Assembly (NCBI RefSeq): GCF_003052295.1
Contig: NZ_QBLC01000005.1
Location: 124,001 to 188,000 of the forward strand
Direction of reading: 5' to 3'
Length of the DNA: 64,000 nt
Source of the DNA: Trichococcus paludicola
GTDB lineage: Bacteria > Bacillota > Bacilli > Lactobacillales > Aerococcaceae
Shown: piece by piece, positions 1-64,000 of the stretch
How positions within the stretch are numbered: the stretch's first letter is position 1
How the letters are laid out: the number at the start of each line of letters is the position of its first letter
The notes under the pieces: generated by a model
Seen by the model: only the letters and a program-made list of their open reading frames with translations
Told to the model about the DNA's origin: nothing
Databases searched by the model: none
Translations under genes and position numbers: made by a program

Positions 1-1
1 G

Positions 2-1153
2 GATTATAATTCGGTTGTGATTGCGACGATACTGACGACAGCCATCAGTAACATTCTGATGGGTTTGTATGCCAATTCCCCTTTGATACTTGCCCCAGGA
101 ATGAGCGACAATGCCTTCTTCACCTACATCTTGGTCGGAGCCTTTGCTTTTACTTGGCAAAAAAGCTTATCGATTATCTTTATCGTCGGTGTGCTCTTCT
201 TCCTGTTGACACATTTCAATGTGGTCGATCAACTCCTTCGCTCCATCCCGGTGACTTTGATCAAAGGGATGAGCGCGGGAGTCGGCTTCTTCCTGATATT
301 CCTTGGCTTGAAGAACGGCGGAATCATCGTATCCTCAGAGGGTACAATCGTGGCACTGAATAATATTTTTCAACCGGTGCCGTTTACGCTGTTGGCAACA
401 CTGCTGGTCGGACTGATTCTGTTCGTCAGAAATGTAAAAGGCAATTTTTTGTTGACGATTATTTTCGGTGTTCTCATTTCCATTGCTTTAGGGGTAACGG
501 ACATAAGCTCCTTTTCCTATTCCTTCATCGATCTGGGTTCCTTGGAGCCGTTTATCCTCCAACTTGATTTTTCGGGCGTTCTGTCGATGGACTATTGGGT
601 TGCCGTATTCTCGCTCTTGATTTTGGTCGTTTTCCAAAATTTAGGGACACAGGTCAGTTTTTTGACCTCCGAACAACCCAAAGTGTTGAAACGAACGCTT
701 GAATCAAACGCATTGTCAGTGATGATTGCAGGTTTATTGGGATGCAGCTCCACCTGCACAAGTGCGGAAGGGGCAACGGGCATCGCTGTGGGAGGAAGGA
801 GTGGCTTGACATCCTTTATGGTGGGCGTTTATTTTCTGTTCACCATCGCATTGATTCCCTTCATTGCCCTTATTCCGCTGGCTGTCATTTCGGCTTTGCT
901 CATCATTGTGGGATCCTTGTTGGCTGCCAACAATCTGAAAGGCATCAATTTTGATGACTTCACGGAATATTTCCCGGCCATCCTGATGGTGTTGATGATG
1001 GTATTGACATTCAACATCGCGGACGGCATCGGCTGGGGCTTTATTCTGTACACGTTCATCAAAGTATTCTCGGGTGATCGACAAGCTGTTTCGAAAATGA
1101 TGTATGGATTGACTGGCATCTTTGTTCTGTATTTTGTGCTGAAATTCATTTAA
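2..1153 (+). CDS. AzgA-type purine (adenine/guanine/hypoxanthine) permease, 5' end outside the window
   Basis: Partial gene: the reading frame is open to the left edge, so the GTG at 17 is probably internal. The protein is almost entirely hydrophobic with about ten membrane segments. The stretch ANSPLILAPGMSDNAFF near the start and GLLGCSSTCTSAEGATG followed by GGRSGLTS in the middle are the two half-helix motifs typical of the AzgA branch of NCS2 nucleobase:cation symporters; FNIADGIGWGF near the end is also characteristic. Family members are about 430 residues, so roughly 50 N-terminal residues are missing. Likely role: proton-driven uptake of purine bases across the cytoplasmic membrane; exact base unknown. 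A terminator follows directly, so it is not cotranscribed with rbsR. Confidence 0.85.
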   Translation, partial: DYNSVVIATILTTAISNILMGLYANSPLILAPGMSDNAFFTYILVGAFAFTWQKSLSIIFIVGVLFFLLTHFNVVDQLLRSIPVTLIKGMSAGVGFFLIFLGLKNGGIIVSSEGTIVALNNIFQPVPFTLLATLLVGLILFVRNVKGNFLLTIIFGVLISIALGVTDISSFSYSFIDLGSLEPFILQLDFSGVLSMDYWVAVFSLLILVVFQNLGTQVSFLTSEQPKVLKRTLESNALSVMIAGLLGCSSTCTSAEGATGIAVGGRSGLTSFMVGVYFLFTIALIPFIALIPLAVISALLIIVGSLLAANNLKGINFDDFTEYFPAILMVLMMVLTFNIADGIGWGFILYTFIKVFSGDRQAVSKMMYGLTGIFVLYFVLKFI

Positions 1154-1157
1154 AAAA

Positions 1158-1200
1158 GGCAAAAAGTCTGTCTCTTTTTCGAGATAGGCTTTTTGCTTTT
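1158..1200 (+). terminator. Rho-independent terminator of the purine permease
   Basis: AAAAAGTCTGTCTC pairs with GAGATAGGCTTTTT (two G-U type pairs) around a T-rich loop and ends in a T run. It begins within 10 bases of the stop codon. Confidence 0.75.
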
Positions 1201-1304
1201 TGAGCGATATTCAGGATTGCCGGATTTTCCCTCAGGAGAGTCGGTCCCCGCACGGATGCAGCGCTTCTTCTTTTGCGGTCAGAAAATTTTTTCGCACGTA
1301 ATGC

Positions 1305-1354
1305 TTGCAAACGTTTTCCGAACGTGCTATATTATTTGTGTAATCGGTTACACA
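1305..1354 (+). promoter_or_regulatory. rbs operon promoter with cre site and RbsR operator
   Basis: A sigma-A type promoter is visible: TTGCAA (1305-1310), 17-base spacer, TATATT (1328-1333). TGCAAACGTTTTCC (1306-1319) overlaps the -35 and fits the CcpA cre consensus, which implies catabolite repression. Just after the -10 lies TGTGTAATCGGTTACACA (1337-1354), a near-perfect palindrome with the central CG typical of LacI-family operators; it is the natural site for the RbsR encoded next. Binding itself is inferred. Confidence 0.75.
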
Positions 1355-1380
1355 TTTACAACCAGCGGAGGTGAAGGAGA

Positions 1381-2364
1381 ATGGCTACTATCAAGGAAGT
1401 TGCAGAATTGGCAGGTGTATCCGTCGCAACAGTGTCAAGGTTCATGAACGACAGCGGATATGTAGGGAAGGCTTCACGCGAAAAGGTCGAAAGAGCAATC
1501 AAGCTATTGAATTTTTCGCCGAATGAAGTTGCGCGGTCCCTCTATCAGAAAAAATCCAAGCTGATTGGATTGCTGCTGCCGGATATCGCAAACCCATTCT
1601 TCCCATTGGTTGCTAAAGGTGTGGAAGATAAAATCAACGAGAGTGGCTACAGTCTCATCCTTGGGAATGTGCAGGGGGATGTCGAAAAGGAAAAAGAGTA
1701 CCTGAAAATTTTCGCGCAGAACAATGTGGCGGGAGTCCTGTCCGCAGTACAAGGTAGCACAAAAGAATTCCATGGCATGCCATACGTGTTATTGGATCGG
1801 GTCAGCGAAGATATCGAATTTGCAGTTCACACGGACGATTTCCACGGTGGCGAGTTGGCGGCACAGGCCATCAGCGAGCGACAAGCAAAGCATGTCGTCA
1901 TTATGGTCGGGCCGAAAGACGTGCCAAGCTCGCATGACCGGCTTTCCGGAAATCTGAGGGTATTGAACGAAAAAAACATTCCTTACCAACTGTACCAAAC
2001 CGATACATACCAATTCGATTCAGCGGAAAAGACTGCACAGCATTTTTTGGATCAATTTCCTCATGCGGACAGCGTGATTGCTTCCAATGACGTGTACGCA
2101 TTGGCAGTCATGAAGGAAGCTATCAAAAGAGGGATCCGTATCCCTGAGGAACTTCAGATCATCGGCTATGACGATATGCCATTCGCTGCACTGATGTTTC
2201 CTGGGCTTTCCACAATTGCCCAGCCAGCTTATGAGTTAGGCTATCAAGCTGCAGATCTTCTTTGCAGACATATCGAAAACAAAATCATTCTGAAAAAAAG
2301 GATACAATTGCCTGTAACGTTAATAATAAGAGAATCATTGAGGGAGAAGATGGAAAATGGGTAA
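1381..2364 (+). CDS. rbsR: Ribose operon repressor RbsR (LacI family)
   Basis: A 327-residue LacI-family regulator. Residues 1-60 form the helix-turn-helix and hinge (ATIKEVAELAGVSVATVSRF, then SPNEVARSLYQKKS); the rest is a periplasmic-binding-protein fold that binds the effector (LLLPDIANPFFPLV, GYDDMPFA). The ATG at 1381 has GGAGGTGAAGGAG just upstream. It is the first gene of the rbs operon and its stop overlaps the rbsK start by 8 bases, so it is autoregulated if it binds the palindrome at 1337-1354. In related Bacillus and lactic acid bacteria RbsR represses ribose uptake until ribose or its phosphate is present; the identity of this gene rests on context plus family. Confidence 0.9.
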   Translation: MATIKEVAELAGVSVATVSRFMNDSGYVGKASREKVERAIKLLNFSPNEVARSLYQKKSKLIGLLLPDIANPFFPLVAKGVEDKINESGYSLILGNVQGDVEKEKEYLKIFAQNNVAGVLSAVQGSTKEFHGMPYVLLDRVSEDIEFAVHTDDFHGGELAAQAISERQAKHVVIMVGPKDVPSSHDRLSGNLRVLNEKNIPYQLYQTDTYQFDSAEKTAQHFLDQFPHADSVIASNDVYALAVMKEAIKRGIRIPEELQIIGYDDMPFAALMFPGLSTIAQPAYELGYQAADLLCRHIENKIILKKRIQLPVTLIIRESLREKMENG

Positions 2365-3262
2365 TATTATGGTGTTAGGAAGTATTTCAACTGATTTTGT
2401 CGTCACAGCCGACAGACGCCCAGAAACTGGGGAGACCATTACAGGGAAGGACTTCAGGACTACTTTCGGAGGGAAAGGCGCTAACCAAGCAGTTGCCAGT
2501 GCGCGCTTGGGCGGCAACGTTTCAATGGTAGGGACTGTAGGCAACGATCTGTTCGGGACGGAATTGATCGAAAACCTGAAACGCAATCGGATTGATACAA
2601 GCAATGTGGAACGGGTTACACATTTGCCTTCAGGCTCAGCCCACATCACGATTGTCGATGGCGATAACGCAATCATTTATATCCCGGGCGCGAACAACGC
2701 ATTCGAAAGCGCACGGTTACAAAATCTGGAAACAGAACTGGAGAAAGTCGAGCTGCTGGTTATCCAGAATGAGGTGCCGCAGGAAATTGTCGATGACGTG
2801 ATCGGACTGTGCTTTGAAAAAGGTGTAAAAGTGCTCTATAATCCTGCACCCGCAAGAACAGTGGATGAGGGCTTGCTGGAGAAAGTTACTTTCATGACAC
2901 CGAATGAGAGCGAATACAAAACCATGTTTCCTGAGCTCTCCCTTTCGGAAGGGATCAAAAAATACCCTGGAAAACTCATTGTGACACTTGGCTCTAAAGG
3001 CGTTTGTTACCATGATGGCTCGGTTGAACGGAACGTTCCGGCATATGTTGTCGGACCAGTGGACACTACTGGAGCGGGGGACACGTTCAATGGTGCCTTT
3101 GCTGTAGGCATCGCATCAGGATTGGATATCGAAGCCAGCCTGCAACTCGGGAATCTGGCAGCGGCATTATCCGTACAGAAATTTGGAGCGCAAGGCGGCA
3201 TGCCGACACTAGCTGAACTGAAGGAGAATGAACATTATGAAAAAACATGGAATCTTGAATAG
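2357..3262 (+). CDS. rbsK: Ribokinase
   Basis: 301-residue PfkB-family sugar kinase that phosphorylates D-ribose to ribose-5-phosphate in the cytoplasm. Both family signatures are present: GGKGANQAVASARLGG near residue 40 (substrate-binding glycine motif) and DTTGAGDTFNGAFA near residue 240, where the Asp is the catalytic base and GAGD forms the anion hole. Length is normal for RbsK (about 300). The ATG at 2357 sits inside the end of rbsR with GGGAGAAGATGG as ribosome binding site, which suggests translational coupling. The 3' end overlaps rbsD by 26 bases. Confidence 0.95.
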   Translation: MGNIMVLGSISTDFVVTADRRPETGETITGKDFRTTFGGKGANQAVASARLGGNVSMVGTVGNDLFGTELIENLKRNRIDTSNVERVTHLPSGSAHITIVDGDNAIIYIPGANNAFESARLQNLETELEKVELLVIQNEVPQEIVDDVIGLCFEKGVKVLYNPAPARTVDEGLLEKVTFMTPNESEYKTMFPELSLSEGIKKYPGKLIVTLGSKGVCYHDGSVERNVPAYVVGPVDTTGAGDTFNGAFAVGIASGLDIEASLQLGNLAAALSVQKFGAQGGMPTLAELKENEHYEKTWNLE

Positions 3263-3632
3263 TGATATCGCAAAAGTTTTGGCGGATTTGGGACATACAG
3301 ATAAAGTTGTGATCGGTGATGCAGGTCTTCCGATACCGGAAGGCGTCAAAAAGATTGATTTATCCATTCGTTTGCACGAGCCAGCCTTTCAGACGATTCT
3401 GGAGCTGCTGATGGAAGAGATGGAAGTGGAAAAAGTATTTTTGGCTGAGGAGATAAAGGAGCAGAATCCGGACCAATTCGAGCGGACTATGGAGCGATTG
3501 GCGGGCGTTGAGGTTGCCTTCGTCACTCATGAGACCTTTAAGGAAATGACGGGTGATGCTAAAGCCATTATCCGGACAGGGGAAGCGACACCGTATTCCA
3601 ATATCATACTGCAATCAGGAGTCCTATTTTAG
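3237..3632 (+). CDS. rbsD: D-ribose pyranase
   Basis: 131-residue RbsD that interconverts the beta-pyranose and beta-furanose forms of ribose so that ribokinase gets the furanose. The N-terminus MKKHGILNSDIAKVLADLGH carries the conserved catalytic His of the HGILN motif, and the end has the family's YSNIILQSGVLF. I chose the ATG at 3237 because AAGGAG (3221-3226) is then 10 bases upstream; the in-frame ATG at 3228 is only one base from it. The length then matches Gram-positive RbsD. It overlaps rbsK and precedes rbsA by 11 bases. Confidence 0.92.
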   Translation: MKKHGILNSDIAKVLADLGHTDKVVIGDAGLPIPEGVKKIDLSIRLHEPAFQTILELLMEEMEVEKVFLAEEIKEQNPDQFERTMERLAGVEVAFVTHETFKEMTGDAKAIIRTGEATPYSNIILQSGVLF

Positions 3633-3643
3633 GAGGGAAACAA

Positions 3644-5125
3644 ATGGAAGTTGTGATGAAAGGAATCACGAAAAGCTTTGGTACCAACTACGTATTGAGG
3701 GGCGTTGACTTCACCATCAAAGCGGGAGAAGTGCATGCCTTAATGGGAGAAAACGGGGCCGGCAAATCGACACTGATGAATATTTTGACCGGACTTCATA
3801 AGCCGGATGCAGGCGAGATCCTAATAGATGGCACCCAAAAGCAATTTGATAGTCCAAAGGAAGCGGAGAAATTCGGGTTGAGCTTTATTCATCAAGAAAT
3901 GAATACGTGGCCGGAAATGACGGTAGTCGAAAATTTGTTTTTGGGAAATGAAATCAAAAACGCTATCGGATGGATCGACAACAAGAAAATGAGAGCGCTT
4001 GCTCTTGAGACGTTCCGTGAGCTGGGTGTATCCTTGAATCTGGATGAAGAAGTGAAGAATTTGTCGGTAGGGCAGCAACAGATGATCGAAATCGCGAAGT
4101 CCTTACTTTCCGATGGTGAAGTGATCATTATGGACGAACCTACAGCAGCCCTGACGGAAAGGGAAATCGAGGTATTGTTCAGGATTATCCAGAACCTGAA
4201 GCAAAAGAATGTGGCCATCATCTACATTTCCCACAGGATGGAAGAAATCTTCAAAATCAGTGACCGCATCACGGTCATGCGTGACGGTGTATCTGTTGAT
4301 ACGAAACGAACAGCTGACACTAGCAACGATGAAGTGGTGCGTAAAATGGTCGGCAGGGATCTCGCTGATTATTATCCGGCGAAGACTTCCAAAATCGGAC
4401 CTATCGTTTTCGAAGCAAAGAAACTTTCATCGGAACGGAAATTCCAGGATGTGTCCTTCCAAGTGAAAGCAGGGGAAATTGTTGGTTTTTCGGGACTCAT
4501 GGGAGCAGGACGGACTGAAATCATGCGGAGCATCTTTGGAATCGATCCGCTCGGCAGTGGTGAGATGTATCTTGAAGACAAGAAAATAACCATTTCCAGT
4601 CCAAATGATGCCATTCGTCAAGGCATCGGATTCTTGACGGAGAACCGGAAAGAGGAAGGTTTGATTCTCGATTATTCCATCAGTGAAAACATCAGCCTTC
4701 CTTCAATAGACGGTTTCCGTAAGAATGGCCTGATCGACACACAAGCCGAGAAGGATTTTGTTGAACTGCTGATGGAACGCTTGAAGGTCAAAGCTGAAGG
4801 GTGTGATGATATTGTTTCCGGACTATCCGGAGGGAACCAACAGAAGGTCGTTTTAGCCAAATGGATCGGCATCGGCTCCAAAGTCTTGATTTTGGACGAA
4901 CCGACGCGCGGTGTGGATGTAGGCGCCAAACGTGAAATCTATCAATTGATGAATGAACTGGCGGACAGAGGCGTTGCCATCGTTATGGTTTCGAGTGATT
5001 TGCCTGAGGTGCTTGGTGTAAGTGATCGCATTGTGGTTGTCCATGAAGGGAAAATATCCGGTGAGTTGCAGCGTGGAGAGGCGACAGAAGAGAAAATCAT
5101 GAAATTAGCAACGGGGGTAATGTAA
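3644..5125 (+). CDS. rbsA: Ribose ABC importer, tandem ATPase subunit
   Basis: 493 residues with two fused ABC ATPase domains, the arrangement of sugar importers of the carbohydrate-uptake-2 class. Domain 1 has Walker [10 protein letters not shown] near residue 38, the signature LSVGQQQMIEIAKSL and Walker B VIIMDEPTAAL. Domain 2 has a degenerate Walker A region ([10 protein letters not shown]), an intact signature [14 protein letters not shown] and LILDEPTRGVD, as is usual for RbsA. It powers ribose import on the cytoplasmic side of RbsC. RBS AGGAGG precedes the ATG, and the stop codon abuts the rbsC start codon (no gap). Confidence 0.95.
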   Translation: MEVVMKGITKSFGTNYVLRGVDFTIKAGEVHALMGENGAGKSTLMNILTGLHKPDAGEILIDGTQKQFDSPKEAEKFGLSFIHQEMNTWPEMTVVENLFLGNEIKNAIGWIDNKKMRALALETFRELGVSLNLDEEVKNLSVGQQQMIEIAKSLLSDGEVIIMDEPTAALTEREIEVLFRIIQNLKQKNVAIIYISHRMEEIFKISDRITVMRDGVSVDTKRTADTSNDEVVRKMVGRDLADYYPAKTSKIGPIVFEAKKLSSERKFQDVSFQVKAGEIVGFSGLMGAGRTEIMRSIFGIDPLGSGEMYLEDKKITISSPNDAIRQGIGFLTENRKEEGLILDYSISENISLPSIDGFRKNGLIDTQAEKDFVELLMERLKVKAEGCDDIVSGLSGGNQQKVVLAKWIGIGSKVLILDEPTRGVDVGAKREIYQLMNELADRGVAIVMVSSDLPEVLGVSDRIVVVHEGKISGELQRGEATEEKIMKLATGVM

Positions 5126-6100
5126 ATGAATTTAGGAATACAAGCCTTAAAAAGTAACAAAGAAAAGGGCCCAGCAAAAAAAAGGCTGAATAAATTGGGG
5201 CCTTTGCTCGCATTAGTTGTGCTTGTCATATTTGTCACCATCATGAACCCGAGCTTCATGTCACCTACCAATCTGCTGAACCTTTTGAGACAAGTTTCCA
5301 CAAATGCACTTATCGCTTTCGGTATGACCTTTGTCATCATCACGGGTGGGATTGACCTTTCTGTAGGTTCAACGCTCGCTCTCAGCAGTGCTTTGATGGC
5401 GGGCATGATTGCTTCTGGTCTGAATCCTGTTCTTGCGATGGGAATGGGCTTGGTACTTGGTGCCTTTTTGGGAGCCTGCAATGGTGTAATGATCACAAAA
5501 GGTAAAATGGCGCCATTCATTGCGACCCTTGCAACGATGACGATCTATCGCGGACTTACTTTGGTTTACACGGATGGGAATCCTATCACTGGTATCGGGA
5601 ACAGTTTCATATTCAAATATATGGGCCGAGGCTATCTTTTCGGCATTCCTTTCCCGGTGGTTGTGATGCTTCTCTTCTTCGGAGTGTTGTATGTGCTTTT
5701 GCATAAAATGACATTCGGAAGAAAGACGTTCGCACTTGGTGGGAATGAGAAGGCTGCGTTCATTGCCGGCATCAAGAGTGACCGCATCAAAATCGCCATC
5801 TATTCCATTTCCGGATTGATGGCGGCAGTCGCTGGTATCATCATCACTTCTCGTTTGAACTCTGCTCAACCGACTGCGGGTAATGCCTATGAAATGGACG
5901 CGATCGCATCCGTTGTTCTTGGAGGAACCAGTCTATCCGGAGGACGCGGAAGGTTAGTGGGGACATTGATCGGAGCATTGATCATCGGTACGCTGAACAA
6001 CGGTTTGAACCTATTGGGTGTATCGAGTTTCTATCAGCAAGTCGTTAAAGGTGTTGTCATCATCATCGCTGTTTTATTGGATCGTAAGAACAAAAAATAG
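5126..6100 (+). CDS. rbsC: Ribose ABC importer, permease subunit
   Basis: 324-residue membrane protein with the BPD_transp_2 fold of sugar ABC permeases. After a short lysine-rich cytoplasmic N-terminus come about eight to ten hydrophobic segments. Family landmarks: FGMTFVIITGGIDLSVGST in the first third and the GGTSLSGGRGRLVGTLIGAL region near the C-terminus that contacts the ATPase. It forms the membrane channel of the RbsABC ribose importer. The start codon directly follows the rbsA stop, so the two are surely cotranslated; rbsB follows after 11 bases. Confidence 0.95.
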   Translation: MNLGIQALKSNKEKGPAKKRLNKLGPLLALVVLVIFVTIMNPSFMSPTNLLNLLRQVSTNALIAFGMTFVIITGGIDLSVGSTLALSSALMAGMIASGLNPVLAMGMGLVLGAFLGACNGVMITKGKMAPFIATLATMTIYRGLTLVYTDGNPITGIGNSFIFKYMGRGYLFGIPFPVVVMLLFFGVLYVLLHKMTFGRKTFALGGNEKAAFIAGIKSDRIKIAIYSISGLMAAVAGIIITSRLNSAQPTAGNAYEMDAIASVVLGGTSLSGGRGRLVGTLIGALIIGTLNNGLNLLGVSSFYQQVVKGVVIIIAVLLDRKNKK

Positions 6101-6111
6101 GAGGAATAAAA

Positions 6112-7041
6112 ATGAAAAAATTATTGGGATTGACTGCTGCTTCTTTGTTACTGTTGGCTGGATGCGGAGGAGCTACATTGGAAGGCGACAACGCAGAAAG
6201 TGTTGCTGTCGAGGAAAAGGAAGCTTCCGAATTGGTTGTGGGAGCCTCTATTTCAACTTTGAATAATCCGTTCTTTGTTTCATTGGAAGCCGGCATCACT
6301 GGACTAGCGGAAGAAAATGGCACGAAAATCATCAGTGTCGATGCCCAGGATGATACAGCAAAACAGACGAATGATGTGGATGACCTTATCCAGCAGGGAG
6401 TCGATGTATTGCTGATCAATCCGGTCGATTCGGCTGCGATTGCTCCTGCTGTGGAAGCCGCAAACAGCGCAGGCATCCCTGTCATCACAATCGATCGTTC
6501 CAGCGATGGGGGAGAAGTGGTTACCTTAGTTGCTTCAGATAATGCAGCCGGAGGAGAGCTAGCTGCGCAATATATTGTCGAATTATCAGGAGAAGGAGCC
6601 AACACAGTCCAACTGGAAGGTGTTCCCGGTGCTTCTGCAACTCGTGAAAGAGGAGAAGGCTTCACGAAAATCGCTGAGGGGTCGTTGAATCTATTGGACA
6701 GCCAGACAGCCAATTTTGACCGCGCTGAAGGACTGACAGTTATGGAAAATATGCTGCAGGCGCATGCGGATATCCAAGCGGTATTTGCTCAAAATGATGA
6801 AATGGCATTGGGTGCCATTGAAGCAATCGAAGCTGCTGGCTTGACCGGGAAAATTCAGGTGGTTGGCTTTGATGGAACGGAAGATGGCATGAATGCTGTT
6901 GAAGAAGGAAAAATGAGTGCGACTGTCGCGCAACAACCTGAAGAAATGGGCAGACTTGCTTTACAAGCAGCCTTTGACTTCTTTGCTGGCAAAGAAGTAG
7001 ATGCGTACATCCCTTCTCCGCTAGAGTTGGTCAAAAAATAA
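6112..7041 (+). CDS. rbsB: D-ribose-binding lipoprotein of the ABC importer
   Basis: 309 residues. The N-terminus is a lipoprotein signal peptide ending in the lipobox LLLLAGCGG, so the mature protein is anchored by a diacylglyceryl cysteine on the outer face of the membrane. The rest is a periplasmic-binding-protein fold of the ribose/galactose type (VGASISTLNNPFFVSLEAG, DAQDDTAKQTNDVDDLIQQG, FAQNDEMALGAIEA, VVGFDGTEDG). It captures ribose for RbsAC. Strong AGGAGG upstream. It is the last rbs gene; a terminator follows. Confidence 0.95.
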   Translation: MKKLLGLTAASLLLLAGCGGATLEGDNAESVAVEEKEASELVVGASISTLNNPFFVSLEAGITGLAEENGTKIISVDAQDDTAKQTNDVDDLIQQGVDVLLINPVDSAAIAPAVEAANSAGIPVITIDRSSDGGEVVTLVASDNAAGGELAAQYIVELSGEGANTVQLEGVPGASATRERGEGFTKIAEGSLNLLDSQTANFDRAEGLTVMENMLQAHADIQAVFAQNDEMALGAIEAIEAAGLTGKIQVVGFDGTEDGMNAVEEGKMSATVAQQPEEMGRLALQAAFDFFAGKEVDAYIPSPLELVKK

Positions 7042-7047
7042 ATAAAG

Positions 7048-7131
7048 AGTCACTTGCAGCACCTCGAAGTGACTGCAAGTGAAGAAAGCCCCTGTCCTCG
7101 CGCCTTAGTTGCGTAAGGGCAGGGGCTTTTT
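7048..7131 (+). terminator. rbs operon terminator, preceded by two mutually exclusive hairpins
   Basis: The terminator proper is 7086-7131: AGCCCCTGTCCT pairs with AGGGCAGGGGCT and a T run follows. Upstream, AGTCACTT (7048-7055) pairs perfectly with AAGTGACT (7067-7074), while the overlapping TCACTTGCAG (7050-7059) pairs perfectly with CTGCAAGTGA (7073-7082). The two stems share bases and cannot form together. Confidence 0.75.
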
Positions 7132-7251
7132 GGCGCAATCCAGTTTAGGGTGTTGCGCATGGCTTTCGAGGGACTGGATTTTAGCAGCCTTCAGCTAATC
7201 AAAATAGCTCCTCGATTGTATCAATATTTTCCCTTTCCAACTGAAAAACGC

Positions 7252-7280
7252 TTGTAAATATGCTGTCAAAATGGTACATT
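7252..7280 (+). promoter_or_regulatory. Putative sigma-A promoter for the ATP-grasp/hydrolase pair
   Basis: TTGTAA (7252-7257), 17-base spacer, TACATT (7275-7280), placed about 40 bases before the start codon at 7321. The rest of the gap between the rbs terminator and this promoter (7132-7251) holds nothing I recognise. Confidence 0.5.
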
Positions 7281-7320
7281 CTCATTGTAATCTAATGTTC
7301 GGAAGAAAGAAGGAAATTCC

Positions 7321-8484
7321 ATGAACTACGTATTTATATCTCCCCATTTTCCCAGTAATTTCAAGAATTTCGCAATCGGTCTGAAGCGGGCGGGCGTGAA
7401 TGTCTTCGGTATCGCCAGCGAGCCGTTTGAGTTGTTGGATACTGATTTGCGCGAGAGCCTGACCGAGTATTATCGCGTCAATGATATGGAAAATTATGAC
7501 GAAATGATGCGCGCGGTGGCCTATTTGACTTACAAGCACGGCAAAATGGACCGTATCGAATCGCACAACGAATATTGGTTGGCGCAGGATGCGCGTCTGC
7601 GCACTGATTTCAACGTATTCGGCTTCAAAAACGAGGATATGGCCTTCGTAAAACTGAAATCCGCCATGAAAGAAAAATTCAGAGAAATAGGCATTCGGGT
7701 AGCGCAAGGGCGTGTCATCGGCGATTATCACGATGCCCTCGGGTTATGCCACGAATACGGATTCCCGGTCTGCATCAAGCCTGATTCAGGCGTAGGTGCG
7801 GCGGATACGCACAAAATCCGTTCAGAAGAAGAACTCGGGCATTTTTTCCATGTGAAGAATCCATATGAATCGTATATTCTTGAGGAATTCATCGACGGAA
7901 AGATCGTCACATATGACGGTTTGACCGATGCCGCGGGGAATATCCTTTTCGATGCCACGCTTGTGTACGAAAAAGCAGTGTTGGAAATCGTCGAAAAAAA
8001 TGCGGATATGTTCTACTATGTCGACCGCAATATGCCGGAAGACTTGCGCGAAATCGGAACCAAACTCGTTCAGGCCTTCAATGTCCGCGAGCGTTTCTTC
8101 CATTTTGAGTTTTTCCGTTTACCTGACGGCAGCTTGGTTGCCTTGGAAGCCAACTTGCGTCCGCCTGGCGGTCATACGATGGACATGTGGAACTGGGCCA
8201 ATGATGTCGATCTGTATGCCGCATACGGGAATCTGGTTGCGACCGGCAATTTCACGGCGCAGATGAACACGCCTTACTACTGTTGCTATGTCAGCCGCAA
8301 AGGTGTCCATCCTTACCGCTTCACGCATGAGGAAGTGATTGCCCGTTACGGAGGCAACGTTGTCCTGTTTGAAGAAATGCCGGGGATTTTTGCGGCTATC
8401 ATGGGGGATTTCGGCTACGTCATCCGTGCGGCAGAATATCAAGAACTGATGGACATTATCCATATGATTTCCATAACCGAATAG
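7321..8484 (+). CDS. ATP-grasp family carboxylate ligase of unknown substrate
   Basis: 387 residues with an ATP-grasp fold. Residues 1-115 resemble a Rossmann-like preATP-grasp domain (YVFISPHFPSNF). The ATP-binding part shows FPVCIKPDSGVGAADTHKI around residues 150-170 (nucleotide lysine and flexible glycine loop) and YILEEFIDGKIVTYDGLTD. The metal-binding end is FFHFEFFRLPDGSLVALEAN followed by RPPGGHTMDMW, where Glu and Asn are the usual Mg2+ ligands. Family members join a carboxylate to an amine or thiol through an acyl-phosphate; the substrate cannot be read from the sequence. It has its own promoter, and a hydrolase gene follows after 15 bases, so the two probably act in one pathway. 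Confidence 0.75.
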   Translation: MNYVFISPHFPSNFKNFAIGLKRAGVNVFGIASEPFELLDTDLRESLTEYYRVNDMENYDEMMRAVAYLTYKHGKMDRIESHNEYWLAQDARLRTDFNVFGFKNEDMAFVKLKSAMKEKFREIGIRVAQGRVIGDYHDALGLCHEYGFPVCIKPDSGVGAADTHKIRSEEELGHFFHVKNPYESYILEEFIDGKIVTYDGLTDAAGNILFDATLVYEKAVLEIVEKNADMFYYVDRNMPEDLREIGTKLVQAFNVRERFFHFEFFRLPDGSLVALEANLRPPGGHTMDMWNWANDVDLYAAYGNLVATGNFTAQMNTPYYCCYVSRKGVHPYRFTHEEVIARYGGNVVLFEEMPGIFAAIMGDFGYVIRAAEYQELMDIIHMISITE

Positions 8485-8499
8485 ACTGGGGGAAATAAG

Positions 8500-9249
8500 A
8501 TGCACGTAGAATATTCATCACAATGGAGCGGTCACTTGAACCGTGAGATGCGTTTCAATCGCTATGGACATGCGGGTAAACCGATCATCGTCTTCCCATC
8601 ATCTGGAGGAAGCCACAACGAATACGCGGACTTCGGCATGATTGAAGCCTGCCAGTGGTTCATCGACCAAGGCTTAGTGCAATTTTATACACCCGACAGC
8701 ATGGACAACGAATCTTGGCTGTGCGAATGGAAAAGTCCGTACGACCGCGCCAACATGCACGAACGCTATGACCGCTACATCATCGAGGAACTGGTGCCGC
8801 ACATCAAGCATCAGACGAACTATCAGGGACCGATGATCACGACCGGCTGCAGCATGGGCGGCTACCACAGCCTGAACTTTTACCTGCGCCATCCGGATGT
8901 CTTCGACAGCGTCATCGCGTTGAGCGGCCTTTACGATGTCCGTTACTTCTTTGGGAATTACCATGATCGCAACGCATATGAGAACTCACCGATCGACTAC
9001 CTTTGGAATCTGAACGACGGCTGGTTCCTGGACAAATACCGTTCAGGCAACATCATCGTCGCGACCGGCCAAGGCAACTGGGAAGAAGTCAGCATCCGCG
9101 ACACGCGCAAGATTGAAGAAGTGATGCGCTTCAAGAACATCCCTGCCTGGATTGATTTCTGGGGCGAGAACGTCCATCACGATTGGGAATGGTGGCGTGT
9201 CCAGATGCCATATTTCCTGGGCAAACTGAACGAGCAAGGCAAGCTATAA
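8500..9249 (+). CDS. Esterase-D-like alpha/beta hydrolase
   Basis: 249 residues, esterase family (PF00756-like). The nucleophile elbow is GCSMGGYHS with Ser118; the oxyanion region is VFPSSGGSHNEYADFGM; the probable catalytic His is in NVHHDWEWW (residues 226-227). There is no signal peptide, so it is cytoplasmic. It lies 15 bases behind the ATP-grasp gene with GGGGGAAATAAG as ribosome binding site and ends the transcript. A ligase next to a hydrolase suggests making and trimming, or activating and releasing, the same amide or ester; this is inference. It is not the same type as the S-formylglutathione hydrolase at 28852-29682, although the folds are related. Confidence 0.75.
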   Translation: MHVEYSSQWSGHLNREMRFNRYGHAGKPIIVFPSSGGSHNEYADFGMIEACQWFIDQGLVQFYTPDSMDNESWLCEWKSPYDRANMHERYDRYIIEELVPHIKHQTNYQGPMITTGCSMGGYHSLNFYLRHPDVFDSVIALSGLYDVRYFFGNYHDRNAYENSPIDYLWNLNDGWFLDKYRSGNIIVATGQGNWEEVSIRDTRKIEEVMRFKNIPAWIDFWGENVHHDWEWWRVQMPYFLGKLNEQGKL

Positions 9250-9265
9250 TTGTATTTGAGAAGAG

Positions 9266-9307
9266 AATCCCGTCCTTTCAGCGTTTTGCTGGGAGGGCTT
9301 TTTGTTG
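9266..9307 (+). terminator. Imperfect terminator after the hydrolase gene
   Basis: CCCGTCCTTTCAGC can pair imperfectly with GCTGGGAGGG around a short loop and is followed by CTTTTTG. The left arm is the same sequence as in the perfect terminator at 17334-17378, so the two look related, this one being degraded. Confidence 0.5.
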
Positions 9308-9351
9308 CGTGGGGATGAAATGGTCGGGGCCGAGGTCTGGCCGGCCGCTCG

Positions 9352-9436
9352 AAAAGATGAATAAATAAATGTTATTCATCTTTTTCGCATGTCAGACGCT
9401 CAAAACCATGAATAATTTTCGGTTATCCATGTTTTT
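9352..9436. repeat. Composite hairpin repeat, locus 1 (two hairpins)
   Basis: Hairpin A: AAAAGATGAATAA (9352-9364) pairs over 13 bases with 9372-9384. Hairpin B: CATGAATAA (9407-9415) pairs with TTATCCATG (9423-9431), flanked by A and T runs. The linker GCATGTCAGACGCTCAAAA between them recurs almost unchanged at 15427-15446. The stretch before it (9308-9351) is GC-rich and partly matches 17380-17430. After it, 9437-9613 is AT-rich with no gene. Confidence 0.75.
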
Positions 9437-9613
9437 CCGTGCAGCTCATGCCGCAGAATGATGAATGACGGGGTCAATAATGAAAATCTCACGAATTCAG
9501 GGTGAATCAGTTTCAAAATTGATTATAATAATACTAATGTTCTGATTTGTCCATTAAAAATATACAGATGCTAGTAGTTGTTGCACGCCTTGAATCATTC
9601 ACTTAGCTTGGTA

Positions 9614-9710
9614 TGAAAGCGTTTTTTGGATTGGGCCCAGTCGATTTCCGATTTCGGGAAAATGGTTGGACCGAGATAAGCTTTAAATGAAAAGGGTTGC
9701 AAGTTATACT
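9614..9710 (+). promoter_or_regulatory. cre-like site and putative promoter upstream of the PTS activator
   Basis: TGAAAGCGTTTTTT (9614-9627) fits the extended cre consensus WTGAAARCGYTTWNN. A promoter TTTAAA (9682-9687), 17-base spacer, TATACT (9705-9710) would start transcription only some 15 bases before the ribosome binding site at 9721. An alternative is TTGCAC (9581-9586), 17-base spacer, TAGCTT, directly before the cre site. Which is used cannot be decided here. Confidence 0.45.
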
Positions 9711-9732
9711 AAGTTTCGTAAGGAGGGTGTAC

Positions 9733-11796
9733 ATGTACGACAATCGATTAATGATTCTCCTCAAAAAAATCATCGCCATGCCGCAGATGCATTTTTGGGA
9801 ATTGGGATTGAAAATGAACGAGCCGACGAATGTGCTCATGCAAGACTTAGCTACCTTGAATGAGTTGTTGGCCAAAAACGATTTTCCTACGGTATCTGTT
9901 GATTCGGAAAAATACACCGTGCCCAAAGCCTTGATCGCCATGGAGGATGAGCTTCAAAAAGTTTTCGCTTCACCGCAGATCTATCTCGATGAAGAAGAGC
10001 GGATGTATATGCTTTACCTCTATACATTCATCCGCAAAGATTTTATTTCCAATTTTCACTACCAGGATTTGTTGAAAGTAAGCAAGAACACGACGTTGGC
10101 CGACATTAAACGGCTGCGCTGCAAGTTGTCCGAATACAGGATCACCTTGGAATATCAGCGTTCAAGAGGGTACTTTTTGGAGGGGGATGAGGCCGACAAA
10201 CGGCGGATGGCTTTCCACAGCATCAGCCAGCTGTTGCGGCACGCTTCCGGCAATTGGGCATTGAACTACATTGCAGAAGATTGGCAGGAAAAGATCGACC
10301 TTGAACCGGTAATCCGGATCATCAAAGCCTACGCAAACGAACACAACATGCATTATGTGGAGGAACGCATCCGTGATTCGCTTTATCTCATCCTTTACAC
10401 AAGGATCCGGGTAGCGCGTGTCCAAGGGCACCTGGCTTTCACCAAGAAACAGCAAGAAGTTCTATCGGCAAGCCCGCTATGGGAGTTGGCAGATAAGGTC
10501 TACCGCCACTTGTTTGAGGATCTCGAGATTCAAGGTGAGAAAGAGGAAATCAGGTTCATCGTAATGCTTTTCCTGGGAACGATTGAAGGTAAATGGGAAA
10601 ACAGCGAAGATGAAGCCCTCAAGAAAATCACAATGGCCATTATTTCTGAAATGGAACGGATCGCTGTCGTATCTTTCGAAAGGAAAGAGGAACTCTTCCG
10701 AAACTTGTATCTTCATCTCGTGCCTGCCTACTACCGCATTCTTTTCCGCATTGAGCTTGATAATGCCTTGACGGAGATGATTCAGGCTAAACACAAAAGG
10801 CTGTTTGTTTTGGTCAAGCGTGCCCTTAAGCCGCTTGAAGAATATGCGGAAGGTACGATGACCGATGACGAGATTGCTTACTTCACGATCCATTTTGGCG
10901 GTGAGATAGAAGTCCAAATCAACAAGAAAACAGCTTATCGGGCAGCGGTCATTTGTCCGAGCGGCATCAGTTCATCCTTGATTCTGCTGTCGGAGTTGCG
11001 GCAGATGTTCAGTAATATCACTTGGATAGATGGACACAGTTTGGAAAGTTTTTACGATCTCGATTCGAAGGAATATGATCTCGTCTTTTCAACCGTGTAT
11101 CTGGAGTCCAGCAAGCCTGTGTTTATTGTGAATCCAATGATGAATGCGGAATCGAAAAAACATCTGATCCGTGCAGTCCTGTCTGTGTTCCCATTAGACA
11201 GCTACTTGGGGCCGGACCTGAATGCGCTCATAGCCATCATCAAGAAATACGCAAAAATAGAAAACGAAGGGGCTTTACGGAACGAGTTGATTACGACTTT
11301 GAATCCAACAGATGCCTACGGAAGGAGATATACACCTATGTTGAAAGATTTATTGGTAGCGGATACGATTCAATTTGCCGATCAGTGCGCTGATTGGGAG
11401 CAAGCCATCCGTTTTGCAGGAAGTCCATTATTGGAAAATGACACGATCTCGGGAGATTATATCGCAGCGATGATCAATAAAGTGAAGGAATTCGGTCCTT
11501 TTATCGATCTTGGGAAAGGCGTTGCCATCCCGCACGCCAGACCGGAGGAAGGAGTCAACCGCATCGGCATGTCGATGCTGCGGCTCAAGGAACCGGTGAA
11601 TCTATTGGGGGATGAGGCACATGCAGTGGATACGATCATCTGCATCGCGGCTATCGACAACCAGACCCATCTGAAGGCACTGTCGGAATTGACCGGCATC
11701 CTGAGTTCCGACGAAAAATTGGCGGAACTGAAAGCAGCAACTACGAGTAAAGAAATCATAAATATGTTCAGTGAAGGGGAGAAAGTCAATGGTTAG
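9733..11796 (+). CDS. PRD-containing transcriptional activator with EIIB- and EIIA-like domains (MtlR/BglG class)
   Basis: 687 residues. N-terminal winged-helix DNA-binding segments (to about residue 170, SKNTTLADIKRLRCKLSEYR being HTH-like), two PTS regulation domains (about 180-390), an EIIB-like domain with Cys408 in AVICPSGISSS, and a C-terminal EIIA domain of the mannitol/fructose type with active His601 in GVAIPHARPEEG. Such activators are switched by PTS phosphorylation according to sugar supply. I chose the ATG at 9733, six bases after AGGAGG (9721-9726), rather than the upstream TTG at 9697. The EIIA domain may also serve as phosphate donor for the following IIB, since no separate IIA gene is present. 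It overlaps the next gene by 8 bases. Confidence 0.85.
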   Translation: MYDNRLMILLKKIIAMPQMHFWELGLKMNEPTNVLMQDLATLNELLAKNDFPTVSVDSEKYTVPKALIAMEDELQKVFASPQIYLDEEERMYMLYLYTFIRKDFISNFHYQDLLKVSKNTTLADIKRLRCKLSEYRITLEYQRSRGYFLEGDEADKRRMAFHSISQLLRHASGNWALNYIAEDWQEKIDLEPVIRIIKAYANEHNMHYVEERIRDSLYLILYTRIRVARVQGHLAFTKKQQEVLSASPLWELADKVYRHLFEDLEIQGEKEEIRFIVMLFLGTIEGKWENSEDEALKKITMAIISEMERIAVVSFERKEELFRNLYLHLVPAYYRILFRIELDNALTEMIQAKHKRLFVLVKRALKPLEEYAEGTMTDDEIAYFTIHFGGEIEVQINKKTAYRAAVICPSGISSSLILLSELRQMFSNITWIDGHSLESFYDLDSKEYDLVFSTVYLESSKPVFIVNPMMNAESKKHLIRAVLSVFPLDSYLGPDLNALIAIIKKYAKIENEGALRNELITTLNPTDAYGRRYTPMLKDLLVADTIQFADQCADWEQAIRFAGSPLLENDTISGDYIAAMINKVKEFGPFIDLGKGVAIPHARPEEGVNRIGMSMLRLKEPVNLLGDEAHAVDTIICIAAIDNQTHLKALSELTGILSSDEKLAELKAATTSKEIINMFSEGEKVNG

Positions 11797-12079
11797 ATTT
11801 GGAGCAGCGTGTGGTTCAGGTTTGGGTTCGAGTTTTATGGTGGAAATGAATATTCAGTCGATTTTAAAGGAATTGGGAGTGAGCGACAAGGTAACGGTGC
11901 AACATTATGACCTAAGCTCCGCCAGCCCAAGTGATGCGGATGTTTGGTTTGTTGGCCAGGATTTAGAATACTCTGCAGGACATTTGGGTGATGTGCGCTT
12001 CCTGAAGAGCATCATCGACATGAATGAACTGCGCGAGAAAGTGACGCAAGCATGCAAGGACAAAGGTTTGGTCGCATAA
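11789..12079 (+). CDS. PTS IIB component, ascorbate/pentitol (UlaB/SgaB) type
   Basis: 96 residues. The phosphocysteine is Cys8 in FGAACGSGLGSSFM, the P-loop-like motif of SgaB-type IIB proteins. It passes phosphate from IIA to the incoming sugar on the IIC transporter. The ATG at 11789 follows GAAGGGGA; an in-frame GTG at 11771 has no such site. It sits between the activator (overlapping it) and the IIC gene. The substrate is not shown by the sequence; relatives handle L-ascorbate or other sugar acids and pentitols. Confidence 0.85.
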   Translation: MVRFGAACGSGLGSSFMVEMNIQSILKELGVSDKVTVQHYDLSSASPSDADVWFVGQDLEYSAGHLGDVRFLKSIIDMNELREKVTQACKDKGLVA

Positions 12080-12106
12080 AAATAAAACAGAAGAGGTGTA
12101 GAGATT

Positions 12107-13468
12107 ATGAATGGAATATTAGACATCCTGATTGACATTGCCAGCACTCCTGCCATTTTAGTAGCATTGATCGCCGTTTTGGGTTCCGTGCTCCAAAAGA
12201 AATCAACCACTGATATCGTAAAAGGCGGCGTAAAGACGTTCGTCGGGTTCCTCGTTGTAACGGCCGGTGCCGGCGTCATCGTCGGTGCATTGGCGCCTTT
12301 TGGGGAAATGTTCAAAGTAGCCTTCAATATGCAGGGTGTTATCCCGAACAATGAAGCAATCGTAGCCGTCGCATTAGAACAATATGGCACAAGTACAGCC
12401 CTTATCATGTTGTCAGGGATGATCTTCAACATCCTGATTGCCCGCTTCACAAAATTCAAATACATCTTCTTGACTGGGCACCATACGTTGTACATGGCGT
12501 GCATGGTTGCCGTAATCATGTCCGTTGCAGGTTTCACTTCAGTATCGCTTATTTTGTTAGGTGGGTTGGTATTGGGGATCATCATGTCCATATCGCCAGC
12601 ATTGGTCCAACGCTATATGGTTGAATTGACAGGCAATGACTCGGTAGCATTGGGACACTTCAGTGCCGTCAGTTATGCATTGAGCGGATATGTCGGTAAA
12701 CTAGTAGGCGACAAGAAAAAATCTACGGAAGATATCAACTTTCCTAAGAGCCTAGGTTTCCTTCGTGATTCAACAGTCAGCATCGCGATTACAATGACCG
12801 CCATCTACACCACGGTCGCCTTGTTTGCAGGTCCTGCTTACATCCAAGAAAACTTAAGCGGTGGAACAAACTATCTTATCTTCTCTTTGCAACAATCAGG
12901 CTCCTTCGCTGCCGGTGTGTTCGTAATCCTTGCAGGTGTTCGTCTGATCCTGAATGAAATCGTTCCAGCATTCAAAGGCATCTCTGACAAATTAGTGCCG
13001 AATGCAAAACCAGCATTGGACTGCCCAATCGTTTTTCCTTATGCACCAAATGCCGTATTGATCGGCTTCTTCTCAAGCTTTGTCGGCGGTCTGGTCAGCA
13101 TGGTCATCATGATCTTCACTGGCGGTGTCATCATCCTGCCGGGTGTAGTTCCCCACTTCTTCCTTGGAGCGACTGCCGGTGTCATCGGTAATTCTTCAGG
13201 TGGACTAAGAGGAGCCATCGCGGGTTCATTCCTGCAAGGTATGTTGATCAGCTTCCTGCCGCTATTCTTACTGCCGGTATTAGGTGAATTAGGCTTTGCA
13301 GGTTCCACATTCTCAGATGCGGACTTTGCAACATCTGGCATCATCCTTGGCAGCTTGGCCAATATGGGCGGCAAGACAGCAATCATGATCGGTATCGCAG
13401 TCGTCATTGCGATCATGCTGGCTTTGACCGCACTCGACAAAAGCAAAAAAGCTGTGACCGCAGAATAA
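12107..13468 (+). CDS. PTS IIC transporter, ascorbate-type (UlaA/SgaT family)
   Basis: 453-residue integral membrane protein with about ten to eleven hydrophobic segments and the UlaA/SgaT look: GGVKTFVGFLVVTAGAGVIV near the start, FKYIFLTGHHTLYMACMVAV in the first third and GGVIILPGVVPHFFLGATAG late. It carries the sugar across the membrane while IIB phosphorylates it. It follows IIB by 27 bases and precedes a split transketolase by 16. The name ascorbate-specific should not be taken literally: the usual ula catabolic genes (lactonase, decarboxylase, epimerases) are missing here. Confidence 0.85.
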   Translation: MNGILDILIDIASTPAILVALIAVLGSVLQKKSTTDIVKGGVKTFVGFLVVTAGAGVIVGALAPFGEMFKVAFNMQGVIPNNEAIVAVALEQYGTSTALIMLSGMIFNILIARFTKFKYIFLTGHHTLYMACMVAVIMSVAGFTSVSLILLGGLVLGIIMSISPALVQRYMVELTGNDSVALGHFSAVSYALSGYVGKLVGDKKKSTEDINFPKSLGFLRDSTVSIAITMTAIYTTVALFAGPAYIQENLSGGTNYLIFSLQQSGSFAAGVFVILAGVRLILNEIVPAFKGISDKLVPNAKPALDCPIVFPYAPNAVLIGFFSSFVGGLVSMVIMIFTGGVIILPGVVPHFFLGATAGVIGNSSGGLRGAIAGSFLQGMLISFLPLFLLPVLGELGFAGSTFSDADFATSGIILGSLANMGGKTAIMIGIAVVIAIMLALTALDKSKKAVTAE

Positions 13469-13484
13469 GGAGGAAATGGCATAC

Positions 13485-14321
13485 ATGGATAACCAAGCAA
13501 TAAAACACTTTGCAGATCAGATTCGTTACTATACCTTAAAAGAATTGAACTACATGGGGTATGGGCATTACGGCGGCAGTCTTTCGATTGTGGAGACCTT
13601 GGCGGTGCTCTATGGAAATCAATTGCAGGTCAGTCCGGAAACGAAGGATGACCTGAACCGCGATTTCTTCGTCCTTTCGAAAGGGCATGCCGGTCCTGCG
13701 CTGTACGCAACCCTATTCCTGAAAGGCTTCATCACTGAAGACTGGCTTTATACACTGAACCAGAACGGCACGAATTTGCCGTCGCATCCTGACAAGAACA
13801 AAACACCGGGTGTCGATATGACAACCGGGTCGCTAGGCCAAGGGATCTCTTCCGCGACAGGCATAGCCTACGGGAACAAACTTGCCGGGCGCCGCAACTA
13901 TACCTACTGCATAGTCGGGGATGGTGAGTTGAACGAAGGGCAATGCTGGGAAGCTATCCAGTTTGCCGCTCATAGACAACTCGATCATTTCATCCTGTTC
14001 ATCGACGACAACAAGAAGCAACTCGATGGCTATACGACTGAAATCTGCAATCCGTTTGATTTCGATGCGAAATTCGCTGCTTTTGGATTTCATACACTGA
14101 AAGTCGACGGATCTTCAGTTGAAGCAATCAATGCCGCAGTCGAAACTGCTAAGTCCCTGACAGGGAAGCCAATCGCCATCATCCTGGATACAGTGAAGGG
14201 ACAAGGGGTTCCGTACATCGAAGACATGTACAGCAACCACCACATTCGCGTGGATGATGAGGCGAAGGCCGCCATCGAAGCGACTACTGAAAAAATCGGC
14301 ATTGAGATAGGAGTAAGATAA
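13485..14321 (+). CDS. Transketolase, N-terminal (thiamine diphosphate binding) subunit
   Basis: 278 residues corresponding to the first half of a transketolase. It holds the ThDP/Mg2+ site: GDGELNEGQCWEA (the GDG...N motif), with GYGHYGGSLSIVETLAVLYG near the start and TGSLGQGIS. I chose ATG 13485, eleven bases after AAGGAGG (13467-13473); ATG 13476 is only two bases from it. It works as a heterodimer with the product of the next gene to move two-carbon units between sugar phosphates. Its place behind a PTS suggests that the imported sugar phosphate enters the pentose phosphate pathway. Confidence 0.9.
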   Translation: MDNQAIKHFADQIRYYTLKELNYMGYGHYGGSLSIVETLAVLYGNQLQVSPETKDDLNRDFFVLSKGHAGPALYATLFLKGFITEDWLYTLNQNGTNLPSHPDKNKTPGVDMTTGSLGQGISSATGIAYGNKLAGRRNYTYCIVGDGELNEGQCWEAIQFAAHRQLDHFILFIDDNKKQLDGYTTEICNPFDFDAKFAAFGFHTLKVDGSSVEAINAAVETAKSLTGKPIAIILDTVKGQGVPYIEDMYSNHHIRVDDEAKAAIEATTEKIGIEIGVR

Positions 14322-14323
14322 GG

Positions 14324-15292
14324 ATGACTTTTGAAGCGAAAATGGGAAAAACAGAATTGCGCGAAGTTTACCGTGAATTCTTGTTGGATAAAGCGCGAAA
14401 AGACGACAGCATCGTTGTGCTGGAAGCAGACTTATCGAGCTCAATGTCCACGGATAAAATCAAGGATGAGCTTGGCGGTCGGTATATTAATGTTGGCATC
14501 ATGGAAGCCCAAGAGGTTTGTTGTGCTGCTGGACTTTCAGTGGCCGGATTCAAACCGTACATCCATACTTTCGGGCCGTTCGCGAGCAGACGGGTATTCG
14601 ACCAAATCTTCATCTCGGTGGCATATGCCGGAACGAACGTGACCATCATCGGCTCGGATGCGGGCGTAACCGCCGAAGCCAATGGTGGAACGCACATGCC
14701 TTTCGAGGAATTGGCATTATTGCGCGCCATTCCGGATGCGCATGTCTACGAAGCCAGCGATGACAAGTGCTTGCGTGCTATCCTGGAAGAAACGTACCAT
14801 ACGGACGGCTTGAATTATGTGCGGATGATCCGTAAAAATGCGATCGAAATCTATCCGGAAGGCGAGACTTTCGAAGACGGCTATAAGCTGTTGCGGGAAG
14901 GTTCGGATGTCAGCATCATCGCTTCTGGGATCATGGTAGCCGATGCCCTGCAAGCTGCAGATCAGTTAGCGGAAGAAGGCATCTCAGCAACGGTCATCGA
15001 CCTCTACCGGGTCAAACCGGTGAATGAAGCCGCTTTATTGAAAGCAGCTGAGACGGGTGCAATCGTCACCGTCGAGAACCACAATGTCATCGGCGGCATC
15101 GGCAGCGCGGTAGCCGAAATATTGGCTGAAGTGAAGCCGACCCTGCAATATCGCGTCGGCGTCCGAGAAGCTTTCGGTCAAGTCGGGAAGGTGGATTATT
15201 TGAAGGAACAGTACGGTTTGACCGTGAAAAACATCGTTGCCCAGGTCAAAAAATTAGTGGATCAAAAAGCCAAAGTTGGCGTGAACGTGTAA
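14324..15292 (+). CDS. Transketolase, C-terminal (pyrimidine-binding) subunit
   Basis: 322 residues covering the Pyr and C-terminal domains of transketolase. GIMEAQEVCCAAGLSVAGFK contains the Glu that activates the thiamine aminopyrimidine; FGPFASRRVFDQI and DAGVTAEANGGTHM follow, and the C-terminal domain carries VENHNVIGGIGSAVAEIL. It starts 2 bases after the N-terminal subunit's stop, with AAGGATG-type spacing, so the two are translated together. Split transketolases next to PTS genes are common in Firmicutes and are normally additional to the housekeeping enzyme. Confidence 0.9.
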   Translation: MTFEAKMGKTELREVYREFLLDKARKDDSIVVLEADLSSSMSTDKIKDELGGRYINVGIMEAQEVCCAAGLSVAGFKPYIHTFGPFASRRVFDQIFISVAYAGTNVTIIGSDAGVTAEANGGTHMPFEELALLRAIPDAHVYEASDDKCLRAILEETYHTDGLNYVRMIRKNAIEIYPEGETFEDGYKLLREGSDVSIIASGIMVADALQAADQLAEEGISATVIDLYRVKPVNEAALLKAAETGAIVTVENHNVIGGIGSAVAEILAEVKPTLQYRVGVREAFGQVGKVDYLKEQYGLTVKNIVAQVKKLVDQKAKVGVNV

Positions 15293-15298
15293 CAAAAA

Positions 15299-15335
15299 GA
15301 GAGGAGTTGTCTCATTGCGAGGCGGCTCCTTTTTT
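15299..15335 (+). terminator. Terminator of the PTS-transketolase operon
   Basis: GGAG...CTC pairs with GAG...CTCC around a short loop (15302-15329), followed by TTTTTT. It starts just after the stop codon of the transketolase C subunit. Confidence 0.7.
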
Positions 15336-15340
15336 ACGCG

Positions 15341-15475
15341 TAAACATGAATAACTAGCCGTTATCCATGTTTTTTGGTTGGCTGTGGCTCGAAAAGATGA
15401 ATTCATAAATTTTATTCATCTTTTTAGCATGTCAGACACTCAAAAACATGAATACTTTTCGGTTATTCATGTTTT
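15341..15475. repeat. Composite hairpin repeat, locus 2 (three hairpins)
   Basis: Hairpin C: AAACATGAATAAC (15342-15354) with GTTATCCATGTTT (15360-15372), one A-C mismatch. Hairpin D: AAAAGATGAAT (15392-15402) with ATTCATCTTTT (15414-15424). Hairpin E: AAAACATGAATA (15443-15454) with TATTCATGTTTT (15464-15475). D, its linker and E repeat the A-linker-B arrangement at 9352-9436; C matches the hairpin at 17437-17469. The following 15476-15650 holds no gene; a weak promoter for oppA (TTATCA 15548, 18 bases, TATGAT 15572-15577) may lie in it. Confidence 0.8.
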
Positions 15476-15651
15476 AGCCAGGCATTATACGTAACCCAAG
15501 CAACCCGATGAACGTTTTTACCTATCAACAGTGATCGATAATACGGATTATCACAAAATTTAGATAGATGCTATGATAAACAAACGCAAATGTAAATAAG
15601 AATAATTAATTGGATACAATATAATGCGATATAGCGCCTAGGAGGAACGAT

Positions 15652-17316
15652 ATGAGAAGAGAAAAATGGTTGTTTTCAACAACATTGGCTATAAGTTTGA
15701 TGCTGGCAGGTTGCTCAACAGGAGGGGCTGAAAGTGCAGATAGTGAGGCTGCAAGTAACTCCAATGCGAAAGCGGAAGTGGAACAGGTCATCACCGTGAC
15801 GAACAGTGGTGAATTGGGAACTTTGGATAACGCCTTAGCTCCTGATATATCGAGTATGGTCATCATCGGGAACGCTATTGAAGGCTTGTATCGTATCGGC
15901 GACGATGGCGCATGGGAACTCGGGGTTGCTGCAGAGGAACCAAGCGTCAGTGAGGACGGTCTGGAATATACCTTTAAGATCAAGGAGGATGCGAACTGGT
16001 CCAACGGAGATCCGGTTACGGCGGAAGATTTTGTCTATACCTATCAAAAAATTGTGGATGCGAACACCGGCTCTCCCAACGTGAACAAGTTTTATGTCCT
16101 GAAGAATGCCCAAGCAATCAATGGCGGTACAGTGGATAAAACGGAACTAGGTGTGGAAGCCATCGATGAAAAAACAGTCAAATTTACTTTGGCGTATCCG
16201 ACCACTTATTTCAAGGAACTCTTAGGGATGGTCGCTTACCTACCGCAGAACCACACAGTGGCCACGGAATGGGGCAGCGCGTACGGAATGAACAGTGAGA
16301 ATACCGTCTACAACGGGCCTTTCATCGTGGAAGGCTGGGAAGGCACAGACCTGAACTGGTCCTTTGTTCCGAATGAAGCATATTGGGATGTTGAAAATGT
16401 GCAACTCGACCAGATCAATTGGGAAGTCACGAAGGATGTGGCGACGAACGTCAATCTTTTTGAATCAGGCGATGTCCAATTTACCCAAATCGGCAACCCG
16501 CATATAGAACAATATGAAGGCTCCGATGCTTTGGTCACTGAACCTAAAGCTTTGGTCGGCTACCTGTGGTTCAATCAAGATCGAACTAGCACGGGAAATG
16601 TTCATTTGAGAAAAGCCTTGTCACAGTCTTTCGACAAGGAGGCCTATGTTGAAACTGTCCTGAATGACGGATCTGTTCCTTTAAACGGCCACGTTCCTTC
16701 AAACTATGCCTATAATCCGGAGACGGAAGAAGATTTCCGTACAGAAAATGGCGACTTGAGCGTGACTGATATTGAAGCTGCTCAAGCAGAATGGGAACTT
16801 GCAAAAACTGAATTGGGCATTGAAACGTTGGAAATTGAGCTGCTGACATCTGACGCTGATACATCCAAAACGACTTCTGAATTCCTGCAGGCTGAATGGC
16901 AAAAAAATCTGCCTGGACTGACTGTCACCATCCGAAATGTTCCTTTGAAGAGTCGTCTGGAAGCTACCGCCAATGGTGAATACGACATTGCCTACGGTAC
17001 CTCGACCCCGAGCTATGCGGATCCGATCGCCTTCTTGGATATGTACGAATCAACGAATGCTATGAACAGCTCCCATTACGACAATGAGGAATATGATGCG
17101 TTGCTTGCCTCTACAAGAAGCACCTATGCAAACGATCCGGAAAAACGTTGGGAAGCTTTGCTGGCAGCAGAGAAATTATTATTGACCGAAGATGCCGTAG
17201 CCGCTCCGATTAACCAAGGAGCCAACGCAAACTTGGTTGACCCTTCATTGAAGGATGTCCAAATACAACCCGTCGGAATTCCTATGTACTTCCGTACCGC
17301 CTATGTCGCGGAATGA
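15652..17316 (+). CDS. Oligopeptide-binding lipoprotein, OppA-like (copy 1)
   Basis: 554-residue SBP_bac_5 protein. Lipoprotein signal with lipobox LMLAGCSTG, then a low-complexity Ser/Ala/Glu linker and the binding domain with family motifs WSNGDPVTAEDFVYTYQKIV, ENTVYNGPF and FRTAYVAE at the end. It should sit on the outer face of the membrane and capture peptides for an Opp-type importer, but no oppBCDF genes are nearby, so it must use a transporter encoded elsewhere. AGGAGG precedes the ATG. It has its own terminator and is a close paralogue of 24680-26347, by eye around three quarters identical or more over the mature part. Its DNA is more AT-rich than that of the second copy. Confidence 0.88.
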   Translation: MRREKWLFSTTLAISLMLAGCSTGGAESADSEAASNSNAKAEVEQVITVTNSGELGTLDNALAPDISSMVIIGNAIEGLYRIGDDGAWELGVAAEEPSVSEDGLEYTFKIKEDANWSNGDPVTAEDFVYTYQKIVDANTGSPNVNKFYVLKNAQAINGGTVDKTELGVEAIDEKTVKFTLAYPTTYFKELLGMVAYLPQNHTVATEWGSAYGMNSENTVYNGPFIVEGWEGTDLNWSFVPNEAYWDVENVQLDQINWEVTKDVATNVNLFESGDVQFTQIGNPHIEQYEGSDALVTEPKALVGYLWFNQDRTSTGNVHLRKALSQSFDKEAYVETVLNDGSVPLNGHVPSNYAYNPETEEDFRTENGDLSVTDIEAAQAEWELAKTELGIETLEIELLTSDADTSKTTSEFLQAEWQKNLPGLTVTIRNVPLKSRLEATANGEYDIAYGTSTPSYADPIAFLDMYESTNAMNSSHYDNEEYDALLASTRSTYANDPEKRWEALLAAEKLLLTEDAVAAPINQGANANLVDPSLKDVQIQPVGIPMYFRTAYVAE

Positions 17317-17333
17317 TGAACTGATATAAAGAG

Positions 17334-17378
17334 AAACTCCCGTCCTTTCAGGTGAGCCTGAAAGGACGGGAGTTTTTT
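17334..17378 (+). terminator. Strong terminator of oppA copy 1
   Basis: A perfect stem: AAACTCCCGTCCTTTCAGG (17334-17352) pairs with 17357-17375 across a four-base loop, followed by TTT. One of the best terminators in the window. Confidence 0.9.
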
Positions 17379-17435
17379 GTTGCATGGGGATAAACTGCCC
17401 AGGGGCGGAGCTCGGGCCGGCCGCCTTTTTTGCGC

Positions 17436-17470
17436 GTAAAGATGGATAACTGGCCGTTATCCATCTTTTA
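17436..17470. repeat. Hairpin repeat, locus 3
   Basis: TAAAGATGGATAAC (17437-17450) pairs perfectly over 14 bases with 17456-17469, loop TGGCC. Compared with hairpin C (15342-15372) both arms differ at the outer base (C/G exchange), and the A-C mismatch there is a G-C pair here, so pairing is conserved. Both are preceded by a CCTTTTTT-(A/G)CGCGTAAA context. Positions 17471-17540 hold nothing further that I recognise. Confidence 0.75.
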
Positions 17471-17540
17471 CCCACGCACAAGCGAAACCACGCAACCCGG
17501 TGTTCGCTTTTCCCTGTCAATACTGTTCGGAATCGTGTGC

Positions 17541-17569
17541 TTTTCAGGCCGTGGCTGCGATGATAGACT
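17541..17569 (+). promoter_or_regulatory. Putative promoter of the T-box leader
   Basis: TTTTCA (17541-17546), 17-base spacer, TAGACT (17564-17569) with an extended -10 TG (17561-17562). It lies shortly before the T-box leader. A similar extended -10, TGATAGAAT, is found at 19056-19064. Confidence 0.4.
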
Positions 17570-17589
17570 GTGTCTATGAATCAAAGCCA

Positions 17590-17882
17590 TACAGAAAAAA
17601 GCAAAGAAGAGGAAAGTACTTGTTGGATAGTCCTTCAGAGAGCTCTTGGTTGGTGAGAAAGAGCGGACGGCAGCACAGGAAAAATGGCCTCGGAGTTGAT
17701 GCGCTGACAGGGAGTTTCCTTCAGGCGCGTCCGGACGCCCCCGTTAGACAGGCAGCAGTATTGAGGATGATGAATCCCTCTGTACTGATTGAGATGGCAA
17801 TCGCAAGATTGTCATGAAGCAAGGTGGTAACGCGATCTAACCGTCGTCCTTTCTGGAATCGATCCAGAGGGGCGATTTTTTA
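17590..17882 (+). ncRNA. T-box riboswitch, specifier probably ATG (methionine)
   Basis: A tRNA-sensing leader. Stem I: GAGG (17609-17612), AGTA loop-E element (17615-17618), distal AGAGAG (17637-17642), and terminal loop GGTTGGTGAGA closed by GCTCTT/AAGAGC. The returning strand ends in GAAAAATGG and CCTC (17688-17691), which pairs with GAGG. With one purine between codon and helix the specifier reads ATG (17684-17686, Met). One base earlier gives AAT (Asn), unlikely because T-box specifiers normally end in C where the code allows. The T-box core GGTGGTAACGCG is at 17823-17834, followed by a terminator stem (about 17845-17873) and TTTTTT. Low charged tRNA would allow read-through into the gene at 17927. 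Confidence 0.85.
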
Positions 17883-17926
17883 TTACACTTTCTATTACAC
17901 TTTATTAAACTTTAGGAGGAATATAC

Positions 17927-18970
17927 ATGACAGACAATAACAGAAGAAAATTGATTTTTGACGCTTTCGACAACAAAGAAACGGAGCGTGTGCCGGTTGG
18001 CTTTTGGTTTCACTTTGTTTTCGGTGATGATCAATTCCGTGGTTTGGAGGACAGATCGATTTTGGATCGAGTGATTGACGGGCATACGGATTTCTACGAC
18101 GCATTCAACCCGGATTTCGTGAAAATCATGAGCGATGGCTTCTTCGGCCATCCCAGCCTGTTGGAAAAAACGATCGAGCATGCGGATGACCTGTACAACG
18201 TCAAAGCTGTTGGGCCGGAACATCCGTGGATCACGGAGCAGGTCAAGACGGTCAAGCAAATCAAGGAATCCTTCAACGGTGAAATCGCAACCTTCTATAA
18301 TATCTTTTCGCCAGCGAACTATATCCGGATCGCCTTCGAAGCGTGGGATAAGGATCCCGAAAAATTCACCCGTTTCTTTGAGACGGATCCCGGCGCACTC
18401 GCATATGCGGCGAACGAAATCGCCAAGGACGTGGCGCTGCTAACGCAAAAAATCATCGAAGAAGCAGGCGCGGACGGCATCTACCTGAGCGTTCAGAATG
18501 TCCAAACCAGCGCGGCCACGAAAGAAGCTTACCAGACCTACATCGCGCCGAGTGAATTGGACGTGTTGGCTGCGGCAAATGCAGTCAGCGACTACAACAT
18601 CCTGCATATCTGCGGCTATGAGCATAACCAAAACAACTTGGCGTACTACCAGGACTATGATGCAAAAGCATATAACTGGGCGGTCCATACCGAAAAAATC
18701 AGCCTGAAGGAAGGCAAAGACTTCTTCGGCAACAAAGCGGTGATCGGCGGTTTCGACAATAACGCAGGCACGTTGCTGGATGCAGGGAAAGAGGCGGACA
18801 TCGCCCAATACACAGCCGACCTCATCCAAGAAATCGGCGACACGGGCGTCATCATCGGAGCGGACTGCACCGTCAATCCCGAGATTGAACTGGATCGTTT
18901 GACATTGGTCCGGGATACAGCTGCGGGTGTGTCGGGCAAGAATCGCAAACAAGCGACCCCCTCGGCATAA
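17927..18970 (+). CDS. UroD-fold methyltransferase-like protein with HxC...C zinc motif
   Basis: 347 residues of the uroporphyrinogen decarboxylase/methylcobamide methyltransferase superfamily (PF01208). It is not a heme-pathway UroD: the usual N-terminal RQAGR-type substrate motif is absent. It has His227 and Cys229 in NILHICGYEHN and Cys314 in GADCTV, the HxC...C zinc-thiolate ligands of MtaA/MtbA-type enzymes that methylate a thiol. No corrinoid protein or activase gene is in the window, so the methyl donor is unknown. It is the first gene behind the T-box leader; AGGAGG precedes the ATG. With a Met T-box, a role in methyl transfer to homocysteine or in recycling an S-methyl compound is a reasonable guess, but only that. 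Confidence 0.75.
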   Translation: MTDNNRRKLIFDAFDNKETERVPVGFWFHFVFGDDQFRGLEDRSILDRVIDGHTDFYDAFNPDFVKIMSDGFFGHPSLLEKTIEHADDLYNVKAVGPEHPWITEQVKTVKQIKESFNGEIATFYNIFSPANYIRIAFEAWDKDPEKFTRFFETDPGALAYAANEIAKDVALLTQKIIEEAGADGIYLSVQNVQTSAATKEAYQTYIAPSELDVLAAANAVSDYNILHICGYEHNQNNLAYYQDYDAKAYNWAVHTEKISLKEGKDFFGNKAVIGGFDNNAGTLLDAGKEADIAQYTADLIQEIGDTGVIIGADCTVNPEIELDRLTLVRDTAAGVSGKNRKQATPSA

Positions 18971-19055
18971 TCGAATTGAACAAAGCAGGCGCCGGTGTTC
19001 GGCACAGGCGGTCAACCCTGATAGACAATCGGTATTATTTTTAACCGAACAGCCG

Positions 19056-19064
19056 TGATAGAAT
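19056..19064 (+). promoter_or_regulatory. Possible extended -10 promoter before the oxidoreductase gene
   Basis: TGATAGAAT is an extended -10 element about 60 bases before the oxidoreductase start; no convincing -35 is visible. The 156-base gap 18971-19126 shows no clear terminator, so read-through from the T-box transcript is also likely. Confidence 0.3.
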
Positions 19065-19126
19065 CAAGCACATAGCTAAAACAGCCGTCATCCTAAAAAG
19101 CGGAAGGCAAAGAAAGGAGGGGTCTC

Positions 19127-20185
19127 ATGGTCGGGATTGTCATCATCGGTTGCGGGGACGTTTCGAAACAGAGGCACGCCCCTCTAAGCCACCAAAATGA
19201 AAAAGTCGATTTGATTGGATTCTATAACCGCACCATCGCCAAAGCAGAAGCTTTCCAAAAGAGGTACGGCGGGAAAGTCTACCAGAACCTGGATGAAATC
19301 TGGGAAGACGGAACAGTCGATGCCGTCATCGTCGCGACGAACGAACAGTCGCACAGCCCCATCACCATCGCCGCCCTGGAAGCAGGCAAGCATGTGCTTT
19401 GCGAAAAGCCGATGGCGGATTCGGCGGCCGAGGCAGAACGAATGCAGCAGGCAGCCGAGAAAACGGGTAAAAAGTTGATGATCATCCATAACCAACGGCT
19501 TTATCCCGCGCATCAGCTGCTGAAAAAATTACTGGCGGAAGGGACGCTCGGGAAGATCCATGCCTACCGGACGACCTTGGCCAACCAAGGCCAGGAAAAT
19601 GACGGCTGGGGTACGGCATTCCCTGATTTCTACGACCGCATCGGCCATACGAACGGGGCTTTGGCTCAAGTAGGCGTTCACCGCATCGACTTGTTGAACT
19701 ACTTGTTCAGTGAAGATCCCGTCATCGCAGTATTGGCGCACACCATGACACAAGGCAAACAGTTGTCTGACGGCAGCCCGGTCCCATATGAGGATTATGC
19801 GGTGCTGCAATTACAACATCGCTCGGGGATACAGGGAACGCTGCTGACCCACTGGTTCGATTATTCGAACGATAGGCAGACCGTCATCTACGGCGAAAAT
19901 GCCACAGTCGCGACGTATGCGGACGGGCATCCGGTCGCACTCTACCGGAAGAACGGGGAAAAGACCTATCTGGATGATCTGGCGCAAGGCGATTCTTATA
20001 CGGAACCGTTGACTCCAATCGTCGACAAGTTTATCGAAAGCATCGAACAGGATACCGTTCCCTTCGTCACAGCGGAGCAGGGGATAACCGCATTGCGCAT
20101 TCTTGCCGCCGCCTATCGGTCACAGGAAACGCAGACTTGGACACCAATCGAGCAGGAGGACGCACACTATGACAGAAAAATTTAA
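19127..20185 (+). CDS. Gfo/Idh/MocA family NAD(P)-dependent oxidoreductase
   Basis: 352 residues. The N-terminal Rossmann domain starts VGIVIIGCGDVSKQRHAP (a GxGxxx-type dinucleotide site) and continues with the family hallmark AGKHVLCEKPMA near residue 95. The C-terminal domain carries GALAQVGVHRIDLLNYLF, whose Asp/His belong to the active site. Relatives oxidise or reduce sugars, inositols and other cyclic alcohols; the substrate here is unknown. AAGGAGG lies 7 bases upstream. The 3' end overlaps the next UroD-like gene by 17 bases, which ties it functionally to that cluster. Confidence 0.85.
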   Translation: MVGIVIIGCGDVSKQRHAPLSHQNEKVDLIGFYNRTIAKAEAFQKRYGGKVYQNLDEIWEDGTVDAVIVATNEQSHSPITIAALEAGKHVLCEKPMADSAAEAERMQQAAEKTGKKLMIIHNQRLYPAHQLLKKLLAEGTLGKIHAYRTTLANQGQENDGWGTAFPDFYDRIGHTNGALAQVGVHRIDLLNYLFSEDPVIAVLAHTMTQGKQLSDGSPVPYEDYAVLQLQHRSGIQGTLLTHWFDYSNDRQTVIYGENATVATYADGHPVALYRKNGEKTYLDDLAQGDSYTEPLTPIVDKFIESIEQDTVPFVTAEQGITALRILAAAYRSQETQTWTPIEQEDAHYDRKI

Positions 20186-21272
20186 TGGAAGAAAACGAAT
20201 AGAAGCAGCTCTCGCAAAGCAACCTTTGGACAGACCGGCCATTTCCGGTTGGCGTCACATGCCATTAGTCGATCGGGACGTCGAGGCGTTCACCGCAGCG
20301 ACGATCGCATTCACCGATGAGAACGATTGGGATCTGATCAAGCTGATGTCGCAAGGGCAATTCTTCGCTGAAGCCTATGGAGCTCCTATCGAATTCTCGA
20401 CAGATGCGAAGGAATGGGCAGGCAAAATCCTGGAGTATCCGATCCGGAGCGCGGAAGATTTGACGCGCTTGAAGCCGTTACGAGCCGATAACCCTGTTCT
20501 CCAGCGCGAAGCCGCTTTTGCCAAGAAAATCGTGGATCATTATCCAGGCGAAAAAGTGGTCGTCGGCACCGTCTTCTCGCCTTTGTCATGGGTGAAGCAA
20601 TTTGCGCCAGGCAACGATTCGATCGCGCATATCGTCGACGGACCGGAAGAAAGCCCAATTGCGGATTTCCTGGAAAACCATCGTGAGGAATTGAAGGCGG
20701 CGCTCGATGTGCTGCATGCCTCGAATAAAGTGTTTGTGGACGAATTGATCGCGGCCGGCGTGGACGGTTTCTTCATCGCCGAGCAGTACAGCCAACGCGG
20801 CGATATTTCCGAAGCGGACTACGCAGCTTTCGCCAAACCTTATACGGATGACCTTTTGGCTTACATCAACGACCGCACCTGGTTCAACATCCTGCATGCA
20901 CATGGGCATGTCGATCTGGCTGTGGAACGTTTTATCGATTACGATGTCCAGGCAATCAACTGGGAAGACGGCAGCGATCACGCGGAAGATCCGACCCGCT
21001 TGAGTTTCCGTAAGCTGCGGGCACTGACGGACAAACTGCTGATCGGCGGCATCTCGCCAAAAACCGATCTGACGTTTTCGGATAATGCTCAGGAAGTCGA
21101 GGATTTGCTGGTCGATCGATTGGCGGATGTCCTCGCCGAAACCGGCGATACGGGCATTGTATTTGCACCGGGCTGCGCAATCTCATTGGAAGCCAACCCG
21201 GATTTTTATCAACGCATCAACGCCGCCGCCCAAAAAGTGAGCACGACGACCATAAACACAACGAACCATTAA
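20169..21272 (+). CDS. Second UroD-fold methyltransferase-like protein, variant HxH...C site
   Basis: 367 residues, same PF01208 superfamily as 17927-18970 but diverged. At the zinc position it has ILHAHGHVD (His243, His245, His247) instead of HIC, and Cys336 in APGCAI, so one thiolate ligand appears replaced by histidine. The start ATG at 20169 has CAGGAGG upstream and lies inside the oxidoreductase gene; the longer frame from 20103 has no ribosome site. Two unequal paralogues in one operon suggest either a heteromer or two steps of a methyl transfer. It could also have lost catalysis. 29 bases separate it from the transporter genes. Confidence 0.72.
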   Translation: MTEKFNGRKRIEAALAKQPLDRPAISGWRHMPLVDRDVEAFTAATIAFTDENDWDLIKLMSQGQFFAEAYGAPIEFSTDAKEWAGKILEYPIRSAEDLTRLKPLRADNPVLQREAAFAKKIVDHYPGEKVVVGTVFSPLSWVKQFAPGNDSIAHIVDGPEESPIADFLENHREELKAALDVLHASNKVFVDELIAAGVDGFFIAEQYSQRGDISEADYAAFAKPYTDDLLAYINDRTWFNILHAHGHVDLAVERFIDYDVQAINWEDGSDHAEDPTRLSFRKLRALTDKLLIGGISPKTDLTFSDNAQEVEDLLVDRLADVLAETGDTGIVFAPGCAISLEANPDFYQRINAAAQKVSTTTINTTNH

Positions 21273-21301
21273 AATAATTGATAACACAGGAGGAGTAGAA
21301 T

Positions 21302-22174
21302 ATGAAGAGAAGAAGATTATTGACGACAGTAAGTTTATTGGGGGCAGCATTTTTGGCCGGATGCGGTCAGACGGATGCGGAAACGACGAGTGAGGCAACG
21401 AGCAGTTCCGCAGCTGAGACGGTGGAAGTGACAACAGTTACAGTCGCGCATACGCAAAGCTCCGCGCCGATGAATTATGTGGATGAGAACGGCGAATCCA
21501 CCGGCTATGAAGTCAGCGTTCTGAAAGCCATCGATGAATTGTTGCCGCAATATGAATTCGAATACGTGCCGACTTCCGACGAAGACCTGCTGATCGGGAT
21601 CGAATCAGGCAAGTATGATGTCGGAACAAAAGGCGCTTGGTATACAGAGGAACGCGCGCAAAAGTTCATCTTCCCTGAAAATTATATCGGTGCCAGCAGC
21701 ATCGGCGTGCTGATCCGTTCGGAAGATGCCGAAGAAATTACCGACTTGGAGTCGTTTGCGGCTGCAGGCAAGAGCCTGGTTCCGATTTCGCCAAATAATG
21801 CACAGTACAACGTGATCGAGGACTTCAATGCGGAACATCCGGATACACCAATCGAACTGACTGCGGCTGATGTATTCGAAATCGCCGACGCCTACACCTG
21901 GTTGTTGGAAGGACGCTATGATGGCTACTTCGCCGTTAAGACCGCTTATGAAGTGAACGTGCTGGCAGAAGGCGCGCCGTACAGCCAATACAGGGATGAC
22001 TTCGACTACTTCGTCTACGAAGCGCTGCCGACTTGGCCATTGTTCAACAAAGAACAGCAGGAACTGGCCGACGCCTATGACGAAGCCTTCCTGCAATTGG
22101 AAGAAGACGGCACCATTGATGATTTGATGATCGAGTTCCTTGGCGAAAATACATTCCAATACGTGAAAGAATAA
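21302..22174 (+). CDS. Amino-acid ABC importer, substrate-binding lipoprotein (SBP_bac_3; TcyJ/K-like)
   Basis: 290 residues. Lipobox FLAGCGQ, a Thr/Ser/Glu-rich linker, then the SBP_bac_3 fold of polar-amino-acid binding proteins (ENGESTGYEVSVLKAIDE, GKYDVGTKGAWYTEERAQKF, LEEDGTIDDLMIEFLGE). It would capture an amino acid outside the membrane for the two permeases that follow. The gene set of one such lipoprotein, two permeases of about 236-265 residues and an ATPase resembles the Bacillus TcyJKLMN (Ytm) importers for cystine and related sulfur compounds; this similarity is from memory of the family and not measured. Strong GGAGGAG ribosome site. Confidence 0.82.
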   Translation: MKRRRLLTTVSLLGAAFLAGCGQTDAETTSEATSSSAAETVEVTTVTVAHTQSSAPMNYVDENGESTGYEVSVLKAIDELLPQYEFEYVPTSDEDLLIGIESGKYDVGTKGAWYTEERAQKFIFPENYIGASSIGVLIRSEDAEEITDLESFAAAGKSLVPISPNNAQYNVIEDFNAEHPDTPIELTAADVFEIADAYTWLLEGRYDGYFAVKTAYEVNVLAEGAPYSQYRDDFDYFVYEALPTWPLFNKEQQELADAYDEAFLQLEEDGTIDDLMIEFLGENTFQYVKE

Positions 22175-22223
22175 CAACAAGAGTGCCGACGGATGACAAC
22201 ACAGACAAGGAGGAGGATAAAAG

Positions 22224-22934
22224 ATGAATCGTCCATTCGATATCGCTTATATTTGGAAGGCCGTGCCGGAAATTTTATCCGGTCTGGGCGTAACGCTGCA
22301 ATTTTTGATCGGTACAATCGTGATCGGGGGTCTTTTGGGATTCCTGGCTACCTGGGCAAGGCTCAGCGGTCCGAAATGGCTGCGGGCAATCGTCCATAGC
22401 TACATCTGGATCATCCGCTGCACGCCTTCGATCGTCATGATGTTCTTGGTCTTTTACGGCTTGCCGGAGGTGCTGTTGGGCACCTTCGACATCGACATCA
22501 ACAGCTGGAATCGCCTCAACTTTGTCGTCGTTGCCTTGTCGCTCCTGTTTTCAGCGCCTTGTTCGGAAACCATGCGGTCGGCTTACTTGGCCGTCGCAAA
22601 AGTGCAGCGCGAGGCTGCCCTCAGCATCGGCCTCACCGAAGCACAAGCATTCAGAAGGATCGTTTTACCGCAGGCTCTTGTGAGTGCATTGCCGAATCTC
22701 GGCAACTCGTTCATCTTGCTGATGAAGGAGGGGGCTTTGGCCTACACGATTGGCATCATCGACATCATGGGCAAAGGCCAACTGATCATCGCGCGCAATC
22801 TCGGCGGTTATTCGATCGAGACGTACATCGCGTTGGCGGGCATCTATTGGCTGCTGACGCTGGCGATCGAGAAGGCGTTCAAGCTGGCGGAAGACAAATT
22901 ATCGGCAGGAAAACAACCGCTGCGGGCGGCATAG
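22224..22934 (+). CDS. Amino-acid ABC importer permease 1 (HisM/TcyL type)
   Basis: 236 residues with about five membrane segments and the BPD_transp_1 coupling motif in CSETMRSAYLAVAKVQREAA followed by LSIGLTEAQAFRRIVLPQAL, the EAA loop that docks on the ATPase. It starts with a strong AAGGAGGAGG site and is 18 bases from the next permease gene. Both permeases being present indicates a heterodimeric membrane domain. Confidence 0.88.
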   Translation: MNRPFDIAYIWKAVPEILSGLGVTLQFLIGTIVIGGLLGFLATWARLSGPKWLRAIVHSYIWIIRCTPSIVMMFLVFYGLPEVLLGTFDIDINSWNRLNFVVVALSLLFSAPCSETMRSAYLAVAKVQREAALSIGLTEAQAFRRIVLPQALVSALPNLGNSFILLMKEGALAYTIGIIDIMGKGQLIIARNLGGYSIETYIALAGIYWLLTLAIEKAFKLAEDKLSAGKQPLRAA

Positions 22935-22952
22935 GAGAGAGGAGCGAGACGC

Positions 22953-23750
22953 ATGACCATTGATTTACCTTATGTGCAGGAAATTCTGATCCTTGTGTTG
23001 AAGGGCATCCCGACAACGCTGCGCTTGACCTTTATCCCCTTGCTCATCGCGCTGCCGTTTGCTTTCCTGATTGCCGTGGCGAGACAGCGGAACATCAAAA
23101 TACTGGCCCGCGTTTCCCAAATTTATGTATCCTTCATCAGGGGAACGCCCTTGATCGTCCAGATTCTGGTGATGTACAGCCTGTTCCCGAGCCTGCTGAA
23201 CGTGCTCGTGAAAAGTTTGGGGCTCGATTACGACGTCTTCGGCATCAATCCGATTTATTACGCCTACATCGTTTTCACTTTGAATACGATCGCGATCCTG
23301 TCGGAGGTTTTCCGTTCGGCCCTCGAAACGGTCGACAAACGCCAACTTGAGGCGGCCCTTTCGATCGGGCTGCTGCCGGTCCAGGCCTATAGTCGCATCG
23401 TGATTCCGCAAGCGTTGGTGGCGGCAACGCCGAACTTGTGCAACAGCACCGTCAATCTGCTGAAATCGACCTCGCTTGCCTTTCTGATGTCGGTACAGGA
23501 CATCACGGCCATCGCCAAGACGGAAGCGGCATTCGGCTACAACTATCTGGAGTCATACCTAGTGATTTTCATCGTATACATCGTCCTCTGCTCGCTCGTT
23601 CAGGTATTCTTCCAACTGCTGGAGCAACGCTTGTCCCTCTACAAGCGCGGACGTAAAATGACGGTAAAATCAGAAAATGATAACCAACCGGAGTATTTTG
23701 AAGGCGAACGAAAGGAGCGATACCATGCTGGCATTGAAGAATATTCATAA
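22953..23750 (+). CDS. Amino-acid ABC importer permease 2 (HisQ/TcyM type)
   Basis: 265 residues. Five predicted membrane segments and an EAA loop ([20 protein letters not shown] then [19 protein letters not shown]). The C-terminus is unusually long and charged for this family ([20 protein letters not shown] and beyond) and runs past the start of the ATPase gene, overlapping it by 26 bases. It pairs with permease 1. Confidence 0.88.
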
Positions 23751-24465
23751 GAAATTCGGCGAAACGGAAGTGCTGAAAGGCGTGGACATCGAAGTCGAAA
23801 AAGGCGATATCGTCGTGATCCTGGGCCCAAGCGGTTCGGGCAAGACGACCTTGTTGCGCTGCATCAATTTCCTGGAGCGCGCCGACGAAGGCTCTCTGCA
23901 TTTCGATGAAATCCAGACTGAATTTTCGAAAGCAAGCAAAAAAGACATCAACGCTGTAAGGAAAAAATCGGCATTCGTTTTCCAAAACTATGGCCTGTTC
24001 GACAACAAAACGGTGTTGGACAATGTCACCGAAGGCTTGATCGTCGGGCGGAAAGTGCCGAAGAAGGAAGCCATCGAAACCGCCATCCGCGCTTTGGAAA
24101 AAGTCGGCCTGAGCGATCGCTTGGCTTACTACCCTTCGCAGTTGTCCGGTGGCCAGCAGCAGCGGGTGGGCATCGCCCGCGCCTTGGCGGTGAATCCGGA
24201 CGTCATCCTGTTCGACGAACCCACCTCGGCTTTGGATCCGGAATTGGTCGGTGAAGTGCTGCAGGTCATCCGCAAACTCGCCGAGGAAGGCACCACCATG
24301 GTCGTCGTCACGCATGAGATGACCTTCGCCAAAGAAGTGGCCAACCGCGTCATTTTCATGGACCAGGGCGTCATCGTAGAAGAAGGCACACCGGAAGATA
24401 TTTTTGGAAATCCGAAAGAAGCCCGCACCAGAGGGTTCCTGCAGCGGATCCTGGCCCGGGTTTGA
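23725..24465 (+). CDS. Amino-acid ABC importer ATPase (GlnQ/TcyN type)
   Basis: 246 residues with Walker [10 protein letters not shown] near residue 36, signature [20 protein letters not shown], Walker [15 protein letters not shown] and switch His in VVVTHEM. It energises the importer. ATG 23725 is preceded by AAAGGAG (23711-23717); the longer frame from 23677 only reads back through permease 2. A terminator follows, closing the T-box-controlled cluster. Confidence 0.92.
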
Positions 24466-24489
24466 TCCCGGAACAATCCCCTGCATCGC

Positions 24490-24524
24490 TCGTCCTGCCG
24501 TTCACAACGGGGGACGGGTTTTTT
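24490..24524 (+). terminator. Terminator of the ABC importer cluster
   Basis: CGTCC..CCGTT pairs with AACGG..GGACG (24491-24516), then GGTTTTTT. Confidence 0.8.
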
Positions 24525-24605
24525 GTGTTTCGTGATGTATCGGTTGTGCCTATCACACGTGTTCGGAAATCGGAATTATCCTAAAGGCTGCTGCAATGGT
24601 AAGCT

Positions 24606-24621
24606 ACTTGTACATACATAT
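24606..24621 (+). promoter_or_regulatory. Possible AraR-like box upstream of oppA copy 2
   Basis: ACTTGTACATACATAT matches 13 of 16 positions of the Bacillus AraR operator ATTTGTACGTACAAAT and shares the ACATAT end with the boxes at araR and araB. It lies about 60 bases before the start codon at 24680. It could be chance. Confidence 0.35.
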
Positions 24622-24679
24622 CAAAGAAATGAATTCCAACATAGGGATAAAAATAATGAAAATCGTCAGGAGGAACAGT

Positions 24680-26347
24680 ATGTTAAAAGATAAATGGGTC
24701 ATCACTACAACGCTAGCAATCAGTTTGGTGTTGGCGGGCTGTTCGACTGGTGATGCCGCAAATACAGAAAGCAGCGAAGGCACGGCTGCTTCATCAACCG
24801 CCGCCGCAGCCGAGCAAGTCATCACAATCACGAATACAGGGGAGTTGGCCTCCTTGGACAACGCCGTTTCGGCCGACAACGCCAGCTTGGTGGTGCTCGA
24901 GAACGCAAATGAAGGTCTTTACCGCGTCGGTGACGAGGGCGTGTTTGAACTGGGTATCGCAGCCGAAGAGCCTGTCGTCAGCGAGGACGGACTGGAGTAT
25001 ACCTTCAAAATCAGGGAAGATGCGAACTGGTCGAACGGTGATCCGGTGACCGCGGAAGATTTTGTCTATACCTACCAGAAAATTGTGGATCCGGCGACGG
25101 CTTCCCCGAACATCAATAAACTGTATCCGTTGAAGAATGCGGAAGCGATCAACAATGGGGAGTTGGACAAAGCGGAACTGGGTGTCGAAGCGATCGACGA
25201 GAAGACCGTGAAGTTCACTTTGGGCAATCCTACCGCTTACTTCAAGGACCTGTTGGGGACGTCTTCCTACTTGCCGCAGAACCACCAAGTGGCGAGCGAA
25301 TTGGGCGGCGCCTACGGAACGAACAGTGAAAACACTGTCTACAATGGACCTTTCGTCGTGGAAGGTTGGGAAGGCACGGATCTGAACTGGTCGATGGTTC
25401 CGAACGAAGCCTATTGGGATGCGGAGAACGTCCAATTGGATCAGATCAATTGGGAAGTCAGCAAGGAAATTGCCACGAACATCAATCTGTTCGAGTCCGG
25501 TGAGGTCCAGTTGACGCAAATCAGCAATCCTTACATCGAACAGTATGCAGGCTCCGACGCTTTGGTGACGGAACCGAAAGCTCTGTCCGGCTATGTCTGG
25601 TTCAACCAAGGCCGCACGAGCACCGCCAATGTCCATCTGCGGAAAGCCTTGTCCTATTCGTTCGATAAGGAAGCTTATGTGGATACCGTTTTGAATGACG
25701 GTTCCGTTCCTTCGAATGGTTTTGTGCCTTCCAATTACGCCTTCAATCCGGAAACCGATGAAGATTTCCGCGAAGAGAGCGGCGATTTGGCCGTCTACGA
25801 TGTGGAAACGGCACAAGCCGAGTGGGAAACCGCGAAGGAAGAACTGGGCATCGAAACGCTGTCGCTCGAATTGCTGACTTCCGATACGGAAACATCCAAG
25901 ACAACGGCCGAATTCCTGCAATCGCAATGGCAAGAGAACCTGCCGGGCTTGACGATCACGATCCGCAATGTGCCTTTGAAGAGCCGGATGGAATCGACCA
26001 CGAACGGTGACTATGATATCGCCTACGGAACGTATACGCCGAGTTATGCCGATCCGATCGCCTTTCTGGAGATGTATGAATCCACAAGCGGCCTGAACAG
26101 TTCCCGCTTTGCGGATGAAGGTTACGATGCTTTGCTGGACGACACCAGAAGCGCGTATGCCAACGATCCGGAAAGCCGTTGGGAAGCGTTATTGGCGGCC
26201 GAAGAAACACTGATAGCCGAGAACTCCGTGAATGCGCCGATTTATCAAGGAGCCAATGCCAATCTGATCGATCCGTCCTTGAAGGATGTGCAGATCCAAC
26301 CGGTGGGTGCAGCGATGTACTTCCGCACGGCCTACGTGGAAGAGTAA
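24680..26347 (+). CDS. Oligopeptide-binding lipoprotein, OppA-like (copy 2)
   Basis: 555 residues, paralogue of 15652-17316 over its full length, including the signal TTLAISLVLAGCSTG. The start was set to ATG 24680, nine bases after CAGGAGG, which also aligns the N-terminus with copy 1; the longer frame from 24596 is not supported. SBP_bac_5 motifs are intact (WSNGDPVTAEDFVYTYQKIV, ENTVYNGPF). The linker after the lipid cysteine differs most between the copies. No opp permease or ATPase genes are near. A peptidase gene follows, which suggests peptide uptake and hydrolysis as a unit. The two copies flank the T-box cluster as direct repeats about 9 kb apart. Confidence 0.88.
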   Translation: MLKDKWVITTTLAISLVLAGCSTGDAANTESSEGTAASSTAAAAEQVITITNTGELASLDNAVSADNASLVVLENANEGLYRVGDEGVFELGIAAEEPVVSEDGLEYTFKIREDANWSNGDPVTAEDFVYTYQKIVDPATASPNINKLYPLKNAEAINNGELDKAELGVEAIDEKTVKFTLGNPTAYFKDLLGTSSYLPQNHQVASELGGAYGTNSENTVYNGPFVVEGWEGTDLNWSMVPNEAYWDAENVQLDQINWEVSKEIATNINLFESGEVQLTQISNPYIEQYAGSDALVTEPKALSGYVWFNQGRTSTANVHLRKALSYSFDKEAYVDTVLNDGSVPSNGFVPSNYAFNPETDEDFREESGDLAVYDVETAQAEWETAKEELGIETLSLELLTSDTETSKTTAEFLQSQWQENLPGLTITIRNVPLKSRMESTTNGDYDIAYGTYTPSYADPIAFLEMYESTSGLNSSRFADEGYDALLDDTRSAYANDPESRWEALLAAEETLIAENSVNAPIYQGANANLIDPSLKDVQIQPVGAAMYFRTAYVEE

Positions 26348-26379
26348 ACGGACAACAGACCGAAAACAAGTACGTGAGA

Positions 26380-26431
26380 AAATATCCGCTTAACGGACTG
26401 CCTCGTGAAGGCGCCCGTTAGTCGGATATTT
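26380..26431 (+). other. Large hairpin between oppA copy 2 and pepT
   Basis: AAATATCCG (26380-26388) pairs with CGGATATTT (26423-26431), TTAACGG with CCGTTAG inside it, and GCCT with AGGC at the tip. No T run follows, so it is not a standard terminator; an mRNA processing or stabilising hairpin, or an attenuator, are options. Confidence 0.5.
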
Positions 26432-26476
26432 CCTTATACCGATAAGAAAAGCGTCAAAGAAAGGCGGATGAGGAAT

Positions 26477-27769
26477 ATGTACGAAAATTTATTGGAACGA
26501 TTCATCGCATACGCAAAGGTCGACACGCGGTCGGACGACAGCAGCTACACGGTGCCGTCCACGCACAGCCAAGTGACATTCGCCCTGGAATTGGCGAAGG
26601 AACTGATCAGAATCGGTTTGGATGAGGTCGAATACAATGAAACGAACGGCTTCCTGACGGCAACCCTGCCGAGCAATACGGCAGAAGCAGTGCCGGTCAT
26701 CGGTTTCATCGCACATCTGGACACAGCCGATTTCAACTCAGTCAATGTCCGTCCGCAGGTTCACTATGCTTATGATGGCGGTGACATCGTCCTGAACGCG
26801 GACGAACAAATTATCCTTTCGCCGAAGGAATTCCCGCGACTGCGCAACTACATTGGGGAGACGGTCATCACGACGGATGGTACGACCTTGTTGGGCGCCG
26901 ACGACAAAGCCGGCATTGCCTCGATCGTGACCGCCTGCGCGCAATTCATCGCGCATCCGGAACGGAAACACGGGAAGATCCGCCTCGCTTTCGGACCCGA
27001 TGAGGAACTGGGAGCTCGCGGGGCGAAGCTGTTCGATGTGGACCATTTCGCGGCCGACTTCGCTTACACGATCGATGGCGGACCGATCGGAAATCTGACC
27101 TACGACAACTTCAATGCGGCCCAAGCGGAGCTCATCATCCGCGGTACGAGCGTACATCCCGGTTCCGCAAAGGATACAATGGTCAACGCTTTACTGGTCG
27201 CCAGTCAATTTGCGACAGCTTTGCCTCAGCACGAAACGCCCGAACGCACTAGCGGCTACGAAGGCTACTACTTCCTGACTTGCCAGAGCGGGACCGTCGA
27301 TGAAGTCAAACAGACCTATTACATCCGCGATCATGACCGGGAAGGCTTCGCAGCCCGCAAGCGTTTCTTCGCCGAACAGGTAGCGGCCTTCAACTCCCAA
27401 TTTATCGAACCGCGTATTTCATTGAAAATTTTCGATCAGTACTATAATATGCGCGACATCATCGAGCAGCATCCGGTCGTCGTTGATTTGGCGGTCCAAG
27501 CTTATGAATCCTGCGGCATCACGCCGGTCTTCAAACCGATGCGCGGCGGTACGGACGGCTGCATCATCTCCCACAAAGGCTTGCCGACCCCGAACCTGTT
27601 CTCCGGAACCGAAAACGGCCACGGGAAATACGAATTCGTGACACTTGAGACGATGGAGAAATCCGTTGACGTCATCATGGCTATCGTCGAACAGAATGCC
27701 GCGCGGAGTGGAACGTTTCTGCTGGAATACGACTTGTCCTTAACGCAATCTGTCAAAAAGCGGGTATAA
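26477..27769 (+). CDS. pepT: Peptidase T (tripeptide aminopeptidase, M20 family)
   Basis: 430 residues from the ATG at 26477. M20/PepT metal ligands are visible: His and Asp in IGFIAHLDTAD, Asp in LLGADDKAGIAS (bridging), the general-base Glu pair in FGPDEELG, Asp in TIDGGPIG, and the final His in FSGTENGHGKYEFV. It releases the N-terminal residue from tripeptides in the cytoplasm using two zinc ions. ATG 26468 (three residues longer) is an alternative; MYENLLERFIAYAKVDTRSD best matches the usual N-terminus. It follows a peptide-binding protein gene, which fits use of imported peptides. Confidence 0.92.
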   Translation: MYENLLERFIAYAKVDTRSDDSSYTVPSTHSQVTFALELAKELIRIGLDEVEYNETNGFLTATLPSNTAEAVPVIGFIAHLDTADFNSVNVRPQVHYAYDGGDIVLNADEQIILSPKEFPRLRNYIGETVITTDGTTLLGADDKAGIASIVTACAQFIAHPERKHGKIRLAFGPDEELGARGAKLFDVDHFAADFAYTIDGGPIGNLTYDNFNAAQAELIIRGTSVHPGSAKDTMVNALLVASQFATALPQHETPERTSGYEGYYFLTCQSGTVDEVKQTYYIRDHDREGFAARKRFFAEQVAAFNSQFIEPRISLKIFDQYYNMRDIIEQHPVVVDLAVQAYESCGITPVFKPMRGGTDGCIISHKGLPTPNLFSGTENGHGKYEFVTLETMEKSVDVIMAIVEQNAARSGTFLLEYDLSLTQSVKKRV

Positions 27770-27770
27770 T
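27765..27770 (+). promoter_or_regulatory. Candidate -10 element before the TPR protein gene
   Basis: A perfect TATAAT lies at the very end of pepT, about 37 bases before the start at 27807. No good -35 is seen at the right distance. Confidence 0.3.
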
Positions 27771-27806
27771 ATACTTAACAGATAGCACTAAGGGAGGATG
27801 GATTGT

Positions 27807-28745
27807 ATGGGTGAAATGGAAAAGCTGATGAAACAGTTGAACAATTTCGTGATGAAACACGGCGAGGACTATGATTCTGTGGAGGAAGCAATCGAAGCAT
27901 TCATGAAACTTTCCAACGAGGCGGGTGCCAAGGGAGCAGCGTTCACAGCCGGAGAATTGACTGCTGAAGAGAAGGCGAGCGAAGAGTTGGAGAAGCTGGA
28001 GTTCGCGACTTCCGAACGCGAACACGCGGCTATATTGGAGCGTGCCTTGAAATTGGATCCGGATAATCTGGAAGCGAGACTCTATCAGCTGGATCCTGAG
28101 TCACTCGAATTCATCCATGAAATCAAGAAACTGGTGGCGTTCGGAAAGACGGTGCTGCAAAAGCATGGTTTGGATGATGAAGAGTCCATCGGAAAATATT
28201 GGGGAATCGTCGAAACCAGGGCATACATGCGCGTCAAGGCGCTCTATGCCGAAGAACTGCAGCGACGTCGGATGTTGACAGCGGCCGTGAGGGAATACGA
28301 GGATATGTTGCGGTTGAGTGTGGGGGATAACATGGGAGCCCGCTACATTCTGATGGGTATCTACTGTCAGTTGGAACAACTGGAAAAAGCCAAAGAACTT
28401 TATGAACGCTACCCCGAAACATCCGCCCAAATGCTGTTGCCGCTGATTCTGCTGTCGTTGAAATACGATGATGAGCTAAGCGCAAAACGCTATTACAAAG
28501 ATCTGCAGAAAGAAAACAAAAACTGCAAAAAAGTTTTTGGCCGGATGGAGTTTGATGTAGAAAGTATGTTTGACGCAACGGATGCTGCCGATTATCTTGC
28601 GGACAGCGAAGAAGAACTCTATATCGCGATTTCCAATGTGATGGCCGATTTTGCGGTTGTGCCGGACATGTACTATTACGAATGGCTGAAGAAAAATCTG
28701 ATCAAACCGACCGCATCCCGGAAAGGGACCCAGAAGAAAAAATAG
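27807..28745 (+). CDS. TPR-like cytoplasmic protein of unknown function
   Basis: 312 residues, very rich in Leu, Glu and Lys, no signal peptide or membrane segment. Helical repeat character is clear: EREHAAILERALKLDPDNLE and MGARYILMGIYCQLEQLEKA followed by KELYERYP look like tetratricopeptide repeats. The C-terminus is a lysine-rich tail. No catalytic motif seen. ATG 27807 lies 9 bases after GGGAGG; ATG 27798 touches it. Probably a protein-protein interaction scaffold; I cannot assign a function. It shares a bidirectional terminator with the next, convergent gene. Confidence 0.7.
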   Translation: MGEMEKLMKQLNNFVMKHGEDYDSVEEAIEAFMKLSNEAGAKGAAFTAGELTAEEKASEELEKLEFATSEREHAAILERALKLDPDNLEARLYQLDPESLEFIHEIKKLVAFGKTVLQKHGLDDEESIGKYWGIVETRAYMRVKALYAEELQRRRMLTAAVREYEDMLRLSVGDNMGARYILMGIYCQLEQLEKAKELYERYPETSAQMLLPLILLSLKYDDELSAKRYYKDLQKENKNCKKVFGRMEFDVESMFDATDAADYLADSEEELYIAISNVMADFAVVPDMYYYEWLKKNLIKPTASRKGTQKKK

Positions 28746-28764
28746 TTGCCTGATTGCTCAATAA

Positions 28765-28811
28765 AAAAAGCCGATAAGGAAACGGAATATCCGTGACCTT
28801 ATCGGCTTTTT
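28765..28811. terminator. Bidirectional terminator between the TPR gene and fghA
   Basis: AAAAAGCCGATAAGG (28765-28779) pairs perfectly with 28797-28811. A runs on the left and T runs on the right allow termination from both convergent genes. Confidence 0.9.
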
Positions 28812-28851
28812 GCCCATTACTGGCTATATGTTTTTGGGCACTGTTTTCTTC

Positions 28852-29682
28852 CTACTTCAAACAGTCTTTGTGGAATTGCAGATGTTCTTCTATGAAGGAA
28901 GCGATCGTGAAGTAACTGTGGTCGTAACCGTCCAATTTTTCGTAGTTCACTTTTTTACCTTCAGCGGCTTGCAGGAAGGCTTCCTCGTTCAGCTGGACAG
29001 CATAAAAGTTGTCAGCGGTCCCTTGCGAAATATGGATAGGGGGAGCGGCAGGGCTTTCCGCAATCAAGCTGGTCGCGTCCCAGGCTGCCCAATCTTTTTC
29101 ATCCGACCCCAAGTAGGCGGTGAAGGCTTTTTGGCCCCAAGGAACCTGCGACGGATTCAAAATAGGTGCGAAAGCGGAAATGGATCGGTAGCGTTCCGGA
29201 TTTTTCAATCCGATGACCAACGCTCCGTGTCCGCCCATCGAGTGGCCCATGATGCTCTCTTTTCCTGAAAAATTGGGAATCAGAGTGTAGACAAGTTGAG
29301 GCAGTTCTTTCGTCAAATAATCATACATCCGATAATTTTTTGCCCACGGTTCCTGGGTCGCGTTCAGATAGAATCCGGCGCCTTGGCCCAGATCCCATTT
29401 TTCGTCATCCGCCACATCCGTTCCGCGCGGAGAAGTGTCCGGCATGACAACTGTCAACTGGTGTTGGTTTGCGTATTTTTGGAACGCGCCTTTTTGGCTG
29501 AAGTTGTCGTCGGTGCACGTCAATCCTGAAAGCCACCAAACCAAAGATGTCCGCTTGTTGTCTGTTTGTTTCGGCAGGAACAGGCTGAAAACCATGTCGC
29601 AATCCAGCGTTTCAGAATAGTGACGGTATTTTCTTTGTTCGCCCTTAAATACTTTATGCGTTTCGATCAAGGTTGTTGTCAT
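28852..29682 (-). CDS. fghA: S-formylglutathione hydrolase (esterase D family)
   Basis: 276 residues. Nucleophile elbow GHSMGGHGAL with the catalytic Ser; the oxyanion region LSGLTCTDDNFSQKGAFQKY, which includes the family's conserved cysteine, and the C-terminal GYDHSYFTIASF with the catalytic His are diagnostic of S-formylglutathione hydrolase. It releases formate from the S-formyl thiol made by the dehydrogenase next door. The start is ATG at 29682 with GGAGA nine bases upstream; the first ATG at 29697 overlaps the dehydrogenase. Gene gap is 4 bases, so the two are one operon. The thiol used in this bacterium (glutathione, bacillithiol or other) is not shown. Confidence 0.92.
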   Translation of the reverse strand: MTTTLIETHKVFKGEQRKYRHYSETLDCDMVFSLFLPKQTDNKRTSLVWWLSGLTCTDDNFSQKGAFQKYANQHQLTVVMPDTSPRGTDVADDEKWDLGQGAGFYLNATQEPWAKNYRMYDYLTKELPQLVYTLIPNFSGKESIMGHSMGGHGALVIGLKNPERYRSISAFAPILNPSQVPWGQKAFTAYLGSDEKDWAAWDATSLIAESPAAPPIHISQGTADNFYAVQLNEEAFLQAAEGKKVNYEKLDGYDHSYFTIASFIEEHLQFHKDCLK

Positions 29683-29686
29683 ATCT

Positions 29687-30907
<1,221 letters not shown>

Positions 30908-30927
30908 TCAAGAAACGAGGCAGTCCT

Positions 30928-31275
30928 ATGATCCAATACCAAGAGAAAGAATTTTACAATACAAAAGACTTAGCCTTATCCGTCGTGGGTGGAAGATGGA
31001 AGATTGCGATCATCTGGTCATTGCTCCACAACGGCACGCTGCGGCTGAGCGAGTTCAACAAAATCCTCCCTGACATCAACCAGCGGATGCTGATCCGGCA
31101 GTTGCGGGAGTTGGAGCGCGATCTGATCATCGCAAGGACGGTCTATCCCGTGGTTCCTCCGAAAGTCGAGTATCATCTGACCGACATCGGCAAGGAATTG
31201 GCGCCGGTCGTCCAATCCATTTGCGACTGGGGAGACCAATATCTGAAAGTGATAACGGCAGAAGAGACGCTTTAG
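30928..31275 (+). CDS. HxlR-family winged-helix regulator, probably formaldehyde-responsive
   Basis: 115 residues, single winged-helix domain of the HxlR type: DLALSVVGGRWKIAIIWSLL (first helices, conserved GGKW-type motif), RLSEFNKILPDINQRMLIRQ (recognition helix region) and KVEYHLTDIGKELAPV (wing). In Bacillus, HxlR activates formaldehyde fixation in response to formaldehyde. Its divergent position to the formaldehyde dehydrogenase/hydrolase pair supports the same signal here. The protein has no cysteine that I can see, so it does not appear to use the Cys-based aldehyde sensing known for some HxlR relatives. Confidence 0.8.
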   Translation: MIQYQEKEFYNTKDLALSVVGGRWKIAIIWSLLHNGTLRLSEFNKILPDINQRMLIRQLRELERDLIIARTVYPVVPPKVEYHLTDIGKELAPVVQSICDWGDQYLKVITAEETL

Positions 31276-31323
31276 CGCAGCTGGGAACGCCTAAAACAAA
31301 AAGTAACCGCCAATCGACATAAT

Positions 31324-31403
31324 AGTTGTACGAACAAATTAAATGTGCTATCTTAATTTGTAAGTACATATATTATGTGCGGATGCAAATGTTAGCGGTT
31401 GCA
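31324..31403 (+). promoter_or_regulatory. Arabinanase promoter with two AraR-like boxes and a cre-like site
   Basis: Box 1 AGTTGTACGAACAAAT (31324-31339) overlaps the -35 TTGTAC (31326-31331); the -10 TATCTT is at 31349-31354; box 2 ATTTGTAAGTACATAT (31356-31371) follows directly. Centres are 32 bases apart, about three helical turns, allowing cooperative binding. TGTTAGCGGTTGCA (31390-31403) matches cre at 13 of 14 positions. Together they predict arabinose induction and glucose repression. Confidence 0.7.
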
Positions 31404-31428
31404 ATTATAGAAGGAGGCGTTTTTTATC

Positions 31429-34125
31429 ATTACCAGATCGAGAATATCCAAATTGTTGCTTTGCGGTATGGCCATCAGCATGGCTGCCGCGGTCCAGTCC
31501 AAGTCACAGGTGCACGCGTCGGAAACGGATGAGGCCATCACTTTCTCAAATGCATCGGTCCACGATCCCTCCATCATCAAAGATCCGAAATCCGGGATGT
31601 ACTATGTGTTCGGTTCGCATATCGCAGCCGCCAAATCGTCGGATCTGATCAATTGGCAGAATTTCACCAACGGTTACACCAGTACGGACAATACGATTTA
31701 CGGGGATTTGAGCGAAAATCTTTCCGAATCCTTCGCCTGGGCAGGGGAAGATGATGCCGACAGCAAAGGAGGTTACGCGGTCTGGGCGCCGGATGTCATC
31801 TGGAACAAGCACTATCGGAACGAAGACGGCAGCAAAGGTGCCTACATGCTTTACTACAGCGTCTCCTCCACCTATATCCGATCGGCGATCGGCTTGGCTG
31901 TATCCAAAAATATCGAAGGGCCGTATGCGTATGTCGATACGATCATCTACTCCGGCTTCCAGGAAGAAGAGGCGTACGATGCCAATAGCGACGTCAATAA
32001 GCAATGGGAGAGCACGAACATCGACGAACTCATCGAAGAGGGCGTGCTGGAAGAGCCGAATCCGGATTGGTTCACGGATAACGGTACCTACAACAATGCA
32101 GACTACACGAACGCCATCGATGCCAATATCCTGTATGACAAGCAAGGAAAACTGTGGATGACATACGGTTCGTGGTCAGGCGGGACATTCATTCTTGAAC
32201 TGGACAAAAAAACAGGTATTCCGCTGTATCCCGGCGAAGACGGAGTGACCAAGGACGGCCGGATGATCGATCGGTATTTCGGCACCAAGATCGCTGCTGG
32301 GTATGGGCGTTCGTCTGAAGGGACTTATGCCGTCTACGACAAAAAGGCTGGCTATTATTATCTTTATTTGACCTATGGCGGGTTGGCTTCGGATGGCGGT
32401 TACCAGATGCGTCAGTTCCGTTCGGAGTCGATCACGGGTCCTTATGTGGATGCAGCCGGCAATGAAGCCGTGTATCCCGAGTCCTTCGACAAGGGCGTAG
32501 GCAATTTCCCGGGGGTCAACGATCATCAGGACATCGGCAACAAATTGATCGGGAACTTCCTCTTCACCCGGGAATTGGGTGAGGACGGGACCGGGGACGG
32601 CGTCGGTTATCTGTCGGCTGGGCACAACTCCTATTACATCGATGCAAAAGCCGATAAGGAATTTCTCGTATTCCATACCCGCTTCCCGAACAAAGGCGAA
32701 ACCCATGAAGTGCGTGTCCATCAGACATTCAAGAACAGCAACGACTGGCCGGTTCCGACACCGTATCGCTATGCTGGTGAGACGATAACGGAAGTGGCGC
32801 AGGCAGAGGTCACCGGCACTTACAAGTTCGTCAACCACGGCAACCAGATCACCGGCCAATTGACGGAGTCCACACTAATTCAGTTGCAGGCTAACGGCAC
32901 GGTTACAGGTGCGCAGGAAGGTACATGGCGGCTTTATGATGATTATCGGGCCGAATTGAAACTGGCGGACGGAACGTACGACGGGGTCTTCATCAGCCAA
33001 TGGGATCCGACGACAGAAGCGTGGGTCATGACTTTCAGCGGCATGTCCGAGAACGGACAGGTCATTTGGGGAAGTCAAACCAGCACGGCAACGGACGCGG
33101 AACAGATGGAGAAGATCAAAGCCGAGCTTGCGGAATCCATGCCTGAATCCGTCATGAAGGACATCATACTGCCGACAACCGCTGCGGGCGGAAGCACCAT
33201 CCAATGGACTTCCTCCGACCCGGCTGTCATTTCGGAAACAGGCATCGTCACTCGTCCTGAAGCCGGTCAGCCGGCAGCGCTCGTGACGTTGACTGCACTC
33301 ATCCAAAACGAGCTGCAATCGGAGCAAGTCAGCTTCGAGATCCAGGTCGAACCGAAGGAAGCCGGCAAGCTTTCGGCTTACTATTCCTTCGATGAGACTT
33401 ATCAGAATGCGGCAGGCGATCAGAGTGATGCGCAAGTGACCGGAGACCGGATCAACAATACGGGCGGAGCTGTATCGCTCGTTGAGGGTATCAAAGGCCA
33501 GGCAGCTTCATTCGATGGCAAATCCGGACTGTCGCTTGGGAAGGGATTGATCACCCAAAATGCCTATACCGTAGCTTTCTGGATCAATCCAACCGAGCTG
33601 AATCAGTTCACGACCGCCTTCTTCGGCGCCGCCACAGAGCAAAGCTGGATCAGTTTGACGCCTGTAGGACCGGCCAATCAGACGATGCTTTGGTCCGGTC
33701 AGCAATGGTATGATGCGCCGATCGGTTCGACCATCCCTGCTGGTGCATGGACCCACCTGGCCTTTACGGTAGATGCCGGCCAAATCTCCGTCTATGTCAA
33801 CGGTGAGGAAAAGTTCACAGGAGAGGCATTCCCGAACATCTTCGAAGGTTCGGCAGCATCGTTCAGTCTAGGCGTCAACTACTGGGATCAACCATTCAAA
33901 GGGCTGATTGATGAACTGTATATCCAAGACGGCATCGTCCTTTCGGCGGATGAAATCAAAGCACTGTACGAGGAAGCACCTGCTGCAGCCCCGGATGCGC
34001 CTGCGGCTGAAGCATCCATCAGCCAATCGACTTTGTTGTATGGCACACTCGCATTCGGTGCAGTGGCAGCCGCAAGGGTATCAATGTACTATTACAAAAA
34101 ATCAGCTAAGAAAACAGAAGAGTAA
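31429..34125 (+). CDS. Secreted, membrane-anchored GH43 endo-alpha-1,5-L-arabinanase with LamG domain
   Basis: About 898 residues. Signal peptide, then a GH43 five-blade propeller (about 30-450): catalytic Asp in VHDPSIIKD, modulating Asp in AIDANILYD, and acid Glu in RSSEGTYAVYD. Next come the GH43-arabinanase C-terminal beta domain (TGTYKFVNHGNQITGQL), an atrophied-Ig-like domain (TIQWTSSDPAVISETGIV), a LamG jelly-roll (LSAYYSFDET to LIDELYIQDG) and a C-terminal membrane helix followed by lysines; there is no LPXTG. It cuts arabinan into arabinose oligomers at the cell surface. Start problem: no ATG or GTG is near AAGGAGG (31411-31417). ATT at 31429 (or ATC at 31426) gives a normal signal peptide (ITRSRISKLLLCGMAISM); TTG at 31453 would lack its basic N-region. 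Confidence 0.88.
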   Translation: MTRSRISKLLLCGMAISMAAAVQSKSQVHASETDEAITFSNASVHDPSIIKDPKSGMYYVFGSHIAAAKSSDLINWQNFTNGYTSTDNTIYGDLSENLSESFAWAGEDDADSKGGYAVWAPDVIWNKHYRNEDGSKGAYMLYYSVSSTYIRSAIGLAVSKNIEGPYAYVDTIIYSGFQEEEAYDANSDVNKQWESTNIDELIEEGVLEEPNPDWFTDNGTYNNADYTNAIDANILYDKQGKLWMTYGSWSGGTFILELDKKTGIPLYPGEDGVTKDGRMIDRYFGTKIAAGYGRSSEGTYAVYDKKAGYYYLYLTYGGLASDGGYQMRQFRSESITGPYVDAAGNEAVYPESFDKGVGNFPGVNDHQDIGNKLIGNFLFTRELGEDGTGDGVGYLSAGHNSYYIDAKADKEFLVFHTRFPNKGETHEVRVHQTFKNSNDWPVPTPYRYAGETITEVAQAEVTGTYKFVNHGNQITGQLTESTLIQLQANGTVTGAQEGTWRLYDDYRAELKLADGTYDGVFISQWDPTTEAWVMTFSGMSENGQVIWGSQTSTATDAEQMEKIKAELAESMPESVMKDIILPTTAAGGSTIQWTSSDPAVISETGIVTRPEAGQPAALVTLTALIQNELQSEQVSFEIQVEPKEAGKLSAYYSFDETYQNAAGDQSDAQVTGDRINNTGGAVSLVEGIKGQAASFDGKSGLSLGKGLITQNAYTVAFWINPTELNQFTTAFFGAATEQSWISLTPVGPANQTMLWSGQQWYDAPIGSTIPAGAWTHLAFTVDAGQISVYVNGEEKFTGEAFPNIFEGSAASFSLGVNYWDQPFKGLIDELYIQDGIVLSADEIKALYEEAPAAAPDAPAAEASISQSTLLYGTLAFGAVAAARVSMYYYKKSAKKTEE

Positions 34126-34170
34126 ATTATCCAAAGGGAAAAGTAATTTTTTCCCCTGAACGGCAAGGCA

Positions 34171-34207
34171 GAAGAGGGCCGGATCGCTGATCCTGGGCCT
34201 CTTTTGT
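34171..34207 (+). terminator. Terminator of the arabinanase gene
   Basis: AGAGGG..GGAT pairs with ATCC..GGGCCTCT around CGCTG, followed by TTTTG. Slightly imperfect. Confidence 0.65.
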
Positions 34208-34341
34208 TGATTAGCGGCTATGGCTGAGCCGAAAAGCCCAGAAGGGTTCTGGCTTTACTTCAGGTTGCGTTTGTTCGATAATGAACATGTATGCGGCTCA
34301 TTTTTCTTACAAAAATTTGATTGGAAGGAGGAAAATGAAAT

Positions 34342-34926
34342 ATGCTTACACTTTTTCAAACGATTGAGCCGTTGGAAATGCTGTTCATCATTGGCGTGGC
34401 CGGCACTGTCCTGACATTCCCGCTCAATGATATTTTGTCTGTGGGATTCTATGATATCACTGATTTTTTCTTGGGAATTTTGACGACGAGCTTGCTCATC
34501 AATGCGCTGCAAAAATCGGATGGCTGGTCAGTTGGCTTGTTCGCATCGGCTTTTCTGGTTATTTCAGCCCTCATCATCGCCTTCAAAATTTTCTTTGTAC
34601 TGCCCTTATTGAAACGAGCAGAAAACAGCACCATCACGAGTTCAAAAGATTTGGAAGGCAAAGAAGCGACGGTGACTGTGCCGATCGGGCAGAAAACAAT
34701 CGGTGAAATCATCGTATCGACCGGATTCGGTAAAATGAACAAAATGGCGCTCATCTATGCCTGTTCTGAGACGGCTGATGTGCTGAACATCGCCAGCGGG
34801 GAAACGGTGTTGATCATTGAAATCCGTGATAGCATCGCCTATGTCACGCCGTACAAAAATGCTGTCCACGATTTGGTGGATGAGCCTGCTACATGGAATC
34901 AAAAAAAATATAAAGGTGGGAAATAA
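34342..34926 (+). CDS. NfeD-like membrane protein (YuaF type)
   Basis: 194 residues: three hydrophobic segments (about 12-30, 40-57, 65-90), then a soluble C-terminal beta-barrel (OB-like) domain, KDLEGKEATVTVPIGQKTIG to SGETVLIIEIRDSIAYVTPY, the NfeD/YuaF layout. Members partner with flotillins in membrane organisation. The ATG lies 11 bases after AAGGAGG and the stop codon abuts the flotillin start, so they are one operon as in Bacillus yuaF-floT. No serine-protease (long NfeD) domain is present. Confidence 0.8.
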   Translation: MLTLFQTIEPLEMLFIIGVAGTVLTFPLNDILSVGFYDITDFFLGILTTSLLINALQKSDGWSVGLFASAFLVISALIIAFKIFFVLPLLKRAENSTITSSKDLEGKEATVTVPIGQKTIGEIIVSTGFGKMNKMALIYACSETADVLNIASGETVLIIEIRDSIAYVTPYKNAVHDLVDEPATWNQKKYKGGK

Positions 34927-36441
34927 ATGACGAATTTTTTGGATCAATTTATGGGTATCGGTATCTTAGTGATTTTACTGGTGGTCGCCTTGATAATTTT
35001 CATTGGGCGATACAAGACGGCTTCGCCGGATAAGGCGCTGATCGTCAGTGGGAGTTTTCTTGGCAGAAAAAATACTTATATCGACAAAGCGACAGGCAAC
35101 ACGATGAAAGTTGTCCGCGGTGGCGGTACTTTTGTCATCCCGGTATTTCAGACAGCCAAGGCATTATCGCTCTTGTCGAGTAAATTGGAAGTTAGCACGC
35201 CGGCTGTCTATACGGAGGAAGGAGTCCCCGTTTCTGCGGATGGGACGGTCATCATCAAGGTCGGTTCCACAGTGGAAGAAATTGCCACCGCGGCCGAACA
35301 ATACTTAAGCAAGCCGACAGAGGATCTGGAGAATGAAGCCCGTGAGGTTTTGGAGGGCCATCTGCGTTCGATTCTGGGTTCCATGACGGTCGAGGAAATC
35401 TATAAGAACCGTGATAAGTTCTCACAAGAAGTGCAAGCAGTCGCCAGTGTGGACCTTGCGAAGATGGGCTTGGTCATCGTCTCTTTCACTGTGAAGGAAG
35501 TGACGGATGAAAATGGTTATCTGGATGCCCTTGGGCAACCGCGTATCGCCCAAGTCAAACGGGATGCGTATATCGCTCAGGCAGAAGCCGATAAGGAAAC
35601 GCGCATCAAGCGTGCCCAAGCGGAACAAGAATCGCAGCAAGCCGAAATTTTGAGAGAGACCCAAATTGCGGAATCGAATAAACAAAAAGAATTGAAGTTG
35701 GCTTCCTTCCGCCAAGAACAGGACGTAGCCAAAGCGAAAGCAGATAACGCCTATGCTCTGGAAAAGGCGCAGCTGGATATCTTATTGAAAGAAAAAGAAA
35801 TGAACGTCGAAATCACGGAACGTGTGAAACAAATTGAACTGGAAGAGAAAGAAATCGTCCGGAGAGAAAGACAATATGATGCAGAAGTGCGTAAGAAAGC
35901 TGATGCAGAGCGGTATGCCATCGAAACAAAAGCGGCTGCCGACAAACAAAAAGCGATCTGGGAATCCGAAGCGCGGGCCAAAGAGAAAGAGCTGAACGGT
36001 TTGGCGGAATCCGCCAGCATCCTTGCGATCGGGGAAGCAGAAGCGAAAGCGAAGGAAGCTTTAGCGAACGCATTGAAACAATATGGGGAAGCAGCCATCT
36101 TGACGATGCTGATCGAAAAATATCCGGATATCGTGCGTGCTGCTGCTGAGCCTATTTCCAACATCGACAGAATTACGGTGATAGACGGCGGCAACGGCAG
36201 CCAAGGTGCTGCGAAAGTAGCCAATTATGCCAGTCAAGTCCTGGCTGCAACCCAGGAAGGGCTCAAAGAAACGACCGGGTTGGATGTGACGGCGTTGATC
36301 GAATCGTTCGTCGGAAACAAAAATATCGGCAGCAAATTGGGTACACTCAATGAGACAATGGCAGCCGAAATTTCGGCAGATAAGGCAATCAGTCCATCTG
36401 GAGCCGACAAAGAAGCGGAAACGGAAACAGCCGTTTCTTAA
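34927..36441 (+). CDS. floT: Flotillin (SPFH/band-7 family)
   Basis: 504 residues: N-terminal membrane hairpin helix (GIGILVILLVVALIIFIGRY), SPFH domain (to about 190, with GGGTFVIPVFQTAKALSLLS), then a long heptad-like coiled coil very rich in Glu/Ala/Lys (about 200-370, AEADKETRIKRAQAEQESQQ), and a C-terminal region typical of FloT/YuaG (SNIDRITVIDGGNGSQG). Flotillins oligomerise at the inner leaflet and organise functional membrane microdomains. Directly follows its NfeD partner. Confidence 0.92.
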   Translation: MTNFLDQFMGIGILVILLVVALIIFIGRYKTASPDKALIVSGSFLGRKNTYIDKATGNTMKVVRGGGTFVIPVFQTAKALSLLSSKLEVSTPAVYTEEGVPVSADGTVIIKVGSTVEEIATAAEQYLSKPTEDLENEAREVLEGHLRSILGSMTVEEIYKNRDKFSQEVQAVASVDLAKMGLVIVSFTVKEVTDENGYLDALGQPRIAQVKRDAYIAQAEADKETRIKRAQAEQESQQAEILRETQIAESNKQKELKLASFRQEQDVAKAKADNAYALEKAQLDILLKEKEMNVEITERVKQIELEEKEIVRRERQYDAEVRKKADAERYAIETKAAADKQKAIWESEARAKEKELNGLAESASILAIGEAEAKAKEALANALKQYGEAAILTMLIEKYPDIVRAAAEPISNIDRITVIDGGNGSQGAAKVANYASQVLAATQEGLKETTGLDVTALIESFVGNKNIGSKLGTLNETMAAEISADKAISPSGADKEAETETAVS

Positions 36442-36490
36442 AAGCGGGGATACAAGTAAGGCTTTGCAAACAGAATCCGCATGAAATCAG

Positions 36491-36527
36491 AATCCTTCGG
36501 AAGCATAAGAGCCCCGAAGGATTTTTT
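36491..36527 (+). terminator. Terminator of the nfeD-floT operon
   Basis: AATCCTTCGG (36491-36500) pairs perfectly with CCGAAGGATT (36514-36523), then TTTT. Confidence 0.85.
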
Positions 36528-36607
36528 GTGGAACAGGAAAATATAAGAATAGCTGTGGTAAAATAAAAATATAATAAATAAATCACAAATGGAAAAGGGG
36601 CGCACAT

Positions 36608-37696
36608 ATGGCTTATCGTGTTTTTCGGTCGCCTAGCCGGTATATTCAAGGAGTAGGCGCAATAGACGTACTAGGGAAGGAAGCGGGTGAATACGGAAAG
36701 AAGGCATTCCTGCTCACGGATGATTTCGTTTGGGGCTTGCTCCAGGAAAAAGTGGAACGGGCTCTGGAGGGTTTTCCCTATCATTATGAAGCATTCACTG
36801 GCGAAGCCTCGCTGGAAGAAATGGTTCTTTTGGCTGACAAAGTCGCCGATGCAACGGCGGACGTCATCATCGGCCTCGGAGGCGGCAAAATCATCGATGT
36901 TGCAAAAGGCATCGCAGCTGCATGCGACTTGCCGATCGTGATTGTCCCGACCACTGCTTCCACGGATGCCCCAACCAGCGCCATCTCAGTGCTCTATACG
37001 CAGGGCGGGTTGTTCGACCATTATCGTTTCTATGCGAAGAACCCTGATCTGGTGCTTGTTGATACGCAAATCGTCATCCAAGCGCCGATCCGATTCTTCG
37101 CAAGCGGGATGGCGGACGCCTTGGCAACATGTGCAGAAGCGTTGGCAACGAAGGCCTCCGGGGAGAACACATTGGCCGGAGGATTGCCAACAATCGCCGG
37201 CACCGCCATTGCGAAAGCCTGCGAAGAAACCTTATTCCGTGACGGCCTCAGCGCCTTCGCTGATGTCCAAAAAGGCTTGGTGACGCCGGCTGTCGAAGCG
37301 ATTGTTGAGGCGAATACGCTGCTGTCGGGACTGGGCTTTGAAAACGGCGGCTTGGCGGCCGCACATGCCATCCATAATGGCTTCACCGCCATCAAAGGCG
37401 AGGTCCATCGTTTGACGCACGGGGAAATAGTCGGCTTTTGCCTGTTGGTCCAACTCGTGCTCGAAGAGCGCCCTCACGCAGAATTCAAAAAATACAGCCA
37501 TTTCCTCGCGGAGATCGGCATGCCGACGACTCTGGCCGGGATGCATCTGACCGGAGCCACACGCGAAGAGCTCGTTAAAGTCGGAAAAATTGCGGTGGCA
37601 CAAAGCAACACCATGAAAAATCTAAACAAAAACATAACGGCTGAGCAAGTCGCCGACGCCATTTTGGCAGTGGACGGACTTGTCGGAAAGGAATGA
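36608..37696 (+). CDS. gldA: Glycerol dehydrogenase (iron/zinc-dependent group III)
   Basis: 362 residues. N-terminal NAD domain with [15 protein letters not shown] and [18 protein letters not shown]; the metal ligands are Asp in [14 protein letters not shown], His in [10 protein letters not shown] and His in [10 protein letters not shown]. It oxidises glycerol to dihydroxyacetone with NAD, or the reverse for redox balance. AAGGGG precedes the ATG. It is followed after only 5 bases by alanine dehydrogenase. No dihydroxyacetone kinase genes are nearby, so reductive use to reoxidise NADH is possible. Confidence 0.92.
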
Positions 37697-37701
37697 TCGC
37701 G

Positions 37702-38814
37702 ATGATCATCGGAGTGCCGAAGGAAATCAAAAACAACGAAAACCGGGTGGGTATGGTGCCAGCGGGTGTGCAGTTGCTGATCCAGAATGGCCATCAAGTC
37801 TGGGTCCAAGCGGGCTGCGGCATCGGCTCGGGATTCGAGGACGGACAGTACGAAAAAGCAGGGGCGACAGTGTTGGAAGATTCAGCCAAAGTCTGGGCTG
37901 CTGAACTGGTCATCAAAGTGAAAGAGCCTTTGGAATCGGAGTACGCATACTTCCGCGAGGACCTGATTCTTTTTACGTACCTACATTTGGCGGCCGCACC
38001 GGAGTTGACGAAGGCCATGCTGCAAGCGGGCATGACTGCAATCGGCTACGAAACAATGGTCGGTAAAAAAGGTGATTTGCCCTTGCTCACGCCGATGAGC
38101 GTTATCGCGGGCCGCCTTTCTGTCCAGATTGGCGCGCAGTTTCTGGAGAAACCGTACGGCGGAAAAGGCGTGCTGCTGAGCGGCGTTCCGGGTGTGGCGA
38201 ACGGGAAAGTCGTCATCATCGGCGGCGGTGTGGCCGGACGCAATGCGTTGCAGATCGCATTGGGACTCGGCGCCCATTGCACAATCCTGGACGTCAGACC
38301 GGAGATCTTGACTGAAATCGAGAATTTGTACGGGAACGCGGTCATCACCTTGCTGTCGAACGAGTGGAACATTGCCCATGCCATCAAGGATGCCGACGTA
38401 GTCATCGGGGCTGTCCTGATTCCCGGCCGGAAAGCGCCAACCTTAGTGACCAAGGAAATGGTGAAAAGCATGCAGCCGGGTTCCGTGATCGTCGATATCG
38501 CGGTGGATCAGGGTGGCATCTTTGAAACCGAAGACCGCACGACCACCCACGATGATCCGGTTTATGAACGGCATGGCGTCCTGCATTATGCGGTGCCGAA
38601 CATGCCGGGAGCCGTTCCGCGCACTGCTACAATCGCGTTGACGAATGTCACGCTGCCCTACGCAGTGGAGATCGCGAATCAAGGCGCACTACAAGCGGCG
38701 GCAACCAATCCGACCATCCTCACCGGATTCAACGTGCACAGCGGCAATTTGACGAATAAAGATGTCGCCGAATCGATCGGCGCAGTCTATACTCCAATCG
38801 AAACTTTATTGTAA
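37702..38814 (+). CDS. ald: Alanine dehydrogenase
   Basis: 370 residues. N-terminal [20 protein letters not shown] (substrate Arg and active Lys region), His in [18 protein letters not shown] site [21 protein letters not shown], and [20 protein letters not shown] as in family members. It interconverts alanine and pyruvate plus ammonia with NAD. ATG 37702 was chosen: GGAAAGGA lies nine bases before it, while ATG 37693 touches that site. Likely cotranscribed with gldA; both can reoxidise NADH. Confidence 0.93.
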
Positions 38815-38822
38815 AAGGTACT

Positions 38823-38860
38823 GGATTTCCTGGGATATCAAGCAGGAAATCCGTTTTTTT
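38823..38860 (+). terminator. Terminator of gldA-ald
   Basis: GGATTTCCTG (38823-38832) pairs perfectly with CAGGAAATCC (38843-38852), then GTTTTTTT. Confidence 0.88.
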
Positions 38861-38870
38861 GCGTAGAATT

Positions 38871-38928
38871 AGTTAACGTACACTTGTATTTTTCCGGTTG
38901 GTTTACTATACTATTTGTACGGACATAT
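38871..38928 (+). promoter_or_regulatory. araR promoter with AraR-like operator
   Basis: TTGTAT (38884-38889), 17-base spacer, TATACT (38907-38912). The AraR-like box ATTTGTACGGACATAT (38913-38928) directly follows the -10, which fits autorepression. A weaker half-site containing ACGTACA is centred at 38877, 43 bases upstream of the box centre. Confidence 0.7.
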
Positions 38929-38946
38929 ACAAAGGGAGAGCATGCC

Positions 38947-40023
38947 ATGAAAACAAAATACCAGGTGATTGCCGATGAGATACGCTCAAAAATACTTTCG
39001 AACGAATTTGTGGTAGGCAAAGTCATTCCGCCTGAACTGCAGCTGCAGAAGGATTATGGGGTCAGCCGCCATACTGTCCGGGAAGCAATCGCTTTGCTGG
39101 TGAATGAAGGCTTTTTGCGCAAGGAGAAAGGTTCCGGGACTTATGTCGACGATACGTATCAGAGGCGTGGTGACGGGGTGTCATCCAGCAAAACGATCGG
39201 CGTCATCACGACTTATCTGTCGGACTATATTTTCCCGTCGATCATCCGCGGTATCGAGCAGAAGTTGCGGGAGAATGGCTACTCCTTGCTGCTGGCGAGC
39301 ACGAACAACGATGTCGATCAGGAGCGGGAGTGTCTGGAACAGATGCTCAGCCAAGGCGTTTCGGGGCTGATCGTGGAACCGACAAAAAGTAACCAATACA
39401 ATCCGAATTTGGCTTATTACCTTTCCTTCAAGGAACGAGGCATACCGGTTGTCATGATCAATGCCTACTATGAAGAACTGTCGGTCCCTTTCATTTGCGT
39501 CAATGACACGAAAGCGGGCTATCTTGCCACGAAACATCTATTCGAGCAGGGCCATCAGCATTTGGCGCTGATCACGAAGATCGATGACCTGCAAGGGAAA
39601 TACCGGATGAAAGGCTTCATCAAAGCCCACGAAGAGATGCGGACAAATTTCGATCCGAAAAATGTGTATACGTACACGACAGAGACGAAGGCGCTAGTGT
39701 TCCAGACGATTCGGGAGAAACTAGCGAGCGATCAGGAAGTCACTGGCATCGTCTGCTACAACGATGAAGTGGCGCAGGGCTTGATCCAAGCACTTGCTGA
39801 CATGGGCAAACGCGTACCTGAGGATTATTCGGTGGTCGGCAACGATGACTCGTTCTTAAGCACGGCAGGCAGCGTCAAGCTGACAACCCTTTCCCATCCG
39901 AAAGAAGAATTGGGCGAGGCCGCTGCCGAGTGGATCATGCTGGCCGTACAGCAAGAAATGACAGGCAACAAAATATTCGAGCCGGAATTGATCATCCGCG
40001 ATTCGGTCAAACGGATCCAATAA
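38947..40023 (+). CDS. araR: Arabinose operon repressor AraR (GntR DNA-binding, LacI-type effector domain)
   Basis: 358 residues. Residues 1-75 are a GntR winged helix (KYQVIADEIRSKILSNEF, YGVSRHTVREAIALLVNEGF, GSGTYV); from about residue 85 a LacI/GalR-type sugar-binding fold follows (TIGVITTYLSDYIFPSIIRG, IVCYNDEVAQGLIQAL, VVGNDDSFLS). That domain combination is specific for AraR. ATG 38947 follows AAAGGGAGAG; the frame from 38884 only reads through the promoter. It should repress araBDA, its own gene and the arabinanase gene, released by L-arabinose; the 16-bp boxes at those promoters support this. Confidence 0.92.
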   Translation: MKTKYQVIADEIRSKILSNEFVVGKVIPPELQLQKDYGVSRHTVREAIALLVNEGFLRKEKGSGTYVDDTYQRRGDGVSSSKTIGVITTYLSDYIFPSIIRGIEQKLRENGYSLLLASTNNDVDQERECLEQMLSQGVSGLIVEPTKSNQYNPNLAYYLSFKERGIPVVMINAYYEELSVPFICVNDTKAGYLATKHLFEQGHQHLALITKIDDLQGKYRMKGFIKAHEEMRTNFDPKNVYTYTTETKALVFQTIREKLASDQEVTGIVCYNDEVAQGLIQALADMGKRVPEDYSVVGNDDSFLSTAGSVKLTTLSHPKEELGEAAAEWIMLAVQQEMTGNKIFEPELIIRDSVKRIQ

Positions 40024-40032
40024 CTGGAGAAC

Positions 40033-40066
40033 GGAGCTATCTCTGAATCAGGATAGCTTCTTTTTT
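40033..40066 (+). terminator. Terminator of araR
   Basis: AGCTATC (40035-40041) pairs with GATAGCT (40052-40058), followed by TCTTTTTT. Confidence 0.75.
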
Positions 40067-40158
40067 GTTGCTGCATTAGGTTTTTGGTGGATCTTGAGGC
40101 TGCGTTGCGGAAGGGAGCGATGCACAAACGACAGGAAGTCGATTGTGCATTGTTTTTT

Positions 40159-40217
40159 TTGTGTTCGGACAAATATTCAATTTATCTCTTTACATGTACG
40201 GACATATAGAATATAAT
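40159..40217 (+). promoter_or_regulatory. araBDA promoter with two AraR-like boxes
   Basis: TTTACA (40189-40194), 17-base spacer, TATAAT (40212-40217). Box 1 TTGTGTTCGGACAAAT (40159-40174) and box 2 ACATGTACGGACATAT (40192-40207) are 33 bases apart centre to centre; box 2 fills the spacer between -35 and -10. The spacing matches that at the arabinanase promoter. Confidence 0.75.
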
Positions 40218-40276
40218 ATGCCTAAGAAGAACGGACAGCATCCTGAAAGGGTGCACCGCAAAAAGGAGGAAATATT

Positions 40277-41887
40277 TTGACTGAGAAGTTACAAGCGATA
40301 GTCACTGATATCGAATCGCGGCAGACTAGCATCGGAATCGAATTCGGATCCACCCGCATCAAGGCGGTGCTGATCGACTCCCGCTTCGCTCCGATCGCAT
40401 CCGGCAGCTACGAATGGGAAAATCAGTTAGTCGACGGCATCTGGACGTATTCATTGGAACAAATTTGGAAAGGCCTTCAAACAAGCTACGCAGAACTGAC
40501 GCGCGAGGTTAAAGAAAAATACGGCGTGACATTGACCACAGTCGGATCGATCGGTTTCAGCGCGATGATGCACGGCTACATGGCGTTCAATCAGGAAAAT
40601 GAGTTATTGGTGCCGTTCCGGACTTGGCGCAACGCCACTACGGCTGATGCCGAAAAGGAATTGACCGCACTGTTCAAATACAATATCCCGCAACGCTGGA
40701 GCATCGCCCACCTGTATCAAGCGGTTTTGAATAAGGAAGAACATACAAATGAAGTCGCTTTCTTTACGACTTTGGCAGGCTACATCCATTGGCAACTGAC
40801 AGGCAAGAAGGTTTTGGGAGTCGGTGATGCCTCCGGGATGTTCCCGATTGATGTCGAGAAGAAAAATTATGACGAACGGATGATTGGTCAGTTCGATGCT
40901 TTAGTCGCAGAAAAAGGCGCGACTTGGAAATTGGCGGATCTGCTGCCGGAAGTATTGTTGGCAGGTGACGCGGCTGGGAAGCTGACGGAAGCGGGAGCCA
41001 AACTCCTCGATCCGACAGGCACACTCGAAGCGGGCATCCCGTTGTGTGCGCCGGAAGGGGACGCCGGAACCGGCATGGTCGCCACGAACAGCGTGGCGGA
41101 GCGCACCGGGAACGTATCTGCAGGGACTTCGGCATTTGCGATGATCGTCTTGGAGCAGGACTTAAATGAAGTGCATCCTGAAATCGATCTCGTGACGACA
41201 CCGGCAGGCAGCCTGGTTGCGATGGTCCATACCAATAACTGCTCATCCGATATCAACGCCTGGGTCAAACTTTTCCGGGAATTCAGCGAGGCAGCCGGTT
41301 TCGCGATTGATACGGACAAATTATTCGCCACTCTATTCAATAAGGCTCTTGAAGGAGATGCCGATTGCGGCGGATTGCTCTCCTACGGTTATTACTCGGG
41401 CGAGAACATCACCCATTTGGCGGAAGGACGGCCGTTGTTTGTCCGCACACCGGAAAGCAACTTCAACTTGGCCAACTTCATGCGCGTGCACCTCTTCACT
41501 GCTTTTGGCGCCATGAAGATTGGCATGAATATCCTGAAACAGGAACATGTCGCAATCGATAAAATCGTCGGTCACGGCGGTATCTTCAAGACCCCAGAAG
41601 TCGGCCAGAAAGTATTGGCTGCCGTCATGGACGCACCGGTCACCGTCATGGAGACCGCAGGGGAAGGCGGCGCATGGGGCATCGCATTGTTGGCTGCTTA
41701 CATGGACCGCAAAGAAACGACAGAGACTTTGGATACATTTTTGGACAAGAAAGTATTCGGTGCCGATGAAGGCGTTACGATTGCACCCGATGCGCGCGAT
41801 GTTGAAGGTTTCGGAATCTTCATCGAACGTTACCAAAAAGGACTGGCGATCGAGCAAGCTGCAGTCGATCATTTGAATTTGAGATAG
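40277..41887 (+). CDS. araB: L-ribulokinase, FGGY family
   Basis: 536 residues. FGGY kinase: [17 protein letters not shown] (phosphate 1/ATP site), [12 protein letters not shown], the late [17 protein letters not shown] and [18 protein letters not shown]. It phosphorylates L-ribulose. TTG start at 40277, seven bases after AAGGAGG (40263-40269); there is no better ATG. The closest relatives appear to be the lactic-acid-bacterial ribulokinases often labelled xylulokinase-like. The araB-araD-araA order in one operon behind AraR boxes settles the role. Confidence 0.9.
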
Positions 41888-41903
41888 AAGGGAAGGAAAC
41901 ATC

Positions 41904-42602
41904 TTGCTGGAACAATTAAAAGAAGAAGTTTTTCAAGCCAATCTGGAACTGCCGGAACGAGGACTGATCAAATACACGTGGGGAAACGTGAGTGCAGTCG
42001 ACCGCGAAAAAGGCTTATTCGTCATCAAGCCCAGCGGGGTCGGCTATGACGACATGCAGGCGAGCGATATGGTCGTTTGCGACTTTGACGGCAACGTCAT
42101 CGAAGGGGAGCTGAACCCGTCATCCGACATGCCGACGCATGCCGTTCTTTACAAAGAATTCCCGGAAATCGGAGCTGTTGTGCATACGCATTCGACTTGG
42201 GCCACGATTTGGGCGCAAGCCGGATTGGATGTGCCGGCCATGGGTACGACACACGCCGATACCTTTTACGGTACGGTTCCTTGCGCCCGGTTCTTGACGC
42301 AGGCGGAAATCGATCGTGGTTACGAGGAAGAAACAGGAAACGCCATTGTGGAAACTTTCCGCGAACGCGGCATCAAACCGATGGAAGTTCCCGGTGTATT
42401 GCTGCATGGGCACGGACCCTTCACTTGGGCCAAGGACGCCAAGGGTGCAGTACTGAATGCGGTCGTGTTGGATGAGGTCTGCAAAACCAATCTGTTCGCC
42501 CGTCAATTGAATGCCTTCGCGGAGGAATTGCCGCAACGCATTCTGGATAAACATTATTTGCGAAAACACGGAGAAAACGCCTATTACGGGCAAAAAAAAT
42601 AG
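41904..42602 (+). CDS. araD: L-ribulose-5-phosphate 4-epimerase
   Basis: 232 residues, class II aldolase/AraD fold. [20 protein letters not shown] (phosphate-binding, GN.S), [29 protein letters not shown] with [14 protein letters not shown] (zinc His-x-His) and [14 protein letters not shown] (third zinc His). It makes D-xylulose-5-phosphate for the phosphoketolase encoded nearby. TTG start at 41904 after GGAAGG; gap to araB is 16 bases and to araA 13. Confidence 0.94.
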
Positions 42603-42615
42603 GGGAGCTGAAGAT

Positions 42616-44040
42616 ATGTTAGAAGTAGGAAAAAAAGAATTTTGGTTCGTTGTCGGTTCACAACATTTATACGGTGAAGAAGCTTTGCAAACAGTAAAAA
42701 ACAATGCAGCGGTAATCGTGGAAAGCCTCAACAATAGCGGCAAACTGCCTTATCCGCTTGTGTTGCAGGAATTGGCAGTAACGCCCGATACAATCACGAA
42801 GATCATGAAAGAAGTGAATTACCGTGATGAAGTGGCAGGTGTCATCACTTGGATGCATACCTTCTCGCCAGCCAAAATGTGGATCCGCGGCACGAAATTG
42901 CTGCAAAAACCGTTGTTGCATCTGGCAACGCAATTCAACGAAAGCATTCCATGGGCAACAATCGATATGGATTTCATGAACTTGAACCAAGCAGCACACG
43001 GCGACCGCGAGTACGGCTTCATCAATGCGCGCTTGAAAAAGAACAACAAAGTCGTTGTCGGCTATTGGGAACGTGAAAATGTCCAAACCCAAATCGCGGA
43101 ATGGATGGACGTTGCGGTAGCTTACAACGAAAGCTTCTCCATCAAAGTGGCGCGTTTCGGCGATAACATGCGTAACGTTGCCGTGACGGAAGGCGACAAA
43201 GTGGAAGCGCAGATCCAATTCGGTTGGACAGTCGATTACTACGGTATCCGGGATCTAGTGGACTATGTCGATGCGGTCGAAGATGCAGAAGTCGATGCTT
43301 TGTTCAATGAATACAAAGATTTGTATGATTGCGACTATGGCGATTATGAACAAGGCAAATGGGAAGCGCATGTCAAAGTGCAGGCACGTCAAGAAATCGG
43401 TATCCGTCGTTTCTTGGAAGCGGGCGGCTACACTGCCTTTACGTCAAACTTTGAAGATCTGCATGGCCTGCAACAACTACCGGGTCTTGCAGTACAACGC
43501 TTGATGGCAGAAGGCTACGGATTCGCAGGCGAAGGCGACTGGAAAACAGCAGCAATCGACCGTTTGATGAAGATCATGTCCCACAACATCGACACCGGCT
43601 TCATGGAAGACTACACATATGAAATGGCTGAAGGCAGAGAAGCGATTCTGCAGTCGCATATGTTGGAGGTCGATCCAGGACTGGCAGTCAACAAACCGAA
43701 AATTTTGATCGCACCATTATCGATGGGGAACCGTGAAGAGCCTGCTCGCCTTGTCTTCGACGGCAAAGCAGGGGAAGGCGTTGTCGTTTCAATGGCTGAC
43801 TTCGGAACGCACTACAAATTGTTGGTGAATGAAGTTGTTGCTTTTGAACCGACTGAAGCAGCTCCAAACCTTCCAGTCGCACGCGTCCTATGGGAAGTGA
43901 AACCTAATTTCCATGACGGTATCCGCGCTTGGATCGAAGCTGGCGGCGGTCACCACACTGTCGTTTCATTGAGTTTAAGCACAGATCAGATTCTGGCTTG
44001 GGCAAAACTGGTCGGTCTTGAAGTAGCCTTAATCAAATAG
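42616..44040 (+). CDS. araA: L-arabinose isomerase
   Basis: 474 residues. N-terminus [20 protein letters not shown] is typical; [38 protein letters not shown], and the C-terminal metal/active-site part with [10 protein letters not shown] and [17 protein letters not shown]. It converts L-arabinose to L-ribulose with a divalent metal. The ATG at 42616 follows GGGGAGCTGAAG; the frame extends upstream to 42511 inside araD but without support. Last gene of the ara operon; terminator follows. Confidence 0.96.
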
Positions 44041-44048
44041 TCTATCGG

Positions 44049-44082
44049 TCGGTTTGACAGAAGATCGTCAAACCGATTTTTT
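44049..44082 (+). terminator. Terminator of araBDA
   Basis: TCGGTTTGAC (44049-44058) pairs perfectly with GTCAAACCGA (44067-44076), then TTTTTT. Confidence 0.88.
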
Positions 44083-44104
44083 GGAGGACGTTTGTGAAAG
44101 GTGT

Positions 44105-44118
44105 AGCAAGCGTTTTCA
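44105..44118 (+). promoter_or_regulatory. cre-like site upstream of xfp
   Basis: AGCAAGCGTTTTCA fits cre except for the first base, 30 bases before the xfp start codon. It suggests CcpA repression of phosphoketolase during growth on preferred sugars. Confidence 0.5.
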
Positions 44119-44147
44119 ATAATATAACTGAAAAGGAGCAAAAAAAA

Positions 44148-46553
44148 ATGACTGCATTTGATTCAAAAGAATATCTGGACAAGGTGGATGCCTTCTGGCG
44201 CGCCGCTAATTTCATCTCCGTAGGACAATTGTACCTGAAGGACAATCCCTTGCTGCAACGCCCAATCGAGGAAACCGATGTGAAGCTTCATCCAATCGGC
44301 CACTGGGGAACGATCTCCGGACAGAATTTCATCTATGCCCACTTGAACCGCGTCATCAACAAATATGACCTGAATATGTTCTATGTTGAAGGGCCGGGAC
44401 ATGGCGGTCAGGTCATGGTTTCGAACTCCTATCTGGACGGCTCCTACACGGAAATCTATCCTGAAATCACCGAAGATCTGGAAGGGTTGACGAAACTCTA
44501 CAAACAATTCTCCTTCCCTGGTGGGGTCGCTTCCCATGCGGCACCGGAAACACCCGGATCGATCCATGAAGGCGGCGAACTCGGCTATTCGCTTTCCCAT
44601 GCAACAGGCGCTATCTTCGACAATCCGGAAGTGATCGCAGCGACTGTTGTTGGTGACGGGGAAGCTGAAACCGGTCCGTTGGCGGCTGGTTGGTTCTCGA
44701 ATGTGTTCATCAATCCGGTCACGGATGGGGCCGTTTTGCCGATCTTATACCTGAACGGCGGCAAGATCTCCAATCCGACGATCCTGGACCGCAAATCGAA
44801 CGCAGAATTGACGCAGTACTTTGGGGGCATGGGCTGGGAGCCGTTGTTCGTGGAAGGAACCGAACCGGAAGCGGTGCATCCGATCATGGCGCAAGTGTTG
44901 GATACAGCTGTTGAAAAGATAAAAGCGATCCAAACCGAAGCCCGCAAAGGCTCCGCTGCCGAAGCGAAGATGCCGGCTTGGCCGGTCATCATTTTCCGCA
45001 CACCGAAAGGCTGGACGGGTCCGAAAACGTGGGACGGCGAACCGATAGAAGGCGGTTTCCGTGCCCACCAAGTGCCGATTCCAGTGGATGCACACCACAT
45101 GGAACACATTGATGCGCTAGTGGATTGGATGCAGTCCTACCGTCCCGCAGAGCTATTCAGTGCCGATGGCCAACTGGTGGCTGAATTGAAAGAGATGGCA
45201 CCGAAAGGTGACCGACGGATGGCTATGAATCCAATCACAAATGGCGGCATCGATCCGAAACCGCTCGTCATTCCGGATTGGAAGCAGTATGCCGTCGACA
45301 CGACCGTTCCAGGCGCAGTCATTGCCCAGGATATGATCGAATTCGGCAACTTTGCACGCGATCTGATCGTGGACAATCCGGATAATTTCCGCATCTTCGG
45401 ACCGGATGAAACCAAATCGAATCGCCTGAACAAAGTCTTTGAGGTAACGAATCGCGTCTGGATGGAAGCAATCGATCCTGCTTATGACGAATGGTTATCC
45501 CCATCCGGCCGTGTCATCGATTCACAATTGTCCGAGCACCAAGCAGAAGGATTCCTGGAGGGGTATGTCTTGACTGGGCGTCATGGTTTCTTCGCCAGTT
45601 ACGAAGCCTTCCTGCGCGTGGTGGACTCGATGATCACCCAACATTTCAAATGGTTGCGCAAAGCCAAAGAACAGACGTGGCGCAAACACTATCCGTCCCT
45701 GAATCTGATCGCAACATCGACAGTTTTCCAACAGGACCATAACGGCTACACCCATCAAGATCCAGGTTTGTTGACGCACTTGGCTGAGAAGAAACCGGAA
45801 TTTATCCGGGAATACTTGCCGGCGGATGCGAACTCCTTGATGGCCGTGATGGCGGAAACGATGGCTTCCGAGGAACAGATCAATCTGATCGTGTCTTCGA
45901 AACACCCGCGTCCGCAATTCTACTCTGCTGAAGAAGCGGAAATATTGGTCAAGGATGGCTTGAAAGTGATCGATTGGGCTTCGACTTGCGGAGACGAAGA
46001 ACCAGATGTCGTGATCGCAGCAGCGGGAACGGAACCGAACCTGGAGGCACTTGCCGCCGTTACGATTCTGCATAAGCAGTTCCCGGCATTGAAGATCCGT
46101 TTCATCAACATTGTGGATCTGTTGAAACTGCGTCATCCGGATGTGGATCCGCGCGGCTTGAGCGACGAAGCCTTCGATGCCTATTTCACGGCGGACAAAC
46201 CGATCGTCTTTGCCTTCCACGGCTTCGAAGGCTTGATCCGTGACATCTTCTTTGATCGTCATAACCATAACCTGCACATCCACGGTTACCGTGAGAACGG
46301 GGATATCACGACACCGTTCGACATGCGTGTGTTGTCCGAAATGGATCGTTTCCACTTGGCGCAGGATGCGGCTAATGCTGTCTATGGCGAAGAAGCGGCA
46401 GTCTTTTCGCAAAGGATGACGGAAACGGTGGACTTCCACCACCGCTTCATCCGCGAGAACGGCGAGGACATTGCGGAAGTCATGGAATGGAAATGGGAAG
46501 CACTGGAAGGTGCGGCAGCAGCCAAAGAACTGATTGCAAACAAAGCGGACTAA
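44148..46553 (+). CDS. xfp: Xylulose-5-phosphate/fructose-6-phosphate phosphoketolase
   Basis: 801 residues, normal for the family (about 790-830). Thiamine diphosphate enzyme: N-terminal [58 protein letters not shown], cofactor motif [11 protein letters not shown], and in the second domain [20 protein letters not shown]. It splits xylulose-5-phosphate into acetyl phosphate and glyceraldehyde-3-phosphate, the key step of heterofermentative pentose use. Start ATG 44148 after AAAAGGAGC; the frame from 44094 is not supported. It directly follows the araBDA terminator, so it is regulated separately. Confidence 0.95.
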
Positions 46554-46575
46554 CGTAAGAGATCCCGTTTAATAA

Positions 46576-46636
46576 TCAAAAGATGCGTTCCCGGCCTTGG
46601 AGCAGTTGCTCCAACGGTCGGCAGCGCATCTTTTTC
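46576..46636 (+). terminator. Terminator of xfp
   Basis: AAAAGATGCG pairs with CGCATCTTTT, with an inner stem TTGGAGCA/TGCTCCAA; T run follows. A separate small stem GAAGCTG..CCC/GGG..CAGCTTC at about 46668-46693 lies just beyond the stop of the minus-strand exporter gene. Confidence 0.8.
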
Positions 46637-46695
46637 GGATATTTCCTGATTTTGAGGAACAAAGAAGCTGCCCCAAACGGGACAGCTTCAGTTCG

Positions 46696-48477
46696 TCACA
46701 CGGCCTGCAGGAGGTCGTATTGGGATTGGTAGAGATGGTGATACAAGCCTTTTTGGGCCATTAGCTCTTCGTGGGTGCCTGCTTCGGCGATGTTGCCGCC
46801 TGCCACGTAGAAGATCTGGGAGCTGTTTTTGATCGTGGACAGCCGGTGGGCGATGATGAAGGAAGTCCGATCTTTCAGAAGTTTCTGGAGACCTTCCTGC
46901 AGCAGTTCCTCTGTCCGGGTGTCGATGCTGGCGGTCGCTTCATCGAGGATCAGGATCTTCGGATCGGCAAGCAAGGCCCGCGCAAAGGAAAGCAATTGCC
47001 GTTGGCCAGCCGAAAGGGTGCTGCCGCGCTCCTCCACAACGGTATGGTAGCCGTCCTTCAGATGTTTGATGAAGTCATGTGCGCGTACTACTTTTGCGGC
47101 GGCGATCACTTCCTCCTCGGTAGCATCCAGCTTTCCGTAGCGGATATTTTCCAGAATCGTACCGGAAAAGATGAAAGTATCCTGCAGCATGACGCCCATC
47201 TGGCTGCGTAAGGAGTGGAGCGTGACTTCGCGGACATCATGGCCATCGATTTTAACGCTGCCTTCGTTGATGTCATAGAAGCGGGTCAACAGGTTGATGA
47301 TGGTCGTCTTACCTGCTCCCGTCGGTCCTACCAAAGCGATGCTCTGGCCCGGTTCAATATGGAAGTTGACCTTATGCAAAATATCTTTGCCATCCTCATA
47401 GCGGAAGGTGACATCTTCGAAGTCCACTGCTCCGGAGACCGAGGGCAGTTCATACGCGGTCGGCGCATCCTGGATGGAAGGTACCTCGTCCAGTGTTTCG
47501 AAGATGCGTTCCAGGTAGGCCGTCGCTGTGATCAAGGAATTATAGAAGTTTCCGATGTTGATGACGGGATTCCAGAAATTATTGATGTAGCCGATGAAGG
47601 CGATCAATGTTCCTGTCGTTACGGATACGCCGAGCTGGCGGATGCCTACAAAATAAATCAAACAGGTCGTTATGACTGAAATATTCAGAACACCCGGCCA
47701 CATCAAGAATTGAATTTTGACGGCTTTCATCCACGACGTCCGGTATTCCTCGCTCACTTCATTGAAGATGTCATAATTGACCTGTTCGCGGGCAAAGGAT
47801 TGGGTTATTTTGATTCCCGAAATGCTTTCGTGAATATAGGCGTTAAGATTGGACTGTTTGTTGCTCAATATCTGAAAAGCTATCCGCTGACGCTTTTTGA
47901 TGAACAGCACCAATCCGAACAGAACCGGCAGCAAGGCCATACTGTATAAGGTCAAGCGCACATCGATGAGGAACATGAAGACTAACGTGATCACTACGTT
48001 GAAAAGGTCCGATATCAAATTGATGAGGCCGTTGCTCAACAGGTCGCTCAGCGTATTGATGTAATTGACTACGCGGATCAGGATCTTGCCGTGGGGCCGG
48101 TTGTCAAAGTAGGCGAAGGGCAACCGCTGCAGATGCGAAAAAATGTCGTAACGCATGTCCTTCAGAATGTCCTGGCCGACTTCGGTGATGGCGTAGATCC
48201 GGTAGCGCATGCACCCGCCGATCAGGACAAGGGAAAGGATGAAGATGCCGCCCAGTCCCAGCAACTGTTGCACGTTTCCTGCTGGTATCAGGTCATCGAT
48301 TGCGATTTTTGTGAAATAAGGACCTGCCATTCCGGCGATGTTCGCCAGAATGATGACAGCCAATATCTTTGAAATTGATTTTTTGTAAGGGCGGATATAG
48401 CCGGCTAAGCGCCGGTAATGGCCCCAATTGAATTCTTGCTCTAAGCTTTCATCGACATCATACGTATTGCGTGCCAT
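46696..48477 (-). CDS. Heterodimeric ABC exporter, subunit 2 (canonical ATPase)
   Basis: 593 residues: about six membrane helices (residues 35-325) then one ATPase domain. Walker A GPTGAGKTT, signature LSAGQRQLLSFARALLADPK, Walker B ILILDEATASID with catalytic Glu, switch IIAHRLSTI. LmrCD/BmrCD-type half transporter exporting drugs or lipids. Its start overlaps the end of the partner gene by 20 bases, so the two are cotranslated. The signature has Ala (LSAGQ) in place of LSGGQ. Confidence 0.88.
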   Translation of the reverse strand: MARNTYDVDESLEQEFNWGHYRRLAGYIRPYKKSISKILAVIILANIAGMAGPYFTKIAIDDLIPAGNVQQLLGLGGIFILSLVLIGGCMRYRIYAITEVGQDILKDMRYDIFSHLQRLPFAYFDNRPHGKILIRVVNYINTLSDLLSNGLINLISDLFNVVITLVFMFLIDVRLTLYSMALLPVLFGLVLFIKKRQRIAFQILSNKQSNLNAYIHESISGIKITQSFAREQVNYDIFNEVSEEYRTSWMKAVKIQFLMWPGVLNISVITTCLIYFVGIRQLGVSVTTGTLIAFIGYINNFWNPVINIGNFYNSLITATAYLERIFETLDEVPSIQDAPTAYELPSVSGAVDFEDVTFRYEDGKDILHKVNFHIEPGQSIALVGPTGAGKTTIINLLTRFYDINEGSVKIDGHDVREVTLHSLRSQMGVMLQDTFIFSGTILENIRYGKLDATEEEVIAAAKVVRAHDFIKHLKDGYHTVVEERGSTLSAGQRQLLSFARALLADPKILILDEATASIDTRTEELLQEGLQKLLKDRTSFIIAHRLSTIKNSSQIFYVAGGNIAEAGTHEELMAQKGLYHHLYQSQYDLLQAV

Positions 48478-50215
48478 TGGTTTCCCCTCCCGTCAATCCG
48501 AGTTGCTTGCAGTAAACGTCATAATATTTGCCGCGCTCGGCCAAAAGTTCCGCATGGGTTCCTTGTTCAACGACTTGGCCTTTTTCCATCATCAGGATCA
48601 AATCTGCATCCCGCACCGACGAAATCCGGTGGGCGATGATGAAGGTTGTTTTGTTTTCCGTCAAGCCGAATAATTCCTGTTGGATTTTCGATTCAGTTTC
48701 CATGTCCACAGCGGAAGTGGTGTCATCCAAAATCAAGATGGCTGGATCCTTCGCCAACGCTCGGGCTAAGGAAATGCGTTGCTTTTGCCCTCCCGATAAG
48801 CCTACTCCTCGTTCGCCGATGATAGTGGCGTATCCTTGGGGCATGCTGGTGATGAAGCCGTCCGCATCGGCAATCCGGGCCATCTGCTGGATATACGAGC
48901 GGTCCACCAGGGGATTTCCGAAAGCAATGTTGTCTTCAATCGTATCCGAAAACAGAAAGACGTCCTGCATGACCATGGCGATGTTTTCCCGCAATTGGCG
49001 GACCGGGTACTCCTTGGCGTTTTTGCCGTCGATAAGGACGGTTCCCGAAGTCGGATCGTAGAATCTTCCGACTAAATTGACGAGTGTCGTCTTGCCTGAG
49101 CCGGTTTCGCCCAAAATTCCCAACGTCTGTCCGGGACCGACTGTAAAGGAGACATGCGACAGGATATCCGTTTCAGGATCATCGGAGAAGGCAAAAGAGA
49201 CATCGTCGAACATGACGTTTCCCTTGATGTGCTGTTGCTCCTCGGCATCCATAATCGGAATCCGGGCCTCTGTGTCCAGCATGTCGCGGATTTTGACGCA
49301 AGCAGCGGAGAAACGCTGCACATCATTGATGAGCCAACCGCTCATGCGCATTGGCATATTCAGCATCCAGAGGAAACCATTGAAGGCGACCAGATCTCCC
49401 ATGGACATTTCCCCGCGGATGACATACAAGCCGCCGAGCACCAAGGCGATTGCATTTAATGTTCCCGCGAAGCCGTCGAGCCAAGGAAGATACGTGCGGG
49501 ATACGGCTGCGGAATCCAGGTTGCGGCGCTTGAAATCCTCATTGTGCTTCGTGAATTTTTCGATTTCATGCTCTTCCCTTGCGAATGCTTTGACTATGCG
49601 GTTGCCGCCGATGTTTTCTTCCACCATCGAATTCAGCCGGGAGAAGCTTTCCCTGATTTGAAAAAACAGCGGGAACGCTTCCCGGGACATCTTTTGCGTC
49701 AGGATGAAGATGATCGGCGTGACCGCCACCAACGACAGCATCAGCGGAAAGTGGATCGTGCCCATGACTGCAATGGCCATCACGAACCAGAGGATGCTTT
49801 CCAAGATATTGTAGGTGACCCAGGAGACAAAGTGGCGGATGGCATCGGTATCCCCGGTCATCCGAGCCATGATGTCCCCGACACGGGTATGGTTGAAGAA
49901 GTCGAAATCCAGCTCCTGCAGTTTCCGGTACATGTCTTGGCGCAGTACGAAGAGCGTATTTTGGCCAATCCGCTCAAACAGCATCTGGTAGCTGTAGCGG
50001 ATTGTCGTCCGGAAGAGCGTGATGCCGATCATGATCGCCAAAATAGGCACCAACAAGTCATCCTGTCCACCATCGATGACTTTGTCGACCAATTCCCCAG
50101 CTAAGAGCGGGTTGACGATGATCAGGAGGGCATTCAGGAAAATAAATAATAAAGCCAGTAAGCCTTTGGATTTGTATGCTTGGGCATAGCGCCAAATCCA
50201 TTGATAATGATTCAT
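48458..50215 (-). CDS. Heterodimeric ABC exporter, subunit 1 (degenerate ATP site)
   Basis: 585 residues, same layout as its partner: N-terminal six-helix transmembrane domain, C-terminal ATPase with Walker A GETGSGKTT, signature LSGGQKQRISLARALAKDPA and Walker B ILILDDTTSAVD, where Asp replaces the catalytic Glu. That substitution is the hallmark of asymmetric heterodimeric exporters, in which one of the two composite ATP sites hydrolyses slowly. First gene of the minus-strand pair, transcribed away from the AraC-type regulator gene at 50339. Confidence 0.88.
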   Translation of the reverse strand: MNHYQWIWRYAQAYKSKGLLALLFIFLNALLIIVNPLLAGELVDKVIDGGQDDLLVPILAIMIGITLFRTTIRYSYQMLFERIGQNTLFVLRQDMYRKLQELDFDFFNHTRVGDIMARMTGDTDAIRHFVSWVTYNILESILWFVMAIAVMGTIHFPLMLSLVAVTPIIFILTQKMSREAFPLFFQIRESFSRLNSMVEENIGGNRIVKAFAREEHEIEKFTKHNEDFKRRNLDSAAVSRTYLPWLDGFAGTLNAIALVLGGLYVIRGEMSMGDLVAFNGFLWMLNMPMRMSGWLINDVQRFSAACVKIRDMLDTEARIPIMDAEEQQHIKGNVMFDDVSFAFSDDPETDILSHVSFTVGPGQTLGILGETGSGKTTLVNLVGRFYDPTSGTVLIDGKNAKEYPVRQLRENIAMVMQDVFLFSDTIEDNIAFGNPLVDRSYIQQMARIADADGFITSMPQGYATIIGERGVGLSGGQKQRISLARALAKDPAILILDDTTSAVDMETESKIQQELFGLTENKTTFIIAHRISSVRDADLILMMEKGQVVEQGTHAELLAERGKYYDVYCKQLGLTGGETNGTQYV

Positions 50216-50338
50216 ATAACAGTCCTCCTCAAAAAAAGTGTATGTTAACAGGTTACTGCTTTTTGGAGGAATGAGAATGGATTTTCTTCGTCAGATTCCT
50301 GTACAATATAAGGGTAATTAACAGAAAGGACTTTTGCG

Positions 50339-51181
50339 ATGGCCTATACACACGTACAAACATTCAATCCTGAAATTCTGTACGCTTTCGATCCCTTGAA
50401 CGAAGCCGGAAACTATTCCAAAACGCACAGCCACAACTTCCTGGAAATCAGCATCATCCTGGAAGGGGAAGCCGATTACCTGGTGGACGGAGAACGGCAG
50501 GACTTGGGAACCGGCACCGTCATGCTCTTCAATCCGGGCGTCAAACATGCGGAAAGTCAAAAAGAGGGCACATTTTCTCATCAGCTGCATATCGGCCTTA
50601 CGAACCTTTCGCTTAACGGTCTTCCGCGCAATCATTTCCCGAACAAGCGCGCTTTGCTGGATTTGGGCTGTTATGCGGATGCCTTCATGGCTAAAGCATG
50701 GCAAGTGACGAAAGAGTTCAACGAACAGCGGAGTGAATATCAGTTGATGGGGAAAGGGCTGATATTGGAGATGCTGGGGTTGTTGCTGCGGAGTTTGGAG
50801 GACGACGGGTCCGACAATACACTTCCCACGGCGCTTTCTCAAACGGCTATGCGCCAACAGCATCTGGTGAACCATGCCGTTTATTATTTGGAAAACCACC
50901 ATTCCGAAGAAATCACGCTGGAACAACTGGCGCAGCAACTCTTCGTCAGTCCGGCTCATCTTTCAAAGATCTTCAAGGAAGCGACCGGATTGAGCCCAAT
51001 CCATTACCTGATCCACGTGCGCCTGAAGCATGCGAGGGAACTGCTGAAGCAGGAAGAGTGGACCATCAAAGAAGTCGCACAGGCTGTCGGCTATCAGGAT
51101 GCGTACCACTTCAGCAAACTGTTCAAAAAATACTACGGAACCGCGCCTTCGCAAGTCGCCAAGGAACAGCGACCGGTGTAG
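50339..51181 (+). CDS. AraC-family regulator with N-terminal cupin sensor domain
   Basis: 280 residues. Cupin-type ligand domain (about 20-95: THSHNFLEISIILEGEADYL, LFNPGVKHAES), then two helix-turn-helix segments at the C-terminus (ITLEQLAQQLFVSPAHLSKI and WTIKEVAQAVGYQDAYHFSK, LFKKYYGTAPSQ). Such regulators usually sense sugars and activate nearby genes. It is divergent from the ABC exporter and convergent with the response regulator at 51278, so its target is not obvious. Confidence 0.87.
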   Translation: MAYTHVQTFNPEILYAFDPLNEAGNYSKTHSHNFLEISIILEGEADYLVDGERQDLGTGTVMLFNPGVKHAESQKEGTFSHQLHIGLTNLSLNGLPRNHFPNKRALLDLGCYADAFMAKAWQVTKEFNEQRSEYQLMGKGLILEMLGLLLRSLEDDGSDNTLPTALSQTAMRQQHLVNHAVYYLENHHSEEITLEQLAQQLFVSPAHLSKIFKEATGLSPIHYLIHVRLKHARELLKQEEWTIKEVAQAVGYQDAYHFSKLFKKYYGTAPSQVAKEQRPV

Positions 51182-51197
51182 GAAGTTTCGCTGTAAA

Positions 51198-51238
51198 GAA
51201 AAGGAGCCGCCCCGAATTTAATGGGTGGCTCCTTTTCT
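51198..51238. terminator. Terminator shared by the AraC gene and the response-regulator operon
   Basis: GAAAAGGAGCCGCCC pairs with GGGTGGCTCCTTTTC around a short AT loop. It is symmetric with A and T flanks, so it can act on both strands. Confidence 0.75.
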
Positions 51239-51277
51239 CGCGCTCTTTTAAATGCGTTGTGATTCGCAGGGGATTCA

Positions 51278-52852
51278 TCACGCTCTACTGTTTGCGCGGC
51301 GGAATTCTTTTGGTGTCTGTCCTTCCCGTTTTTTGAAGAGGTAGCTGAAATAATTGGGATCGTTGTAGCCGATGTCCATCGCGATGGTGGACAGCTTGTC
51401 ATCCGTCCCGATCAACAACTCTTTCGCGTGCTGCAGGCGGCATTCGGTCAAGAAGTCGATGAAAGTCTGCCCCAAAGATTGCGAAAAGATGGTGCTGAAA
51501 TGCGACGGACTCAAGTTTACGGCATCGGCCACGACATTCAGGGAGATATCCGGATCGGTGAAGTTCTCCTTGATGAATCCCAAGGCTTTTTGGATGACGC
51601 TCTGATACTTCACCATCGAAGGGTTAATGTGGGCCGCCATCAGAAACGCCAACAGCTTTTCAATGATTTGGGTGTATTCCGCTGCATCGGCCGCCACCGC
51701 CGCCAGTTGATCCAGGTCGTTCATCTTTTCAAGCAAAGGTTGCTCCGAACCGGGCTTCTTTTTTTGGACAAGATGGCCCAGCTCGGTCAGCACGAAAAAG
51801 CGGAAGAGGCGGTTGCGTTCTTCGGTATCACCGGGCGTTCCCTGAAGCTCCAGTACCAGTTCCTCCAGTTCATCGGCTTCGGTCTGGGCAATTTTTTGGG
51901 CCAAATCGAGTTTGAAAGGATTCGTCGGGGAAACTTCGCCGTCCTTGATGTCATCCTCGTAGCTGATGATCCGTTCAGTCCGGAGCACGCCGTAAGTCTG
52001 GAGCATGTTCTGCGTGTAGCGATAGGCTTGCGGAATTTCGCTCAGCCGTTCGATTATCGGTCCGATTGAAACAATCAAATCATCAGCTTCTTCGTCCTTC
52101 AGTTCATGGACTAATGTCTGGGCCAGCTGGTAACTCTTTTCCAACAACCTGTCCGTATCGCTGTCCATCAACAGAAACTTGATGAAGCGCGACGAGATGC
52201 TGGAGAAAATGATGCTCTCATCCGCTCCGAAAAGGAAATGCAGATAATTGCTGAAACGGAAATAATCGTCGAAATTTTTGTCGTAATGATTGGTGGCCAA
52301 CACGACGCAGGTCTTTTTTCCGACTACCGAACGCTTCAAGGCGGCGGATTCCTGCAGCACTTCCGGAACCGATAAGTCACCGCGGAAGATGCCGTTCAGG
52401 AAATGATTTTTTTTCAGCTCGAAGATGAAATTATCCGCATGCGTATCCCGTTCCGTGACGGGTTCTTTTTGTTTGTCCAATACCGAGATGACAGCCTCCA
52501 GCGTTTGGACCAGTTCGGTGTCTTTGATCGGCTTCAGAAGATAGGCGTCCGCCTGCACTTGGATGGCGGTGCGCGCATATTCGAAATCATCGAAGCCGCT
52601 GATGAAGATGATGCGGATCCAGGGGAAGATCTTCCGTACTTCCTTTGCCAGACTGAGGCCATCCATGAAGGGCATCCGGATATCGGTCAGCAGGATATCC
52701 GGCTTGACATCCATGATCGAGGCCAATGCCATTTCCCCGTCTGAGGCTTCCCCCGAAAAAATCAGCGGGTGTGTTTCGGCGAGGGACAGCAGTTGGTTCC
52801 GCAGGCTGTCCCGGATCAGGTGTTCATCCTCGACTATAAAGACTTTATACAT
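51278..52852 (-). CDS. YesN-type response regulator (REC + AraC DNA-binding)
   Basis: 524 residues. Receiver domain 1-125 with phospho-acceptor Asp57 in ILLTDIRMPFMDGL and Lys in AYLLKPIKD; a long middle region; C-terminal AraC HTH pair (ISLNVVADAVNLSPSHFSTI and KLSTIAMDIGYNDPNYFSYL, FKKREGQTPKEFRR). Partner of the histidine kinase 15 bases upstream. By analogy with sugar-sensing LytS/YesN systems it probably activates the divergent sugar ABC importer. Confidence 0.88.
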   Translation of the reverse strand: MYKVFIVEDEHLIRDSLRNQLLSLAETHPLIFSGEASDGEMALASIMDVKPDILLTDIRMPFMDGLSLAKEVRKIFPWIRIIFISGFDDFEYARTAIQVQADAYLLKPIKDTELVQTLEAVISVLDKQKEPVTERDTHADNFIFELKKNHFLNGIFRGDLSVPEVLQESAALKRSVVGKKTCVVLATNHYDKNFDDYFRFSNYLHFLFGADESIIFSSISSRFIKFLLMDSDTDRLLEKSYQLAQTLVHELKDEEADDLIVSIGPIIERLSEIPQAYRYTQNMLQTYGVLRTERIISYEDDIKDGEVSPTNPFKLDLAQKIAQTEADELEELVLELQGTPGDTEERNRLFRFFVLTELGHLVQKKKPGSEQPLLEKMNDLDQLAAVAADAAEYTQIIEKLLAFLMAAHINPSMVKYQSVIQKALGFIKENFTDPDISLNVVADAVNLSPSHFSTIFSQSLGQTFIDFLTECRLQHAKELLIGTDDKLSTIAMDIGYNDPNYFSYLFKKREGQTPKEFRRANSRA

Positions 52853-52867
52853 GCTTGATCGCTCCTT

Positions 52868-54295
52868 TTAGGTAATCTTCGGTACTGTCACTGTGACGGT
52901 CGTGCCTTTTCTGTAGGTGCTATCGATAGCGAGGGAAGCGGTGTTGCCGTAATACAACAGCAGTCGCTTCCGGACGTTGTAAAGGCCATACCCGCCTTCA
53001 CCGGAGTCATCAACGGTGGCTTGAGCAAGGCGTTCCTGGATTTCATGGAGCCGCTCCGTCTCCATGCCGATGCCGTTGTCGGTCACGAAGAATTGGATCG
53101 TGTCATTCGTATAGGTCGCCGCAACGGTCACTTTTCCGGCGCGGCGGACATGCTTGGTTCCATGGTAGACCGCATTTTCCACCAACGGCTGCAGGATCAT
53201 CTTCAGCACTTCCGTCTGGAGGATGGCATCCGGGATGTCGATGGCGAATGTCAACATGGCCCCGTAGCGGATTTGCAGAATCGTCAGGTAATCTTCGACG
53301 TGGCGGATTTCTTTCTCGATTGTGATCCAGTCCTGACCTTTGCTTAAGGAAATGCGCAGGAAATCGGAGAGGGCGTAGGTCATCGTCTTCACCTGCTCGC
53401 TGTTGCCTTGCTCGGCCAAGGACAGGATGGCATCCAGCGTATTGTAGATGAAGTGGGGCGTGATCTGCGCCTGCAGGACACGCAGCTCGCTTTGGGCCAG
53501 ATCGAATTGCTTCACGGCGTTTTCTTCGATCAGCACATGCAGATTCCGCGCCATGTCATTCATGCTTTCTGTTACGACGCGCAGCTCCGCGACTTCCGGC
53601 TCTTCTGCACGGTAATCGAGATGGCCTTGCGACAGCTCCTCGGAAAGGACGATCAGGTCGTTCAACGGCTCTTGGATCTGCTGCGTCAAAAAGCGGTTGT
53701 TTTTCCGGGCATAGTAGACGATTATCAGGACGATGACGAGCTCAAAGAGGATCAGATAATAAAGCGACACAAGCATATCATCGCTGGTTTTACCCGCAAG
53801 TTCGATTTCGACGCGCACAAAGTCCTGCAGGATAGCATAAAGCAGCACTGTGACGGCATCGACTTGGACCATGATGGCTTCATTTTCAGCGAACGGCCGT
53901 TCATTGGCGATATTGCTTTCCATCTCGGAAATGTAATTATCCAACGTATCCAAGGTCCGCAAAGCGACATCCAGTGTGGCGGCTTCCTTTGCGGTGGTGG
54001 TGTTGGCCTGAATTTCTTCGATGGCCAGGCGCACCTTTCCCAGCTCGTTGCCGGACTCGTAATCGGTGACCTGGATGAGGCCGAAGACCAAGTCCCATAG
54101 TTCCTCCAAAACATTTTCCTGAACGGTGGTGGAAACGGTATTCGCCTCTTCGACGTTTGCGAGTGCATTGCGGTAAATCAAAATATTGCGTGTGTAAAAG
54201 ATGCTGATCACTAGCAAAGGAATCAGGGTGATGCTGAAGAGCAGTCGATTGGTCTGCTGAAAAATATCTTTGATGCTGGCTATTTTTTCCATCAT
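52868..54295 (-). CDS. LytS/YesM-type sensor histidine kinase
   Basis: 475 residues. Two membrane helices (about 19-38 and 178-196) enclose an extracellular domain of about 140 residues; a HAMP-like linker follows, then the His_kinase domain with phospho-acceptor His281 in LQAQITPHFIYNTLDAI and an HATPase_c domain (PLVENAVYHGTKH, VTDNGIGM, GYGLYNVRKRL). It likely receives its signal from the sugar-binding lipoprotein encoded 9 bases upstream. It autophosphorylates and passes phosphate to the YesN-type regulator. Confidence 0.9.
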   Translation of the reverse strand: MMEKIASIKDIFQQTNRLLFSITLIPLLVISIFYTRNILIYRNALANVEEANTVSTTVQENVLEELWDLVFGLIQVTDYESGNELGKVRLAIEEIQANTTTAKEAATLDVALRTLDTLDNYISEMESNIANERPFAENEAIMVQVDAVTVLLYAILQDFVRVEIELAGKTSDDMLVSLYYLILFELVIVLIIVYYARKNNRFLTQQIQEPLNDLIVLSEELSQGHLDYRAEEPEVAELRVVTESMNDMARNLHVLIEENAVKQFDLAQSELRVLQAQITPHFIYNTLDAILSLAEQGNSEQVKTMTYALSDFLRISLSKGQDWITIEKEIRHVEDYLTILQIRYGAMLTFAIDIPDAILQTEVLKMILQPLVENAVYHGTKHVRRAGKVTVAATYTNDTIQFFVTDNGIGMETERLHEIQERLAQATVDDSGEGGYGLYNVRKRLLLYYGNTASLAIDSTYRKGTTVTVTVPKIT

Positions 54296-54304
54296 ATGGC
54301 CTCC

Positions 54305-55273
54305 CTAATAGTCCCTTGGCGGAATACTGTCGAGATTCCCTTTATCGGAGAAGACCGTTTCGGGCATATAGATTTCATCGGGGATGGTATTGCCGTTCAA
54401 ATAACGCTTGATGGTGTTGCGGACATACCAGCCTGCATTCGGATTGCATTCGACGACGCAATTGACCCTGCCGGCGCGCAGGTTTTCGATCATCTCGGCT
54501 TGGCCGTCAATCGTGACGATGAGGATGTCCTGACCGGGGACGATGCCGTTTTCTTCCATGATTTCCAGCATGCCGAGTGTCATCTCGTCGTTATGGCTGT
54601 AGAGGACATCGATGTCTTCCCAACCGTTCTCCTCGATGTATTGCCGGAAGACATCCTTCGCCTTGGAACGGATAAAGTCCCCTTCCAAGGAGGCTGCGAT
54701 GGATATCCGCGAATCGCGGCTGATCACTTCCATGAACCCTTCACTGCGGAAATTGGTTGGCGAAGTATTCGCAAGCCCTTTCATTTCCAAAATCTTCACG
54801 GAGGACTGGGAGCTGTTTTGGAAATGATTGGTGATGTAGAGTCCCGCTCGGTTTCCTTCAGCCTTGAAGCTGGAACCGATGTGCGTCAGAAACAGATTCT
54901 CTTCCGCTGTGCGGATATGGCGGTCGACAACGATAACGGGTATGCCCGCATCTTTTGCTTCCAACAGAACAGCATCCCAACCATCTTCCACGATCGGCGT
55001 GAAGACAATCATATCCACTTTATAGGCAATGAAGGTCCGTATGTCCTGGATTTGGCGGTCTTGGTTCATGAAGCCGTTCCGGTACAGCACTTCGTAGCCT
55101 TCTTTATCCAATTCTTCTCTTATAGATTCTGTGTGGCGCTTGCGCCAATTGCTCTCCGTTCCGGATTGCGAGAATCCGATGACGATGTTCCCTGGATCTT
55201 CTTCCGCATCAGGGCTGTTCGCGCAGCCGCCGACAATAAAGAGCAGGAGGAGCAAATGCAATAGATACTTCAT
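54305..55273 (-). CDS. Sugar-binding lipoprotein, probably the sensory partner of the kinase
   Basis: 322 residues. Lipobox LLFIVGGCANS, then a type I periplasmic-binding fold (IVIGFSQSGTESNWRKRHTE, VDMIVFTPIVEDGWDAVL, LYSHNDEMTLGMLEIMEENG, LIVTIDGQAEMIENLRAG). The start is ATG 55273 with GGAAGG upstream; the frame from 55303 has none. It stands first in an operon with histidine kinase and response regulator and has no own permease, so it resembles the XylFII-LytS-YesN three-component arrangement reported for xylose sensing in clostridia. The bound sugar is unknown. Confidence 0.85.
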   Translation of the reverse strand: MKYLLHLLLLLFIVGGCANSPDAEEDPGNIVIGFSQSGTESNWRKRHTESIREELDKEGYEVLYRNGFMNQDRQIQDIRTFIAYKVDMIVFTPIVEDGWDAVLLEAKDAGIPVIVVDRHIRTAEENLFLTHIGSSFKAEGNRAGLYITNHFQNSSQSSVKILEMKGLANTSPTNFRSEGFMEVISRDSRISIAASLEGDFIRSKAKDVFRQYIEENGWEDIDVLYSHNDEMTLGMLEIMEENGIVPGQDILIVTIDGQAEMIENLRAGRVNCVVECNPNAGWYVRNTIKRYLNGNTIPDEIYMPETVFSDKGNLDSIPPRDY

Positions 55274-55384
55274 GGCGGGAACTTCCTTCCTATATATAAC
55301 CAAAATGAAACGCTACCATCGAATAGTTTAGCACAGTTTATGGGGCCTTCGAAAAAAAACAAAGAAAATCGGAAAAAATCTATA

Positions 55385-55451
55385 TGGAAACGGATACAAA
55401 TCAGTAAAAATATCAAGAAAGTGGAAAAAATAGTGAATGTAAGCGGTATCT
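55385..55451 (+). promoter_or_regulatory. Two cre-like sites in the divergent region before the sugar importer
   Basis: TGGAAACGGATACA (55385-55398) and TGTAAGCGGTATCT (55438-55451) both match TGNAANCGNWNNCW fully. They predict CcpA control of the importer, the sensory operon, or both. I could not pick a clear -35/-10 pair. Confidence 0.5.
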
Positions 55452-55502
55452 GATAACGGTACAATACGTATATCAAATAAAACAGCAGTGGAGGAATCAG
55501 GG

Positions 55503-56591
55503 ATGAAATTAAATTGGAAGAAAAGTTTTCTTACAGCAGCAACGTTATTATCCGCAGTAGCGCTAGGTGCTTGCGGCGACGGGGAAGCATCTACAGGGGA
55601 TGCCGGTTATGTAGGAATCGCGATGCCGACTAAGTCAGCCGAGAGGTGGATTGCGGACGGCAACAACATGGTTACCGAGTTGGAGAAGCTGGGCTATAAA
55701 ACGGACCTTCAATACGGTGAGGACAAAGTAGAAAACCAAGTAGCCCAAATCGAAAACATGATCACAAAAGGCGTGGATGTTTTGGTAATCGCTTCCATTG
55801 ACGGTTCCGCCTTGACGGATGTGCTTGGAAAAGCAGCGGACGAAGGTATCGAAGTCATCGCTTACGACCGTTTGTTGATGAATTCCGAACACGTGGATTA
55901 TTATGCAACTTTCGATAATTTCGGAGTGGGTGTGCTTCAGGCTTCCTATGTTGAAGATGCATTGAACTTGAGCGAAGGCGAAGGCCCGTACAATGTCGAA
56001 TTGTTCGGCGGCTCTCCGGATGACAACAACGCCTTGATCAATTACAACGGCGTGATGTCCGTGTTCCAACAATACGTCGACAGCGGCCAATTGGTCATCC
56101 CTTCCGAACAAACGAAATTCAACCAGATCGCAACCCTGCGTTGGGATGGATCGACTGCACAAGCGCGGATGGATAACTTATTGAGCGCCAACTACACCGA
56201 CAAAACATTGGATGCGGTCTTGTCTCCTTACGATCCGATCAGCTTGGGAATCATTTCTTCCTTGAAAGGTGTAGGTTATGGTTCAGACGACAAACCACTG
56301 CCGGTCATCACAGGTCAAGATGCAACCCAAGCAGGCGTTAAATCGATCATTGCCGGCGAACAGACACAAACGGTCTTCAAAGATACGCGTATCTTGGCTC
56401 AAAACACAATCGAAATGATTGAAGCAATCTTCAACGAGGAAGAAGTGCCTGTAAACGATACAGAAACGTATGACAACGGCGTGAAAATCGTACCGACTTA
56501 TCTGGCTAATCCGGTCTCAGTCGATAAAGAAAATTACCAAGCGGAATTGATCGATACAGACTACTATTCTGAAAAAGATTTAGGCTTATAA
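55503..56591 (+). CDS. Monosaccharide ABC importer, binding lipoprotein (ChvE/XylF-like)
   Basis: 362 residues. Signal peptide with lipobox AVALGACGD; type I sugar-binding fold in the ChvE/XylF subgroup: [75 protein letters not shown]. ChvE-type proteins bind several aldoses such as arabinose, xylose, galactose or glucose. ATG 55503 is seven bases after GGAGG; the GTG at 55488 precedes that site. First gene of the importer operon. Confidence 0.88.
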
Positions 56592-56656
56592 AAAGGTGAA
56601 TAATCGAGACTTCCTTTGCGACGCCAAGGAGGTCTCTTCCATAGAGGAGGGGTATC

Positions 56657-58189
56657 ATGGCGGATTATATATTGGAGATGCGGAATATCGTCAAAGAATT
56701 TTCTGGCATCCGGGCTTTGAGTGATGTAAATCTGAAAATTGAGCGTGGCGAAATCCATGCCCTATGCGGCGAAAATGGCGCAGGGAAATCAACGCTGATG
56801 AATGTGTTGAGCGGGTTGTATCCTTACGGGAGCTACGAAGGGGATATCGTCTACAACGGCGAGCCCTGCAAATTCAAAAATCTCAAGGACAGCGAAAATG
56901 AAGGCATCGTCATCATCCACCAGGAGTTGGCGCTCAGCCCGTATCTGTCCGTAAGTGAAAATATTTTCCTCGGTAATGAACAGGCGAAGTATGGCATCAT
57001 CGACTGGGATTTGACGGAAAAGAAGACAACCAATCTGCTGAAGACAGTCGGATTGAGAGTGAATCCCAATACGCTCGTTTCCCAGATTGGGGTTGGGCAG
57101 CAGCAATTGGTCGAAATCGCGAAAGCCTTCTCGAAATCAGTACGCCTATTGATTTTGGATGAGCCGACAGCCGCACTGAATGAGGAAGAGAGTGCCAATT
57201 TATTGGAGCTGATCAAGGAATTCAGAAGGCAAGGGATCACATCCATCATCATTTCCCATAAGTTGAATGAGATCGTCAACGTGGCCGACCGTATCACCAT
57301 CCTGCGTGACGGCAAAACGATCGAAACGCTGGAAAAAGAGGCCATCAACGAGGAACGCATCATCCGCGGTATGGTCGGAAGGGACTTGACGAACCGTTAT
57401 CCCGAACGCCATCCGAACTTGGGCGACGTTTACTTTGAAGTGAAGGATTGGACGGTCCATCATCCGATTGATGCGCACCGCGTCATGAACGACAAAATTA
57501 ATTTCAAGATCCGCAAGGGCGAAATCGTCGGGATTGCCGGATTGATGGGGGCAGGCCGGACCGAATTTGCGATGAGCGTCTTCGGGCGTTCCTATGGCAG
57601 CAACATTTCCGGCAAAGTTTTTAAAGAAGGACAGGAAATTTCGGTCAAGGATGTGCCGGCAGCCATCGAAAATGGGCTTGCTTATGTATCCGAGGACCGG
57701 AAAGCACTGGGATTGAATCTCTTGATGGACATCCGCGAGAACACGACAATCGCAAGCTTAGGGAAAATCAGCAAAAAAGGCGTCCTGGATAAAGAAAAAG
57801 AAGTCCAGATAGCCGAGGCATACCGCAAAAAAATGCGAACGAAGACGAGCTCCATTTACCAAAAAGTCAGCAGCCTCAGCGGGGGGAACCAGCAGAAGGT
57901 CGTCCTTGCCAAATGGCTGATGACGGAGCCTGATGTCCTGTTCCTGGATGAACCGACACGCGGAATCGACGTCGGTGCCAAATACGAAATCTACACCATC
58001 ATCGAGGAGATGGCGGCTGCAGGCAAATGCGTCTGCATCATCTCGTCCGAATTGCCTGAAATCTTGGGAATGTGCGATCGCATCTACACGATGAATGACG
58101 GTAAATTCACAGGTGAGGTTTTACGCGAACATGCAAACCAAGAATCGCTGATGAATCTAATGACTAGGGAAGAAGAAGGTGTGCTATAG
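56657..58189 (+). CDS. Monosaccharide ABC importer, tandem ATPase (GguA/MmsA/XylG type)
   Basis: 510 residues with two ABC domains. Domain 1: Walker [10 protein letters not shown], signature [16 protein letters not shown], Walker [12 protein letters not shown]. Domain 2: [52 protein letters not shown] after the first Walker A is a mark of the xylose/multiple-monosaccharide subgroup rather than RbsA. GAGGAGGGG precedes the ATG. The stop abuts the permease start. Confidence 0.92.
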
Positions 58190-59389
58190 ATGGAAACGAC
58201 AAACGGTATTAAAAAAGAAAAGCAAACAATGAATCTAAAAACAAAGGCGCTTGATATTTTCAGTAAATACAGTATGGTCATTATTCTGATCGGCCTGCTG
58301 ATTGCTTTTCAGCTCATGACGGACGGCATCTTCTGGCGGCCGTTGAACATCACGAACATCGTGCTTCAGAACAGTCATATTCTGGTGTTGGCAGCGGGCA
58401 TGTTGTTAGTAGTTTTATTGGGACATGTCGATCTCTCTGTCGGTTCTGTGATGGCTTTCGTAGGCGCCATCTCCGGCATCTTGATGGTGAATTGGAACAT
58501 TAGCCCTTGGTTGGCGGTGCCACTCTGCATCGCGATCGGAGCGATCATCGGCGCTTGGCAAGGTTACTGGGTAGCGTACTTTGGCATCCCGGCTTTCATC
58601 GTCACGTTGGCGGGACTGTTAATGTTCCGTGGCCTGACACAGGTCGTGCTGGGCGGGCAATCATTGGCGCCTTTCCCGGAAATATTCCAAAAAATCTCTA
58701 CAGGCTACCTGCCTGATCTGACGGACAGCAGTATCCATCTATTGACGATGATCCTGGGCGTCCTCATCGCCGCAGCGCTCGTTTTCGGCCAATGGCGCAC
58801 ACGTGAAAAACGCAAAAATAATCTGTTCGAAGTGGAATCGATGAACGCTTTCACGCTGAAAGCAGTCATGACAGCAGTGGTAATGATCGGAGTGACTTAC
58901 ATCTTCGCATCTTACCAAGGCTATCCTGTCATTTTAGTCATCTTGGGAGTCATCGTAGCAGCCTATGCGTTCTTGACGAACAAAACCGTTGCGGGACGCC
59001 AAATCTACGCAACCGGCGGAAACCGTAAAGCGGCAGAATTGTCTGGTATCAAAACGAAAAAAATCACTTTCTGGGTATTCGTGAACATGGGTGCGATGGC
59101 TGCTTTGGCTGGCCTTATCTTGGCTGCGCGTCTGAATGCGGCCACACCGCAAGCGGGTAATTCCATGGAATTGGATGCGATGGCAGCCGTATACTTCGGC
59201 GGAGCCTCCACTTCAGGCGGGATCGGAACCATCGTGGGCACAATCGTCGGCGGTTTGGTTATGGGTGTCTTGAATAACGGGATGTCCATTCTCGGTGTCG
59301 GTGTCGACTGGCAGCAAGCGATCAAAGGTCTGATTTTGTTGCTGGCCGTCGTCCTGGATATCTACAACAAGAAAAAGAAAGCAGCATAA
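58190..59389 (+). CDS. Monosaccharide ABC importer, permease (GguB/MmsB/XylH type)
   Basis: 399 residues, about eleven to twelve membrane segments, longer than RbsC as usual for XylH/GguB. Family motifs: LVVLLGHVDLSVGSVMAFVG near the start, GIPAFIVTLAGLLMFRG, and YFGGASTSGGIGTIVGTIVG near the end. Forms the channel for the sugar delivered by the ChvE-like lipoprotein. Overlap-free tandem with the ATPase gene; an orphan PTS IIB gene follows after 13 bases. Confidence 0.92.
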   Translation: METTNGIKKEKQTMNLKTKALDIFSKYSMVIILIGLLIAFQLMTDGIFWRPLNITNIVLQNSHILVLAAGMLLVVLLGHVDLSVGSVMAFVGAISGILMVNWNISPWLAVPLCIAIGAIIGAWQGYWVAYFGIPAFIVTLAGLLMFRGLTQVVLGGQSLAPFPEIFQKISTGYLPDLTDSSIHLLTMILGVLIAAALVFGQWRTREKRKNNLFEVESMNAFTLKAVMTAVVMIGVTYIFASYQGYPVILVILGVIVAAYAFLTNKTVAGRQIYATGGNRKAAELSGIKTKKITFWVFVNMGAMAALAGLILAARLNAATPQAGNSMELDAMAAVYFGGASTSGGIGTIVGTIVGGLVMGVLNNGMSILGVGVDWQQAIKGLILLLAVVLDIYNKKKKAA

Positions 59390-59402
59390 GGGGTTGAAGC
59401 AG

Positions 59403-59726
59403 ATGACCGAACAAAAGACAGCCTTATTGATTTGTACGGCAGGCATCACGACCGGCTTGCTGGTGAAGAATGTGCAGAACGCGGCGGATGAAAGGGGACT
59501 GGACATCCATGTCTACTCCGCACCGGCGATCATCGCGGAACAAGCGATCCAAAGCCAATCGATCGATGCCCTGATGATCGGCCCGCAATCCAAATACGAA
59601 ATCGCGCGACTGAAGGATTTTCTGACCTATAAAGCAGTACCTTACAAGCTGATTTCGAAGGAAAATTACGAGATCCTGGACGGGGAAGCTGTATTGGATG
59701 AAATCATCGCGTTGATCGGGGAATAA
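59403..59726 (+). CDS. Orphan PTS IIB-like protein (lactose/cellobiose family)
   Basis: 107 residues. Cys11 in ALLICTAGITTGLLVKNVQN occupies the phosphocysteine position of cellobiose-type IIB proteins; SIDALMIGPQSKYEIARLK matches the family's second conserved part. No IIA or IIC gene is nearby. ATG 59403 lies nine bases behind AAGGGG; the TTG at 59394 touches it. Being the last gene of an ABC importer operon, it may report PTS phosphorylation state or regulate, rather than transport. Confidence 0.75.
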   Translation: MTEQKTALLICTAGITTGLLVKNVQNAADERGLDIHVYSAPAIIAEQAIQSQSIDALMIGPQSKYEIARLKDFLTYKAVPYKLISKENYEILDGEAVLDEIIALIGE

Positions 59727-59742
59727 GCATAAATAAGTATGG

Positions 59743-59771
59743 CAGCCGTCTCATTTGAGGCGGCTTTTTCA
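59743..59771 (+). terminator. Terminator of the sugar importer operon
   Basis: AGCCG.CTC pairs with GAG.CGGCT around ATTT, followed by TTTTTC. Confidence 0.8.
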
Positions 59772-59826
59772 TTTGGAAACTTTTGTATGGCGGAAAAATA
59801 TTTGTGAACGGCTTTTCGACTCTCAG

Positions 59827-59969
59827 CTCCGGCGAGCGGAGGCTTGGCCGGAGTTCGGCTTGCGTTTTTAGTTGTTCTCCGATGAGGATATCCTCGCCGG
59901 AGAAGGTGCCGAAAGTTACCGTTGTCCTCCGGCGAGGGGAGCCTCCCCGGAGCTGAGGATACATTTTGG
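59827..59969 (+). repeat. Structured intergenic element, copy 1
   Basis: Three hairpins in a row: CTCCGGC/GCCGGAG (59827-59853); TTCTCCG/CGGAGAA (59875-59904) with the inner palindrome GAGGATATCCTC; CTCCGG..GAGG/CCTC..CCGGAG (59927-59952). Aligned with the reverse complement of 62235-62380 the element keeps blocks such as TTCTCCGATGAG, GTTACCG, TGTCCTCC, GGGAGCCT and GGAGCTG, while stem bases change in pairs. The remainder of 59772-60077 holds no gene that I can see. Confidence 0.75.
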
Positions 59970-60077
59970 AGGGGCTACCGATTCTAGCGGTATCTGATTG
60001 CTTTCTTCTTGACTTGACCTTACTTCAAGGGGGTATGATGGAATCAGCAATGAAGATTCGGAACGGAGGAAAATAAA

Positions 60078-60800
60078 ATGAACAGACCTTACAGAGTGAT
60101 TTGTCATATGGCGATGTCGATAGACGGGCGTGCGGCGGGGCATTATTTGGGTGCGCCAGAGTTCGGGCCGTACGGGAATGCCTATGAGGGGACGCTACAA
60201 ACTTACGGTTCGGACAATTGGATCTGCGGGCGAATCACGTTCGAGCAGCACATCACATTCGGGAATAAAGTGGACCTGTCCGCATACCCGGATGAAGCTA
60301 TCCCGAGGGAAGACTATATTCATCCGGATGCATTCAGCTCTTACGCAATCGCGGTCGATCCGGAAGGGAAACTCGGCTGGCAAACGAATGTAATCGGTGA
60401 CGAGTACCCGGAAAGAAAAGGCGATCACATCGTCACAATCTTGAGCGAGGTGGTCTCTGATCGGTATCTGGCCCATCTCAGGAAAGTGGGGGTTTCCTAC
60501 ATTTTTGCGGGGGAGATTAAACCGTTGTCGATGACGGTTGCCTTGGATAAGCTTCATAAACATTTTGGCATTCAGACCTTCATGCTGGTCGGTGGCGGCT
60601 TCGTGAATGGGTCGTTCGCGAGTGAAGGATTAGTCGATGAAATCAGCCTTATCATCGCCCCGCTTGTCGAAGGCGTTTCCAATTCTGTTTCACTGTTCGA
60701 GTTCGGGAGCAGTCCGGATCAGCGAATCCGGAAGTTTAGATTGGATACATTCGAACGGATCGATCCGGATGGCATCCGGCTGATTTATCTTTCGGAGTGA
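60078..60800 (+). CDS. Dihydrofolate-reductase-like/RibD C-terminal domain reductase
   Basis: 240 residues of the RibD_C/DHFR-like fold: VICHMAMSIDGRAAG at the N-terminus (substrate strand), DNWICGRITFEQH, and the NADPH-binding TFMLVGGGFVNGSFASEGLV. Relatives reduce pyrimidinone intermediates or unknown substrates with NADPH. It stands alone with its own ribosome site (GGAGG) and terminator. Substrate unknown; no riboflavin genes nearby. Confidence 0.8.
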   Translation: MNRPYRVICHMAMSIDGRAAGHYLGAPEFGPYGNAYEGTLQTYGSDNWICGRITFEQHITFGNKVDLSAYPDEAIPREDYIHPDAFSSYAIAVDPEGKLGWQTNVIGDEYPERKGDHIVTILSEVVSDRYLAHLRKVGVSYIFAGEIKPLSMTVALDKLHKHFGIQTFMLVGGGFVNGSFASEGLVDEISLIIAPLVEGVSNSVSLFEFGSSPDQRIRKFRLDTFERIDPDGIRLIYLSE

Positions 60801-60825
60801 AACGAGGGTCCTGAATAACGAAATA

Positions 60826-60879
60826 ACCACCGGATTCAAGGCATTTTGCCCTCGGATCCGGTGGTTCTTTATGTTGATG
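60826..60879. terminator. Bidirectional terminator between the RibD-like and VOC genes
   Basis: AACCACCGGAT pairs perfectly with ATCCGGTGGTT, with an inner AGGGC/GGCA-type extension; AT-rich flanks on both sides serve the two convergent genes. Confidence 0.75.
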
Positions 60880-60904
60880 ATGCGGTACGGAGTGCGTGGT
60901 CCGT

Positions 60905-61273
60905 TTATTCAGCCGCTTCCCGAACGGCGTAGTAGTTGCCGTCCCTGTCGGGGAAGTTGAAGGTCCTGGCGCCGCCCATTTCGATGATTTCGCCGACTGT
61001 CTCGTCGTTTTCCTTGAAACGCGCGTACAGCCCTTCGAAATCAGAGATGTCGAATAACAAGGAAGGCTTGTTGGATGCCACTTCCGGTGAATTCTTTTTG
61101 ATGAAATCAATGTCGAACAGCTGCAGATTGCACGTAGGATTCACGGCAAGCACAATACTGATGGAATCACCAAAGTCAAAGCGGTCGACTTCTTTGAAAG
61201 CGAGATATTGTTTCCAAAAATCGGCATTCGCCTCTACATCCTCTACATAAAGCATGATATTCGCTGTTGTCAT
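60905..61273 (-). CDS. VOC (glyoxalase/bleomycin resistance) family protein
   Basis: 122 residues, one vicinal-oxygen-chelate domain built of two beta-alpha-beta units: NIMLYVEDVEANADFWKQYL near the start and FNFPDRDGNYYAVREAAE at the end. The first metal position carries no His and only the later Glu is clear, so metal catalysis is doubtful and a binding role is possible. ATG 61273 lies seven bases after GGAGG; the longer frame from 61300 has no site. Confidence 0.78.
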   Translation of the reverse strand: MTTANIMLYVEDVEANADFWKQYLAFKEVDRFDFGDSISIVLAVNPTCNLQLFDIDFIKKNSPEVASNKPSLLFDISDFEGLYARFKENDETVGEIIEMGGARTFNFPDRDGNYYAVREAAE

Positions 61274-61451
61274 ATCATTTCCTCCGTTCTTTTCGGTCAT
61301 ATGCTCATTATACGCCGGGAATTATTCGGAGGCCAACGTGAGGAACTTTTGCAGCAGGCTTTTTTGGATGAAAGGCTTTGGATTCGTATTTCCCGCTGCG
61401 AATTGTTAGAATATAAGCATAACGAGAGCAGTTTGAGAGAGGTGAAGGCAA

Positions 61452-62138
61452 TTGAAGAGCAATAACGAAGCGTTTATGGGTTATTTCAATGATATCGAGA
61501 GTTTCTTCAACAAGGAATACAAGCCCGACCGCGGGAAATCCTACTACAGCTTTTACGAGTTGGTGGATAACGCCGCGCGCTACGACAGCTATGTGAAAAG
61601 GGTACGGGATGACTTCCAGATATTAGGGGATCTGCGTAACTTCTTGAGCCATGGAAACCAGAGCGATCTGGTGCTCGTCAACGAGGCGGCGCTGAATATG
61701 ATTAAAGCAATCCACAACCAACTGTTGAAACCGAAAACCACTTTTGATATCAAGTCGAATGATGTGAAATTTTTCAAGGAAACGACCCCGCTTCCTGCAG
61801 TCCTTGAAACTATCCGAAACACCGATCTGACCCAATTTCCAATCAAGGATGGAAACGGAAAAGTGATTGGGTTGTTGACGGAGAATGGTATCACGCACTG
61901 GCTTTCCCAACATGCGCATGAAGCCAGCATTTCGATCGGCGGAACGCTTGCGCGAGATATACTTGTGTTGGACGAGAACAAAAATAATTTTGCCTTCATC
62001 AAGAAGGATGCTACTATCTATGAAGCCGAAGCACAGTTCGATAACCAAAAGATTGATGCGCTGTTGGTGACGGACAGCGGCAAAAATACAGAGAATTTGC
62101 TCGGCATCATCACGCGTTTCGACTTGGTGGAAGTGTAG
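61452..62138 (+). CDS. HEPN-like N-terminal domain fused to a CBS-domain pair
   Basis: 228 residues. From about residue 105 a CBS pair (FKETTPLPAVLETIRNTDLT, NGKVIGLLTENGITHWLS, and IDALLVTDSG with NLLGIITRFDLVEV), which normally binds adenosine nucleotides. Residues 1-95 are helical and contain DLRNFLSHG, an R-x4-H motif (Arg62, Asn63, His67) as in HEPN ribonucleases. TTG start at 61452 after GGTGAAGG. No antitoxin-like partner gene is adjacent. The CBS assignment is firm; the HEPN assignment is my reading of one motif and helical context. Confidence 0.7.
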   Translation: MKSNNEAFMGYFNDIESFFNKEYKPDRGKSYYSFYELVDNAARYDSYVKRVRDDFQILGDLRNFLSHGNQSDLVLVNEAALNMIKAIHNQLLKPKTTFDIKSNDVKFFKETTPLPAVLETIRNTDLTQFPIKDGNGKVIGLLTENGITHWLSQHAHEASISIGGTLARDILVLDENKNNFAFIKKDATIYEAEAQFDNQKIDALLVTDSGKNTENLLGIITRFDLVEV

Positions 62139-62165
62139 ACAAGCTTTCGTTCAGCAACAATAAAG

Positions 62166-62201
62166 ACAGGCTGCCTCATTGGGGCAGCCTGTCTTTATTG
62201 T
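62166..62201 (+). terminator. Terminator of the CBS-domain gene
   Basis: ACAGGCTGCC pairs perfectly with GGCAGCCTGT, followed by CTTTATTG. Confidence 0.8.
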
Positions 62202-62234
62202 ATTGAATCCTGTTGCTGACTGTGGAGCAGGATG

Positions 62235-62380
62235 CCGAAATGCGTGCGCAGCTCCTGTGAAGGCTCCCTTCACAGGAGGACATCGGTAACAATCGCCCTC
62301 ACTTCCGATCAAGCCTGGCTCATCGGAGAACGCAACCAGAATGATAACCGACCTCCGTCGAGGACTGCGTTCGCCGGAGG
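62235..62380 (-). repeat. Structured intergenic element, copy 2 (inverted relative to copy 1)
   Basis: Read on the minus strand it aligns with 59827-59969 end to end. Hairpins: CCTCCG/CGGAGG (62352-62380), TTCCGAT/ATCGGAG (62303-62327), and a perfect 12-bp stem CTCCTGTGAAGG/CCTTCACAGGAG (62252-62278). It lies 3' of the SulP gene in that gene's direction, about 20 bases from its stop. Confidence 0.75.
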
Positions 62381-62399
62381 AGGCAGCCCTTGATTTTTC

Positions 62400-63839
62400 T
62401 TATTTTTTGTTGTGGATGGAAATCCGTTTGAAAAGGGCTGAGCTTTGCGGATTCGCACCGGTAAGCGTCGTTTTCACGCCCCGTTTTTTGTTGCGGGTAA
62501 TAAGTTTGTCGATCGCTTCGACAGCAGTGGAATCCCACAGCGTCATGGCGCTGATGTCGATGACGACTTCTTCCTCGTGTTCGATTTCTTCAGCAAAAAA
62601 GTCCAGAAATTTTTCGGCGGAAGCGAAGTACAGGTGGCCATCCACTTTATAGTGGTGTTCATCCTCGGCAGTCCCGGCTTCAACATGGAGATGGGACATT
62701 TTGAAAGCGGCGAAGATGGCGCTGACCAAAGTGCCGGCTACGACACCGTAAGCCAAGTTATGCGTTCCGATAACGATGGCGACGGTGAGGACCATAGCAA
62801 AGGTTTCGTTTTTAGGATTCGTACGCAGTCTTTTGATCGAGTCCCAGTTGATGGTTTCGATAGAAACGACGACCATGACGGCTGCCAAAGCGATAACAGG
62901 AATCTGGACGACGGCGCCGTTCAAAAGAACAACGGACAACAACATAAAGAATCCGGATAGGAAAGTTGCAAGACGGCCAAGGCCGCCGTAATTCAAGTTG
63001 ATGATTGTCTGACCGATCATGCCACAACCGGCAATTCCGCCGAAGAAGCCGGAAACGAGATTTCCCAGGCCTTGGCTCAAGGTCTCTTGATTTTTGTCGC
63101 TTTTTTCCTCTGTAATTTCATCGACCAACTGTGCGGTCAACAAGGATTCAACCAATCCGACGATGGCGACCGAAAGCGCAGTGGGAAAAATGATCCGCAA
63201 AGTTTCCAGTGTCATCGGAACAGCCGGGATGCCGAAGCGCGGCAAATCGGTTGAGATGGACCCCATATCGCCCAACGTTTTCACATCCAAGCCAAAGCCC
63301 AGCACAATCGCGGTGATTACGAAGATCGCAACGATAGGTGCAGGGATTTTCTTCGTGACCCGAGGGAACAGGAAAATGATCGCGATTCCCAACAGTCCCA
63401 GAAGCGGCAAAAGCAGGCTGCCTTGGAAATGGTCCAATTGCGAAGTGAACATCATGATTCCCAAGCCATTGACGAAACCGATCATGACAGGCTTCGGAAT
63501 GTAACGCATCAAGGTACCGATTTTGAGGAATCCCAAGACGACTTGCAGGACACCTGCCAGAATCGTCGCGGCAAAAAGGTACTGGATTCCGTATTCGGAG
63601 ACCAGATGAGCCAGCACCAAGGCCACAGACCCAGCGGCTGCGGAAATCATGCCCTTGCTGGAACCGAAAAAGGCTGCAATGGCCGTGATGAAGAAAGTGG
63701 CGTAGACTCCCACGACTGGGGGTACTCCTGCGACGATCATGAAGCCGATGACTTCAGGGAATAGAGCCAAACAGACAACGATACCTGCCAGGATATCCCC
63801 TTTGATATTACTGAACCATTCTTGTTTGTATTGTTGCAT
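62400..63839 (-). CDS. SulP-family anion permease with STAS domain
   Basis: 479 residues. About ten to eleven membrane helices (NIKGDILAGIVVCLALFPEV, the conserved Pro-rich first helix region; FGSSKGMISAAAGSVALVLA; FFGGIAGCGMIGQTIINLNYGG), then a cytoplasmic STAS domain (about 390-470: VDGHLYFASAEKFLDFFAEE, VVIDISAMTLWDSTAVEAID). SulP proteins carry sulfate, bicarbonate or dicarboxylates; which one cannot be read here, and no carbonic anhydrase or sulfate gene is adjacent. ATG 63839 has AAGGAAGG upstream; the frame from 63911 is not supported. The remaining 63840-64000 is AT-rich with no clear gene. Confidence 0.9.
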   Translation of the reverse strand: MQQYKQEWFSNIKGDILAGIVVCLALFPEVIGFMIVAGVPPVVGVYATFFITAIAAFFGSSKGMISAAAGSVALVLAHLVSEYGIQYLFAATILAGVLQVVLGFLKIGTLMRYIPKPVMIGFVNGLGIMMFTSQLDHFQGSLLLPLLGLLGIAIIFLFPRVTKKIPAPIVAIFVITAIVLGFGLDVKTLGDMGSISTDLPRFGIPAVPMTLETLRIIFPTALSVAIVGLVESLLTAQLVDEITEEKSDKNQETLSQGLGNLVSGFFGGIAGCGMIGQTIINLNYGGLGRLATFLSGFFMLLSVVLLNGAVVQIPVIALAAVMVVVSIETINWDSIKRLRTNPKNETFAMVLTVAIVIGTHNLAYGVVAGTLVSAIFAAFKMSHLHVEAGTAEDEHHYKVDGHLYFASAEKFLDFFAEEIEHEEEVVIDISAMTLWDSTAVEAIDKLITRNKKRGVKTTLTGANPQSSALFKRISIHNKK

Positions 63840-64000
63840 AAATACCTTCCTTCTTGAAAAAATAGCGTTTATTTGATTTTCAAAATCATTAGACATACTT
63901 ACAAAAAACATATTAACACATAACTGAACATAAATGGAAAAAAAGTTATTCCCGAGTATATATTTTGGGTGGTAAGTTTAATAAAAGTGGAAAAAGCTTT

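Follow-up and report, generated by a model that had tools for sequence, protein, structure and literature searches.

A Met T-box operon of Trichococcus paludicola that may make methionine from a scavenged nutrient

The window, a stretch of 64,000 nucleotides of the Trichococcus paludicola genome, holds a T-box leader followed by two UroD-type genes (U1 and U2), an oxidoreductase gene and an amino-acid importer. The locus raises the question of what is imported and what the UroD-type proteins do with it. The features on which the analysis was based are summarized in Table 1. The frame of the importer ATPase is open from 23677, the start at 23725 being our choice. The MocA-type gene and U2, whose overlap the original prediction had noted, share 17 bases (U2 ATG at 20169). 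In the domain search, none of the operon's proteins was a corrinoid protein. Terminator-like sites across the whole region numbered 10 against 8.7 in shuffles, which is no excess.

Table 1. Features of the U1 operon, in positions of the window
Feature	Position	Strand	Evidence
T-box leader, Met class	17595..17854	+	RF00230 117.3 bits; specifier ATG at 17684-17686
Leader terminator hairpin and T-run	17848..17880	+	hairpin 17848-17872, then T-run
U1, UroD-fold protein with HxC...C (H227, C229, C314)	17927..18970	+	PF01208 50 bits
Gfo/Idh/MocA-type oxidoreductase	19127..20185	+	PF01408 114.6 bits
U2, UroD-type protein with HxH...C	20169..21272	+	PF01208 77.4 bits; start ATG checked
Importer binding protein, SBP family 3	21302..22174	+	PF00497 85.8 bits
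Importer permease 1	22224..22934	+	PF00528; best NCBIfam cystine permease, 142.9 of 300 bits
Importer permease 2	22953..23750	+	PF00528; best NCBIfam cystine permease, 116.2 of 300 bits
Importer ATPase	23725..24465	+	PF00005 121.5 bits; TcyN model 325.7 of 406 bits
Terminator-like site 3' of last importer gene	24498..24525	+	pattern match only

The leader scored 117.3 bits against an RF00230 gathering score of 93, thereby confirming the T-box proposed earlier. The fold of its terminator hairpin was -22.6 kcal/mol (z -2.8), and 1 of 200 shuffles was equally good. The specifier was read in a register calibrated on the Rfam alignments of other T-boxes in the same genome. This register gave CTC, GTA, TAC, CGC and TGG 5' of leuS, valS, tyrS, argS and trpD (NCBIfam names), and for the hisS T-box it gave GAC, which is an Asp codon; hisS is often the first gene of a hisS-aspS operon. 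In the U1 leader the specifier region GGAAAAATGGCCTCGGAG gives ATG (Met) at 17684-17686, in accordance with the original prediction. The Asn codon AAT, which that prediction had named as the reading that would count against it, was ruled out because the register is fixed by the five named genes. The metY T-box of the same genome also reads ATG in the calibrated register, and ATG was read by eye for the T-boxes of two MetE-like genes. Judged by the leader sequence, uncharged tRNA-Met should permit transcription past it, and a role of the operon in methionine supply is well supported.

Both U1 and U2 exceeded the Pfam URO-D cut-off of 23.9 bits. The zinc motif HxC...C suggested at the outset stood for U1, where it is H227-I-C229...C314 with these residues invariant in 13 alignment rows, and failed for U2, where the motif is HAH...C, that is HxH...C. 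HxC...C was present in 36/36 U1-type proteins and HxH...C in 20/20 U2-type proteins; these counts refer to aligned proteins only because the ORF filter dropped U1 of L002, L005 and L090 and U2 of L005. Zinc binding by U1 is putative and follows from the motif. The predicted model of U1 (pLDDT 92.1) is a UroD-type barrel, with its top structural Z of 29.2 to uroporphyrinogen decarboxylase and 27.4 to the methyltransferase 4ay7, which was also the sole match of U1 among PDB sequences (E 0.034). For U2, which matched no PDB sequence, the prediction reached a pLDDT of 36, and the structural comparison covers U1 only. The best NCBIfam models of all 10 UroD proteins scanned were MtaA/CmuA-type methyltransferases, every score lying below cut-off (32.2 of 235.4 bits for U1). 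The U1 profile gave no match to the MetE catalytic half, for which the alignment was shallow.

The importer consists of an SBP_bac_3 binding protein, two permeases and an ATPase, which places it in the polar amino-acid class. Cystine-type NCBIfam models scored best for the permeases and the ATPase, while the binding protein was closest to the Lys/Arg/Orn model (46 bits) and then the cystine model (43 bits). All scores were below cut-off, the cystine equivalog cut-offs being missed by each component (Table 1; 42.7 of 312 bits for the binding protein). The nearest solved chains of the binding protein by sequence were 4eq9 (presumably GshT), YtmK (2o1m) and 4c0r.

Outside the window, U1 stood with a complete importer in 30 of the 32 loci read, the remaining two (L007, L015) being cut by contig ends. 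The link between a UroD-fold gene and such an importer holds in other genera, as had been anticipated. The core of the operon also occurs in streptococci and other bacteria, and the MocA-type gene and U2 were found beside U1 only in Trichococcus. A metY-like gene, 61% identical to MetY of this genome, lies directly 5' of the operon in the Lachnospiraceae locus L010. In loci of a third kind (L113, L114) a UroD protein is paired with an NlpA-type binding protein. A LysR-type gene is divergent from U1 in L011, L012, L013, L014 and L080, and another lies 3' of the operon in L082; the five proteins compared, with L014 left out, were 41-98% identical, and no relatives were found in ten further loci searched.

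The leaders of these loci were analysed as well. Rfam scans of 10 Trichococcus loci, that of the window among them, showed a T-box 5' of U1 in every case, always with the specifier ATG. In family f9, taken as Lactobacillaceae, ATG T-boxes preceded 4/5 operons; two of these four scored below Rfam gathering, and two loci with an ATG T-box showed a different gene order. Met T-boxes thus accompany some UroD-fold operons elsewhere, in keeping with the original prediction, and the contrary pattern, UroD-fold genes never standing with Met T-boxes or the importer, was not borne out. The readable U1-type leaders were all Met and none Cys, the specifier of L090 being read by pattern only. A U2-type (HxH) operon in G146 was preceded by a Cys (TGC) T-box. 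No RNA leader at Rfam gathering was found 5' of the operon in L009-L015, G102, G326, G728 and G515, nor down to E 0.001 in G374, and the pattern search gave no T-box core in six loci taken as Streptococcus. A MET-box consensus scan of L009-L015 revealed none near U1, its sole match being L012:561 (3 mismatches, ~9 kb 5' of U1). For the CmbR operator, 15 leaders were scanned with the consensus given in the available text of PMC5131005; clear matches were confined to L011 and L081, each with 3 mismatches, and 1 and 2 of 200 mononucleotide shuffles, respectively, were equally good.

The genomic context of U1 was examined for B12-binding proteins and methionine enzymes. A B12-binding domain gave no match in 12 of the 17 U1 genomes tested, and therefore U1 should need no corrinoid protein for its activity; the earlier remark that no corrinoid partner is nearby is thereby strengthened. 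In each Trichococcus genome tested, a single frame of ~800 residues matched the B12-binding domain. In a sample of the order, MetE was present in 43/43 U1 genomes against 189/395 genomes overall, which does not support the expected company of metE loss and points to homocysteine use in the U1 genomes. Trichococcus also encodes a MetH-like protein and a PF02574 protein of MmuM size.

The reading that we favour tentatively, at rather less than even confidence, is that of a methionine-starvation operon by which a methylated amino acid is imported and its methyl passed by U1 to homocysteine on zinc. In methionine shortage, uncharged tRNA-Met would allow read-through of the T-box into the operon, and the ABC importer would take up a small methylated alpha-amino acid of the sulfur or onium type, with S-methylmethionine and S-methylcysteine as first candidates. 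We infer the activity of U1 together with its donor and acceptor: it would hold homocysteine as a zinc thiolate, and direct methyl transfer, without folate or corrinoid protein, would give methionine. The MocA-type protein and U2 of Trichococcus might, speculatively, contribute a further step, such as a second transfer or the oxidation of what is left after demethylation. In favour of this mechanism are the ATG T-box class common to the U1 operon, metY and the two MetE-like genes, the ATG T-boxes of the Trichococcus and f9 loci, the recurrent importer beside U1, the metY-like neighbour in L010, the HxC...C motif, the methyltransferase-type models, the Z of 27.4 to 4ay7, the 12/17 U1 genomes without a B12-binding match, and the homocysteine use implied by MetE in 43/43 U1 genomes. 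Against it are the MetE already present in every U1 genome tested, the MetH-like and PF02574 proteins of Trichococcus, the HxH-type operon with a Cys T-box, the loci without a leader in the Rfam or pattern searches, the top structural Z to uroporphyrinogen decarboxylase, the failure of the U1 profile to match the catalytic half of MetE, and the publication of the presumed S. mutans orthologue as a potential cystine importer. A bolder form, which we regard as doubtful, is that U1 represents a new UroD-superfamily class of methionine synthase using an imported methyl donor without folate or B12, while the HxH sister handles the left-over thiol by related chemistry. If imported S-methylcysteine and homocysteine were converted together to cysteine and methionine, Met control of one branch and Cys control of another would be explained.

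Sulfur salvage is less probable than methyl transfer, yet it carries appreciable weight. Here an S-substituted cysteine or homocysteine would be imported and the UroD-fold zinc enzyme would break or exchange its C-S bond, the free thiol being the gain and the alkyl incidental. Thiol release is a serious rival because one HxH-type operon, that of G146, reads Cys, and the nearest chains of the binding protein, the cystine-like permeases and ATPase and the metY-like neighbour in L010 fit it too; the uniformly Met leaders of the U1 type and the best scores of UroD proteins with methyltransferase models argue the other way. It is rather unlikely that the main task is import of methionine or a derivative, with the UroD-fold proteins as accessories, for example in zinc binding or scavenging, and no methyl transfer. 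Plain methionine importers often lie behind Met T-boxes (PMC6004538, in its available text), and the NlpA-type pairing in L113 and L114 also speaks for this reading, whereas the constancy of the UroD gene beside the importer (30/32 loci) and of the putative zinc residues (36/36 aligned) disagrees with an accessory role.

A methyl supplied to U1 by the corrinoid domain of a MetH-like protein encoded elsewhere in the genome is very improbable; the single B12-binding match per Trichococcus genome would allow it there, but the 12/17 U1 genomes without such a match show that it is not general. Least credible of all is a role of U1 or U2 as a decarboxylase, whether of porphyrins or of other substrates. 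The structural Z of 29.2 and a weak match of U2 to the hemE model (E 2e-5) lean that way, against which stand the lack of a hemE match for U1 at E 0.01, the conserved HxC...C or HxH...C and the control by tRNA-Met. A porphyrin decarboxylase in particular was thought unlikely from the hemE result and the motif, despite the best structural Z.

The methyl-transfer reading was further compared with known systems. Thiol methyltransferases with a UroD fold have been described together with corrinoid partners. U1 resembles the methylcobamide:thiol methyltransferases MtaA, MtbA and CmuA in the UroD fold and HxC...C, and their curated models score highest for U1 and U2; it differs in scores far under the curated cut-offs and in an operon that has an amino-acid importer and Met T-boxes instead of a corrinoid protein. 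MmuM and BHMT transfer a nutrient methyl to homocysteine on zinc without cobalamin, which is the reaction type proposed for U1, in another family (PF02574) also present in Trichococcus. Type I mlp clusters, in the available text of Kountz and Balskus (PMC10418091), contain UroD-superfamily proteins with a proposed role in methyl-sulfur metabolism or methionine salvage, some near methionine transporters; unlike the U1 operon, which has neither, they contain genes for a corrinoid protein and for its activase. The core methionine synthases MesA-MesD resemble U1, with its putative zinc, in being short zinc enzymes from the same broad superfamily; they methylate homocysteine without folate, as proposed for U1, using methylcobalamin, presumably corrinoid proteins, or, for MesD, a partner protein and oxygen (PMC7857596, PMC7005905, in their available text); they belong to the MetE branch, to which U1 has no catalytic-half profile match.

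The U1 family is maintained in bacteria without a detected B12-binding protein, and in several lineages T-boxes or neighbouring genes link it to the supply of sulfur amino acids. Should U1 draw on a compound from diet or host to methylate homocysteine, annotation would be missing a methionine route, and a testable role would fall to hypothetical proteins, S. mutans SMU.932 among them. Since the same core turns up in streptococci and other bacteria without an explanation, the operon may be an undescribed methionine route; a literature search of open-licence papers gave no description of it. S. mutans SMU.932-936, possibly the operon tcyDEFGH, is probably the same module. The available text of PMC10782952, PMC5361627 and PMC10900908 places four importer genes after SMU.932 and assigns the module no function. 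The S. mutans system, taken here as orthologous, has been published as a potential cystine importer. Compared by published residues, SMU.932 ends in IAWVKEAVTL, and the S. equinus U1 proteins have IAWVKEAV near the end.

The T-box leader ended in a terminator hairpin and preceded genes for two UroD-fold proteins, U1 and U2, with a MocA-type gene between them that overlaps U2 by 17 bases. Importer genes for a binding protein and two permeases follow U2, and the ATPase gene, the last of the set, ends at 24465; a terminator-like pattern lies at 24498, such patterns here being not commoner than in shuffles. The source Trichococcus assembly is rated 63% complete. OppA-type (SBP_bac_5) binding-protein genes were observed on either side of the operon (window 15652-17316 and 24596-26347).

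Features of the operon in the window
Feature	Position	Strand	Evidence
T-box leader	17595-17854	+	RF00230, 117.3 bits (gathering 93)
U1	17927-18970	+	match to URO-D
Gfo/Idh/MocA-type oxidoreductase	19127-20185	+	
U2	20169-21272	+	match to URO-D; start verified

The specifier register was taken from the Rfam alignments of ten of the nineteen other T-boxes in the same genome. The codons in this register were CTC for leuS, GTA for valS, TAC for tyrS, CGC for argS and TGG for trpD (gene names by NCBIfam), and the hisS leader read GAC (Asp). The U1 leader gave ATG in the register set by the former five, which bears out the Met specifier of the original prediction. The U1 operon and the known methionine genes form, on the evidence of sequence, one predicted Met T-box regulon, because the leaders of metY (ATG in the same register) and of two short MetE-like genes (T-boxes L031, G000 C1:276953-277224, and L034, G000 C1:554904-555170; ATG by eye) also specify Met. 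Another T-box (L028, G000 C5:32266-32502), 5' of a dicarboxylate/amino-acid symporter-type gene, had apparently TGC (Cys).

Outside the window 32 U1 loci were read (15 + 13 + 4). U1 and the importer are the core module, because a complete importer adjoins U1 in 30 of them; contig ends interrupt the two exceptions, L007 and L015. The MocA-type gene and U2 adjoin U1 in the same 10 Trichococcus loci and in 0/22 others. Six loci (L078, L079, L081, L084, L085 and L094) hold two U1 copies. The genome search found U1 in 12/13 genomes of the genus, the lone genome without a match being rated 51% complete, in 43/395 of the order and in 15/398 of the class, 13 of these 15 overlapping the order's 43. Judged from their neighbours, families f9, f4 and f3 of the order sample are probably Lactobacillaceae, Streptococcaceae and Enterococcaceae, respectively. 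The record of locus L002 is titled Sedimentibacter sp. SX930, yet the Trichococcus cluster is present at 93-99% identity, and its coordinates agree with G008, a genome put in the same genus by the genome search. Directly 5' of the operon in the Lachnospiraceae locus L010 lies a gene with 61% identity to MetY of the window genome.

A T-box with ATG specifier was found 5' of U1 in all ten Trichococcus loci scanned with Rfam, window included. Among the five f9 loci, two T-boxes scored over the gathering score and two under it (76.7 and 81.0 bits), all four with ATG, and the fifth locus gave no T-box by Rfam down to E 0.001. The gene order of the below-gathering pair was ATPase first and U1 last; the other pair was ordered differently. 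No RNA leader was detected at Rfam gathering 5' of the operon in loci L009-L015 or genomes G102, G326, G728 and G515, and a pattern check alone found no T-box core in six further loci taken as Streptococcus. Five Streptococcus-type loci carried a divergent LysR gene in place of the T-box. In the part of PMC6004538 available, none of six Met T-boxes listed for Lactobacillus paracasei lies 5' of a UroD gene.

U1 and U2 are homologous (hhalign probability 99.5). The predicted structure of U1 was of high confidence (pLDDT 92.1) and matched UroD (Z 29.2) and the solved methyltransferase 4ay7 (Z 27.4), with lower matches to MetE-type barrels (Z 17 to 21); the core methionine synthases, in the sections of PMC7857596 and PMC7005905 available, differ in belonging to the MetE branch. 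The top NCBIfam models for U1, U2 and eight relatives were MtaA/CmuA-type, at scores far under cut-off. The motif HxC...C, originally ascribed to the first UroD protein, held for U1 (36/36 aligned U1-type proteins), and the motif of U2 is HxH...C (20/20 U2-type proteins); an ORF filter removed U1 of L002, L005 and L090 and U2 of L005 from this alignment. Both motifs are putative zinc sites.

The order search with U2 gave matches at E 1e-15 in 45/395 genomes, many of them U1-type, and the neighbourhoods of the better U2-like matches, 11 loci in all, were read. HxH...C was present in nine; the full importer adjoins the UroD gene in six of these (L105-L110, one permease being split in L108), L111 and L115 have importer parts only and L112 has none. 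The T-box scan covered nine of the 11 loci (L106-L110 and L112-L115). The G146 operon (L107:4383-8875), with importer and HxH-type UroD, had a T-box of 103.7 bits with specifier TGC (Cys), and a G360 leader found by pattern, under the Rfam gathering score, was apparently ATG; seven other loci scanned with Rfam gave no T-box 5' of the UroD operon. Trichococcus G005 has an extra U2-like operon with its own Met T-box (103.6 bits). It lies just 5' of the U1 operon (L089:4148-8707), importer genes first and the UroD gene after them.

The closest solved chains to the importer binding protein by sequence were 4eq9, YtmK (2o1m) and 4c0r, and in each of the three alignments listed an Arg and an Asp align with those of the solved relative. 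In this class of proteins these residues bind the alpha-carboxylate and alpha-amino group. The simplest reading using every part, we infer, is that the importer would take in a methylated alpha-amino acid, whose methyl would pass to the zinc thiolate of homocysteine. A thiol-yielding reaction stays in play because one U2-type operon has a Cys T-box; S-methylcysteine as donor would fit methyl transfer and thiol release alike. Full-length MetE was found in 17/17 U1 genomes checked, and its N-terminal domain in 189/395 order genomes overall and 43/43 with U1 (Fisher p 1e-15, genomes counted singly and kinship uncorrected; by genus 8/8 vs 41/80, p 0.003). This co-occurrence disfavours U1 as a MetE replacement; homocysteine as acceptor fits it, and so does any sulfur amino-acid supply role. 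The B12-binding domain had no match in 12 of 17 U1 genomes searched. The other five, four Trichococcus and G326, had matches in frames of 797-831 residues, the Trichococcus frame also containing PF02574. For UroD-superfamily clusters that, unlike this operon, encode a corrinoid protein, roles in methyl-selenium or methyl-sulfur metabolism and in the salvage of methionine have been proposed (Kountz and Balskus, PMC10418091, in the part available). S. mutans SMU.932-936 was taken as the same module as U1 with importer; the available portions of two reports describe in it a hypothetical protein (PMC10782952) and a potential cystine importer (PMC5361627). The function of the module was not described in the part of the literature searched.

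A third UroD kind, with the motif HTC...C, was represented by two proteins, which are encoded with an NlpA-type binding protein (L113:5325-8805 and L114:4921-8407). The NlpA family includes MetQ. Both loci also contain pyrroline-5-carboxylate-reductase-like and glyoxalase-like genes, and genes of these two types adjoin the U1 operon of G515. In the latter genome a SAM riboswitch precedes an M20-type peptidase gene (L092:15898-17461); the U1 operon lies about 6 kb away.
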